A program made the translations under genes and the position numbers. The notes below the pieces were generated by a model. It did no database searches, was not told the DNA's origin, and saw nothing but the letters and a program-made list of their open reading frames with translations. A stretch of DNA of 64,000 nucleotides from Liolophura sinensis (taxonomy: Eukaryota; Mollusca; Polyplacophora; Chitonida; Chitonidae): NCBI RefSeq assembly GCF_032854445.1, contig NC_088301.1:12396281-12460280 (forward strand). Direction: 5' to 3'. Position 1 is the stretch's first letter. The number at the start of each line of letters is the position of its first letter. Shown here piece by piece: positions 1-64,000 of the stretch.

Positions 1-3000
1 TTTTCGGTGACTTAGCACTTGAAAGGCAAGCACCTTCACAACTCTGCCAGGACCCACTCCCCTGCTGGGTTTGAATTCAAGATAAAAGTAGTCCATGATG
101 CCAACTAAGACTAAGTTTGTTGGGCACCGATCACGCAAACATGAACAATACACTGTATGTTTGCACATCTTGTTTCCACTGCATCAAATCAAACTTTCGC
201 ACATGGGACAAAAGATGCGAATTATTTTCAACCATTATTGTCACCATCAACAATGACACAGGAATAACCTACAAATTCCTTGTCCCCATATATATAGTAT
301 TTTATCTGCCTTACCTGCACAGTGGGCAGGGGGTGTTTTCTGTGGACTACTGACTTTGAAAAAACCAGCATCAAATACTTTCACAGCAGGTAAAGTGTCA
401 CTGGAACAGGAGGTATCTCCCCCTTGGTTCTTTTTCTTCATCTGGGCCCGGAACGCTGCAAACTTGGACTTTCCTGCAGGCTTCTGAGCTGGCTTGGATA
501 CAGTTTTTTTCTACAATGCACATGTTGACAATTTCCAATTTCTGACTATCATCATCTTGGTGAAAATGGCTACTTTTTAAATAACTTCTCTGATCTGCTA
601 AATGTTATGCAAACATGGTGTATGTAAATGACAAAACTCAGAAGCAACTTTTGCTTTTGATCACTAAACACCAACTATTGAGATACACCTAGGATACCAT
701 AAATCCTATTTCATGTGTTTGGATCCACTTCTCTGTGTATCATTACCAGCTTTTTCACCAAGCTGTTTCCTCGGTTACCACAAAAGGTGCAGTATTTTCC
801 ACCAATGTGGCTGACTGTTTGTGTAGAAGTTAAGTGTTACACTAATTCATCAACCTTTTTGCAAAGAAAACTTTCAGTGCAATCTGCGCACATTATTAGT
901 TTGTTTTTCGAAACAAAACTACACTGGCTGAACACAGGCCAGGGCTTCAATATCAGTATAATTTTATCAGTCAACACAGAATAATGCCTTCAGAATATGC
1001 TTGATTGAACACCCTGCAAACATGTAAAAAGGCTGAGGAATTTTAGTATGGTTTTTACCTTAGTCTTCAATTTCGTAGGTTGGACACTTTCTTCCTTAAC
1101 CCAGTTTCCAGCCTTAAGCTTTTCCAACTCCCTAAACTTTTTGTCCACATCGTCTACCTGTCAAGAGGTTTAAAGGAGAAAAAAAAAAAATAAATAAAAC
1201 ACATCCAAATCTGAGAAACATCCAATTTTTTTATGAGAACCAGTACACCTGTTAAACAGTATTATGAAGGATATTTGAAAAACTGAATATGGACACAAGA
1301 AGAAAAAAACAATTCAAAGTATATCTTTGTGAGTAGAGTGCCAACGTATAGCAGTTACCTGACTGAATTAAATGTAAAAGTATTTAAAAGTACCATAGTA
1401 GCTTTGGTCAAGTTTGGAAGCTACCTGTTCAGTTTTTCACAAAAGTAGCAGGCTTAGACTTCTAATGAATCTCCTAATCTGAATCTAATTTTACTTCTAA
1501 GGGCATGACTAATGAATATAAGGATTTACTTTGGCTACAAAGAAGTAGTTTTAGAAATGTTTGACCTTTGTTGTTACATCACCTGGAAGTAAATCATCTC
1601 CCAGAATCCCTTACTGTGAAGTTACCTGGAAATAAATCATATCCCAGAATCCCTTGCTGTGAAGTTACCTGGAAATAAATCATATCCCAGAATCCCTGAA
1701 GATCAGAACATGTGGTCTCCTTCTCGCCAGTCTTGAACTCACAGTCGTCCACCAGCCCTGTGAACTGTTTAAACCTCTGGTCCATTAAGAGCTGGGCCTG
1801 CCCCACAGTGGTACGGATCTGTCCCTTAACTGGCAAAAGCAACACATACTCTATTTCATGCACAAGCTTGTTCTTCAGTAGCTGGAAAAATGTTTATGTT
1901 GCATTATACTCTGCAATACAAAAACTATTTCTTTTCTTTAATTCATAAATTAGTGATTTAGGAACTGTTTAATTATTTTAGATTATTGTACAACAAATCA
2001 AATATTTTCAGAGTGAAAGAAAAGGCTTTCCAGCACTTTGAAGAACATTCCATTAAAATACAACTATCTTATTTATACATTTATCTACAGCTTATTTCTC
2101 TGTTTCAGACATAATGCAATATTACATTCCACAATGAATATAGTTTTTCCAAATTTTACTTTCAAGGATTTTTAAAAGATTTTACGGTATTTAACTCTTT
2201 CATGCTGTGGCATTTACGAAATTCAAAATTACATACTTGTATCTGGAAAAGTCCTTTTTTTATGGATGTAGAGTTTCTGTTTTTTTCCACATTTCACCTG
2301 AAGATTAGCATTTTCCAGTGGCACATTTTCCTTGATTCATTCATCTAGAAGACCCACAAGTGTTTTTTTGTAAAGTTTTATTAATTTTTTATCAGAAAAC
2401 CTTATGTGTTGGCATCAAAAGTATGGTTTTAAGGTTTTCATGTGCTTCTGAAGGCTCATTTTTACCAACCCGCCTTCAGGTGAAATCCAGTACTTACAGT
2501 GCCGAATCTATTTTGTTTGCCTTACCATCCTCACTCAGACCAGCCTCAGACTCATTGTTGGCTTCCCAGGTGGTACAGAGGCCGTTCAGTCGACAACGCT
2601 CTGAGTCCATCAAGTCACGGAAATACTTCACGTCATGCTCTTTTCGCTCCTCCTGCGGCGAGTCAGAGACTGATTTGACATCAGCAGCGGGATGTGAGGC
2701 TCCTTTTATCGCAGATGTCATGTCAGTTGTCGTCACTGGAGCACTGTTCTCTTTATCATCATTTGCTGAGGAAAACAAAACATGAAAAGTCATGTCATGA
2801 AACTCGCAACATCGAGCAGTCAAAAGCCCTCCAATCATTCTTAAGGAAGACAAATTTTAAAGGTCAAACTTGTACACAATTAAGATCATTAATTCATCAT
2901 TACTATTCTGTATAAGAAAACTTGTCAATCATGGAATATAGAGACAAAAGGAGCAAATAAAATGCATATACTTATACCATTAGCTTCTGCAAATTCCTAG

Positions 3001-6000
3001 CCAAGTGATATGTACCGATATGTATGATACCGACATCTATCTGACCTATTCTGCCTACATTCTTTCTTTCAATGATAATAAAATGTAAATGAACCTTCGG
3101 CACATATCAGTCTAGAGAATATGTCGATACTGACAGTTATGAAAATGGTTTCCATACAATGGAAAATCTATCGCCAACCAAATAAAGATATATGTTCAAC
3201 AAAATAATATAATTTGCTCAGTGTCAGTGGAATGAAATGTCTATTTTTCACGATGCTGTAATAAAGTCATCAAACCAATCTAGTGTCACAAACCCTTGTC
3301 TGTCTTGCGTATCCAGTGTTAAGTGGACAGTCTGCTAATGGAACTGTTAAATAGCTACAGAAACAAAGATGACGACTGACTCTTCTTCGTCTGAAAACAG
3401 GTCTTTGGCATTTTTTTTTTTTCTTTTCTGAAAACACTATCAGAGAAAGTGGTAAATCCCCTAATGTTATATAATATAAAGTTATTTCCAAGTTTTTTCA
3501 AAAGTGACACACACTTATTAATATTTTCAGGCTAGCTGCTCAAAAAGATGAGCTAAGTAAATTCTGATTGGTTGAATGGTTTCCTCACATGAGCAGCTCG
3601 TTTTCATACACGTACTTGATAACAGGAACTCATCTGAGTGTTGCTGTTGTATTCAGAATATTTTGACTGACCTGTTACAGACCATCCCGCTGGACCCTTG
3701 GTCACGCCAGACAGTGCGAGACTTTGCGAGACAAAACTACCCCTGTCTTACCCTTTATCTCTTCACCGTTACCATGTATATCATCTGCTGCGGTGTCCTT
3801 GGCGGAGTTGCTGCCCTGAAGCTGGATAAAGCTATCTGACGCCGAGAATTCCACATCCTGCTCCTCTGATGTAGTGGCAGGGCCAGCACCGATCAAAGAA
3901 TCAATGTCATCAAAGTCGATTGGCAGAGGACGATTCTCTATAAATATAATAATTATGCATATTCATGAATAAGTAAATCTTCGATCAGTCAACCAAATGC
4001 AGTATTCTTCAGTTCTGACAAGTCTGTTACATGTACATTTATTTATACATTGCTTATCCAGTATGCAAGAGAAGGACACACACAGGTGCTTGTGGTATTT
4101 ACGGGACAGCCGGTTTATAACTTGAAATCGGTAAATGAAACAAATCCTTCCACTTGATACACCAGATTAGGGTGAGAATTTATTGATTTGAATTTGTTTT
4201 ACGCCAAACTCATTTATACAACAGCATCATGCATTATGGTGGGAAATTAGGGTGAGGAAACCCTACTTCAGGAACTCTTGAATGATCAAGCTTTAAAACA
4301 ACCCAAAATATTACATATGTATATTTAGATTAACAACAATGGACTGACCTGGCGACTTTTTCTTGCGGGATCTTCTTGTCATCTCTATCATTGGACTGGC
4401 CTCCAAGATTTTTATCCTAAAACAATGAAATGGAATGAATAGAATAACACAATAATCAAACATTCATGATTGATGGCAACAGCTGGCTTTTGTTTGTTGC
4501 TAGATTACTAGACTTACACTGCTTTGTAAGTGATATCAGGAAATCCTAAGCCTTGAAGAATTTATCTTGGTTCATCTACATTAATAAGTATTTATCTGAC
4601 TGGTGTTTCACACCGTACCCAAAAATACGTAAGCATTATGGTGGGAGGAAACCGGGCAAAGCCCGGGGGAAACCCACGACCGTCCACACGTTGCTGGTAG
4701 ACCTTTCCACGTACAGGCCGGAGAGGAAGTCAGCATGAGCTGGACTTAAAACTCACAGCAACCGCATTGGTGAGATGCTCCTGGGTCATTACGCTGTGCT
4801 AGTGCGCTAACCAACTGAGCCATGGAGGCCCCTGAAGTATGTAAGATATTCATTTATTTGACAGATGTTTAACACCATAATCAAGAACCTGTTTTTCTAT
4901 CATTCTATTATAATTTTAAAATGGTCAACCTGACACAGGAATGTGTGGGAACAAGTTTGAAAAGGTTCCAGCTTCAGCACTTGGGGCCACTTTAATGAAA
5001 CATGGTAAGTTAGATTTCTCATAGCTTGTTTGGTAAAAGACATTGTTTAGGTCATAGCACCATAAGGCGATGCCATTTACAAGTGTAGCTGGCTTACAAA
5101 GTTATGTGAAAGTGGACCCTGACATATATAGCTATTGTAAATATGCTTGGAAATTTTTCTGCTGAATTTCAGGAGATCAAAGATTTGCTTGCATTAAACC
5201 GATCAATCGCTAGAATTATTCACATGATTGACTGGTTCTCGAAAATTTTACCCCCATTTATTGAAAAATATTATCAGCGTGATCTGCACAGTATGCACTC
5301 ATAATTCATACATTGAAACTATTTAACAGGCACGGGAACTGAAGGCCTCAAAAGTCTCAAAATTCTAAAGAAAGTCTGAAAATACCCTACCCTACCTCCA
5401 AATCACATTAGCAATCACCTGTTCCAACAAAATCAGCTGCTTCTGTTGTTGTGAGTTTTAAAGAAAAAAGTCTGAAATCAGCCAATGTGAGGAAAACTTC
5501 CCATGCCTGATTTACTGCCTAGACATAGGAACAACAATATCTGACTACCCACCATTCCTCCGGACTTCTGTTCACCTTCTTGTCCGCACGCCTTGCAGAC
5601 ATTGACCTCTTCTTACGAGCTGATTTCTTGGCGGAGATTTTAGCCGTTAATTCTGGGGAGGGGTAGAGGAATTCTTCCACACAAGACGTGGACTTTCTCA
5701 AGCGTCTGGTCGTAGGCTTAGGGGTGACCATGTTCTCAACATTGCTGAAAACATCTTCAATTTCCTTGTGATTGTCTTTGGTCAGGTCACTTGTGGATGG
5801 TTCTGAAAATAGATAACATGTACATTGTACATGTAATTATAAATTGTTCCTGAAACAACAGAAATCTAACAAGATTGTTAATCTTGTTAGATTTCAATCA
5901 CTGTTCTTGTAGTAACTAATGTAAATTGTCCAGTGAAATGTACATGTATGCATATGATTATTATGATAATGATTTGTTTTGCGTCACTAAAGATGCAAAT

Positions 6001-8397
6001 TTCATAAAACTGTGCAGATTATTTCTCTACACCCGGCAATTCTCTCAGAATGTTTAAAAATATTGGTCCCCATGGTGAGTGAACAGTTTGTAGAACTAGG
6101 GTACCTACAGTAGAGCTCAGACTAAAAGTCAATTGTTTACCACTCGTATCGCGCTCCGAGATGCTGAATGACGCTCTGCTGGCGCGTTACAACCCTCTAT
6201 TGGGCTGTGTCGGAGATCTTCTGAGGCGTCTACATCCTTGTTTGCAAGCGAAGGTGCAGCCTGTGTTTCAGCTATCTGAACATATTCTAGCCGTGAAAAG
6301 CAGAAGGTTTATCTTGCAATGTGTAACCTACCTCTGCACAACAAAATCAACTTGATGATAGGGAATAAATATGTGATCACATCATGTCGATCACCAATGC
6401 AACATTCTTGTGAATAAACCATGTGCAACAGTGCATGCTTCTTGCATAGGACATGGCCACAACACAGGCATATAGCAGTCTCGTGTGACCGTGCCTCTAT
6501 ATAATCCTTTGCTATATCTTATCATTTGTCGCATTTGTGTAAAGGTGACATCTAAATAACGTCATGTATTCATATTGCTGCCAAGATCGCGTTAGCTTCA
6601 TGTCAGAAGAACTAAAAAAAAAAAAAAAAGACAATCACCCAAAACACATATGTTCATGTCAGAATCGGGCATCACCAGACTGCAGACCTTTCACTGTACG
6701 CTACTTCCAGTTGATCGACATGTAGGCATAGTCACAGCAACTGGTGTTTTCAACAAGTGACCTGAAATGGCTGGCGTATTTGTTTTCATCTGACTGGTGT
6801 GTTTTTACGAAGTTTCCAAGATTAGACTACATCACTGATTGTCTATACGGACATGCTCAGTTGCTGACCGATTTTGCCACCCTGGAAGTTGTATAGAAGG
6901 GGATTTACGCAGAAGCAGTGAATTCAGCCCCAGCAGCCAGTACTGAGAGATTCATTTATTCCTATTGTTCACGATTTTCAAAACCATATAGTGTGTGTCA
7001 GTTACTAAAGTTTGACACTTGTGAGTACTATTTACTTAGTTCAATACAACATGCCTATTGGTCTTCAATTTCGGCAAAGTGTCATTGCTGGACACTAAGC
7101 CTGCTTGAGTTCTTCTTCTGCAGGACACTTACGAATATTTTAATTAAGCCTGGGATTAAGACAGTTGTCTATATCTTAATCCCAGATTAAGCCTATAATA
7201 ATATGATTTGCTGCTGTTGCTTATTAAACACCCATGATATTTTTTCACACAAGTCTAGTAAACACCAGGACATTACTGTCCAACTGAAAAAAAAACCCCC
7301 ATAATCATATGTTTATTGACACGTTTACTTCTAAGTTATTCACATACATTTTGCCTCAACTTTTATGCAAGTTCACAAATAAAATTTGATATCTGAATTC
7401 ATCTGGTTGTTGGCGCAAATGTACTATTATAAAGCATAAATCAACAAACTGGAGTGAATTCCATGCAGGGGTTTTGTAGTAACAGAGTCAAAAAAGAAAA
7501 TATTTAAGGTACACTGTGCCTGATAAACCAAAAATTCTAATTAAGTGTACTTTGGCAAATGGGAAACTATGATTTCTGTTTGTGTGAGAAAAACCGTTCG
7601 AACTAATCTTTTTTTTTCCTACATGCATTTACAATATGGGTGCTTTTTTTTACCACTTCTGTACATGAACCTCATATTGTAATAACGTCTTGTAAATCAC
7701 TACTTAAAAGAAGACTGCCACTTTGCGATCAAAATCACACACTCATCAGATGTTTTACTTCAGTTTCATGTATTGTGTTAGTCTTTCAAAAATCTCTGAA
7801 ATCATTCTAACAGAGAACTATAATTTCCGCCGTCAACTTCCCACAGCCAGCGCGTAGGCATAACAATGCTCAGCCTTGTGTGTGTGATCAGTCACAGTGG
7901 ACAGATCACTGTCTCTGCTTGTAACTATCTGTCTACAGGCCCTCTACAAACTCTCTACAAGACCTCTAGGATCATGCTAATCTCCTGCCTGGTTTTGACT
8001 TTTAGCCTGAGCTGTACTGTATAACATGTCCAATGTTCATTTTTATGTAAAAGATCCTTTATACATGTTTGTGTGCAACAAACTGGCCAAAAAAACACAA
8101 ATATGGAATGGGATAAATTAGTACACAGACAAAACAGATAGAATAGAGATAAAGTAACACATTTGGCTTCTCATTTTAAGGCGCTTGGCTTCTCGTTCAG
8201 GGTAACACAGACATGTACATGTATATTGGAAGCACAAATGAATTGTTGATATTTTAAGCTGCATTTTAAGTATGACATTAAACCTGAATCCAATGAAATA
8301 AAAAAACAACTGACCTTTCCTATGCAAATGACAAACTTTTAACACGTATAAAAATAAATGCCATCAAAAGCCCTATAAAAACATTAGAGTAAGGCCC

Positions 8398-8430
<33 letters not shown>

Positions 8431-11400
8431 GGGTGGGGGGTGGGGGTGGGGGTGGGGGGGTGGGGAGGGAGAGGGGTCAGTCACGCCCAACAACATATAT
8501 TTATGGCCTAAACTTGCCTGGTCTAGCAGTCTCCTCCTCTGTGATCTGTGTTACAGCTGTGTCCTCTGAAGTCTCCTTCCCTGTGGGCTTCTCTGCTTTA
8601 GTGGTCTCTGCTACAGCAGTCTCTTGAGCCTCAGGTGAAGTTATTGTCTCAGTCAGGGATCGTCTGATGCGACTATTACGCCTTGAAGTGGATACAGGTG
8701 TGGTTGGGTCAGGGGCAGCTGAACCATTCAGTGCCTTGCTATTTTCATGAACATCAATTTTGTCTTCATTATCCGTTTCCGAAGGTGAGGTCGATTTCAG
8801 AACAGTAGGTTCCTTTGTGTCCTTTGTTTGGGTTTCCACAGAACTATCTTTACCCTCACTGGTGGTGAGACTTTGTGTGTCCTCAGCAGAAGCGAGGCGC
8901 AGTGATCGTCTGGTACTGCGTCGAACACGCTGTGCAGATTTCTTGAGGTTTTCCACAGCGTGGGCGGGTGCTTGTTCTATCACATCCTCCTGATCAATCA
9001 CTGTCTTCTCCCCCTTCACAACTTCCCAATCAGTGTCACACTTTTTTCCATCATTCTTTGCCCTTTCTTCATTTGAGATTTCCTGCCCGCTATCAGAGTC
9101 TTCTTCTGCCATGTTGGTCTTGTGATTTTGTGCGTTATTACTGGCCACAGAATTGATCTCTTGACCTTCACTGGGCGTGACTGGTAGGCTGGCCTTGCCC
9201 TGTTCGTCGTCACTACCTGACCCCTGGTCTGCTGCACCTTCAGTCTCAGCACTGACAGATGACCCAAGCCTCTCCTCGCTGACTACATCCAGTTTCTCAG
9301 CATGCTGTAAGCGTATGGATCTTCGCACACTTCTGCGGCTCTTAAAACCATCACTGCCCGAGTTAACTTCCTTATCACTAGATTCAGCCCCTGTAAACAA
9401 TACACTATAATGAATGACTGTATGCTTGGGGTTTAAGGTCGCACTGAACAATTTTTCAGTCATAAATGATGTTGAGAATTACGTGCGTGTACACATACAG
9501 TGTCTTCTTGTGGTCAGGCGAGTCCATGCCGCCCAAATGCTGCTGCCACGAAAGTATCATGCCGAAGACACCAGACATGACACCCCAACCAGTTACATTA
9601 CACTGACACCGGACCAACCAATCAAGTTACCTCCATCTACCTTCTCAGTGCTGACCGCCAAGTGAGCCAAGTACCATTTGTCTGGTATAACAATAAATAA
9701 TAATGTGCATGTATTACTAATATAACAGCACTCGAGCTCAGGCCCAAGAGTAAATTAAACAAAAACATTTTTCTTAAAACACTTAGAATACTTTGACATG
9801 TTGTACTTAATTTTTTGGTTCCTTGCTTTAACCTCTTTAATAGTGCTTTGTGCCTAGTAAAGCAGGAACAAGCACCACTTTTAAAGTCTTTGGTATGAAC
9901 AGACCCCTGTTTGACTCCGGATCTCCGGCCTAGAGGTGAACACTAACCATCAGACCACCGAAGATACATCTCAAACTGGGAGAAACGAACAACCATCTGC
10001 AGGTTGCTGACAGACCTTCCCTCTAATGACTGGAGAGAGGCTAACAAGTCACTGTGCTGCACTAGCACAATAGTCATCAAACCACATAACCCCAAACCTC
10101 TCTACCATTGAACTGTACACGTTGATTATATACTATACCAGTATGGGCAGATTCTTTCAGTTTGTCATCTGCATTTTTATCCACAGGTGTCCTCGACAAT
10201 TTCTCCTTTTCAGAATGAAGCCCTGGAAACTTTGGCGTGGAGCAACTGAAACAAACAATCAATCAAGCCTATGCTGTATTTCATTCTGTGATTTTACTTG
10301 ATTCCGATGGATTCATTGATCCAGTTGAAGGCCTTTACTTTCAGTCTCCTTGTGATGTCACCATGACTGAGACGGGAAAGAAATGTAGCGTTGTCATGAG
10401 ACAGGGTGTTGTGACATAGGTTATTTTAAGACTTCGCCAAACTAAAGATTTTACATAATTTTCTTCACAGCTGATAACTCTTTGTCATTTCAAAGAAGAT
10501 ACAGCAGAAAATTTTGGCAAAAAAAATCTGTATTCGCTAATCAAATCAAAGTATTCACATTTTACCAAGAAAAGCTCAAACTACTGCTTTCAATAAATAT
10601 CAGTCTGGACTTGTATCAGTGCTATTTTGTGTGACCCAAAAAACATCAAATTCATTAAGCACCCATATTTAACTTGCACTCTAAATCTGTGTTACAGAAA
10701 AGTCAGCAGCATTCTTACCGTCTGGGCACAGGGCTGTGTATCAGAGAACTGGAACCCAGAAACTTGGCCACTGCTGACGGACTCAGTGGAGTGAAACTGA
10801 AGGAACTGAGATTGGCTGGTGCAGTGAAGCTGAACTCCCATGAGGACTCTGACACTCCGCGCCTTGTCGAGACCGTTTGGGCGTTGAAGTTAAACACTGT
10901 GTTAGCCGTAGGCTCTGTGAATACATCAGCGGTCTGTGGCTCAGTTGGCTTCAAGGCAGGATCCCCTTTTTGTTCCGATACCTTTGATTTGCCCACTTAA
11001 AAATGCAAGTTAAAAGAAAAAACAAATAATATAACCTGTGTTATTTAGGAAAAGGGGTGGAAAAAAAAAAAGACATGAACAGGCATGTGTTTCATGACGC
11101 TTGGTAACTCATCTTTTATTCAGGTTCTTACGTTGCCATTGGATGAGCCATGTTAGAGCAACCAGAAACATGATGTGGCTTTACTTGTGTCCAAAGCACG
11201 TGGTTAAAACACAAAAGTTTCGGATGATGAAATTTCACTTCCACCTACTTATTACTTCCATTACATAAGTAAAAAAAAAAACATTTTACTTCCCACATCA
11301 ACACCTGTACTGGGCAAAATCAGTCAAATCAGTGACATACTTTTCACATTTGTGTGTACATATACGTGTACTGTGTCTTCTTGTGGCTGTGAAAAGCCAA

Positions 11401-14400
11401 AGTGCTGACACCACTGAAGTATCATACTGAAGATACCAGATATGATACCCCCAGCCAGTCACATTAAAGCCTAAGGTATGACTTGACCCAGGCCCGATCC
11501 CAGGTCTCCTGACCTAAAGGCGATACTCTAACCATTATGCCACCGAAGTGATCTACAACCAGAGAAAAGCCAGTCTGAGCTGAACTTGGAACTCAAAGTG
11601 ACCACCATGGTATATGTATTATAAGGCGATAACAAACCTGGGGCTTTCTTGGAAGCTGCTGCAGCTCTGGCTGGTTGTTTGGCTTGGGAGACGGCAGCTT
11701 TTGAAGTTCTTGATCGCGTTGTTCTAACCTCTGTTGCTGCCTGTGGGTTTAAACAATAATGTAGTTGAAAACTGAAGACAGAATGCCCCTACACCAATTG
11801 CACAAATACATAATTAAATGTGTACTTGTTTTGTATCGTAAGACTAGAAAGTAATGTATGTATGCCTAAGGGTTTATCCACATGGCGACGAGGAGTCATT
11901 AGGTATGTGCCGCCAAAGTGCTGCTGCCACTAAGGTATCATGCTGAAGACACTAGACATGACACCCTACCAAGTCACATCATACTGACACCAGGTCTACC
12001 AATCCTGTTCCCCTGATCTAACCTTTCAGTGGTAGCATGTCTCTTGCCTTTGAGATTAACAACTAGAAAGTTAAGAGTGGTTTGCAACATTACAGGCAAT
12101 ACTTGAAAAATTATTTGTTAGGCATAACCTGATTAGAAAAAATAGGCAGGTTGGGTGTTTCTTTTTTTTCTTCTTGTTAATGAAAAAGACAAGTATTTTT
12201 TACAGAACTTAATAATATGAGAGAAACATTTATTCGCCTTAGAGAAACTTCAGAATACACATTTTTGACAAAAGTTAACAACAGTAATTTGGAGAGAATA
12301 AGCAATTCGCAACAATAGTCCAACAGACCATATGACCAGCAGAATGCCCATCCATAAGGCTGCAATCTTACCGGATGCTGTTTTTCAGACTGCGCTTGTG
12401 TAGCTGTTCTTGCTGACCGCTGGTTGGTGACCATTTCTGTTTTAGCAGCAGGTGCCTTTGATTTGGGAGCAGGGACTGCTTTCTGGGGAGCAATTCTGGA
12501 TACAGTCGACCTAGTCACTCTCTGAGATACAGCACTTGCTGGCTCAGTCTGTTAACAGGAAAAATGAAATTCATGATTATTTTATACCTAGTTCCCGCAC
12601 AATTCAGTTTAATTTAGGTGCTCCATGGAATTAAACAAGATAAAATTTAGTTAGCCCATTAACAATGAAAACTACACCTTATCACGGTACCAAGAACAAA
12701 GCAACAAAATTCCAATACTCTTCAAGAGTACACAATATATACAATAACAACAAATTGTCTTACTTCTTTTATTTCAAGACCAAAAGTTTTATTGACCCTC
12801 CTACTTGGGCTATGATTTACACATTATATTGGGCATTGTCCAGCACTTTTTATAAACTGGTACGAAGTTCCCACTACTGAAAGTTTTGTTCATTAATATG
12901 GAGCCAGTACGGCAAGGGCCAGGAAATAAAAAAAAAAATTTAAAAAGTCTCCAGATGAGATATGGTGCTAATTTTCCAGTATGACAAATAGAATACCCAC
13001 CAATACATTCCTATGCTTACATATAGTAATGAGAATCCCTATCTAGATGTGAGTATCAATCTTTTTTAAATACAATGCAAATTAAATATCAAGTACTGAT
13101 ATTAACAGCCACATGCATGGAGTACCATCTTCTGACAAAAGACACGATAACTCATGACACTGGTCATTACGATCAGTGCAATATTAATTTTCAACTATAA
13201 TACGATGTAACAGCCTGTCAGTCATCGGAATTGGTGGCAATATTTGGCAATGCTGTCGTGAAAAATGGCCTGCACTGAACTTGTGATGGCAACTATTTGC
13301 CGTCACAGTTTGACAGGTGCAAGTTACGCGGCAATGACATGAATATGTAAATTAGGGAAAATGGAAACAAAAAAACCCCATTCAGTTCAACGTGCACGGC
13401 CAGTCCCAGAAAGACGGACATCTTTCACTTAACATACAACTACCAATAAAACAGCGGGTTTTAGATCATCATGCACTCACCTATTTATCCAAGTTTGTCA
13501 CTAATTCTTAAACCAGCCAAGATTACGCTTTTGCTCACATGAACTTTGTATTCATATTTAATTTTTATCGTATATGCCTGTAAAAATCGAAAATCCCAAA
13601 CAATTAAATATTTACCAATGCTTCAAGTGGTGTAACATACCAACATGAGGTGTGCTCATCACGGCAGGGATTTATGTACATAAAGGTACAAACGCCTCCT
13701 CGCTTCTTGTCTGGTCAGTAAATGATGTCGCGGCAAAACATACCTCTTACGATCTGGAGTCCTCATTTACAAAACTAAAAAAATTGCTACATAAGGTAAA
13801 CTTAGCTGTAGTGTATGTCTGTATGGGTGTGGATTTTTACGGAAAATGTTGTAACATTCATTCCAGTTCTTTCTTTAGTGCGCCAACAATGTATATCAAT
13901 TCGAGTCCTGATTTGTTGGGTAACGCACCACATCATCGGAGCCGGTCATGTTCAGTTACGCAATTCTCTGTTTTTTTTGTGGCTTGATAATGGTTAAACA
14001 AAAAACTGTTGATGGATGTAATCTGGACACTGTAATCGGATATGATGTAGACAAAAATGGCGATGTAATAAGACTCTACTGTAGGCTGTGCAGAGCAAAT
14101 GGACTACTTTTATTTGGTGTTTTAAGCATTTTCAAAAATGCCCTTACAGTGCCACAAAGTTTAGTAAATTTAATGGGCTGGCATATGCTGCATTGGCTAC
14201 TGACTCAATTAGGAAGCAAGACCCTATTAGTACCTCCATTTCTTGGGAGGGACAAATGTAATTTTGTGTATTTTAGGATGTAAAGTCTTTTTTGTGCAGC
14301 CAGCTTGCCATTTTTGGCGTACAGATGCATGCTTGGCATCAAAATGATGGAAATTATCTAGGATTTAAGTAGGTATGAGTTTTAAGGATAAAAGCTTGAA

Positions 14401-16687
14401 ATTCTGGGCAACAGGACACATGGAAACAGTGTTGATGAGGCTGCGAGTGACGTCCCTTTGGCGCTGCTAGGGACCCCTCCCAGCTGCTGGCATAGAAAGG
14501 TCCAGATTTAACAGTCAACCAATGTCAAGATTTTTCTGGCTTCTTTCTCACAGTATGCACCAAAGCTTATTGGCCATGGAATGTTTGTGACTGAGCTGCA
14601 GCGTTATCGTTAACATTGTCACCTAAGGAAAATTAATGGAGGTCTGAGGCCATCATCTCTTCAAGGGAGATAATCAACACTGGTGGGCTGGAAAAAGGGT
14701 CAGAAATTGCCGGGCTGTAAATGCTGATATCTAATGATAAATAAATCATTACAAACTCACCTTGGGAACTGGTGGTGCTGCTGTTGCTTGGGCTGCTGGA
14801 GCTTTCTTTGTTTTTTTCTGAGTTTGATTGGCTGGTTTTGGGTAGGCAGTTTGAAGGTCCTTATGATTAACCTTTCCCACCTTAAACAACGGCTTTTTAC
14901 TTTCACTCTCAAGTTTCTTCTTTAACAGTCGCTCCTCCTGCCACTTTTTCAGTTGATGTAGTCTCGCAAAGCCTTTTTTGTCTACAACACATTTCCCATA
15001 ATATAATTAAATTATGCACACAGACGTTATGTGCTGCAAAATTTATATATACATTTAAATTTGAGTCACTGCTAACTTTGATTTAAAAAGAGAAGATAGT
15101 TCCTTCACAGTTGCGAAGTGCAGGAGACATGACAGTGTCAAATCAGAACTACATATGCACATGTAAGATACTTACAGTGCAGTTTCTCTGCTATCTGACT
15201 TGGGCATCTTGCACAAAGCGATGATTGGTTAAGTTGACTGTAATTACTGTGGCAACATATATTTTCAACATGTGTCGCCATGGTAGTTACAGTCGACTTA
15301 ACCTTCGATCGCTTTGTGCAAGAGGCCACTGGTCAGGACTTGTGACGGCACTACCATATAGCAGACCTTGTTTGCAAACATCCAGCACTACCACATCGTC
15401 ATGCTTTAACCTGGCAGAAGGTGAAATCTCACTGAAGCACTAGTAGCACTCCATTAACAATATGCTCCGAGTGTTCAGAGATGTATTCTTAGTAAAAGCC
15501 ACATATTGTTTGGTCGTTGACCTACATGTTAGAAAGAATCCTGACGATAAACATGAAAACTTTCGTCTTTGGTTCCAATTTCGCCTCCACCGCCATGTTT
15601 TAACATCGCTAACAACCAAACAATGCTATGCTTTATTTAGAATATATATTGGAACACACAGAGCATAATGTTAATGGAGCACTTCCAGCACTCCATTGCG
15701 ATCTCAACTACCGCCAGGTTAAAACAGTGATGTGGTAGGGCTAGGCTGTGAAGGCTACTCCTTGAATTGTGCAAATTCAAACCCGGCACAAATAAACCGA
15801 GTCAGCATTTCAGGAATCTCACGAGTTCATGCAGTTTAAGATGAGACTGGGTGGGGGCTCTCGCAAACTAAAATGCCTGAAAGGCATGACTTTACTGCAA
15901 CTCTGATGGCGCCATTGGCCCGAAAGACCTGGCTATGCAAGAAGTGTTTTCAGCCTAGCAAGTACCGAAAAATCTCACCTTTTAGCTGTGCGTTTGTCAT
16001 ACTAACGCACAGCCCCCACCCTGTCTCATCCAGGTCTAACTTAAGGCGCAAGACTCCTGAAATGCTGACTCGGCTTATTCTAAGCCTTAACAGCCTAGAA
16101 TTTAGCTGTCAAACAAAATATGTTGCCTATAATAAAAGTACAATGGAGTAGCCGTGGCTGAGGTGGTTGCAGTGTGCTAGCGCAGCGCAATGAAAGAGGA
16201 GCCTCTTTTCCAGCAACCTACAGATGGTTGTTGGTTTGCCCTGGCTCTGTCCAGTTTCATCCCACCATAATGCTGGCTGCAGTCGTCGTATAAGTCATGA
16301 AATATTCTTGAGTACGACTTAAAACGTCAATCAAATAAATATATAAAATAAAACTACAATGAATGACATTTCATATGAACTGTTTGATCACTAACTCGAG
16401 GGTTTCTTCTGTGATCTGGGTGTGCCAATTCTACCCGCCCTCCTTTTAGTAGGGGTACTGTTCTCGTCCGTGTGATCAGCCACGGTGCGGTCAGCGAATG
16501 AGTGCTGGGCACTGTCCGTCTCTTCTACCACAGGTGACATATCATCGCAATTTCTCCTTCGATTCACTTCTTCACTGCGTTGTTGTTTCCAGTCTAAAGA
16601 GCGACGGTGCACTCTAAGATTCCTCTTATCTATTGTAGAGGATTTTCTCTTATAGTTTGCAGCATTGCTGCTTGTAGGTTTATCCAT
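1..16687 (-). CDS. DLGAP5: DLGAP5/HURP-like spindle protein gene, 14 coding exons visible, 3' end outside window
   Basis: Exons on the minus strand, 5' to 3': 16687-16396, 14981-14761, 12548-12372, 11740-11638, 10995-10719, 10245-10139, 9390-8518, 5802-5553, 4416-4349, 3937-3752, 2765-2526, 1829-1669, 1157-1059, 510-315. Every junction keeps the reading phase, giving about 1083 codons before the left edge; the human protein is about 846 residues. The GKAP domain is seen in exons 11-13 (KYFRDLMDSE, IRTTVGQAQLLM, RFKQFTGLVDDCE, GFWDMIYFQ), and exon 14 carries the DLGAP5-type block VFDAGFFKVSSP. Exon 2 carries FKVG, as in human HURP. Family knowledge: HURP binds kinetochore microtubules near chromosomes and is under Ran/importin and Aurora A control. 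The excess length is mainly the 873-nt exon 7. The DLGAP5 call rests on N-terminal plus C-terminal similarity; DLGAP1-4 are synaptic relatives and fit less well. Confidence 0.88.
315..510 (-). CDS. DLGAP5: DLGAP5 exon 14 (VFDAGFF block), last exon in window
   Basis: Acceptor CATTGTAG|AAAAAA, donor GTGCAG|GTAAGG. It encodes KFAAFRAQMKKKNQ then KVFDAGFFKVSSPQK, the block that follows the GKAP domain in HURP. The donor leaves phase 1, so at least one more exon lies left of position 1. Confidence 0.9.
1059..1157 (-). CDS. DLGAP5: DLGAP5 exon 13 (end of GKAP domain)
   Basis: Acceptor CTTGACAG|GTAGAC, donor ACTAAG|GTAAAA, phase 0 at both ends. VDDVDKKFRELEKLKAGNW matches the family pattern of a helix following FWDM. 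Confidence 0.9.
1582..1697 (-). repeat. 43-bp tandem triplication of a splice-donor segment
   Basis: Units 1582-1624 and 1625-1667 differ at three positions, and a partial third unit (1668-1697) is the real exon end. Each unit carries the exon tail and the donor CCAG|GT. The copies fall in the intron just after exon 12. Confidence 0.93.
1669..1829 (-). CDS. DLGAP5: DLGAP5 exon 12 (GKAP core)
   Basis: Acceptor GCTTTTGCCAG|TT. The donor TTCCAG|GTAACT at 1668-1667 is the first of three copies of the same donor spaced 43 bp apart. The peptide KGQIRTTVGQAQLLM, RFKQFTGLVDDCE, ETTCSDLQGFWDMIYFQ is the best conserved stretch of the protein. Use of the first donor gives Phe-Gln-Val-Asp-Asp, as the family requires. 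Confidence 0.92.
2526..2765 (-). CDS. DLGAP5: DLGAP5 exon 11 (start of GKAP domain)
   Basis: Acceptor GTTTTCCTCAG|CA, donor GAGGATG|GTAAGG. KYFRDLMDSERCRLNGLCTTW matches the start of the GKAP domain (human form: YFRNILQSE...). The last codon is completed as Val with the TT of exon 12. Confidence 0.87.
3752..3937 (-). CDS. DLGAP5: DLGAP5 exon 10
   Basis: Acceptor ATTTATAG|AGAATC, donor ATAAAGG|GTAAGA. The peptide ENRPLPIDFDDIDSLIGAG is acidic and leads to exon 11 through an Ala codon split 1+2. No family domain is visible. Confidence 0.72.
4183..4272 (-). repeat. SINE family A fragment (tail only)
   Basis: A diverged piece with tgttttacgcc and gcattatggtggga, the reversed tail of family A. 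It is in the DLGAP5 intron between exons 9 and 10. Confidence 0.5.
4349..4416 (-). CDS. DLGAP5: DLGAP5 exon 9 (68 nt)
   Basis: Acceptor TTGTTTTAG|GATA, donor CGCCAG|GTCAGT. The peptide is IKILEASPMIEMTRRSRKKK. The exon is very short and was found only by requiring in-phase joining of exons 8 and 10. Confidence 0.68.
4590..4833 (-). repeat. tRNA-derived SINE, family A, near full length
   Basis: Read on the minus strand it begins with a tRNA-like head (box A TGGCTCAGTTGGTTAG, box B-like AGTTTTAAGTCC), followed by the GGCCGTACGTGG and CCTCCCACCATAATGCT body and the tail ending in acggtgtgaaacacc. It lies in the DLGAP5 intron between exons 8 and 9. Confidence 0.85.
5553..5802 (-). CDS. DLGAP5: DLGAP5 exon 8
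   Basis: Acceptor CTATTTTCAG|AA, donor GAATG|GTGGGT. It encodes EIEDVFSNVENMVTPKP then a strongly basic block (RRLRKSTS, AKKSARKKRSMSARRADKK). Phase connects directly to exon 7 and exon 9 (Trp-Ile junction). Confidence 0.75.
5861..5895. repeat. Perfect 16-bp inverted repeat with 3-nt loop
   Basis: The arm GAAATCTAACAAGATT and its exact complement are separated by GTT. The repeat is in the DLGAP5 intron just upstream of exon 8. Confidence 0.9.
8406..8476 (+). repeat. Poly-G / GGGTGGGG tract, G-quadruplex prone
   Basis: About 70 bases consist almost only of G with scattered T. It begins with a run of more than 25 G and ends 41 bases from the GC donor of DLGAP5 exon 7. In the pre-mRNA it is a C-rich tract. 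Long homopolymers are also prone to sequencing length error. Confidence 0.9.
8518..9390 (-). CDS. DLGAP5: DLGAP5 exon 7, long acidic exon with repeated Arg/Ser motifs and a GC donor
   Basis: Acceptor TTGTTTACAG|GGG. The donor reads CCAG|GCAAGT, the non-canonical GC-AG class, whose remaining bases match the U1 consensus as GC donors usually do. The 291-residue product is acidic and low in complexity. It contains three related basic clusters: RRSVRRSIRLQHA, RVRRSTRRSLRLASA and RRNSRIRRSLTE. It links in phase to exon 8 (G|AA). The length has no counterpart in human HURP and accounts for most of the extra size. It may be a phosphorylated, disordered linker; that is inference. Confidence 0.78.
9424..9665 (-). 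repeat. SINE family B copy
   Basis: It starts with the reversed tail (tgaacaatttttcagtcat) and contains the body gctgctgccacgaaagtatc and gacaccagacatgacacc, shared with copies near 11.4, 11.9 and 21.2 kb. It lies in the DLGAP5 intron between exons 6 and 7. Confidence 0.7.
9967..10076 (-). repeat. SINE family A fragment
   Basis: It contains ccatctgcaggttgctgaca and gctgcactagcaca, the reversed middle and head of family A. Confidence 0.55.
10139..10245 (-). CDS. DLGAP5: DLGAP5 exon 6
   Basis: Acceptor TTTGTTTCAG|TTGC, donor ACTG|GTATAG. This is a short charged linker (PKFPGLHSEKEKLSRTPVDK). Phases match exon 5 (2 nt carried) and exon 7 (1 nt carried). There is no recognisable domain; the call rests on splice phase and position. 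Confidence 0.7.
10719..10995 (-). CDS. DLGAP5: DLGAP5 exon 5
   Basis: Acceptor CATTTTTAAG|TG, donor CCAGACG|GTAAGA. It encodes WEFSFTAPANLSSFSFTPLS followed by a short FL block, comparable to the FxFxPL...F(L)TPS segment in the middle of HURP. It joins exon 6 as Arg-Cys-Ser-Thr-Pro. Confidence 0.78.
11355..11558 (-). repeat. SINE family B copy, diverged
   Basis: It shares gaagtatcatactgaagata, ccagccagtcacatta and actctaaccattatgccacc with the other family B copies. It is in the DLGAP5 intron between exons 4 and 5. Confidence 0.65.
11638..11740 (-). CDS. DLGAP5: DLGAP5 exon 4
   Basis: Acceptor ACCCACAG|GCA, donor CCCCAG|GTTTGT, leaving phase 1. The peptide TEVRTTRSRTSKAA continues the basic TRS repeats and ends in an Ala-rich tail. 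Both joins keep frame with exons 3 and 5. Confidence 0.75.
11860..12050 (-). repeat. SINE family B copy
   Basis: It contains gccgccaaagtgctgctgcc, ggtatcatgctgaagacact and catcatactgacacc. It lies between DLGAP5 exons 3 and 4. Confidence 0.65.
12372..12548 (-). CDS. DLGAP5: DLGAP5 exon 3
   Basis: Acceptor CTGTTAACAG|ACT, donor CATCCG|GTAAGA, phase 0 at both ends. It encodes an Ala/Pro/Lys/Thr-rich basic stretch with RVTRSTVSR, like the repeated R-M-T-R-S-A motifs of human HURP. No folded domain is seen. Confidence 0.78.
12549..14760. other. DLGAP5 intron between exons 2 and 3, no gene recognised
   Basis: The intron is 2.2 kb. A plus-strand open frame at 13948-14283 (111 codons, including GYDVDKNGDVIRLYCRLC) matches no family I know. 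It could be a decayed mobile element. Otherwise the intron is AT-rich unique sequence. Confidence 0.5.
14761..14981 (-). CDS. DLGAP5: DLGAP5 exon 2 (coiled, basic, FKVG motif)
   Basis: Acceptor TGTTGTAG|AC, donor CCCAAG|GTGAGT. It encodes LHQLKKWQEERLLKKKLE, a charged helix, then PLFKVGKV, matching the helix and FKVG segment of vertebrate HURP. The C-terminal third is rich in Ala, Pro and Lys. Confidence 0.85.
15207..15323. repeat. 117-bp foldback (MITE-like hairpin)
   Basis: Two 54-bp arms (15207-15260 and 15270-15323) are about 80% complementary around a 9-nt loop and begin with TCTTGCACAAAGCGAT. The repeat is in DLGAP5 intron 1. No clear target duplication flanks it. Confidence 0.8.
15384..15742. 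repeat. Long inverted repeat, second foldback in DLGAP5 intron 1
   Basis: The left arm 15384-15468 (AGCACTACCACATCGTC... to ATATGCTCC) is complementary to the right arm 15661-15742, with short interruptions and about 190 bp between. Confidence 0.72.
15791..16079. repeat. Long inverted repeat, third foldback in DLGAP5 intron 1
   Basis: The arms 15791-15862 and 16011-16079 share CCGAGTCAGCATTTCAGGA and GGGTGGGGGCT in inverted order. A weaker outer match (CTAGGCTGT) extends it to about 15745 and 16095. Confidence 0.72.
16149..16350 (+). repeat. tRNA-derived SINE family A
   Basis: The head agccgtggctgaggtggttg and gtgctagcgcagcgcaatg is followed by ctcccaccataatgctgg-like body, gaaatattcttgagtacgac and an AAATA tail. 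It lies in DLGAP5 intron 1, just downstream of exon 1. Confidence 0.85.
16396..16687 (-). CDS. DLGAP5: DLGAP5 exon 1 (start codon)
   Basis: The ATG is at 16687-16685 with A at -3 and G at +4. The peptide is basic (RNLRVHRRSLDWKQQR), like the start of HURP, whose N-terminal region binds microtubules. A GTG further upstream in the same frame is not used as a eukaryotic start. The donor is CGA|GTTAGT, phase 1, and joins exon 2 as Asn. Confidence 0.8.
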
Positions 16688-16774
16688 TGTGACCCTATCC
16701 ACTAGCTAAAGCTAACTAGCTACTTGCAAAAACTCCGTGCACATCCAGCTTTCTTTTCCTGTTGCACGTAAACT

Positions 16775-16968
16775 TTCAAAAAGCGAGGGAATGAAATTGA
16801 AAACATCTGATTGGTCGTTTAGTTATAAGGGGGCGCAACTGTGTAAACTAGACTCTCTCGCAGTTAAAGTAAACATTTGTGGTTTGCATGGGTCTGGCGT
16901 CTAATTTAGATACGAGGCAGTCATTGGTCAACGACATACATGATTTCGATGATGAAGGCTTTTATTGG
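16775..16968 (-). promoter_or_regulatory. DLGAP5 promoter: CHR-like element plus three CCAAT boxes
   Basis: On the gene's own strand, TTTGAA (CHR core) occurs at 16780-16775, 88 nt upstream of the ATG and preceded by CTCGC. CCAAT boxes are at 16814-16810, 16927-16923 and 16968-16964, all in the transcribed orientation. The nearest CCAAT lies about 30 bp upstream of the CHR. Family knowledge: NF-Y boxes about 30 bp from a CHR mark G2/M genes bound by DREAM and MuvB-MYB. The function here is inferred from sequence only. Confidence 0.55.
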
Positions 16969-18937
16969 TTAATTCTGTCCCGTCAGCAAAGCATGGCCTC
17001 AAATGGGTAAGAAAAATTCCCGCCGTTTGCTGCTGGTGTTAAAATTCACACAACAACGACAACACGTAACATCAGGATATCCCGTGTGAGAAATCAAGGA
17101 ATTAAAATATCATACTAAAGGAAGGGTAGTGTTTACTTACAGGCGCAATAAATTTTGGGTCTATGTGAGTATGCATTTCATTAGATTAGGGTAAAAACTG
17201 AAGAGCAGTGGTAAATAGTACTTTGTTGACACCGTTGTGAAATACCCTGATGCAAAAATAACTTACAAACATCATACATCCAAGCAAGCAAACATCATAC
17301 ATCCAAGCAAGCAAACATGGATCACTCAGTCTCACGTAAATGTAAATTGTATATTTTAAACGGTGAAAATTATATGCTAAATATCTGTTTCCCGTTCTTA
17401 TTGTGGGACTGGTGTGCTGTTACACTGATACTTATAGTCCATGCTATTAATATTGATAATAGCGTTGAAATTTAATGCTCTGCCAGGAAATCTGCTGTGA
17501 ACTTCTAATATTTGCTAAGCATGGCAGCTGTCTGCTTGGCTTTATCTTGCGCCGGATTTAGATGTATGGACGACAAATAGCAATGGAGCAGCTGACTTTG
17601 GTGAACCAGCTAATGGTGTGCATACAGTCCTAAATTTTCGCGGCCTCACCTTCACTCCCTAGGAGATTGCCGGCCTCAAAGATCATCGCCCTATGTTAAA
17701 ACTATACCAACATGTAGGGGCAACTGTGTCTCATATCAAAGCAATGACTAGTGACTTTCATATCATTTGGTTCATTTAAAATTTTGCAGAATTGAAATAG
17801 TGACTTTTGACCACACAGGTGGACCAGCTTTTTGACTAGTAGTTCTCATCTCATAATCTGTGTCAGTTAAATGTTGCAGCAGTTGAAGGATTCACACACG
17901 AGAGGCTACATTGTGAAAACTCTCCACAGCCATCATGGCAGATAGGTTTGGTTTTAACATGGGGTGATGATCTTCGAGGCCGGCAATCTCCCACGGAGTG
18001 AAGGTGGGACTGCCGAAATTGTAACGTGCATATTTGTGTTGGCCTGTACTTTCGCAGAAGACACGAGAAGCTTCCGAGGTGCAAGTTGTGCAGAACTCAC
18101 TAGTCCAAGAAAATCAAATAGAACATTGTGTAGCTTTACCCTGTAGTCTTAGCAAAGGTGCTTAATGGCACCTGGAGATACCTTTCACCACTGCTATGGA
18201 GTGCCAGTCTGATATCATGTTCAATCTGATAAGATCTTGCCAAACGTTAGTGGTTTACTCTGGGCATTCTAGTTTCTTCCACCTGTAAAAAGTGATTGCT
18301 GGGATGATATACATGTAAGTGAACAATTCTTCATAAGGCATTGAACACCAAACAAATTCAAGTCTCAGTCTTCAATCAGGTCATTTATATCTACATGTAC
18401 ATTCACCCTTTCCACTACTGACATTGCTATCCGTCAGGTTTAGTCAGGGGCATGTCTCAGTTTGAGATTATTCTAGAAGATATTGGAAAATTGGGAGATC
18501 CTTGGTTTCCTCCTTCCATCCATCTAAAAATGAATGAGTATATTGTTATCACAAACCTCTCAGTTCTCATGTTTTAGCACAGAACATAATGTTTCATTAC
18601 ATAGTTGTATGATGTTTTCATCTTGAATAACAACGAAATAAGTGTAGACTTGTCAGCTAGAGCTTTTAAATCCATTTCCAGACCCACAATACTATTTTCT
18701 TCTTGATACATTGTTGTTGCGTGTTCACTGACATATACTACATGTGCAGAAGTTATGTATTAAACACATTAACCATCGTATAGGTTAAGTCAAATATTCC
18801 TGAGAGAAAAAAAAAAGCAGCAAGAGAATAAATATTGTATGTCTGTTACTGCAATGTGTTTTATGCATTTCAGGTCCAGGTGTGCTGTTAATGGTACATG
18901 TGGCACTTGTGTATGTGGCCATAAGAGTGAGCAAGAC
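16969..18937. other. Divergent intergenic region between DLGAP5 and the kelch gene
   Basis: No coding gene is seen. It should hold the 5' UTR exon(s) and promoter of the kelch gene; the acceptor TTATGCATTTCAG at 18873 suggests a spliced 5' UTR. It includes a 26-bp direct duplication at 17267-17318 and an inverted repeat at 17645-18008. Confidence 0.5.
17645..18008. repeat. Inverted repeat, arms about 58 bp, in the divergent intergenic region
   Basis: 17645-17703 (CTCACCTTCACTCC, GAGATTGCCGGCCTC) is complementary to 17951-18008 with a few mismatches and a spacer of about 250 bp. Confidence 0.78.
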
Positions 18938-19717
18938 ATGGAAGGTTCCACTGATGATAGACAACCTCCTGAAAAAGTCATCCAGGAGTTCTGGCACCAG
19001 CAACATATAGGGGAAGCTCCAGATTTTGTGATTGAGCTGGAAAAGAACAATATTCCTTGTCACAAAAGCATTTTGCGGAAAGCGAGTTCTTATTTCGAAG
19101 CCCTGTTCTCCAGCCAAATGAAGGAATGTGAGAACAATCGAGTAAAGCTGATAGATACTCACGTGCATGATTTTATGTCCTTAATGAAATTTGCATACAC
19201 AGGTCAGTTGGACATTTCTAAAGAAACAGTGTTCTCTGTCACTGCACTGGCAAACATGTATCAGTTCAATTCTGCACTGAAATTTGCACAGAAATTCCTG
19301 GTGTCACAGGTGGCATCAGAAACGTGGCGCGAAATACTGCAGTTCTCAGAATTGCATGACTTGAAGGATGTACACTATGTTGCATTTCGATATGTGCTTT
19401 GGAATTTTTCGAAAGAGGTAAAATCAGAAATTGAAAACTTTCAAGTGCTATCGAAGACTTCACTTGAGAAACTGTTGGGACATCCGCTTTTGAACTGCAC
19501 GTCTGAATCGGAAGTTGTTCAGGTTTTGTCTGCCTGGTGTGATTATGATGAGAAGCGGACCCAGGAGGTTTTCGCTGATGTGTTCTTTTCTACTGTGTAT
19601 TTGAATGAACTCACAGCTGAAGAGCTAGATGCCATTCTGAATTTAAAGTGGGTCCAGAACAACTCAGCAGTCAAGAAATTTGTTGAGGAGACAGCTGTGA
19701 ATGAAATCTCAGCAAAT
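18938..19717 (+). CDS. Kelch-gene exon 1: BTB and BACK domains
   Basis: The ATG at 18938 has G at -3 and G at +4. The upstream in-frame sequence runs back to an acceptor TGCATTTCAG at 18873, so the exon has some 5' UTR or an alternative start. The donor GCAAAT|GTAAGC leaves phase 0. The exon carries the whole BTB-BACK half (260 residues). Confidence 0.88.
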
Positions 19718-22700
19718 GTAAGCGTGATTTTACCATGAACAGATTGTATTCCAATTCAATATTTTGTAAAGTCATGTTGAATCACAATATTATGGTATTT
19801 TATCTGAACATATATGCGTACATGTACATATGTGCAGAAATCAATGTGTTGTGTGAGTGGTTAAGCCAAACATCGCGTCAGCAGGAGACAGGAGTGTGGC
19901 CATACCTTAGATTTTACCATGAGAAGTCGTAAAACTCATTCCCTCCTGTAACAAACCAGTCCTATGGGACAACCCTTTTTTTTTCTTTGATTTATTACAT
20001 CACAATTAAAAGTGATTGGTATAAGGCCATGTATTGTTTTACCTGATCTGTCAATACGAATTCATGTTTTTATGTGTACTGGTATTTTTGATATAGTTTC
20101 GGTGGGACAACATTAAATGTGTAATGGATCACACTCATAAAATGACCAGAATAATAATGTTAACAGAGACACTGTAACCCAGGCAAAGACATTATTAGAT
20201 ACCATAAAAAGTTAGAGGGGCAGAGAGGGTTAGCCTGTTAGCGCGGCGCATTGACCCAGGAGCTTCTCACCAATACGGTTGCTTCCTGACTCCAGTTGTA
20301 CATGGGGGTGGTCTGTCAGCAACCTGCAGATCGTCTCTGCCTGCTTTCCTCCCACCATAATGCTGGCCACAGTTGTTTAAGTGAAATATTCTTGAGTATG
20401 GCATAAAACACCAATTAAATAAATAAGGAAATAAATTAAATACTTAAAAGTTATAAATTCACTTGCAGCTTGTCACTTCAAAGTAGAATAGGTAAACTAA
20501 TTCTGGTTGAAAGTTACAAGTTGAACTTGTAACTTTAAACTAAACATTTCTAATAACAATGAACAATGAGTTGCAGAAAGCAGTATATTTCATTGTGGGA
20601 TGGTTAGTTTGTAGACATAAGTAAACCAATAGATTGTTTGTGATTGTAACCTAAAAATAACATTGCAGAGGTTTTAGATTTGTACTTAGAAACTGAAACT
20701 GAAATATAAGTCTGTACTTCCCACATTTGGGGTACTTCATCAGAAATTGTGGTTTCCCATTTCTGTGCTTCATTTTCCCCCAATCAGTTAATCTCACCAC
20801 CATTTCCATTATATTAGTAAAAAAGTCCACAGCATGGTGTTAAATGACAATCAGATAAATAAATAAATAAATTTATAAATAAAATGTAGGCTTTATCCTT
20901 TGTCTGTTTGCAGGCATCGTCACAGTCCAAACCAGTTTGTAAGAAAACCAGGGCAGGCCCCCTGGTGTTGTTGTGTGTTGGTGGGGACTTGAACCTGGGG
21001 GAGAACAACTGTGCCATCCAAATGTATATACAAGATAGACATGACCAGTGGTGAAGCTACAGAACATGCTGACCTGCACCAGGTTTTCCCAACACAGAGA
21101 ACTAACATGGGTTACAGGGCAGTATGTGTTGGTGAGTTAAGATGTCTATCTGTTTGTATGTATGCTTTGGGTTTTTTCACACCGTACTTAACAATTTTTC
21201 AGTCATATGCCGCCAAAGTGCTGCTGCCTCTGAAGTATCATGCCAAAGAAACGAGACAGGAGTCACATTATACTGATACCCCACCCAGTTTTATTGTACA
21301 CGAGGCAACCAGTCATGTTTCCTGGCTCCAAACTCTTGTGCTGATGCGCGAGCTATACTCTAACCATTAGGCCATAAAATTGGAAGTATATGTCACTGAA
21401 TTATAATGAAAAAGCAACATATGGGTGGATATTTGATAAATGGGCGTTTATTGACAGTCCTGATCTTTGGGACTTGCTTCATATAAGTAGGTTGTTTTGA
21501 AATATTCAATATTATCGCCAGTGCATTGTAGAGAAGTGTTGTTGAGCATTGTGCTACACCCCAATCACAGAAAAAAATCATTACATGTACGTTTGTTGCA
21601 CTTCTGAAGTGAGACCATGGGGCTTAAACGACTGCCTCTTGCTTGTGTTTGTGCAGACACTGACCTTTATGTGATAGGAGGGGAGACTGTGTTAGGGAGG
21701 AACACCTGGCAGACAGACATCTGGAAGTATTCCAGCTTCTCTAGCACCTGGTCGTTAGCCACCCAGCTCCAACAGCCTCGGCGTCACCATGGTATCTGTA
21801 CACTGGGCGGAGAAATCTACCTGATAGGTGGGATAGGTCGCTTCAGACAGGTGTTAAACAGCGTGGAGAAGTATAATCCTCAAACAGGTATGGTGAGAGA
21901 CTTGGGTTCAACACCAAGTCATGTCATAGAAAAATCATCAAACAGATACGTATTTATGATAGGGAGGTGTTGGTTGTACTGAACTCCATCCCGGATTGAA
22001 ATATTTATGTCCTTGATTGGTGTCTTCTGTCGTACTGAGGAATATTTCACTTACATAAAACGACATCCAGCATTATGGTGGGAGGGAACCAGACAAAGGC
22101 CCGGGGAAACCCACAACCATGCGCAGGTTGCTGACAGAACTTCCCACATGGAACCAGGAGGTAGTTTGAATGAGCTGACTTGAACCTATTTGAAATAAGG
22201 TTATGGTCATGCATATAATATTTCTAGTTTCCATAGTAACATTATAAAACTGGTACCCGAGACATCTTCTCTAATTTAGAATAAAGCCGTTCAGATAAAG
22301 TTGTGACCTCACTCTGGCAGCTCAGTTATATCCTGGTGAGAATTGTTATATATGAGACTAAGGTATACATGTTACTCTGGCCTGTAATTACAAGCCATTC
22401 CTGCAGAAATTTTCACAACAAACATACCGTTGCTGCAAGATTTACAATCCCATCTTCAGAGTATTCTTAGAATTGCAACTGGGACAGAATTGAAAATTTT
22501 GTGACTGAAGGAAAGTGTATTGGTATGTAATTTTTTAGAAGTACTGTAATTTACCTAAATTTTAAAATTTTTCAAGTAACACTTTTTTGATTCTGACTTA
22601 TTTGACACACATTCCACATAAGAGTTTTTTTTTTTGTGAGAAGTTTTATTAATTCTGATGAAAAACTTAAGTGTTGGCATTAAAAGTATCATTTTAGGGC

Positions 22701-24269
22701 CTTTATTTGCTATGGAAGTATAGTTTTACATACATGTACAGTAGTTGTAAAATGGCAGCACCCAAGGGCATGTTACTAGTACAGATGCTGATGGTAAATC
22801 TGCCCAACATTGTACTCTGCTTTGATAATATTCTCTTGCCATTAGAAGCATTTCCAACATGCAAACATGTACAGTGTATTTTAATACCCTGAGTCTCTCA
22901 TATATTTAATTAGCTAACATGACAAACTGAAAATCCAGGTTTAAACTAGCATTACTGGATTGGCACGTAGAGCTAAGTGGAAACAGTTTCACATTGTAGT
23001 TGCAAACAGTCATGAAAGCTGTCTAAGATTCATCACATGCTGTGTGTGTCAATGTCTTACGTTTATAACAGGTTGAATAGTCAAGTATTTAAGGTTATTG
23101 TGTGTGCATGACTTACTGGATATTGCTAGTGCTCAATAAGTACTAATTAGCCTGGATGGCATGAATTCATGCCTTAGAATTCATGCCTTAGAATTCATTA
23201 ATTTATATGATTGGTGTTTTAAATCATTAACTTTCAGATGAATGTTCATTGTGCCTTTCACATGAATGCTCATCGACTTTCAGATTAATGTCCATTGTTT
23301 CTCTCAGTTGAATATTCATTGTAATTTCAGATTAATGTTCTTTATGCCTTTCAGATGAAATGTTCATCGACTTTTAGATTAATGTCCATTGAGCATTTCA
23401 AATGAATATTTGTTGTGCTTTCAGATGAATGTTTATTGTACTTTCAGATGAATGTTCATTGTACTTTCAGATTAATGTTCATTGTGCCTTTCAGATGAAC
23501 ATTCATGGTGTCTTTCACATGAATGTTCATTGTACTTTCAGATTAATGTTCACTGTGCATTTCAAGTGAATCTTTATTGTGCTTTCAGATGAATGTTTAT
23601 CATACTTTCGGATGTATGTTCATTGTACTTTCAGATTAATGTTCATTGTGCCTTTCATCAGATGAACATTCATGGTGTCTTTCACATGAATGTTCATTGT
23701 ACTTTCAGATGAATGTTCAATGTACTTTTGATTAATGTTCATTATACTTTCAGATTAATGTCCATTGTGCCTTTCAGATGAATGTTCATTGTGCATGTAC
23801 TTTCAGATGAATGGAATTCCCTTTCACCTCTACTTAAGCCAGAGTTCTGGCTGCTGTGACAGTGTGTCAAGGTGATCTGTATGTCATAAAAAACAGTCTG
23901 CAAAAATACAGCCCTTTCAGGGACCAATGGACACTGGTGACAGTTGACCTTCCGTTTAACCTTGGTTATCACAGTGCTGTATCCCTCGGGAGTACAGTCT
24001 TCATGAAATGTCAGTATGATGGACGTCTGGTGAGACTGGAGACAGACAGCAGCCCATTGTCAGCTGAAACAGTGGCAGAGTTTTTGGGGACACCAAATGG
24101 ACAGCTGGTTCTACACAGAGGAAGGCTTTATTGTGTGGGAGGTACAGACTGTACAACATTCCAGTACTATGACGTGAAAAAACAAAAAATAGAGACAGTA
24201 GGAAAACTGAATTTGCCTCTTTGCGGATTTAGTACTGTACTTCAGCCATTCTATCCATTTCCATTATGA
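18938..24269 (+). CDS. BTB-BACK-kelch protein gene (KLHL/KBTBD type), three coding exons
   Basis: Coding exons are 18938-19717, 21614-21887 and 23845-24269, about 492 residues. Residues 16-124 form a BTB domain (DFVIELEKNNIPCHKSILRK, SYFEALFSSQMKE, MKFAYTG) and 129-240 a BACK domain. Kelch blades follow with LYVIGG, IYLIGG, LYVIKN and LYCVGG. Family knowledge: such proteins bind CUL3 through BTB-BACK and present substrates through the kelch propeller for ubiquitination. The exact KLHL/KBTBD member cannot be named. The third exon is odd: the acceptor that best restores the kelch repeat (23807) leads to a frameshift near 23842, while an acceptor at 23844 keeps the frame but drops 12 residues. 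The gene may be functional, a recent pseudogene, or affected by a one-base assembly error. Confidence 0.82.
20217..20430 (+). repeat. tRNA-derived SINE family A
   Basis: It contains gttagcgcggcgcattgacc, tgtcagcaacctgcagat, cctcccaccataatgctggc and ttcttgagtatggcataaaa, then AAATA repeats. Confidence 0.85.
21155..21378 (-). repeat. SINE family B copy
   Basis: It starts with the reversed tail ccgtacttaacaatttttca and contains gccgccaaagtgctgctgcc. It ends with a tRNA-head remnant tatactctaaccattaggcc. Confidence 0.72.
21614..21887 (+). CDS. Kelch-gene exon 2: first kelch repeats
   Basis: LYVIGG, DIWKYSSFSSTWS, RRHHGICTLGGEIYLIGG and VEKYNPQT show nearly two kelch repeats. The donor CAAACAG|GTATGG leaves phase 1. 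The acceptor is placed at GAAGTGAG|ACC because it is the one that keeps phase 0; it is a weak site, so the start could be a few bases off. Confidence 0.78.
22012..22190 (-). repeat. SINE family A, diverged
   Basis: It contains gattggtgtcttctgtcgta, ccagcattatggtgggagg and gcccggggaaacccacaacc. It is in kelch-gene intron 2. Confidence 0.75.
23231..23806 (+). repeat. 23-bp minisatellite of splice-acceptor-like units ending at the kelch exon 3 acceptor
   Basis: There are about 24 units of ctttcagatgaatgttcattgta and variants. Seventeen units keep a pyrimidine-AG. The unit start, CTTTCAG|ATGAATG, is the same sequence as the acceptor and first bases of exon 3 (23801-23813). A three-unit block is itself duplicated (about 23455-23540 and 23625-23710). 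Confidence 0.92.
23845..24269 (+). CDS. Kelch-gene exon 3: remaining kelch repeats and stop
   Basis: In frame from TTCTGG (completing Val with the G of exon 2): LAAVTVCQGDLYVI, QKYSPFRDQWTLV, GYHSAVSLGSTVFM, GRLYCVGGTDC, stop at 24267-24269. Just upstream, 23807-23841 encodes Glu-Trp-Asn-Ser-Leu-Ser-Pro-Leu-Leu-Lys-Pro in a frame matching exon 2, exactly the segment missing from the repeat, but it is out of frame with the rest by one base. Confidence 0.75.
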
Positions 24270-24825
24270 TGATACATACGTGTAAATACTGTATGATTGT
24301 GAAATTGCATATAGAAAGATTAACTCTTCTTGTTAAAAGTTTTGTTTTGTTTGGTTTTTTATCCTTTTCCCTTAAATTCAGTAACAGTAGAGGTCACAAA
24401 TGAATCTTACATAGGGGAAATAATGCACAATTCCAACCTTTCTAATGAATAAGTTAAAATGAACATACACTTATCAAGTTTCAAGTGTGTCTGTGGAGAT
24501 TTGGCACAAGTATAAAGTTTGACAACCAACAAGAACGCCTTTAGTCATGACATTTGTGGTATTTGATGTTTAATAGGAGAGTACATGTATTTAATATATT
24601 TGGAACAAATCACGTGTGGCAGTGAGGCAGAAGGGAATGATTAAATGAATGCTTAACCATTTGATTCTTCGGCTTTTATTTTGTGTAGATAACAAATGTG
24701 AGCTATCCAAACAGCAAAGTAACTTGTCGTATACATGTAGAAAATGGGGAAGGAGTGCATGCGCAGCCGCTGTGTGGGTGCAAAATGGTTGTACAATTAT
24801 GTAATGCAGTTTGATAAAATTATTT

Positions 24826-25050
24826 GATTTGATTGGTGTTTTACGCCGGAATCAAGAATATTTCACTTATACAATATCATCCAGAGTTATGGTGGAGTGA
24901 AGCCAGGCAAAACCAATGGGAACCCATGACCAAGTGCAGGTTGCCACGTATGGCCGGAGAGGAAGACAGCATGAGCTGGACTTTAACTCACAGGGACCGC
25001 ATTGGTGAGAGCCTCTTGGGTTATTGCGCCGTACTGGCAAGCTAACCACC
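24826..25050 (-). repeat. SINE family A, near full length
   Basis: It contains gattggtgttttacgccgga, gagttatggtgg, gtatggccggagaggaagac and the tRNA-head gtactggcaagctaacc. Confidence 0.85.
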
Positions 25051-26164
25051 TAATAAAAGTATAATCAGACAAATATTTTCATAGAGGTCCTGTATACCTG
25101 TAGAAAATTTAGATATATTTTTATGAGCTTTGGATTAATCCATTTGTGAGCAGGTGAATTGTGGCAGAACGGTTAGCATGATTGCCTTTAATGGTTATGT
25201 CATCAAAGACATGCGTTTTATTCCACTGTTAAACAGGGATTTTCCAGTTCCTCTGCTTCAATTTTTCTTGGCCCTCTCATGGCAAAGATTTATCATAGAC
25301 TCTTGTGTAGTAATGCATGAAGCTCGCTGAAGACAGCTCAAGAGATCTAGTACAACGTGTGTTCTGTTATGGCGAAAGGCAAGTGATCTCCCACTAACTT
25401 CGTGCAAGACCATGTAAACTGCCACTTGAAACTATTTCTTATGAGTTTGAAAAACATACAGCCTTATATTCTAAAAACTAATCTATTTAATAAATGAGTG
25501 AACAGAATAGAGTATCATGTGTTCTGCTAGAATGACAAAACAAACCTGCCGTATATAACAGAACTGGTTGTACATGTAGTAATAACAAAATCTTGCCTGC
25601 CTCAGAAATCGTAGTTTTCTGCCAGTTTAACAGACTTTGGGTTGCAAATGGACTAAGTCACACTGAATAAAGTTTCAAATAATGTGTGATATTTCAACCC
25701 GCTAGTGAGAATGGGCATAGGAGCATGTATAATATACTCTGGTATATCTTAAGGATTGTGGAGTTGCCTTCGAGGCCTATGATGTAATGGGGTTCTGTAC
25801 CAACGCTTGTTACAGTAACCTTAAAAACCCTTAGTAGTTCTGTGGTACTTTCAACTTTAACCAACGAATAATCTGGGTGGATTCCAGAAAACCAGTTCTG
25901 ATATAAGCGAAAATGTAAAATTTGATTCAAAGGCTTGGCATACGTTTTTGGACCCAATGAGCTAAAACTGGAAACAAGCAATAAATGTACAAAAATTTTG
26001 GCCTTGCACACCATTGTGGTTTTAAATTTTGACTTTTAACATTAGGCAGTGCATACAAGTATCACACAAAGTATACCCAACAATGTGTGAATGACATATA
26101 CCTCTTTATTTTTATGCCGGAGGTTTGTTATATCACCTTAGTATTGCTAAAGAATGTATCAGTC

Positions 26165-26335
26165 AGGTTCCTCTCCGGTCGTACAGGTCTGGGGAGAACT
26201 GCCTGCAATCTTCAAATGGCCGTGGGATTAGCCGGGATACTGTCCAATTTCCTCACACCATAATGCTGGTCGCCGTTGTATATTAGTGAAATGTACTTGA
26301 GTACGGGGTAAAATACCAATGAAATAAATGAACTC
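26165..26335 (+). repeat. SINE family A, 5'-truncated
   Basis: It contains ctccggtcgtac, cctcacaccataatgctggt and gtacttgagtacggggtaaa, with an AAATAA tail. Confidence 0.75.
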
Positions 26336-26402
26336 AATCATGATTGAATTACATCTGATATTAAGATAGACGTCTCTCGCCGGCGTTATCGGAATATGGA
26401 AT

Positions 26403-26406
<4 letters not shown>

Positions 26407-26456
<50 letters not shown>
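26407..26456. repeat. (TA)n microsatellite
   Basis: About 25 perfect TA dinucleotides. Confidence 0.97.
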
Positions 26457-26459
<3 letters not shown>

Positions 26460-28338
26460 TTGCGTTTTCTATCCTTTTACGTCTGTATAAAGAGTATATG
26501 TGGGATTTATGGGTATAAACAACAGCCCTGAGGAAACCACAACAGTTTAGTGAACCTTTAGTAACTGCGTGTTCTCGACTGGAAAATTCGTTGTCATTTT
26601 TCGGATGTGAGTTGTCTTTAGATTATGTAGTGCCGTGACGGTTCATCAGCATATCAGAAAGAAAGGCACGTTATTGTATTGGATCAACATCTGTGTATCA
26701 TAGAGAATTTATTTCCTCTCCTGTGCCTTTCCTGTAATGCACGTCTTAAACACAAATAATGAAAGAAAACTGTATTAATTCTGAGTGTAAAATTTCACCT
26801 GGGTAATTTTTATTCCATGTGATTTAGAATATCTGAAGATGAAGAATAACATACAGTGAGAGCTATTTATATACAGGAATGACTCATGCATAAAGTAATT
26901 AAGGATGATGTACAACTAAATAAACACATATCGAAAGAAATACAGCCGATTTGCTGTCGTGAAAGCTGACGCATGAAATGGGCCGGACCTTCCCTGTGCC
27001 ATATAGGAAAATCGAGTAGAGTCGGTCCATCTATTCACAAAAGCACACAGCTATCATAAGCACACAGCAGCTGACACAATATTTGGGAGAACCTGGATAT
27101 GCATGATAATCTCTACACACCTTATGGCTCCGAGTTGTACACATTTCATCTTTATTGCTCAGTATTTGGAATTACAACACAGAACACAAATTTTAGTGGT
27201 GAAAATGTGATGACATCTCTACGGATTTCGAAAGTTCGAGTCAGAAACTGTATCTAAATGTCAACCGTGGAGTTGAGGATGAATAAATAAATGTCAACCG
27301 ACAATACCTTAGGATGTATGTACGCATGCAGGTTTTGTTCTGGCTATACATGTTTAGCACGAGTAATGCATGCTCATTGTTAAGTCACCAATCAGCGATC
27401 CGTCTGTTGTATTGCCCCACCCGTCCTTCGGTCGACCGGTGGGGCAATATTTGATAACCTATACCTATCTTTTGAAATGGGCCTCCTATTTCATTAAGCT
27501 ATCCAATTCATTTAACACGGGGCCTGAGTACAAGACGGCACGAAATCAAAACGGAGGGTGCTATTGCACTTGTTTTTTGGTGAGCCCATTGACCGAATGG
27601 CCATACCAAAAATCACAAGCGAATTGCCAATAGGTGGTTGGAATATATACCTACTCTGACATCACTTGTTTTTTCCCCAAGATTTGTTTTTGTCATTTCT
27701 GAAGCCACGCACATACATCTACTTTGTGGCATTCTAAAAGATGGCGCTTTCAAATCAGACCTGTTTATTAGGATGTGCCATTTTCGATGTACACATGTTT
27801 TTTCTGATGAAAAATGAAGGCTTTATGGACATACAAATGTATATGAATACGGAAGCCCATGCATTGGTGTAATGCTACCATATGTTATGTGGACGTTCCA
27901 ACTTCTTTCATCTCGAAATATTCACTTTCCTGTGTTTAAATTTCTACTTTTTTTCCGGAGAAATCCTTCACTTTATCTGTATCCTCGTTAAAGTATTGTT
28001 CCGAAAAATTAAGTGCAACAACCAAGAAATCGGTGTTAGAATTTTAATACTTGAATGGTGCACGCCTACTCACTGATATGGTAACGCCATATTCCTACGG
28101 CAGAAAAGGACCATTTGGATAGCACAACCCCAGATAAAGATGAAAAAAAAAAACGTTGTCATTAACGAATACAGTAAATACAGAGTAATACAGACCTATC
28201 GCAATTCCGAAATAAGAATGTCGAAATTTTTAAAGAAGTGAAAATTATAAGAAAAATGTCAAAGTTTCGACTTTCTTCCCCATATTTTTTTCACAGTGAC
28301 ACCAATAGGCTTCCGTAGATACATGTATCAACTTGCAC

Positions 28339-28756
28339 TCACAACAACGGAACCGCTCTGCTAGCGTTCAAAAAGGCAGATTTGATCAGCCATTGTTTTG
28401 TTGCAGCACTTCGGGACTTCAATTCGGAGCTTGGGCACACAAATCCAGGGAGCACGTGTTCTTCAGTTCCTGTTGTCGTTTTCTCTTTGGTCCACTTGGC
28501 GCTTTTGGGTTCGTCTGTTACACTATTTGCTGGCTCAGACATGCCCTCTTCGCCTCCCATTGGATCGCTAGAAACGGTGACGTCATCTACCCAGCAGTGC
28601 GGGCCGGGAAGGGGTATCTTCAGCATAAGGTCCTCTGGTGACGCTTTCTGACCCCTCAAACTGCCTCTTCGACTATTCATTCCCCCGGCTTTATCTTTCG
28701 TCTTCCCCCGAGTTGCACTGGTCGGTCTTAGATTTTGCGAACTGGGACTAGAAGAC
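28339..28756 (-). CDS. Orphan gene exon B (C-terminal 139 codons, stop)
   Basis: It begins SSSPSSQNLRPTSATRGKTK and includes MLKIPLPGPHCWVDDVTV, the most ordered part. It continues the style of exon A and matches its splice phase. It is assigned with less certainty because an intermediate exon could exist. Confidence 0.58.
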
Positions 28757-30938
28757 CTATATCGAGAAATGGTTGTATGAGATTTCATAATATATGTAGT
28801 TTACCACTGTAAGGCAGTGTGCAAGACATTACACAATTGGTGCTTTACTGGAATGTGGTAAACATGTGAGATCCATACCGTTCCAGTTTAACAGTAAATT
28901 ACCACCGATCCTATAACGACAGGCAAAGTATTCTGCATTCCAAGCACACAAGAAATTATTCTGTCACGAATCTACCATCTTTGGTGTGCCATATAGTCAT
29001 ATAGTGTAGTACAGTTGTCTCACTGTCGAAGAATATCCTGTTTATAACTATTTATAATGACGTTAAAGTGCTACTTCAGTCGCGCCAGGTTGAAATATTA
29101 AAGTGATATGAAGAATACCCTATGGGAGGTAGCTAGCACCACGGTTCAAAACAATTTACGCTGAATAACGCTAATAAACACCTATCAGTGAAGAGTCCTC
29201 AGAAACAATATCTTCCACAGTTTCCATAAAATTTTCCTGATGTGACGTAGTACTATTCCTTACGTGACGATGAATCAGGCTGATATGACGTCGCGTAGGG
29301 CAGTTATGCTGGAATGACGTCATGCGCGTTTGAAAGGACGACGTCATTGTTGCTATAACGTCAAGGGTGATGGGTGACCTCAAGTGCTATTGCATGACGT
29401 CACACCAGGGAAAAGTGGAAACGGCAGAAAACTTGTGTTTCTGTATTATCCTTCCGAACTAACAACAACAGCCTTAATACAATGCATTTTTTTCTACAAT
29501 TTAAGAAAGCATTTCTGACTATCTCGATCCTTATCATTTAACCTTGCCTTTAAGACATATATGTTTTAACACTAAAATAACTCTTTAAGGCAACAGAGTC
29601 TCAACCGCATTGATTTTACTAAGCGACTACCGCACAAGGCTCCTTGAGGAACCGTAATCTTTGAATAACCTCATGTTTTCTTAAAGTGTATTCAACAGCC
29701 TGCACGCCTGTGGCATTGCACGTGTTGCAAAACAGGTATTAGTAATTAGTAATAATATAACGTTGATATCATAAAAGCATACGTATGTGCTCATTGATTT
29801 AACGACGTTATCATTAACATATACATGTAGTTGTGCCACCATCCTCGCAGACCGTGTGATTACCAGATAATCGACGAAAAGGGAGACAAATGAACACTAG
29901 CCTGTTAACAGAATGCCAAACCATACAGATTCATGTCACAACGTACCTGGCCCCATCGGACTTCCCCAATTTAACACCGTCCCTGGCGCCTGCTGGGGAC
30001 TTTTTGCGAGTTTTCAGGCTTCCTCTGCTACCGGCCGACCCAGGTTTAGGCGAGATCACTCCCTTTTCCATGGATCCCCGGGAACTTGGTCTCCTGTCGG
30101 ACAGTTTATTCTCGGGTATTATTTCCAAGCTCATGTCACTATCGCTATCAGGGCTGTCGATTTGCACCAGTATTGGTATGGACGGCTTCCGGTACCAACA
30201 TCTTGGAGGGCTGTGTTCAGTATTTTGTATAGTGTTGTCAGGTTCGTCAGTTTTCTCCACAACTGGTTTTGCATACTCACTGACAACGGAATCGTTCTCT
30301 GCAATCAGAAGCACGTGATCGTAGCAACCGTAATGGTCAGTTGAGGTCAGTTGGCGTGGTGATTCGTTGTTTGCGGTGATCACACGAAGGGGGTACTGTG
30401 GTGAGTCCACCGTCTTGCGAAGGTTCAAGAAACGCTTTGACCTGTCGAAGCTGTACTCATTGACTGGTACGGAGGAAGGTCTGGTTCTGATAGAGTTCAA
30501 AACCATGACTTTTTTGTTGTAAATAAGACTACCATGGGAGGACGGACCTGTGCCATTTCGGTGACTGTGCTGAGATCCCTGGCGAGTAGGCACCACCACC
30601 CTTCCAGTGCTGTAACCTCCACAAGTCGCTGGGCGCCGTGAGGTTGTCGTGCCCGATGCATGGGTTGGCCTGGTGGCCGCTTTGGACACGGCGTATTCGA
30701 ACAAACATTTACCGTATTGTCGCAGATCCTTACTGTCGCCACCGGCCATTGTAGCATCAGCTTTGGCTTGGCTGTACTCAGCTTGTTTCTGGCGGATGAA
30801 TCTTCTTACTTGGGTGATGTCCATGTCCATCGGAAACATTTCTGGTGTCCTCACTGGTGCTGACTTTGCCCGGGGTACACGACTGACCGGTCGGGACACG
30901 AATGGCGTCATGTTCTCTAATAGTTCTGTTCCTATCAT
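28339..30938 (-). CDS. Unrecognised two-exon gene, Ser/Arg/Pro-rich protein
   Basis: Exon A is 30938-29947 and exon B 28756-28339. The donor GGCCAG|GTACGT (phase 2) joins the acceptor CGATATAG|GTCTTC exactly in phase, giving about 469 residues. A second possible start (Met-Thr-Pro-Phe) lies 27 nt downstream of the first. I do not recognise a family. One predicted helix is visible (DITQVRRFIRQKQAEYSQAK then DLRQYGKCLFEYAVSKA); the rest is basic and low in complexity, with many SRP, RPSS and KSP patterns. This looks like a disordered cytoskeletal or nuclear protein, which is a guess. A splice acceptor (AATTCCAG) just before the start suggests an upstream non-coding exon. Confidence 0.6.
29243..29402. 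promoter_or_regulatory. Array of eight CRE/ATF-like sites spaced about 21 bp
   Basis: Perfect TGACGTCA occurs at 29315-29322 and 29395-29402. Near matches are at 29243 (TGACGTAG), 29265 (TGACG), 29286 (TGACGTCG), 29339 (CGACGTCA), 29356 (TAACGTCA) and 29375 (TGACCTCA). They lie in the intron of the orphan gene. CRE is the CREB/ATF binding site; activity here is unproven. Confidence 0.55.
29947..30938 (-). CDS. Orphan gene exon A (N-terminal 330 codons)
   Basis: A long uninterrupted open frame carrying the helical segment ITQVRRFIRQKQAEYSQAKA, then Ser/Pro/Arg-rich sequence with SRPVSRVPRAKSAPVRTP and RRPSSRGSMEKG. At 992 nt the frame is longer than chance for this base composition. Confidence 0.68.
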
Positions 30939-32305
30939 GATATCGTGATCTGGAATTGTTATAGTACAATGATTCGTGGATACTGTTCGAGTTAATTCAT
31001 GAACTCAGGTTACCTCAAATACAAAGGTTTGGGATGACCCTTTACTCTATCCATTTTTAACAGCGTGTCTTACGCCGATCGAAGCACGGAACTACAATTA
31101 CGTCTCAATTTTATCGTGTTGCACCCAGTCGGAATAGTGTGGCGATACGGTTTCTGTGTGTACATGCCCAGATAGCCCACGAGGTCACATCTAGTCACCC
31201 TGCAAGCGAAACAGAGAATGTCAATCCGTTATACCGGATATACGTTCACACGGTTGTCCTGACTTGCCTATAGTATATTTTTCAGGCTTTGTTGTATAGC
31301 ACTACGTTCATACCTTGTAATCCATCTGTAATCCTTATATTTGACGTCATAATCCCCATGGATTAAAGGCGATAATCGTGGGGTATTAAAGTCGTAGAGT
31401 CAGCTTACTTCATTACCGCCATGCACTCATTCAGCCTGATGAGTACCTTGGCACGTCTTAGAACATGTATAGCAATTCCCGTTTACCCCACATGCCCACC
31501 CATGCAGATCATCGGCAATTGACCTCGTAAAGAAGCGATCAGCCGTTAAATTGAAGAAAACGGAGAATACCTGATATTATAAACGTTATTGTTAACACAC
31601 ACGGGTCAAACTGTAACCTTGGCAGGTTCAGCTCTGTTCACGTTAATGCTTACATACATACATTGTATGTATCAATAGGTCTATTTAAACTCGTCGTTGT
31701 TACTAAGGCTGTTCAATTTCCACGTATGTGTTTATTAATACATAGAAGCAAGACAAAACCTGAACCGACCACTGTTTGTTTAGAGTATCGTAAATTTCTG
31801 AGCACGTCATTTAATGGGTCAGCGAGAGACAATCCTTAGCAGTCATAAAACACGCTGGTATACTGGCAGAGTTTGCTACATGTATGTATAACATGAGTGG
31901 ACTCAAACCGCACATAGCATACATATAGAGTGACAAAGTCTATATTTACATCTAGGGGCAAAGGCAGGTATATCAAATATGGTCGTGCTACACGGCTGTG
32001 CATCGTATAAATTCTGATTCCAATTTATACACTTCATTTATATCCTTACACTTAATCCTGCTTTATGGGTGCATGAAGTGTAAGATACACATAGAGGTAT
32101 GCCTAAACACCAATCGAATCCATTGAGCACGTGCTGATTCAGATGGTTAAAGCACTAGCCCACTAAAACAAAATTTTTTGTGTGACTCAGTTTCGTGTAA
32201 TGACATCACCCTGTGGGACTATAAAATGTTTGCAAGAAATCTGATTTATGAAGTTTTGTGAAAGTGAAATCTTGTTTGATGCGACAACCAGACCCTTTGC
32301 CAATG

Positions 32306-32466
32306 AGTTCGCGTGTTCGAATCCAGTTCTCGCTGTTTCTTCAAGCAACTTGCGGATGGTCGCGGATTTCCCCTGGGCCCTGCCCTGTTTCTACCACCAT
32401 AATGCTGGCCGCCGTTACATAATTGAAATGTTCTTGAGTACGGCGTAAAACAACAATCGAATAAAT
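32306..32466 (+). repeat. SINE family A, left member of an inverted pair
   Basis: It contains gtgttcgaatccagttctcg (box B region), accataatgctggccgccgt and ttcttgagtacggcgtaaaa, ending in a T-run that joins the next copy. Confidence 0.85.
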
Positions 32467-32486
32467 TTTTTTTTTTTTTTTTTTTT

Positions 32487-32736
32487 GATTGGTGTTTTAC
32501 GCCGTACTCAAGAATATTTCACTTATACGACGGCGGCCAGCATTATGGTGGGTGGAAACCGGGCAGAGCCCGGGGGAAACCCACGACTATCCGCAGGTTG
32601 CTGACAGACCTTCTCACGTACGGCCGGAGAGGAAGCCAGCATGAGCTGGACTTGAACTCACAGCGACCGCATTGGTGAGAGACTCCTGGGTCTTACGCTG
32701 CGCTAGCGCTTTAACCGACTGAGCCACGGAGGCCCC
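32487..32736 (-). repeat. SINE family A, full-length right member of an inverted pair
   Basis: It runs from gattggtgttttacgccgta to the tRNA head (gctagcgctttaaccgactg and agccacggaggcccc). It is the best-preserved copy in the window and defines the family: tRNA-like head, central body, tail. Confidence 0.92.
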
Positions 32737-32765
32737 ACAATCAAATAAATAAATAAATAAATAAA

Positions 32766-32782
32766 TAAACTCGATGAACCAG

Positions 32783-32864
<82 letters not shown>

Positions 32865-32881
32865 CTGGTTCATCGAGTTTA
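32766..32881. repeat. 116-bp perfect palindrome with (TA)n core
   Basis: The outer arm AAACTCGATGAACCAGCAAA is matched exactly in inverted order at 32861-32880, and the interior is about 37 TA dinucleotides. The whole segment can form a cruciform. Confidence 0.95.
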
Positions 32882-33093
32882 CATTCGTCGCGCCCAAACA
32901 AATACATGCTGCAACATGCATTGACAAAGGATGCCACAGGTTCGAACCCAGCTCTCGCTTCATGAGCTGAGGCTTCAAATGAGGAGTTTTGTGAGGTCGA
33001 TTTGCGTTATTTACGTTATACTATATGCACTTCACGTTAGTTTATATTACATTTCTTTCACCATTTGTGCCACTGACTAAAATGGGGTAAATA

Positions 33094-34630
33094 TACTCTC
33101 CCAAAAAAGAAACGCAACATCCCCCCCCCCCCAAAAGATCAATCATAAATTCTTCAAAAAATTGGCGTGATTGAGACATGACAACATGACCATATTATAA
33201 TGTAAATGTACGATAATTGAATTTAAACACCAGATAGTGTCTGTTGGTCACACGTGACTTAAGGGTCGGCCTTTGTGTAACGCTGCGCGAGGGATTCGTA
33301 GAGAAAAACTTAGGACAGTTGCACCTGCGAATCATGCCGTATTTTTAAGCGGATTTAATGGGTATAAAAGACACATAACCGTTCCGTTGAATTCAGTCAC
33401 TAAGTTGCTTCTCCAACCTGCCAAGATATGCCAAGACTAGACACCGCTACCCGGAACATCGTCATTGGTCGACTCCTCGCTGGTGAATCACAGAATGCAG
33501 TCGCTAGACTTTATCATGTTCACCGGAGCACGATTTCCCGGCTCTGGCAACGGTACCAGCAATCCGGTTCAACAGCTGACCGTCAACGTTATGGCCGACC
33601 TAGGGTCACAACAGCAGCCCAGACCGTTACATCCGGTTACTTCATCTCAGAAACCGAACCGTAACAGCAACAGAAACAGCATCAAATGTCCCAGGTCTCC
33701 GACGAATATCGGCACAGACAGTCAGGAACCATCTCCGTGAAAACGGCTTACGTCCCAGACGTCCTTACTTTGGCGTAGTACTGAGACAACAGCATCGACG
33801 CGCAAGGGTACGATGGTGCAACAGATTAAGGTCCTGGAATCTGCGAAATTGGAGGCGAGTCTGGTTCAGCGATGAATCCAGATTCATGCTGGAGAAAAGA
33901 GATGGCCGTACACGCGTCTACAGACGCCGAAATGAGAGGTTCGCAAGGAACTGCGTCCTTGAAGTCGACAATTTCGGTGGAGGAAGTGTGATGGTGTGGA
34001 GTGCCATATCATACGCCCGAAAATCTCGACTGGTGCACATCCCAGGCAACCTTAACGCCGCTCGATACAGAGATGAGGTTTTGACGCCACACATGCTGCC
34101 CATAATGGACCTTCGTAGGGAAGTTTTTCAGCACGACAACGCTCGGCCGCATACAGCTCGTGCTACAGTTGACTTTGTGGAGAACCAGAACGTAACAGTG
34201 CTGCCCTGGCCGTCCAAATCACCAGATTTGAACCCAATAGAACATTTGTGGGATGACTTGGTAAAACGCTTGCGCAGTCGTCATCCAGCGCCCCAAACTC
34301 AGCAAGAAGTGTTGCAGGCTCTTGACCAAGAATGGAGAAGAATTCCGCAAAACCGTATTCGCCGATTGATCATGTCTATGCCGAGACGGATTCGCGCTGT
34401 GTTACGGGTTAATGGTGGGCATAGCAGATATTGACTTTGCAGTGACGTCATCTGAGTGCTATGGACTTTAATGTGATAAATTTTGACATTGTAATTAACT
34501 TAAAAATCTGAACAACCAGTGTGGAAAATTTTAGTGTGATGTGATGCTTATTTTTGTATTTAAGATGATGTTGAAAAATTCATATTTGGATAAAACGAAT
34601 CGGATGTTGCGTTTCTTTTTTGGGAGAGTA
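33094..34630 (+). mobile_element. Tc1-type transposon with intact terminal inverted repeats
   Basis: About 30-bp terminal inverted repeats start TACTCTCCCAAAAAAGAAAC and are near identical at both ends, with TA flanks (33092-33093 and 34631-34632). The element is about 1.54 kb. A single-ORF transposase lies inside, broken by one missing base. A run of C next to the left repeat is probably a local expansion. Confidence 0.93.
33428..34434 (+). pseudogene. Tc1 transposase with one frameshift
   Basis: It starts MPRLDTATRNIVIGRLLAGE with a paired helix-turn-helix region (HRSTISRLWQRYQ). The catalytic triad is present: Asp in WFSDESRF, Asp in FQHDNARPHTA and Glu in SPDLNPIEHLWD, with 34 residues between the last two (DD34E). 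The frame is lost near 33622, where one base is missing between Ala-Gln and the following Asp-Arg-Tyr block. Otherwise about 335 codons are open to the stop at 34432-34434. This suggests a recently active copy, or a base lost in assembly. Family knowledge: Tc1 transposase cuts and pastes the element at TA. Confidence 0.92.
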
Positions 34631-34734
34631 TATATTCCATACAGCCCATCAACTTTATAATTTTAATATTAATTGCATTTAATAATAGGTAAATTTATAT
34701 ACATATATATGAGGATGACTTTGTTGTTTTAGTT

Positions 34735-34890
34735 TCCTTTATTATTTAGTTAATTTGTGTTTAACGTCGTTCTGAAACATTTTTCACTTACCTATGTATG
34801 ACGGCGGTCAGCTTTACGGGTGCATGGATCAAGGAAACAGGAGTTGCCGGAGTAATGCACCTTCACCTGGTACCTGACAAACCTCTTGGC
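34735..34890 (-). repeat. SINE-tail repeat, diverged
   Basis: It contains gtgtttaacgtcgttctgaa, catttttcacttacc and gacggcggtcagctttac, related to the family A and B tails. Confidence 0.6.
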
Positions 34891-36732
34891 TTAAATATTA
34901 TATAAAAGACCACAGTGTAGAAGAAAAAAAGAGAGTATCTTCAGCAGTGTGATATTTGGCAAATGATCGCACGAAACCGGTATACTCTGGCCTCTCTTCA
35001 ATTTAACACTAAGTGTTATTCTAGCTGTTCATGTAAATGCTTGTATAGTAGCAACGTTCAAGATTATATCCGTTCCATAGCACCAGGGCACAAATGAATC
35101 AGGTATAAAAATTCGTTAATATTTATTGCAATTTTTATACGTTAATGGTATAGAACTACTAAAACGATTGTGTTGTCATCTTATTTACTAAACAATAACA
35201 TGAAAACAGTGCAAAACTGTTGATATATTGGAAAAAGCAGGAGCTAGATTCGAACATGCCAACTCATTGGTCAAGGGCCTAGCAGGTTAGTTACAGGTTA
35301 TCTGACTTTTGTTTCAAAATTGCGACATATTTGACTATGAAAAAACAGGCGCAACGTTTGAAATCTATAGATTTCTGAAGATAAATAAAGTGGTGGTGAA
35401 GTGGTGGGGGATGGGGGATGAGGGAGTGCATTAAGATACCTGAACAACAAAGACGTCGTACGCTTGAAATCAACTTATAGTAGCCATCTAGACGGCGATC
35501 TAACGCCGTACCGCGCTCTCCGCGACCTTTGTGCCCCTCCGGAAGATCCGAAACACGTTAAGGGCGCAGATTGGCGTTTTTATTAAACTGCTACCTTAGC
35601 GACCTCCGCAACCCCGAGGAAGGTGCGTATCCGAACCCTACGCATCTTCCGCGCCGGCCAAAATCAGCCTCAATGTCATGACGACGTTCACGGAGAATCC
35701 GAGAGTAGAAGACATTGTGAGCTGATGTTCCTCATCTGGCACAACTGGTCAGCTGAGTAGCAAACTGAGAGCCTGTCGATTATCATAAGAATACTACAGC
35801 TACAAATCCGGCACGTTCGACCAAAGGCGAAAGTGATTGTTATGGAATGCTAAAACTTGGCGATAGGGCAAAATAATATATTATATGTATCACATGAAAT
35901 GGGCAAATGTGTGTTTCGAAAACAGCCCTGATCAAATGAAATTTCTGACAGACTGCTGTAAGCTTGAGACAAATTACCGCGGTTTAAATCAAACCTGAAG
36001 CTCTCCGTCCACATGCGTGATTTCGGAAAATGACAGGAATACCATTATGTCTCACTATTCAGTAACAAGATTTTTGCCTTAGATATTCTCAGGTTTGACA
36101 AATGTTAACAAAGATTTGAGTTTTCTGTGGGTGTTAATGCCAAATGACAACTTCCGTTGTTGTCGTCATTGTTAATTATTGCAAGTCTTTATAGCGTGCT
36201 GTTCTAAAGGCTTAGCCCTTTCACATTTCAGAGATACCACGTATATCAATATACGCATATCTATATACGTGGACATGGCATCGTGTTCATACTGGGACAA
36301 CTGAAACAGAGGTGTCCTTCATTTTTGTTGCACGGAGTTATTTATAAAACTGTAGCCTACGTTTTCAGTGAGAAGTAGAAGTGCATGAAGTTTTGCGGTT
36401 TCCAAGCTATCTTCAAATATGGCTTTCAGCTTTTGATTTAGAACAAATCTGTTTCAGAATTTTACCATGTTTGTAATAGTTGTTAATCATCGCATCCTTT
36501 TCTGTATGTTAAAACAGACGGCGGTATACATGTAACTGTTGCCTGTATGATGTGTCTACAAACTGAAATACTCCGTACAAATTATTACTGCATGCACAAC
36601 ATGCAGTTCTGCTATAAAACACAAGGTATCTGGTTTGAGACTCTTATTAAAACTAATAGTTACTTTCTCGGATATGCAAAGACTTGATATATACATTTTC
36701 GACTCCTTTAACAATCTTATTCTCCATAGCGA

Positions 36733-36870
36733 GTTCTGCCAGCAACCTGCGGATGGTTTCCCCCGGGCTCGGCCCGATTTCCTCCCACTATAATGCTGGC
36801 CGCCGTCGTATAAGTGAAATATCCTTGAGTACGGCGTAAAACACCAATCAAATAAATAAATAAATAAATT
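36733..36870 (+). repeat. SINE family A, 5'-truncated
   Basis: It runs from gccagcaacctgcggatgg through ctgcccg-like body and taatgctggccgccgtcgta to the AAATA tail. Confidence 0.88.
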
Positions 36871-37140
36871 CTCCATAACGACTGCACGTATCAAGCTAAA
36901 AGTTGTTATACTATTGCAGTATTTACGGAGCAACAAGTATAGCAAAAGGTATTGAATGAATTTTCAGTGAACATATACTGTAGAACCTCGTCAATGTTAT
37001 GTGACGTCACGTATCTACCCGATTTTGAATTTTAAAGTTACTCCCTGAACTCGAATCGGGTTTTATTTTTTTTCTGTCATGTATAGTTTTCCTGAATTGC
37101 AATTAAATCCCGAAAAAGTACGATTTTTCACATTTTGAGT

Positions 37141-37218
37141 GAGTGCTTAGGGTTTAACGTCATACTTAACAGTTGTTCAGTCATATATGGCGACACAGGA
37201 GTCCTTAGAGTGCATGTA
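37141..37218 (-). repeat. SINE family B tail fragment
   Basis: gagtgcttagggtttaacgt and acttaacagttgttcagtca are the reversed tail of the SINE at 42367. Confidence 0.65.
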
Positions 37219-37543
37219 GGCCTACGTGCAATGTGCGTCCTTGTTGCAGCACCCAGATGCTGAACATACCGTATGTAGAAACCGCTTGGAAGCGGTTTTT
37301 TTTTAATTTTTTTTTTTGTACATATTTTACTGGAGGAACTACAAGCCGAATGAAGAATGTCGATGTCAGGGGCTGTAAATTGTACTTGTTGCTTCAGTTA
37401 GCCAGAACAGATTTTTCAGCACATCCAGCACATCCTTGTCCACATTTTAATCTTTCTCGCATTGACCTTTGCAATTTCGGTTTTTGAGATCCCCGAGACT
37501 TCGAGGTTGGCAAGGCTGCGAATGTCACGAAGAGGTTTTTGAG

Positions 37544-37655
37544 ATGGGGAACACGATTTACGCCCACATTACACATCGAGACACGGCACCGAATAATTTT
37601 GAACCGCCAACATTCGACCCCTTGTATGGTTTTCCTAATGGAAGGAAGGAAAGAG
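37544..37655 (+). CDS. NDUFB7: NDUFB7 exon 1
   Basis: The ATG at 37544 opens MGNTIYAHITHRDTAPNN, then FDPLYGFPNGRKER. The donor AAAGAG|GTAAAC leaves phase 1. Gly at position 2 allows myristoylation, as in mammals. Confidence 0.93.
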
Positions 37656-40600
37656 GTAAACAATGTTGTGGTTACGTTATAGCCTATATGGCCCAGATTA
37701 TCAGTGCGCCAGTTTTCGAGGAAGTAAGGCCGGTACCGTACTAATTTTGTGATGGATATTTTTGAGTTTGACTTTGAGAAAGAGCACTACATGGAATCAT
37801 ATCAGCTAAAACCAAGTGTAGTCCTGTGCTGTATTTTCCCCAATGTTCACATAAATCATGTGTTCACAGTTGAACGCAGTAAACAACTCTGTGAAGGTAC
37901 ATGTAGCTCCACGAGTAAAGCAGACACCTGATTTGTCAATGTACTTACTATTATATCAACGTACCGAGCAGATCAGCTCCACCCACTCCTCAGATGAAAC
38001 GGTGTTGGAAGTAGAAAAACTTGCTTTCTGACAGAAAGTTGCGGCATTGCATTGTAACAAGCACTGAACTGGTATATTTGTATGTCAACGTCCGGATCAA
38101 GTCTGTCTGAGCGTTTCTGCGTTTTTGTTTGTATGTTCTGGTCAATATGTACAGTAAATCCATGTGTTTTCACTGCCAGGTGTTCACCTAGGGGGAATGC
38201 CTTGTTTTTGTTCGACATAATCGCACAATCTCCTGTATTGTCACGTGACATAATCTCAGTTTATCCCTATGCAGCGGAAGCCTAATTTTGCTTGCAATAC
38301 TCACCCAGGGAAGAAGATGTCCGCATATGATAGAGGTTGTAAAGTTGTACTGCTGACACTTCTAACCGAGTCACTTCTAACCGAGTCACTTCATCTGGTA
38401 TCAACATGTTATCATGTTCGCGATGCTCTTCAAAGCTGTTATCCACAAAATCTTTCCCACTTGAGAGTGTATTTACAGTCTGTGTTGTGTTATCTGAATA
38501 TGTATGAGTCACCTACTCAGACTAACAGGTTGATGACGTATCTCACCGCCATCCCCAAATCAAACCGCGAGAACGAGCTACCTAGTCCCATCTGATTTCT
38601 GCCAGGTTTGAGTGTGGCTCTGCACTGCTTGGTGTGTTATAGTACATCATCAGATCAGTTAAGCCACATGTGCAGCTATAATCCAGATAGTTCAAGATGG
38701 CTGTTTGGTTTGGAGAAATTTAGTTCGATCAAGCATAGCACCATGCCAAATTCTGAATGCCCTCCAATTAAAACGCTGATGCAGTGGCAGTGTGTCACAG
38801 AGCTTGTGGCAAAAATTGTGCATTAAACATGGTTTAGCGACCTTAAGTTTGTAGTCACACATGTTCCTTACCTTTTGGTCTGTCGATTTATTGCATGTAC
38901 AACATCCAAGGCCGTGTCAGGCCAGGATTCCGTGGAAGTGCGCAAAAGACCTGCTCTACTGTTTTTAACTGAGGTGAGCTCTGATGTTGGTTTGGGGCCA
39001 ACTTTGGCTGAACAGATTTTGTCAAACCTAACGTCAGAGCAATTTCGGGCTATAATTCAGACCACACCGGCATACTTGTAGTATGGAGTAATAGTCTGAT
39101 TTTCTGACCAGATCTTAGAGCAAATTAGCCCTGAATCACTAATGCTGGCTTTGTCATGGCTTGCTCACATCACAGACCCTTGTCTCGTTTCAACAGGCCC
39201 AGTCATTCTGCTAAATATACGTACAGTATATGTAAAGAAGGACAAGATCAGAAACAAAGTTCAACTGATTTTAGAAATAAAACATTTCTCCTTAGTTTTA
39301 CCCACATGTCTACTTCGTGTTGTACTGTGAGTTGTACACCCCAGTATTATCCACAGTGTGAACAATCTTTCAGAACATCAGCATATACATGTAGATTAGT
39401 GATTTATCAGGACACAGCACCATTATCTTGTCTAATATATCCCATTATGTAACATGATATTATGGGATACAGTAGAGAGAAAAGAATCGTGCTGTGTCGA
39501 GATTGATCACTGATCTACATGCTGATGGTTTCCTCCTGGCTTAGCTCAGTTCCTGGTAGTTTTCTCCTGACTTAGCTCAGGTCCAAGTGGTTTCCTCCTG
39601 GTTCAGCTTAGTTCCTGGTAGTTTTCTCCTGACTTAGCTCAGATCCATGTGGTTTCCTCATGGTTCAGCTCAGTTTCTGGTGTTTCCTCCTGACTTAGCT
39701 CAGATCCACATGGTTTCCTCCTGGTTCAGATCAGTTCCTAGTGATTTTCTCCTGTCTCACCTCAGTTATTGGTAGTTTCCTCCTGGTTTAGCTTAGTTCC
39801 CAGTGGTTTCCTCCTGCTTTAGCTCTGTTTCGATAGATTTCCTCTTGGCTTTGCTCAGCTCGTTCCACCCTTTAGCCTACAGCTGGGATACATGTATAAG
39901 TGACAAACAACTAACACATGTATGTTTACAATGTTATGTTTCTTTGGCACAGTGATGGTAGCTACGCAGGAAGAGCTTGAGGCAGCTAGTGTGCCTCTGG
40001 AGAGAAGGGACTACTGCGCTCACCACTATCTGGAGTTCATGAGGTGTCGTCAAAAGAAGTTCCCCTGGATAGCTGGATGCAAACATGAACAGCATGACTA
40101 TGATAACTGCCAATACAATGAGTAAGTCATTTCAGTGTCTTCACTGTTCCATAGTATCTTTCTTTATCCTTTTTTTTTTCCAGTGTTGTGTTAATAATAT
40201 ATTTATTTGGTTGGCGTTTTGGCCGTGGTCAAAAATATCTTAAATATACGAACATAGCCTGCATTGTGGATTTTCTAGCGTGTTACCGGAGAAGAAGCCA
40301 GCTTGAGCTGGGCTTGAACTCACAGCCACCACATTGGTGGGAGACTCGCACTAACTTGCTAACCACTTATTCACAGAGGCTGACAAGGTTTCCTCTTCAA
40401 TAAGTTAAACATGCAGCTATTTGCTAACTTCATTTGTGTAACGCCAGTTTCACTGTCTTTTGTTGAGGGGTTGATGACTCCAAACAAGGTTGTCTCTCCA
40501 TCATATCACACTTACATGTTGTTTTCTAGATGGCCAGACTGTTTTATCTACATACCCAATAGATGCGACAGATTTACATATATATATTTTTTTCATTGAT

Positions 40601-41088
40601 TTGAAAGATTACTCAAGTTACATGTACCCTTTTACAAGAGAGCAATCAGGTGTATGGGTGGATGAAACAGATGGGCTGTACTGTTATTCATCTAGTATCT
40701 GACAAACCTAGTGACTTTACTTTTAAAGTACTGTGTACTTTACACACAGTACACATGTACATGAAGCTTCTCAGTATATTTTTAAATAGTGGAGTTTCGA
40801 GTTCGAACTTTCGTAGTAGGTGAAAACAGCCCTCTTGCATCATGTGACGTGTGAAAAATCTTTGCTAGGCATTCATTTACCAATCACATTTTTCACTGTT
40901 TTCCAGAGGCACCAGTGTAAGAGTTTGAACTCAAAACTGCCCTATAACTGGTACTGTCTTTTCATTCATGTGAATTTTTTTTTCTTTTCAGCTATATTTT
41001 GCGAATGAAGGAGTATGAAAGAGAGAAGAGACTGAAAGAAAGGGCCAAGAGACTCAAGCACAGAAACCAAGAATTGCTTGTAGAGTGA
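37544..41088 (+). CDS. NDUFB7: NADH:ubiquinone oxidoreductase subunit B7 (complex I B18), complete
   Basis: Exons are 37544-37655, 39953-40121 and 40992-41088: 378 nt, 125 residues plus stop (human about 137). The twin CX9C motifs that define this intermembrane-space accessory subunit are both present: CAHHYLEFMRC and CKHEQHDYDNC. Flanking blocks match the family: DPLYGFPNGRKER, MVATQEEL, RDYCAHH, LRMKEYEREKR. The N-terminus MGNT fits the N-myristoylated Gly known for this subunit. Both splice junctions keep frame. An AATAAA at 41313-41318 is a likely poly(A) signal. Family role: structural subunit of the distal membrane arm of complex I, probably imported through the MIA40 disulfide relay. 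Confidence 0.96.
39376..39527. repeat. 152-bp imperfect palindrome (foldback)
   Basis: The arms begin CATCAGCAT and share GTAGAT, AGTGAT and GACACAGCAC in inverted order. The complementarity continues inward to TATCCCAT near the centre. Confidence 0.75.
39526..39850 (+). repeat. About 33-bp minisatellite in NDUFB7 intron 1
   Basis: About ten diverged units of ggtttcctcctggcttagct plus cagttcctggta, CT-rich on the coding strand. It ends about 100 nt before the exon 2 acceptor. Confidence 0.88.
39953..40121 (+). CDS. NDUFB7: NDUFB7 exon 2 (twin CX9C)
   Basis: Acceptor CTTTGGCACAG|TG, donor AATGA|GTAAGT. It carries both CX9C motifs and the conserved RDYCAHH block. Confidence 0.96.
40122..40991 (+). 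other. NDUFB7 intron 2
   Basis: It holds one diverged family A SINE (40197-40385, minus). Nothing else is recognised. Confidence 0.65.
40197..40385 (-). repeat. SINE family A, diverged
   Basis: It contains ttggttggcgttttggccgt, accggagaagaagccagctt and the head remnant aacttgctaaccact. Confidence 0.7.
40992..41088 (+). CDS. NDUFB7: NDUFB7 exon 3 and stop
   Basis: The acceptor TTCTTTTCAG|CTATAT completes Asp-Tyr. LRMKEYEREKRLKERAKRL is the basic C-terminal helix, and the stop TGA is at 41086. Confidence 0.95.
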
Positions 41089-41312
41089 TAAGGACTTCAT
41101 TGAAAATTACAAAGTGAACTTTCTTTCTTTTGAGTTTAACAGTGCTACAGATGGATGATTGAATATTTTGATACGTGTTATAAAAAATTAGCTTGAAGTG
41201 GCAGTAGAAGATAGTGAATGTGGTTAGTGTATCACCCGGAATAGCACATTCAGATATGTTACACAGTTGAGAGTTTCTGACCTCACATAATGGTGGTGAA
41301 GTTATGATGACA

Positions 41313-41318
41313 AATAAA
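41313..41318 (+). terminator. Likely NDUFB7 poly(A) signal AATAAA
   Basis: The first AATAAA after the stop codon, 225 nt downstream, followed by a T-rich stretch. Confidence 0.6.
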
Positions 41319-42366
41319 TTGTTTCATTCAACATTTTTTCTGGCTTTGTTATGAATTATGCAAATTGTTCATTTTTAGTCAGATTAGAAGTAACTATCTC
41401 ATTTATGTGCAGGAAAGTTGTTTATGAAGTCAGCACGCCTTGCCTGGTACGAGATTAACATACTGCTACTGTCTTTACAGTCTAAGGGAGAAAACTTTGG
41501 AAGCAACTCACTTTTGGGTACTGCAGAGTTGTCTCCCTGTAATTTTGTGCTTTGTCGATGTGGAGTTTTAGACTTCCTTCACACTACACATGATAAATTA
41601 TACATGTATCATCAGCCATTTAGAAACAAATCAAGACTTATGCATAGCTACAACATTTCTCCCGTGAAGTGTGTGAAGTCTCAATGGAGAGCTGTTTAGA
41701 AGGTGTGAAAATGTACTACACAGTGTACTCCAATTGTAAATAGCTTCCTTATAGTGAGATCGGGACCCGACATTTTGGTGCTGACGAAGATGGGTAAATA
41801 TAATCCACTTTTTAGCTGATGCCTTTTAGCTGTGTCTTATAGCTTGTTTTTGTAGCTTATGTAATATCCCGAGCATCGGCTTCGACGGCGGCGTACAATA
41901 ACGGAAAGCAATGCTAAACAAAATATTAGTGGTTCTATCATAAGAAGTACTGCATATATTGAACTCGAGTTTTGCACATAATTTCGAGCACAACAACGCG
42001 AGGAGAATGTCCCATCGTTGACTCGCTTTGTGCATATTAAGTACCGTAAAGTACAAAACTCTCGACTTATTGTGTTTTACAATCAATGTTAAAGTAAATG
42101 GGCTATTAGGGGTGGTATTTCATAAATTACTATACTACATGTAATGGCCTGAAGTTTTACAGGCATGCAGAGCACAATGGCATGAAGGTGTTGTTCCATC
42201 GCTGATGCTCTGTGTGCATATTTATTACCGGTGCCGCAAATTACCAAATGCAAGACTTTTGAGCTGAAGTTTTGCAGTCATGTGACTCCTACAGGCGAAC
42301 TATTTTTTCATTCGTGCTCCTTTTGCCTCAGTTGTGGGTTTGTTTCAGCAGCTTTCTCACATACAT
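41319..42366. other. Intergenic, nothing recognised
   Basis: Unique AT-rich sequence. Short open frames show no family features. Confidence 0.5.
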
Positions 42367-42722
42367 TGACAAGCCCCGATCGCTCAGTTGGTAGAGCGTC
42401 CGCTTCGCCGGGCGGTAGATCCAGGGTCAATGGTGGGTCGGGTCACACCTAAGTCCTTAAAAGAGGAAGTTGTAGCTACCTCGCTTGGCGTTCAGCATTA
42501 AGGGGATAGTGCAACGAGTGGTTGACCCGTATCAGTATAATGGCTCGGGTGGAGCAGCTTACTTGCCTTCGGTAAATCGTTTCAGAGAAGCAGCACAAGA
42601 TAAGAGAGTGGTGGAAATCCGTCCAGCAACAAGAAGGCACATTACATGTATTCCTTCATCGTCGTATGACTAAAAAACTTGTACGACGTTAACCCCATGC
42701 AAGCACTCAATCACTCACTCAC
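42367..42722 (+). repeat. Full-length tRNA-headed SINE (parent of family B)
   Basis: The head GCCCCGATCGCTCAGTTGGT and AGAGCGTCCGCTTC is a clear tRNA box A region. The body is gtatcagtataatggctcgg and cttgccttcggt; the tail is catcgtcgtatgactaaaaa and gtacgacgttaaccccatgc, followed by CACTCA repeats. It supplies the tail seen reversed in the family B fragments. Confidence 0.88.
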
Positions 42723-43193
42723 ACAGATACATGTACCGTACATGAGCCGTATTTCTGCGGGTACGTGTGACCATTTGACAGCTAACACACTGTCGAGGAT
42801 CCTCTGGTTTTACTCACTATGCTTTTACAAGTCTTTTACATTGTAACTATCACTGATGTCCATAAAGATTTATACAGTATAGAAATGGCAGAAATTGATT
42901 TCGATTTGTCGAAAGGTTTAGCTTGTTGACAGCTACCTGCACTCGCTTTAGGTGGTTAAGTTATGAGATCTTTCGTGGACGCGTGCCATTCCTACTTCAT
43001 ATTCAGCCCCACCCAGGACATGGTGATTAAGGCAGAAAATCAATCAATGCTCAGTGGTTGTAGCATTGTCTGGAACAGATTGAATAAAACCCCGATGAAA
43101 AGGTCAAATGACTGTATTTAACCTGCGTTAACCTTTTATTTGAGTCGGAGTTAAATCCCCGCTGTTTGTACTAGTGTCCAAATAATGTTGGAT

Positions 43194-43415
43194 CCGAGTG
43201 GTTAGCGTGCTGGCGCAGAACTCAGAACCTTCATACCAGTGCAGTCGTTGTGAGTTCAAGTCCAGGTCATGCTGACTTCCTCTCCTGTCGTACTTGGATA
43301 GGTCAACGGCTAAGCTTGCGGATGATGGAAGGTATAAGTCCCGATCCTTTCAACTTAATGTTAGCCGCAGTCGCATGAGTGAAATATCTTGAGTGCAGCT
43401 TAAAACACCTATTGC
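43194..43415 (+). repeat. SINE family A, diverged but with head
   Basis: The head gagtggttagcgtgctggcg and box B gttgtgagttcaagtccagg precede ctgacttcctctcctgtcgt and the tail gaaatatcttgagtgcagct. Confidence 0.8.
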
Positions 43416-43507
43416 TCAGCCGTACTAATGAATTCTCACTCAAGACGACTTATGGTATGCTGAGATTGAGCTCCCGCTGGTTCCGCCGTGTCCTAATTTT
43501 TTAAATC

Positions 43508-43700
43508 CGGGATTGGGTCGTGGCCAAGTTGTTAAAGTGCCTGTCTGAGTAGCTATAATCCAGGAGGTGTGGGTTTAAACCTGGCCCAAAACACGGAATT
43601 GGTGGATGTACCAGATCCATTGTTCGCGTGGACTTGGTAACAATGAGCGGTCGAACACATCGGTATGACCATGGGCGCAGTCTAAGGTTCGTTATAGATG
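43508..43700 (+). repeat. tRNA-like sequence, possible SINE of a third family
   Basis: ggtcgtggccaagttgttaa and ggtgtgggtttaaacctggc resemble boxes A and B of a tRNA. The acceptor ends do not pair well, so it is not a tRNA gene. Confidence 0.4.
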
Positions 43701-43782
43701 ACTAGGCTTCCGCCAACATAACGTGCACATCTGTACGTCTCACGTGAGACAGCTAATTGGTTAGTAATTTGCCACGAAGTAG

Positions 43783-43962
43783 CTGGTGTTTCCCTCGGCG
43801 CTCCTGTCGTTGGTGTTTCCCTCGGCGCTCCTGGCGTTGGTGTATTCCCAGCGCTCCTGTCGTTGGTGTATCCCCAGCGCTCCTGTGGTTGGTGTATCCT
43901 CAGAGCTACTGTGGTTGGTGTATCCCCAGCGCTCCTGTCGGTGTATCCCCGGCGCTCCTGTT
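43783..43962 (+). repeat. 27-bp minisatellite
   Basis: About seven units of gcgctcctgtcgttggtgta plus tccccag. The unit length is a multiple of three, so the array stays open on both strands, but there is no start context or family. Confidence 0.9.
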
Positions 43963-44106
43963 TCCTCCATACATAAAACTGACCGCTATCGCAGAAGTGA
44001 CAATTTTTTTGAGGATGTCAGTAAACAATAATTAGATAAAGGAATAAGTAAGTAACATCTGAGGGTGACAATCAGTGGTGTCCATCGGCAAAGTAGTAAA
44101 GGTAAG

Positions 44107-44210
44107 CAATTTCCTCCCACCACAATACTGGCCGCCGTCGTATAAGTGAAATATTGTTGAGTACGGCGTAAAACACCAAATAAATCAATAATAAATAAAG
44201 TTAACCAACT
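44107..44210 (+). repeat. SINE family A, 5'-truncated
   Basis: tcctcccaccacaatactgg, ccgccgtcgtataagtgaaa, then the tail and AAATAA. Confidence 0.85.
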
Positions 44211-44559
44211 GATAACTGAACTTCACGAAAGGCAGCCTTTATCCATACCGCACCAAGGTTACTGGTATTAAAAAGTTCAGATACGAATTATTGGCTTATG
44301 CTTGGCTCGTACATGTGTATTGTAATCTAACGCACATGGCCGCTGTTACAGTGTGTCACCAGAAAATGAAATGTAGTACATTGTAAGCAAATTATACTGG
44401 CATGGTATAAAATTTAATACTCATGTACCTCAAATCCCAGTTGATGCAACGTGTTCAGTGAACGGTCAAACTCCAACAAATAAAAATTGCAAGTGTCATT
44501 GAAGAAGTGTTATAAACGGTTTAAACCTCCTTAAATCCTTTTACGACACCTGGTTTTTT

Positions 44560-47500
44560 GTCTGTTAACCCTCTTCATCCACCACAAAATATTACAGAGT
44601 AAACCTAATATACCAAGAGAAAGCCTTTAACAATATCTTTGTTGTCTTGACCGATGAATCCCAAATTCCAGTCACTTTCGCCCCCCAGCAGGACAGGACA
44701 AAGTGAACGTTATGTTACAACGATTAATCTGACTAAAAACAAGGAAAGCCAAACAAAATGAGTTGATTCTTTTTATTTTTTAACTTTCATTTTTTTTTAA
44801 CTCAATGAGATGCAAGTCAGACTGAATATATAAGCACGTACTACATAAAACCATTTAATAGACTATTCTATCCCATTACAATGAAACCTTAATGAAAACA
44901 ATGCTGAGTAAAGGTAATTTAAAGCGAAATCTCAAGAAATATCTTTGTTGTCTTGAATGGCCAATTCCAAAACCATCTCTTTCGTCCCAGCAGGACAGGA
45001 CAAAGTGAACGTTCTGTTATATAAAACCACTACTGTATGTGCCGTTGAGAGACGTTCAAATTAATCTGACGCCAAGAATCATATAACATGTATAAAAAAT
45101 ACTTTTTTCTCAGTTTTATATGATGATTTGATCACAGTTTTGAAACAAGATCGATGCAGTCTTGAATGAGGTGTCTGGAGAGTTCTCCCATGCGTACAAG
45201 AACAATTGTGTCGGGCACACCTTTATATTCCCCCGCTGTTGTATGGAATAGGAGATGAATATAACTGTGTTGTGTGTTAAGTAATAGGCCGAGATGCGAT
45301 TTTTGTAGACTAGGGTAAAGAATTGACATTTCTCACTTACGTATCTCTTCAATTCGCTCAAGGTTGATTTGCTGAAGTAATTGATCAGTCGATATCGCTT
45401 TGGGGAGGGCACTTGCAGGTTCTCCCGCGTTCTCACTGGTCGTGTGAGGTCTTAATGACAGTCAGCAGTATAGACAGCGTTAATTAATTTTGCTGTTTGC
45501 TGAGTGAGGTTCATTCAAAATCCCTTGTTTTAAAGCAGTAAAACATTCAAGCCTGTACGTCACGCATAGTCTTAAAAAGTTCATATGTTATTTTATTTTA
45601 TTGTTTATTATTGCTTTGGACAGGACACTTGCAGATTCTCCCGGGTTCTCACTTTTCGTGTGAAGTCGTAACAGCAGTCAGCGGTAAAGACATCGTTAAT
45701 TCATTTGCCGTTTGGCGCATAGTGAGGCTTATTCAAAATCACTTGTATTCCGGCAGTAAAACATGGACGTCTGTACATCACACGTAGTCCTAAAAGTTCA
45801 TATGTGGCTTACCAAAAGTCGGTGGTTTTATATCGACAAAACGGTTTTCTCCACCAATGGACGAAACAGTCCTCCATCTTAGGAGTGAAAAATTCTTCAG
45901 TATGATGTTACACAATAAAAAATAACATTATTAAATAAATGAATGAATGAATAAATAAATAAATAAATAAATAAATAAGTAAAACTCGCCAGATTTCTGC
46001 GATCAATGTTCATGCCTTAATCGGCCGATCAACCAATAAATGAATGCTTTGTGTGAGATACGTATACACGTACTTACGACTTTCAGGCTGTATATTGACA
46101 AGTGTACGGTGAATTTGTTATCTGTCAAAGTTATTTGTCATCTTTGTTCGTTGCAGACAAAAAACTGTTGAGAAAACGGCAATTTGCTGACCCATTTACC
46201 GATCTTTTGTTAGGTTCCTGATATCTGGGCCGTGTAGCGGGCAAGATCGTTAAATCCCTTGGATTGATAAAAATGTCTCAGGCACAGGAATGAGCTGCGC
46301 AGTCAAAGCGATGAACTACCAGTCTTCTTCCTCACAGAGCTCAAAACGAGACTATGAATCTAACTAAACCCAAGGAAAAGGAAAAAATAATTTGATTGTT
46401 GTTTTTCTAAATTTAATTTTTTTAACTTAAGAGGATACAAGCCAGACTGAATATATACGCATGGAATAAATAGAATCATTCATGAGTGTATTTTGTCCCA
46501 TTTCTGTGACACCTTAATGAAAACATTACAGAGTAAACGTAATACAAAGAGAAAGTTTTTAACAAATATCTTTGTTGCCTTGAAAGATCAATTCGAAAAG
46601 CCATTACTTTCGACCCCAGCAGGATAGGACAAAGTGAACGTTATGTTACATAAAACCACTACTGTGTGGACCGCTGGGAGGATTTCAAATGAATTTGACG
46701 CCAAGAATCGTTTACCATCCATAGAACACCATTATTTTTCGCGGTTTTATAAGATGATTTGACCACAGTTTTGGAACAAGATAGATGCATTCTTGACTGA
46801 TGTGTCCGGAGAGTTGTGCCACGCGTTTAACACCTTTATAATCCCCTGCTGCTGAGGTGGAATATAACGGGGTTTGGTGTTAAGTAACAGGCCGAGATGC
46901 GGTTTTTGTGGAATGGGTAAAGAATTGACATTTCCCACTTACGTATCTCTTCCATTTGCTCGAGGATGACTTGCAGAGGTAATTGATCAGTCGATATCGC
47001 TCTGGACAGGGCACTTGCAAATTCGCGGTATAGACAGTGTTAATTCATTTTGTTGTTTGGCGCAGTGTGGGCCTCATTCAAATATAAGCGTCAAGTCCGA
47101 CATTCCTATACCATTCGTAGTCCGTAAAGGGCGTTCCAAGTCGATAATCGCAAGATCCATTTCCAAAACAACGTTTAACACTAACTCCCAAAGACAAAGG
47201 TATGTAAGAAATTATACAAAACCACTTGTCTTCCAGCAGTAAAACATGCAAGTCTGTACGTCACACGTGATCCTGAAAGTTCATATGTGACTTGTGAAAA
47301 GTCGGTGGTTTTTCTATGGACAAAGTGGTTTCCTCCACCAATGGACAAAACAGTTCCCTATCTTAGGTGTGATTCTTCAGTATGATGTTAAACAATGAAA
47401 TAAAATAAATTAATAAAAAAAATAAAGGATATAACTCGTAAGATTTCTGTGGTCAGTTTTCATGTCTAAATAGATCCATCAACCAATAAATGGATGCTGT

Positions 47501-50240
47501 GTGTGAGATACGTATACACATACTTACGACTTTCAGGCTGTGTACTTTGAAGTATGCACAACTAAATGTACATAGCAGATGAGTTATCAACTGGTAAAAT
47601 TAATATGCAATGTCTGTGGTGAAAATGAGTCGAAGAAATATTACATGTACATTGTCATCATGGATGAAACGTACAGACTCCTATGGAAATTGCACCAAAT
47701 AATGATCTATCGGCTTATGTCTCTTTTTAAGAATGCAGGTCATACCACTGTCACGCCACGACATCATAGCACGATGGCGGAACTTACTTTGGGAGGAACA
47801 GGTTCCCCCGAGTGTAAAAAAATGCAGTAATCTCATGCAAATCCAAATCTGTTATTAAAGAAGGGCCCGTCATTAATGAAGATTTTTGGTACATGTATAC
47901 TTAACTAACTTTACAGGCTCGTTAGGTTTATTCTTCCTGACATTTCGTTGGCAGCACTGACAAGTGCACGATCACTTCTAGACCTTCGCTTGTCAAATTA
48001 GGCGACTGGGAATGTTGTTTCCCGCCGAAAAAGCCTCTCATTATGACGGAGTCCTTGGCCAGTAATGCAATTTGGTCACACCAGATAATCTAGGTATATC
48101 AAACCTGTAGGCCTATTAACAGTGTGTTGGAGATAAAAAAAAGTTGTTCAACGGCGTTGTTATTTATGATTTCTGTTCGTGGGAGACAAAAACTGCTGAG
48201 AAAAACGGCAATTTGCCAAGCCATTTACCGGTTCTCTTGTTAGGTTCTTGATACCCGGCTGTGTAGCCGACGAGATCGTTAAGCCTTTGGATTGATAAAA
48301 ATGTCTCTGGAACAGGAATGATTTGCGCAGTCAAAAACGATGAACTACCAGTCTTCTTCCTCGCAGAGCTCAAAACCAAACCAGGACCAAATTATATAAA
48401 GCATGGAACACACAGAACCATTCATGAGTCTGTTTTATCCCATTTCAGTGAAACCTTAATGAAAAACATTACAGAGTAAACGTAATACAAAGAGAAAGCT
48501 TTTAACAAATATCTTTCTTGTCTTGAATGGTCATATTCGAAAAGCGATCACTTTCGACCCCAGCAGGACAAGACAAAGTGAACATAAAGTTACATAAAAC
48601 CACTACTGGGTGGGCCGCTGGGAGACGTTCAAATGAATTTGACGCCAAGAATCGTACAACATCCATAGAACACCATTATTTTTCGCCGTTTTGTTTGATG
48701 ATTTCATTACAGTTTTGAAACAAGATCGATGCAGTCTTGAATGAGGTGTCCGGAGAGTTCTCCCATGCGTACAAGAACAATTGTGTCGGGCACACCTTTA
48801 TATTCCCCCGCTGTGTGGAATAGGAGACGAATATAACTGTGTTGTGTGTTAAGTATAGGCCGAGATGCGATTTCTGTAGACTAGGGTAAAGAATTGACAT
48901 TTCTCATTTAGGTATCTCTTCCATTTGCTCGAGTATGACTTGCACAAATAATTGATCAATCGATATTGCTTTGGACAGTGCACTTGCAGATTCTCCCGGG
49001 TTCTCACTTTCATGTAGTCTTGACGGCAGTCAGCGGTAAAGACAGCATTAATTCGCTTACTGTCTTGCGCAGTGAGGTTCAATCAAAATCCCTTGTCTTC
49101 CACCAATAAAACATGCAAGTCCGTATGTCACACGTGGTCCTGAAAGTTCATATGTGACTTATAAAAGTCGGTGGTTTTTCTATGAACAAAGTGGTTTCTC
49201 CACCAATGGACAAAACAGTCCTCTATCTTAGGTGTGAAACATTCTTCAGTATGATGTTAAACAATGAAATAAAATAAATAAAGAAATAAATAAATAAAGG
49301 ATATAACTCGTAAAATTTCTGCGATCAATTGTCATGCCTTAATGTACCAATCAACCAATAAATGGATGCTATGTGTGAGATACGTATACACATACTTACC
49401 TTCAGGCTGTATACTTTGAAGTATGCACAACTAAATGTACATAGCAGGTGGCGAAACAGTCAGTACCCTGATTTCCTCACGTTGCTGGTAATCAACTGGT
49501 AAAACTAATGTGCAATGTCCTGTGGTAAAAATGAGTCGAAAATATATCCCATGTACATTGTCATCATAGATGAAACGTACAGACTCCTAAGGACATTTAT
49601 GTTGCTTTTTAACCATGCAGGTCATACCACTGTCACGCCACGGCATCGTATAACGATGGCTGAAATTACTTTGGAAGGAACAGGTTCCCCCAGTGTGCGT
49701 ATGTGGAGTTCATACAAAAATGCAATAATCCCATGCAAATCCCCATCTGTCATTAAAGACGTGACAATAATTTAATGAAGACTTTCGGTACATGTATATT
49801 TACCTAGGTTTACAATCTCGTTAAACGTATTCGTCGTGACCTTTTGTTAGCAGCACTGACCATCACTGACGTCTAGGCCTTCAACTGTAAATTAGGTGGC
49901 TAGGTGTCTTATTTACCGCAGACAAAGCCTCTAATTCTGACGTAGTCATGGGCCAGTAATGGAATTTGACCACACCACATAATCCACGTATATCAGCCTG
50001 TATAACATGGTGTTGGAGATGTTGTTGTGAATGGCAGTGTTATTTATTATCTCTATTTGTTGGTGATAAAACTGTTTTTTACACCTTTACCACTTCTCTA
50101 GTAAGGTTCTTGATATCCAGGTTGTGTATCCAGCAACATCGTTGTGTTCTTTGAATTGTCTCCGGCAAGCTAATTGGCTGTGCGTTCAACACGAAGGAAC
50201 AACTGATCTTCTTCCTCGCAGAGCTCACACCAGGGTGATT
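44560..50240 (+). repeat. Tandem array of three long units (about 1.4-2.0 kb each)
   Basis: Marker blocks recur in the same order and orientation. 'gatcgatgcagtc' is at 45150, about 46781 and 48724. 'gagatacgtatacac' is near 46057, 47505 and 49378. 'aacggcaatttgc' is near 46176 and 48206, with a diverged match at 50060. Single blocks of the same family recur at 56.86-57.30 and 60.40-60.73 kb. No intact coding frame is found. Confidence 0.85.
47083..47218 (-). mobile_element. 136-bp segment with tyrosine-recombinase fragment, inserted in array unit 2
   Basis: Absent at the matching point of units 1 and 3 (near 45520 and 49080). Part of it encodes IPFVVRKGRSKSIIARS, like the DIRS recombinase at 58.1 kb. 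It is about 96% identical, inverted, to 54918-55053. Confidence 0.75.
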
Positions 50241-50413
50241 AAATCTAACTAAAAGCATGGAAACGAAACAAATGATTTGATTCAACTTCAAGAGCTCACA
50301 CCACTGAATGTATTAGCATGGAATACATAAACTCATTAATTTGCATATTCTATTCCTTTATATCGTGGTAGCAACCTTGCTGAGAGGAAAATGATGGTAG
50401 GCTACATTACTCG

Positions 50414-50560
50414 AGTGTTTCTGTCAGCAACCTGCGAAGGTTGTGGGTTTCCCGTGGCTTTGTGCGTTTCTTCCGGCTATAGTACTGGCCGCTATCGTGT
50501 AAGTGAAATATTCTTAAGGGCGGCATAAAAAAAAACCATTCAAATAAATAAACAAATAGC
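50414..50560 (+). repeat. SINE family A, 5'-truncated
   Basis: gtcagcaacctgcgaaggtt, tactggccgctatcgtgtaa, ttcttaagggcggcataaaa, AAATAA tail. Confidence 0.78.
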
Positions 50561-51557
50561 TAAAGAAAGCATTGTCGGATATCTGTAAAAGTACAATCAC
50601 ACTAACCCATTTTAATTACTGTGATGAATCACTTGTCTATGCCCTGCAAATTTATGCGTAAAAGGATAAATTAAATTCTCGGTATCGGCTTTGTAATTGG
50701 AAAGCCCGAGGTAGGCTTTGAAAACATCGGCTTTACCCGCTAAAGAATTTGTCGATGATAGAGACGGTGAGAAAATTATGACGTTTCGGTAAAAAATTCC
50801 CCACCTATGGAAATGTGTCGAATAGACATGGTGATGGATGACTGCGTTGTTGAGCGCGTGTTTTAAGATAAAGGAACCTAACCTTACTTCTGCTATGCCA
50901 TCTTCTTCTTTTAGACCCATCATGTCTTCATACAATGGTTCCCGTTGGATCAGTAATCGTCAAACCTTCGCATCAACAATCTTAGTGGTTCAACGTTACA
51001 GAATGTGAGTTTGAGGACAAACAATCGACACGGTGCACATATGGAAATAAACGTATATGTGTGTGTGTGTTTGATACACCCATAACTCGTCCAGTATGAT
51101 TTTAAGGTGATGTCTCTGTAAGTCGGGCCTGTACTTGGCTCTAATGTCAGTTGAAACTGTTTCACGGTGTACTTGGCATAATGGAGATAATGGAAAGAAA
51201 GATTTATTAGAATGCAAAGAGAACAGTATCAGAGAATAGAACTGACATTGAGTGCGGTGAGATTGTCCTCTCCAGGTGTGTGTGACTCCCGCGAATATAT
51301 CACTTAACGCAATGTCTTGGATGTCACACGTGTAGAGAAAAGCTACCGGTGGGCATAATGTACAATCAACCGATCCAAAGGCAGGAAACAAGGTCAGATG
51401 ACCTTGGGAACCCCATGGGGTGTCCACACCATCTCGACAGCTTATTCTGTAAAGCAGGCGAGGCTCCATAGGGGCAACTCAAGGGGTTTACATACCATTA
51501 AGTATGCCAATCGATGAGGGTGTTGTTATAAACAACTAAATAATAATCTGGATAAGA

Positions 51558-51695
51558 ATTTATTTATTTGATTGGTGTTTTACGCCGTGCACAAGAATAT
51601 TTCACCTATATGACGCGGGTCAGCATTATGGTGGGAGGAAACCGAGCAGAGCCCGGGGGAAACCTACAACCATCCGCAGGTTGCTGGAAGACCTT
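51558..51695 (-). repeat. SINE family A, head missing
   Basis: tttatttgattggtgtttta, cagcattatggtgggaggaa, gagcccgggggaaaccta, ccatccgcaggttgctgg. Confidence 0.88.
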
Positions 51696-52864
51696 CGGAA
51701 TGAAGAATGAACAACAGGGTAAATCAAAAAGGACACAAAAAATGCGCAGACTTTTGCTAAACTTCCGATGTACATAAAATACATTATCTCTGTGTTTTGC
51801 TCGATCTGTGAAACATATTTTTATCTTTACACTACACTTTGTCAAAGATTTTGGACTGGTGATATAGTAACTTTAATCGATACTTTTTAGTGCTACCCCT
51901 ATGAGAAGACAATAAATATGGTCTTGGGTCAACATTAGATTGTACATTTGATCTTGACGTACTTATTAATATTCTTCTGTTTCCATTCTACAGGCTTCGG
52001 AGTGCCATTCACATGCCATTTCCTGTGCAGTTTTACCAAAATATTAAAAATAAATTGTTGGTTTTCTTTTTGGGCACTCAGGTTTTCTAGACGCATGTAT
52101 ATCTGGTTTTCGCAGTATAGGTAACAAAATGACCAGGTTAGCTTATTAAATACCTAAAACATACTCGCATTACCTGAATACGGTACCGCTGTGTGGGTTT
52201 GCAATAAAGCAAATCTTGTTTTATTGGGTAACACATTAACATGTGTGGCGAAACTGTCAGTACCCTGATTTCCTTCACGTTGCTGACTGCTTCAAAGCAT
52301 GTCCTGATTTGTATATGCTACAGCCCACAACGGCTGCGTTAGCAGCTAGGCATTTTATATGAGGTTGTTCACTCGCTATATTATCATTTTGCAGCTCTTA
52401 CCTCGAATAACGTCACGAATCTCTAATACAGGTTTGTGCTGCTTACTTAGTCATGTTCTGCCTTTGATATATTTTATTACACTGAAATGCTCTGTGCTCT
52501 GAAGTATTTAGTTATTTCAGTCTTCGTTTACATCAACTCCTTCACTATTTCTGCTTAACACATGTAATTATGCTATTCTGATCTCTGCGCAAGATGATGA
52601 TGTTTGCCAGCGATACAGTGACCCAATTCTAAAGCGTTGGCAGGTGTAGTGCTACACAGCATGGTGGCCTAACTATGGCAATGACAACAACAACCTCATC
52701 CATTACCAACTTGTACCCGCCCTCCCGTATCTAAAGCATAATAATGATAAAAAAACCGCTTTCTTTGTTGAGTCCTCTTAGCTTGGCAGAGTTTACAAAG
52801 TGCAATGATATACAGAGGAGAAACTAACTAAAATGTTACTTTTTTGCGATACCGATCTATACAT

Positions 52865-53532
52865 TGTTATGTGCACAACTGCCGTCAGCTTCTACATTTA
52901 GCTTGTCACTGTTTACATATGCTGAGTTCAGGGCCTGCTGTCTGCCTCTGCCTTAGAATGTTCCAGAATACCCTCAGTTCGGGGCCTGTTTGTTTACAAC
53001 AAGTGTTCAAGAATTTTCTTATTTTAGAAAATTCCACCAGTTTATATAGGACCTATGAAAGCAGGTCAAAAGGGGAGAAAGGAGAATTATTGAGAGTTTT
53101 GGATGCTTTCGCTGTGTGTTACTTTAGAAGGCCTTTTGTGCTGAATTTTGGCGTCTTTATAGCCTCTGGCTTTGTTATATCATATCTCCACCGAGCAGTT
53201 GTTCAGTCTGAATTTGTATATTTAATTTGTGCTCTTGTGTACACAATGCTTATTAGTACACGGACCCTGTCTGTGGAATTTTGTGTATATTTTGTCATAC
53301 ACTCAGTTATACTGTGGATTTATGAATATTACCTCTTTGCAATTTTTAAGCATTGTGGAGTATATGCGTCCGTTTGGACTTGACACCGTAGTACATGTAA
53401 GTACTTTAGTATTTTTAAAAGTCTTGTTATCTATTCTTGTTAAAGCTAATAAATTGTTGTAAAATAAAATCTGCTGGTTTTGGTTACTTTTTGTGCGGCT
53501 AAACTGTCGTGTATTTGGAACAAGCCATCTCT
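52865..53532 (+). repeat. 5' LTR
   Basis: It starts TGTTATGTGCACAACTGCCG and ends near ACAAGCCATCTCT. It includes AATAAA at 53464. It aligns with 55296-56013 with about 20 substitutions in roughly 600 bases. Confidence 0.85.
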
Positions 53533-53977
53533 GATGTTAAACATCAGATTGTTGTACCTAAGGCCGTCTATTATGTGTACAGCAACCAGATTTCCCGAGG
53601 CTGTTCCTTTAAGGAATATAAACACCAAGTCTGTTGTCAAAGCTTTAACAAAGTTTTTTACTCTGTTTGGTTTACCCAAATCCATACAGTCTGATCAAGG
53701 TTCAAACTTTACGTCTGGTATTTTTCAGCAAGTTATGTACCAGTTAGGCATTAAACAATACAAGTCTTCTGTCTACCACCCAGAAAGTCAAGGTGCAATT
53801 GAAAGATTTCACCAAACATTAAAGAACATGATTAAGACTTATTGTTATGACACAGTGAAAGACTGGGATGAAGGTATTCCATTTCTTATGTTTGCTGTTC
53901 GAGAGTCAGTACAAGAATCATTGGGTTTCAGTCCATTTGATTTAGTATTTGGACATACTGTTAGAGACCATTGTTAA
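53533..53977 (+). pseudogene. Integrase core fragment
   Basis: It shows CTATRFPEAVPLRNI, the second catalytic Asp in QSDQGSNFTSG and the catalytic Glu in HPESQGAIERFHQTLK, then LGFSPFDLVFGHTVRD. The first catalytic Asp and the zinc-binding region are gone because the 5' LTR joins directly to mid-integrase. A frameshift follows at about 53975. Confidence 0.88.
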
Positions 53978-54092
53978 TTTATAAGGAACAGTTTCTCAGT
54001 GATGGCACAAGTAATGTAAAATCTTTAGGATTATGTATCTGATTTCGTGCTAAGCTTGTCAGAGCTTGTGAATTGGCTAAAGCCAATCTTGA

Positions 54093-54485
54093 ATGAACTT
54101 AGAAGAATATGAAATGATGAATAGATATGATGAGAAATCTGTTGTTCGGTCATATCAACCTGGTCAGAAAGTTTTAGTATTGTTACCTGTACCTGGTAAA
54201 TGCTTTGATGTCAGATATTTTGGTCCATACGTTGTTGACAAAAAGCTGAGTGAGCTTAACTATGTTGTTAAGACACCTGATCGACGCAAATCAAGTCAGT
54301 TATGTCAAATTAACATGTTGAAACCCTATGTAAGCAGAAATGACACTAACAACACTGCTGTACATTCTGTTAATGTTGTTGCTGCTGACACTGACCAGAG
54401 TTGCTGTAATACATATGATATTGGCGAACAGTTGGTTGACTCTAAGCTCAAAGCTTCAGAATTCGGATGTCTTAAAACAACTTGA
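54093..54485 (+). pseudogene. Integrase C-terminal (GPY/F-like) segment
   Basis: YDEKSVVRSYQPGQKVLVLL, FGPYVVDKKLSELNYVVKTP and QINMLKPYVSR are typical of the integrase tail of IN-first Ty3-like elements. Confidence 0.82.
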
Positions 54486-54830
54486 TTCTAAACTGCAACA
54501 TCTGGAACCCATTCAGCAACAGCAACTGTCTGAACTTGTTTATGCGTTTTCACATTTGTTTCCGGATGTAACATCAAGAACTGATGTCATATTTCACGAT
54601 GTTGCTGTAGGTGCTGTTTTGCTTCAGGAAGACAATCTTGGTGTTGATCATCCAGTTTGTTTCTTTTCCCGTAAACTTAACAAGTTTCAGAGAAGTTATT
54701 CAACAGTTGAAAAAGAATGTTTGTGTGTTATTTTAGCTCTGCAGTATTTTGAAGTTTATTAAACAACTTCGAGACAACCTGTGATTGTATATACTGATCA
54801 CAATCCACTTGTTGAACTTTGATATGGAAT
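54480..54830 (+). pseudogene. Pre-RT segment fused to RNase H, RT core deleted
   Basis: LSELVYAFSHLFPDVTSRTD and VIFHDV (normally just before RT) run straight into AVGAVLLQEDNLGVDHPVCF, SRKLNKFQRSYSTVEKE and, after a stop, VYTDHNPL (RNase H). The junction is near 54603. Confidence 0.82.
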
Positions 54831-54917
54831 TCATGCCTGGAATATTCATTTTCTGCCCGGCATCATTGAAAACTGATGACCGCTTCTCTCTTGTGTGTTA
54901 CCGACTTTATTTCGTAT

Positions 54918-55053
54918 TTGTATAATTTCTTACATACCTTTGTCTTTGGGAGGTCGTGTTAAACGTTGTTTTGGAAATGGATCTTGCGATTATCGACTTG
55001 GAACGCCTTTTACGGACTACGAATGGTATATGAATGTTGGACTTGACGCTTAT
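54918..55053 (+). mobile_element. 136-bp recombinase-bearing segment inside the LTR element
   Basis: About 96% identical, inverted, to 47083-47218. It interrupts the RNase H end of the LTR element, whose coding tail KDNVIADCLSRV resumes at 55138-55178. Confidence 0.75.
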
Positions 55054-55295
55054 ATCTACAGAAAGTTAAGGGAAAGAATCAGAGATTGTTATGGTGGAGT
55101 TGCAAGAATACAATATTGAAAATCAAACACGCTAAGGGAAAAGATAATGTTATTGCAGATTGCTTGTCTCGTGTATAAGTTGTGTATAAAATGTTTAATT
55201 GCATGTGGTTTTACAATGTTTAACATATATTGTTTAACATATATTGTAAGTAGAAAAAAAAAGTTAAGAAAACTTTTTTTCTTGAAGGGTGGGTG

Positions 55296-56013
55296 TGTTA
55301 TGTGCAAAACTGCCGTCAGCTTCTAAATTTAGCTTGCCACTCTTTACATATGCTGAGTTCAGGGCCTGCTGTCTGCGTCTGCCTTAGAATGTTCCAGAAT
55401 ACCCTCAGTTCGGGGCCTGTTTGTTTACAACAAGTGTTCAAGAATTTTCTTATTTTAGAAAATTCCACCAGTTTATATAGGACCTATGAAAGCAGGTCAA
55501 AAGGGGAGAAAGGAGAATTATTGAGAGTTTTGGATGCTTCCGCTGTGTGTTACTTTAGTAGGCCTTTTGTGCTGCATTTTGGTGTCTTTATAGCCTCTGG
55601 CTTTGTTATATCATATCTCCACCGAGCAGTTGTTCAGTCTGAACTTGTATATTTAATCTGTGCTTTTGTGTACACAGTGCTTATTAGTACATGGACCCTG
55701 TCTGTGGAATTTTGTGTATATTTCGTCATACACTCAGTTATACTGTGGATATATGAATATTACCTCTGTGCAATTTTTAAGCATTGTGGAGTATATGCGT
55801 CCGTTTGGACTTGACACCGTAGTACATGTAAGCACTTTAGTATTTGTATAGATACTGCTATACTTTCTTGTTAAACTTAAGTACTTTAGCATTTTTAAAA
55901 GTCTTGTTATCTGTTCTTGTTAAAGCTAATCAATTGTTGTAAAATAAAATCTGCTGGTTTTGGTTACTTTTTTGTGCGGCTAAACTGTCGTGTATTTGGA
56001 ACAAGCCATCTCT
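55296..56013 (+). repeat. 3' LTR
   Basis: It starts TGTTATGTGCAAAACTGCCG and carries a duplicated block near 55850-55900 that is absent from the 5' LTR. Confidence 0.85.
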
Positions 56014-56857
56014 TTATAATACAGATAGTTTGGGTCGTAACAACACACACATGTATATATATATATACTCACACACACAGGCACAGAGCATTTTTAGAAG
56101 TTGTTTTTAGAATCGCGTATGTACACATATCTATCGCGGGCTAAACACCTAACAATCTAAGGAAGAGTCATCATCATGTACAATACTTATAATTCTGTAC
56201 GTTAGGGTGAATGAGTACAAGGTTATGTTGGGAGTCAACCGTAGTAGATAATATGATATATCACTTGTCTAAGCCCTGCTAGCAAGCTATCACTCACGCC
56301 CTGTGTGACTGTTTGCATTTTGCTGTCAATTCTAACTCGATGTCATGACACGGCGCCGGGCGACTGTGGACAGATACATGTAACGTTGCCATAGCTCGTG
56401 AAAGTATGGCTTGTTTCAGGAGGTAAACACCCGTCAGATACCGAAGTATCCATTAGGGAAGGTGATGGATGAAGGCTCTGTGTATTCTAACAAGACAGGA
56501 CTTGGCCATACTCTTGTGGTGCTATCTTTGTCTTTTAATACCCTGTCAGACAAGACTGACGTGTTAAGTGAAATTCTTGTCTAAGATTGGAGACTAATCC
56601 TGTAGGTCCCACACATCTCCCGCTTGAGCATCAACAACACTGGTTCGTCAACGTTACAACACATGCGGGATGCTGGAGTATTAGTGGGTACGGTGAAAAC
56701 ACAGACTTAGACAAGTGTGAATGCGCGTATATAGTTGTGAGTCTATCTTTTGTAACAGATTATATCTGTCCATCAGTTCCTCGAGCAATGTGTTCAAATC
56801 CAGATTTCATCGCTTCGATTTCCTCTTTATAGTGTTACATTGTAATAAAGAAGGGGC
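56014..56857. other. No gene recognised
   Basis: A short CA/TA microsatellite at about 56040-56085; otherwise unique sequence. The end resembles the block at 61350-61400. Confidence 0.5.
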
Positions 56858-57300
56858 CGTCATTAATGAACACTTTCGATAGAGGTATATTTAACTTGCT
56901 TTACAGTCTCGTTAGGTTCATTCTTCTTGGTATTTTGTTGGCGGCACTGACAAGACCTTGGCCTGTCAAATTAGGCGGCTGGGAATGGTATTTACCGCAG
57001 GAAAAAGCCTATAATTATGACGGTCCTTGGCCAGTAATGCAATTTGGCCACACCATACAATCCACGTACATCAACATATACGTATTAGTAGGGTGCTGGA
57101 GACGTTGATATTATTATTTCTGTTAGTTGGTGACAAAAACTGTTGAGAAAGCGGCAATTTGCCGACCCATTTCCCAGTTCTCTTGTTAGGTTCTTGATGT
57201 ACGGGCCGTCTAACGGGCGTGATTGTAAAGTCCTTTGGATTGATAAAAATCCCCACAAAGCCAAAAACGGGACGATGAATCTAACTAAAGCCACGGAAAA
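56858..57300 (+). repeat. Left flanking block of the DIRS-like region (array-family repeat)
   Basis: caaattaggcggctgggaat, ggccagtaatgcaatttgg and cggcaatttgccgacccatt also occur at 47930-48330 and 60400-60730, in the same orientation. Confidence 0.78.
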
Positions 57301-57823
57301 TGAAAAAAGTGATTTTATTGTATTTTTGTCACCCCCAAGAAGTCACATTGGATATAAAAGCGTGGAATACATAAACTCAATTATGCCAGATCCAGGAAGT
57401 GGCCAGAGACGGAGTTCTTTTTGCAACATATTGTAAAGAGACAGATCATTTTTTGATTGGTTGGTGACAAGGTCATTTATTGAAAATGACAGAATGATTC
57501 AGATAAAGGAGATATTTATAAAAAAAAATGAGTACCTTGACAGGTGAAGTCTAGCCATGCTCTGCCTGTTACACAATACAAAAATAAGACTTTACTTTAC
57601 TTAAGCAAAAGGCGGGAGTGTACGAAAAGGCCACAGAATAACAGTGTAACTGTTATAACCCCACCCGAAGTCTCTGATTTTTCTCTGATTTTCACAAAAG
57701 CAAATGTAAGCTAAAAGCTCTTGTTCACAAGAAAAACACCATTTCTCAGAAATTGTTTTGATATTACAATGATGTCATAACAGTTTCAATGGACTAAAAG
57801 TTTGCAGAAAACGTTGAATTAAT

Positions 57824-58165
57824 TCAGAACGCAATGTCTTGAATCAGACATTCCGGCGTTTCAAGGGCTGCAGCTCTAGTTGCTACACCAATGCGGAAAC
57901 TGTGTCCTTTATATTTTGTAGGGTCCAGGCCAACAAAATCTAGTATATGTTTTATGGTTTCTGGAAAGAAACTGTATGACACTGGAGAAATCTCAGACAA
58001 CAGAAATAAAGGGCCAGTTTTATAGCGAGATAGCCGAAGATATTGTTTTAGGGCACGCACAGGGCATATGGATGGATTGTTGGCTTTACCTGCGATTATC
58101 GATCTTGCGATTATCGAGTTGGAACGCTCTTTACGGACTACGAGTGGTATACGAATGTCGGACAT
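57824..58165 (-). pseudogene. Tyrosine recombinase catalytic fragment
   Basis: IPLVVRKERSNSIIARS, CPVRALKQYLRLSRYKTG, then GHSFRIGVATRAAA with the HxxR box of tyrosine recombinases. The frame stops before the catalytic Tyr. Confidence 0.85.
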
Positions 58166-58548
58166 GACGCTTATATTTACCTATATTCATATGAACTGGT
58201 TTAATATCACTGTTTTTGAAGTGGGTAATAGTGACAGTCAAGCCTTGAGAATCATAGGGTTGAGAATTGAACGTTGCCAATCTGTAGAATTGCTCCTGCC
58301 TTGCTAGCTTTGGAGACTGTAAGTTCTCCTATTCTCAAGAAGCAATGGAATGCCAATAAAAAGAGGGATTTAAACATGCACCTAATGAAAAGGGACGGTA
58401 TTACACAAGTGAGTGCTAACACCAATGTAATTGGTAAACGAGGGTTAATACTCGTTTTTAAACGCTAAACACCGTTCAGGACCTCTTGGAGGCGGAAACT
58501 GTGGGTAGGACCATTCAATCCATAATGTTTGGGCATGAAACTAATCGT

Positions 58549-58800
58549 TTAAATATGCGAGAATATGGTAACTGGACTGTAATTGTTTAGAAACGAATAT
58601 GAGACCAAATTTAGTAAGATTTGGAGGTATGCTGGAAAAGACGGCAGAGTTGGATCAATTGATGTAGAGAATGAAATAAATCGATTAATCATAGGAGTGT
58701 ATGATTTGAGTGTGTTTAGTGACAGAGGGACCCAAAGTAGCTGATTTGTTACAGTTTCTAGAACTAAGCTGGAATGTGCACCTGTTCTTTGCATGACCAA
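58549..58800 (-). pseudogene. Tyrosine recombinase N-terminal (core-binding) fragment
   Basis: LNTLKSYTPMINRFISFSTS and LPSFPAYLQILLNLVSYSFL follow the YR-retrotransposon pattern of a helical SAM-like core-binding domain. Confidence 0.6.
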
Positions 58801-58966
58801 GATGCAAAATGGAATGCCTCCTGGAAACGGAAACTAGACAACTGGTCACCTATAACATTCGCCTTACCTGGAATGTTTTTGGCGCTGAAGAAGATAGGGA
58901 AGATAACACCAAGCGACGGACAAACTTCATTGGAATTTTTGACTTTCATGTTGTCCGGTTAATTAT

Positions 58967-59170
58967 CTAAACCAAAGCAGCGTTGTCCGCCATAAAAAGT
59001 ATCTTGTGATTTTTTAACTTTTCACCCCACATCTCCAGAGTCAAACTGATGGTGTCAGTTTTCCAGGGGCCTGCAAACCAGTGGTTACCCATAACAGCGG
59101 CAAATCCGCCATGCACTCCAGCATCATCCGAATACAAACGGAGAAGAAAGTAAGTTTGTAATTGTATCAC
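58967..59170 (-). pseudogene. RNase H fragment of the YR retrotransposon
   Basis: LYSDDAGVHGGFAAVMGNHW, FAGPWKT, LEMWGEKLKNHKILFMADNA: the D, E, D residues of RNase H in the DIRS style. Confidence 0.82.
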
Positions 59171-59291
59171 TGTAAAAACTTGAACAAAGCACTTATGTCA
59201 CCTCTAGCTCCAGCTGATAACTTAATGTGATGGTGGGGCGATCTTATGCAATTGGACAAATCTGGTAAGCGGCGCAGGAATGCTCTGCCTG

Positions 59292-59840
59292 TTATGATGA
59301 CAGAACAGCAAAAGTTAAGGTAACCGATAAGGGACTAGGGTCATGGTTATACTTCTTCGATGTTGATACAAAATCAGAAGGGTGCGTTAGAATTAATAAC
59401 TTATCGTATGGGAGCCTTGCAAGCATGAGTGAGGAGTCAATTTCTGTGCCATAAATCTGAATAACTGTTTGTGAGGTCACAGTTTTAGAATGCATAAGTG
59501 GAATTCCTAGTGTACAGCATAGCTGGAGAAAGTGGTTTAAATCTTCTGAGCATTTTGAAGAGTTAGGTGGCCCAGCAAAGAAGTAGTCATCTATGAGATG
59601 AGAAATGCCAGAGTTTATGAGAGTGGATTTACGCCTGTGAAATGTATGAAAAAAAATCACATTCGAACGAGGGAGTAACTGGCCAATAATAACTAATTTT
59701 ACATTCCAAATGTTCAGTAAAAGATTGGCAAATTCAATTATTTCTTGTGAAAGAGCTGCTGGCCCAGTTGAATGCACCTAGTTGCCTCCGATTTGTAAAA
59801 TGATAGCATCCGGGCTAATGGCCTCGACCAAACTTAAGTG
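59292..59840 (-). pseudogene. SGNH-hydrolase-like segment joined to RT C-terminal part
   Basis: PDAIILQIGGN followed by an in-frame TAG at 59780-59778, then STGPAALSQEIIEFANLLL and VIIGQLLPRS: the GGN block and following helix of SGNH/GDSL esterase domains. After it comes HLIDDYFFAGPPNSSKCSED (RT active-site Asp pair) and LGIPLMHSKTV, ARLPYDKL. The RT upstream of the Asp pair is missing. Confidence 0.75.
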
Positions 59841-60399
59841 GTCACTTAAAGACCGACGGCCCAGGCCGACCGTTCCCCACTCACACTGAAGTATTCTACC
59901 TGTATTTCTGTCCTATCAAAACCTAAGTTGTACCACTGATGGAGAACGTAGTTGATCTCTACGCACAAAAGAATGACAGAGGATGAGTACGTGCAAAGCC
60001 ATATTAGTTCACTAAATCAAAAGACAAAAAGAAAAACAGGACATAGCATTAATGCTAGTGATGACAGAAAAATTGTATACAAACGGCTGTCTTCATCCAA
60101 CCAGAAAAACCACTGTCAACCGCGTGCGTATTTACGGATGCCAGAGTTAGGATTTTCGCGTATTCACGCTCTGGTGTGAGTTGAGGAGGGTGACCGTTCA
60201 GAGACGGCACATGGCTTAAAACTTGCCGTTGCAAGTCTCGCGAGCCAGGCCAGCCATGTCTCAGTCACGAGGGAAACATACCACCACGGTCATGGCTGCA
60301 ACGAACTCAACCCTAACGAACTCTTGAAAAGGGAGATAATTCACTGACATAAAACAGACGACCCTTATTACATCTAAATAGTCTCCCTTAATTTGCTTG

Positions 60400-60730
60400 T
60401 TCTATCAAATTAGGCCGCCGGAAATGTTCTTTTACCGCAGCAAAAGCTTCTGATTATGACTGAGTCCTTCCATGGAGGGTGATGCAATTTGGTCACGCCA
60501 AACAATCCACGTACAGCAACCTGTATTAACAGGGCGTTGGAGATGTTGGTTGAGAAAAAAAATGGTGATCAACAGTGTTATTTAGCTCTGTTCGTTGGTG
60601 GCAAAACCTGTTGAGAAAACGGCAATTTGCCGACCCATTTCCTGGTTCTCTTGTTAGGTTCTTGATATCCGGATCATGTACCAAGCGTCATCGTTAAGTT
60701 CTTTGAATTGATAAAAATGTTTCCTATGGG
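60400..60730 (+). repeat. Right flanking block of the DIRS-like region (array-family repeat)
   Basis: Same block as 56858-57300 and 47930-48330: tatcaaattaggccgccgga, gatgcaatttggtcacgcca, aaaacggcaatttgccgacc. Confidence 0.78.
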
Positions 60731-60839
60731 GCTGCATCTATGTCGTGCTTGTTCCCTGCGCTGACATCACTTGGAACTGTGCAGATATATACAAATCTGA
60801 TAATTCGTTACCAAAAGGAGCAGACACAAATACTTGGCT

Positions 60840-61260
60840 TAAGGTAAATAGAGATAATAGAAACAAAGATTTATTGGAATACAAAGATAAAACAGAAAGA
60901 TAAAATCAGAGAGTAAGAAATGACATCAAGTGCGGTGTATTCTCCAGGTGTGTGTGACTCCCGCGGATATATAACTTAACGTAATGTCTGGGATGTCACA
61001 CGTGTAAACAAATATGACAAAAGCTCCCTGGCAGAATGTACATCCAATCGCCATGACGGCTTCAGAGGCAGGAAACAAAAGAGGCCAGCTACTGGCTTGA
61101 CCATCTCCATGTCTTTCTCATTTCAGTTGGCCTTGGAAACTCAATGGGGTGTCCACACTATCTGACTGCTCATTCTGTAAAGCCAGCGAGGCTCCATAGG
61201 GTATACTCAGGGGATTTACATATCCATTACGTATGGCGATAAATGGGGTGTTGTTGAGTA
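60840..61260 (+). repeat. Block duplicated from 51176-51530
   Basis: Shared runs include ccaggtgtgtgtgactcccg, atgtcacacgtgta, cgaggctccatagg and ggggtgttgtt. Confidence 0.82.
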
Positions 61261-64000
61261 GATATTAAACATAGCGGAATGTAATCTTACCCTGTTGTGC
61301 CATATTCCTCTTTAGCTCACATCAGACGTTCAGACAAGGCTGACGTGTAAAGTGAAATTCTTGTGTATGATTGGATACTAATCATGTTGTTTCAGTAAAC
61401 CTCAGAAGTACGCATCCACAATCTTAGTAGTTAAAAGTTGCAGAATGTGAGATGGACGACAAAAACTTGACACGGTATGGATATGCAGATAAATGTGTAT
61501 ATATTCGTGTATTTGTGATATACACACATCTTTTGGAATTTGATTTCCGTGGTTTGTTTTGAGAGCACGTGCCGGATGGTCTTAAAGGTCAAAGGTCGAG
61601 TTGTAACGTTATCTGAGGCTCGATATCCAACCGATCGTAAGATTTGTGTCCTTATCTTGCAATGTCAAACATTGAGCGTTTGGCAAAATTATTGCTGATA
61701 GTATGATACTTTACGGCTCTGTCTACATCTTTGGCAAGGTTGTGCAAATGAAGTCTTGAAGTCTATTATTAAGTCTTATTGTGAATTGTTTGCCTTGACA
61801 GACAACAGGTTTATGGTTTTGCAGTATATCCAGCCTTCCATTTAGGGTAGTATGTTCAAACTGTTCAGAATGAGATCAATATCTTATCTTTGTTGGCGTC
61901 ATTGACTGTTTTATTTCATCCCAGTTAACCATGTCGTTGTTTATGTATGGAAAATAAATGAATCTGACGCAAGTTTACCCGGTACGATGATATTGCTGTC
62001 CTAGATCTGTTGTATATGAAGTTATTTTATAGCCATTTAAGCAATTTAGGATAAAGTAGCGAATAACCCATTATATCTGTTATATAGGCTACAGTCTAAT
62101 TATTTAATTACGAGCTGTTGGTGCCTTTGATACATTGTGTTACGGTGAAACCCGCTAATACGTTGCTGGGACGCATAATGGCATATTGGTTTTCGTTTAA
62201 TTCACGTATGCTACATATTTAACTAAAGAAATATCCATTAGGATGCTTTACACATTGCTTAAAACGCGGCGGAGATTTCCACATGGTATGATAGCCGCGA
62301 TCTAGATATTAAACTCTACAGCCTATGGTTGAAATGACCCTCCTTTTTTCAGTAGGCTGCTAAAAAAGACTTCCCGGGTTCACCTGCGAAATTTATGACG
62401 CCGAGATAATGGCCAGCGTTAATATTACTTGATTTGGTTTTTCGAAAAGTGATAGATGAGCATCAGTGGTTGTTGAACTAAGTCGAACTCTTGGCTAATC
62501 ATTTTTACCATGTGCAGACCTTTTGCTGTGCAGTAAATATAGAATAGGAGAGTCCATTTTTCAAATGTGTTTGTGAGTAAGCTAAGGTATAGACGACTAA
62601 AATTCCCAGACGTAACCTTTACTATGAGCATACAACTAAAGACGAAGAAGTACACAAATACTCTGACAACGGGCTGTAGTCACTGTAACGAACTCTTGTC
62701 TTTATCTGGCCAACTAGCCGTAATTCAGGCGCAGAAGGATCAGTGCTTCAAGCTGCCTGTGATTGGACGATAATAAGGACGAATTTCGCTGCCAGATCAA
62801 AGCTGTATGATGTGTGATGAGCGGGAACCAAGAGACTGCGGATAGATGCATACGGAACCCTAAAGTGTTTGTTGGTTTTAGACAATGATAACAGTTATAT
62901 GTAACAAAAGCCACGAGGAACGCGAGATATTATTGATAGTCTGTCTTGTTAGGCTGGAGTATACGTGATTTAGCCAGACACGTCACGTAACACCATCATT
63001 GTACTTAGTTTAGAATACTGAGATGATTGTCGTTAATCACCGCACGCACGCCACATTGGTATTATCACCTTATCGTCTTGTTTGCTTCATAAACTCTCCG
63101 ATGACAGGTATATGGTTATAGCACTTGCTCTGTTTCTAACAGTCAGTTCCATACATATTTCTTACATTTTTTAATTAGTCATCTTTAGTTATCTAACTCT
63201 AATATTATTTCGCCTTAGAAGTAAATCTGTGCTGACCTCTTTTTAGCATTATATAGGTAAGGTCTGAAAAGAGAAGAGAAAAGAAACACCAACATTGTGA
63301 TTGTCCATTTTTACCCGATAAACATAGTGAATTGATTCCGGCGTACATCTTTTGACGTAGAACATTTGGTGTTCAACAGAGGATGAGATCTTGTTTTCTT
63401 GTAAAAGCAACCATATTTCTTTAGCTCTGGAGTGAATGAAAATGCACCTGTAAAAAAAGGCAAAATTGCCGCTTTTCATATGATTTGCGAAATTGCCTGT
63501 AAATAAGATAAGAACAATTCATTTGCTTTTCATTTCTTTGTCTTTAATTTGTAAGATAAGAGATCCACATGAGAAATTTTAAAGAGATTAGGTTGAGACA
63601 ACCTTACATCAGGTAACAACTTGGAGGATCCTGGAGAAGACTGCTTGAAATGTTGACTCGGATTTACTCTGACATGAACAATCATTTCTCTTAAAGAAAA
63701 ACCCAACATTTGGAGATTCGCTTGACAAATGGAAAGTTGCTGTCCACGCAGTGTTAGATGTTCTTGTATAATTTGCTGATGATTCCCAGAGGGCTATGCG
63801 TAAGAGTAGAAGAAAAAAAGTGGAGCCATCTTAATAGGTTTATATGTACAGCTCATCGTTGTTTATCGAAATAAGCTGAATTTTGCAGTCAATTATTCTG
63901 TCAATAGAACAGTAATATCTGTTGATGTATTGTAGTCGTTCCTGACACTCCATAAGTAGCCCGCCTTCACAACAGGACTTCTGCGAGATGTCGTCAGATG
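61261..64000. other. No gene recognised
   Basis: AT-rich sequence with only short open stretches on either strand (for example 62425-62655 minus, 62567-62773 plus) and no family motifs. The block at 61410-61530 resembles 50980-51070. Confidence 0.5.

Follow-up and report, generated by a model that had tools for sequence, protein, structure and literature searches.

Tandem repeats that run across intron/exon boundaries are described from amphioxus under the name of 'mirages', in two reports (PMC3087553, PMC3902484) that cover the genes for Adh3, the globins BflGb6 and BflGb9 and troponin C, together with an imperfect example in PGBD5. Both cite an earlier, original report on amphioxus Adh; the mirage unit of Adh3 is given as 10-72 bp, and the length instability of mirages and their splicing were both studied (PMC3087553, PMC3902484). 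Elsewhere, internal tandem repeats at exon-intron boundaries are described for human genes in segmental duplications (PMC2812944), and intron gain through tandem duplication is described for potato (PMC4974935). In both of these systems, as at the locus considered here, tandem duplication at splice sites alters gene structure, but new introns were reported there, whereas in the array of this study we saw no new intron, just copies of an existing acceptor. A further relative, in the human interferon-induced gene 6-16 (IFI6), is a minisatellite that contains several splice donors; it too presents splice-site copies at an exon boundary, but these are donors where ours are acceptors.

Here, we describe an array of 3' splice-site modules in a kelch gene of the chiton Liolophura sinensis. 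Like an amphioxus mirage, it has a unit that spans the boundary, it adjoins an authentic boundary, and many of its units retain an AG (in amphioxus, AG or GT). Unlike those mirages, it has a mollusc as its host, it comprises 25 modules with just 7 exonic nucleotides each, and its host exon has a broken reading frame. With a repeat in the minisatellite range, a boundary-spanning unit, an authentic boundary and splice signals in many units, the array would be classed as a mirage on its sequence. The kind is already known from amphioxus; what is new is its occurrence in a mollusc and the further cases in the same genome. Among the matches listed in our literature search, which covered mainly openly accessible papers, none reported a mirage outside cephalochordates, the closest case being the human repeats at exon-intron boundaries (PMC2812944).

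Structure of the array

All positions without a contig name refer to the window, i.e. the whole stretch of 64,000 nucleotides that was analysed; the features are collected in Table 1. Tandem Repeats Finder (TRF) returned a period of 23 with 24.3 copies and 71% matches over 23224-23791, and added rows of period 47 and period 164 over the same array that point to duplication of blocks. A sequence-only reading had described about 24 tandem 23-bp units resembling the acceptor and first bases of kelch exon 3, 17 of them with a pyrimidine-AG. Both counts were recovered: there are 24 units and a terminal one, and a pyrimidine-AG closes the intronic part in 17 of the 24, or in 18 of 25 modules once the terminal acceptor is included. 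The resemblance also held, the terminal CTTTCAG/ATGAATG being identical to the unit consensus at 14 of 14 positions (the slash marks the intron/exon boundary).

When the array was cut between ATGAATG and TTCATT, the modules took the form TTCATTGTRC(C)TTTCAG/ATGAATG, so that a unit has about 16 intronic and 7 exonic nucleotides and spans the boundary. The start of the array could be extended from 23231 to 23224 via a partial unit, TCATTAACTTTCAG, and its end to 23813, which is 7 nt into the exon. Pairwise identity between modules has a mean of 0.77 and a minimum of 0.44. We scored the unit against 3166 60-bp tiles from the rest of the window; its best match, with a score of 26 (next, 21), was the tile that holds the terminal acceptor. 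The authentic boundary adjoins the array, the terminal unit being, by homology, the acceptor at 23800-23806.

Table 1. Features of the kelch locus and of comparable arrays in the genome. The slash marks the splice site.
Feature	Position	Strand	Remarks
BTB-BACK exon	18773-19717	+	Same gene as the array; frame open to the proposed donor
Probable kelch exon	20914-21131	+	Follows the BTB-BACK exon and precedes exon 2; second half alone joins exon 2 in frame
Kelch exon 2	21657-21887	+	
Array-bearing intron	21888-23806	+	From exon 2 donor CAG/GTATGG to exon 3; phase 1; 1919 nt, ~30% array
Whole array	23224-23813	+	25 tandem 3' splice-site modules of type TTCATTGTRCTTTCAG/ATGAATG, 21-29 bp each
Units in the register of the sequence-only reading	23231-23799	+	24 units; pyrimidine-AG in 17/24
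Terminal module	23785-23813	+	29 bp; acceptor of the kelch exon and the exon's first 7 nt
Kelch exon 3	23807-24269	+	First codons (one base from exon 2) D-E-W-N-S-L-S-P-L-L-K; frame shifts near 23838
Alternative AAG acceptor	23838 (last base)	+	ttccctttcacctctacttaag/CC; exon from 23839
Array L024	G000:C1:1387583-1388514	minus	32 bp, 9 copies; ends at V-ATPase subunit a exon (Pfam E 1.9e-20)
Array L028	G000:C1:2136264-2137151		41 bp; ends at Raptor exon (PDB search E 0.0015)
Array L021	contig C1		Reaches ethanolamine-phosphate phospho-lyase exon (PDB search E 5.8e-13)
Array L035	contig C1		Reaches sodium/solute symporter exon, weaker (E 0.0097)
Array L070	G000:C1:2772735-2773424		42 bp; starts at the donor of a DUF4457 exon (Pfam E 1.8e-15)

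The host gene and the start of exon 3

Exons were found by homology because codon usage proved too weak a guide: kelch exon 3 scored 10.0, against a 90th percentile of 11.3 for the tiles of the window. Kelch exons flank the phase-1 intron in which the array sits, and we saw no sign of a new exon in the array. In the exon at 20914-21131, Pfam gave no kelch match for the first half, and on our reading this exon may hold a second frame break, besides the one considered below.

The context of the exon 3 acceptor is CTTTCAG/ATGAATGG. Joining 21887 to 23807 gives the junction codon GAT and the protein YNPQT-D-E-W-N-S-L-S-P-L-L-K. Exon 2 alone had a Kelch_1 score of 59.0 bits, which rose to 73.5 bits with the addition of DEWNSLSPLLK; reading through from exon 2 into the intron gave 58.1 bits, and a join at 23839 gave 62.6 bits, a score summed over a longer protein. 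When the W was masked, the score was 62.5; when D-E-W was masked, 59.1; and when D-E-W was left and the rest masked, 67.5. The best PDB matches were designed consensus kelch proteins, the first of which (7ong) reads YDPERNEW at the place of the junction, and the second and third (7pvp and 8pjr) YDPETDEW. This homology supports an exon start at 23807, the D-E-W codons of which would be those of the kelch consensus, and the ATGAATG common to units and exon would most simply be exon sequence in origin.

The frame downstream of the array

The frame of DEWNSLSPLLK differs from that of the remainder of exon 3 (RVLAAVTVCQGDLYVI...), with the switch near 23838, some 32 nt past the array. Translated from the exon 2 donor as assembled, the terminal array acceptor reaches a stop after 17 codons. 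The claim that the array ends at a real exon was therefore upheld by homology, with a correction as to the frame. Each of the 20 AGs listed for the array stretch (with first exon bases from 23238 to 23807, and two AGs outside the unit register) leads to a stop within 40 codons; in the assembled sequence, an open kelch frame follows from none of the array acceptors, not even the terminal one. Over 23201-23860, the C-terminal frame stays open from the exon 2 donor at two sites only, an AAG (exon from 23839, 143 codons) and a GAG (exon from 23845, 141 codons).

Three readings of the break remain: a decaying gene or allele, an assembly error, or splicing relocated to the AAG at 23838. The assembly was published as that of Liolophura japonica (609.5 Mb in 632 scaffolds), with a stated HiFi coverage of 14X (PMC11068029); the species of that paper has since been renamed L. 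sinensis (PMC12441733).

The third reading is also an alternative for the array itself. If the AAG were the acceptor now used, the array would merely lie upstream of it and the protein would lack about 11 residues of a kelch blade. The open frame of 143 codons and the long pyrimidine-rich stretch before this AAG are both consistent with such use, but splicing there would cut out the W-containing part of the blade, which is encoded at the right spacing in the DNA that would be skipped, and we regard it as unlikely. A move to the AAG would nevertheless be compatible with an origin of the array by duplication of the boundary, as a later shift.

Comparable arrays elsewhere in the genome

Three copies of TTTCAG at short spacing gave 5817 matches in the genome and the reversed pattern 3200, an excess that is due in part to the commoner hexamer (73 TTTCAG in the window, 58 for the reverse). 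Among the matches listed (the first 100 of the 5817), there were 19 arrays, on contig C1 at 0.46-3.7 Mb, and all 19 were examined; two of them, L029 and L030, are one family. The 3' flank was assessable in 17, the remaining two (L034 and L037) reaching or nearly reaching the end of their stretch. Ten of the 15 open frames in this set were submitted to Pfam, with one real hit, and the PDB search was run with four peptides chosen by hand. By these means, homology identified an exon at the end of 4 of the 17 assessable arrays: L024, L021, L028 and L035, the last two more weakly.

The arrays differ in how far their units repeat the exon. At the V-ATPase locus (L024), the first 17 nt of the exon recur in six units with 70-100% agreement per position, a result equalled in 0 of 2000 shuffles. 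At the Raptor locus (L028), 11 of the first 12 exon nucleotides are matched in all five units (p 0.0005). The same test gave p 0.001 for the kelch array and p 0.004 for L026, also on contig C1, where a matching unit adjoins an open frame; that frame had no database support. The likeness of unit to exon start was not significant in L021 (p 0.32) or L035 (p 0.12), so an array can meet an acceptor and yet carry no clear copy of the exon.

On the donor side, 15 of the 17 GTAAGT clusters among the matches listed were examined, at least three of which overran the upstream edge. One array (L070) repeats the final 20 nt of a DUF4457 exon together with the GTAAGT that follows, and 17-20 of the 20 exon positions are kept in four units. 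Four more of the nine open frames in this set were run through Pfam, where one sub-cut-off match, to Tat (E 0.0058), was taken for chance. For TTGCAG, the first 20 of 31 listed clusters were examined and 5 of 19 open frames submitted to Pfam, with one sub-cut-off match (DUF4637, E 0.0098, array L086); another array on contig C1, L080, ends at a long open frame for which homology support was not found. Arrays of GACTTT gave no Pfam hits (9 of 21 open frames, from 17 of 20 listed clusters, and none through the PDB search), but they are an unfair control because they were searched less than the TTTCAG set (9/21 against 10/15 open frames in Pfam, and the PDB search for TTTCAG only).

The chance of so many arrays at acceptors depends on the null. 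Were array ends placed by coincidence within 3-10 nt of an acceptor, P for at least 4 of 19 would be about 1e-8 to 4e-6, according to the assumed introns per gene, but this null is unfair because TTTCAG itself marks acceptors. For arrays born anywhere with a TTTCAG-bearing unit, 0.5-2.3 of the 19 are expected at real acceptors and P for at least four is 0.001-0.19, ranges set by the assumed introns per gene and the assumed share of acceptors with the hexamer. Under the same reckoning, the TTGCAG and GTAAGT sets showed no excess. Boundary arrays thus exist, and no mechanism that seeks out boundaries has to be invoked for them; a bias of array birth towards boundaries was considered and, with P of 0.001-0.19, is not demonstrated. 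By rough extrapolation from a sample at one end of one contig (C1), 19 arrays per 100 listed rows would scale to a genome total of about 1100 TTTCAG arrays, some 260 of which would end at exons at the observed rate of 4 in 17.

Acceptor or array first

The direction of change was argued from codons, within this one genome. Because the exonic part of the unit encodes D-E-W, the simpler direction is from acceptor to array. Exon bases of conserved proteins also recur in the units of three further arrays, which speaks for the same direction. Set against a duplicated boundary are the short length in common between array and exon, just 7 exon nt, the closed frame behind every array acceptor in the assembled sequence, the arrays L021 and L035, and a partly matching minisatellite on contig C6 (below), though the unit of the latter is different.

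A 22-base unit consensus had 13 matches in the genome at up to two mismatches, all 13 of them inside the array; at three mismatches, 15 matches lay outside the array, and the reversed pattern had a total of 12. The unit is thus local to the array, and a dispersed repeat family as its source is unsupported since the matches with up to two mismatches are confined to the array. One match on contig C6 (69-71% identity to part of the array, E 2.1e-6) turned out to be a separate minisatellite with the unit TTCCATGGTAATGTTCACTGTGGT. A search of the genome with the protein of exon 3 found its own locus only (two candidates scored), and one with exon 2 found two other matches, at 30 and 36% identity.

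The opposite order, in which an intronic minisatellite expanded until it met the exon and supplied, from among its AGs, a new acceptor in place of the old one, would gain from the abundance in the genome of tandem patterns containing TTTCAG, from the frequency of the single hexamer in the window, and from L021 and L035, where arrays touch an acceptor yet have little in common with the exon. It sits poorly with a kelch unit that holds the bases coding for D-E-W, in phase with exon 2 and matching the kelch consensus, and with the V-ATPase and Raptor loci, where the exon bases found in the units are those of conserved proteins; we consider it improbable. Growth of the array from duplication of the acceptor, as proposed in the sequence-only reading, is accordingly the direction that we favour, given the place of ATGAATG within the D-E-W codons and the parallel arrays, although it is not proved.

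Other repeats in the window and the mitochondrial contigs

Immediately upstream of the array, at 23208-23221, lies TGATTGGTGTTTTA, which occurs at 18 places in the window (itself included) at up to two mismatches and which we take to resemble the head of a dispersed SINE-like repeat. About 25 bp ahead of the array, at 23163-23198, there are 2.6 copies of a 14-bp tandem repeat, GAATTCATGCCTTA. Four other arrays of the window, at 1581, 17266, 39522 and 43784, were rejected as mirages, since no flank within 300 bp ranked high among the tiles of the window (at best 38, 27, 572 and 351, respectively). The third of these (39522-39858) is a 31-bp minisatellite some 95 bp upstream of an exon, presumably of NDUFB7 from its appearance, and its unit does not match the acceptor of that exon.

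One strand of the mitochondrial contig carries COX3-ND3-ND2-COX1-COX2 and the opposite strand ND5-ND4-ND4L-CYTB-ND6-ND1 (COX1 by Pfam, the rest by eye), which we take to be the ancestral mollusc order. Contig G000:C99 has seven copies of COX1 about 15.5 kb apart on one strand, i.e. tandem mitochondrial copies, perhaps a product of the assembly.

Discussion

The array is probably a mirage minisatellite that arose from duplicated intron/exon boundary DNA and grew into the intron, with its units as by-products. The process would have started with a tandem duplication of DNA spanning the boundary, about 16 nt from the end of the intron, acceptor included, plus 7 nt of the exon. Growth into the intron may then have proceeded through slippage or unequal exchange, of single units and of multi-unit blocks. 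Since coding sequence is constrained, purifying selection would have halted the expansion 7 nt inside the exon, which is where the array stops. The acceptor-like units would be by-products, mostly neutral for splicing, and a neutral origin, with the array born across the boundary and held in check by the exon, suffices.

Most modules also carry YTNAY, a branch-point-like motif. Its adenine lies 10-13 nt from the intronic end in 17 of 25 modules, at 7 nt in the first and at 16 nt in one, and is absent in five; nowhere is the distance greater than in the terminal module, where 18 nt separate the adenine from the final base of the intron. Since AGs less than 12-15 nt from a branch point can be bypassed (PMC1431707), the terminal AG may be the best placed of the array AGs.

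That the ladder of AGs, putative decoys on the sequence-only reading, is instead a splicing device, in which AGs and pyrimidine tracts compete so as to divert splicing to non-productive transcripts or to titrate splicing factors, seems to us very improbable: the frequency of pyrimidine-AGs, the early stop that follows each of the 20 AGs and an RNA folding somewhat stronger than that of shuffled sequences (z -2.58; equalled by 1 shuffle in 100) would suit it, but symmetry within the unit can account for the folding, 20 of 25 modules retain the G of the AG while many other columns are kept equally well, so that the array gives no sign of selection for AGs, and amphioxus mirages are reported without disturbance of regular splicing (PMC3087553, PMC3902484).

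Returning to the mirage, a broader picture can be offered tentatively, as something we lean slightly against: boundary-spanning minisatellites could be a common class in chiton genes, with hundreds of acceptor and donor loci; mirages could be a product of any minisatellite-rich genome; and the kelch acceptor could be leaving its array behind, with a slide from 23806 to the AAG that ends at 23838.

Splice sites are usually taken as single, fixed points. If a genome can bear tandem acceptor copies by the dozen next to the true one, also in its V-ATPase and Raptor genes, they put the spliceosome's choice of the right AG to the test and would provide a concrete route to intron sliding and intron gain. 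Their occurrence in a mollusc makes these ideas testable over well-assembled chiton genomes.
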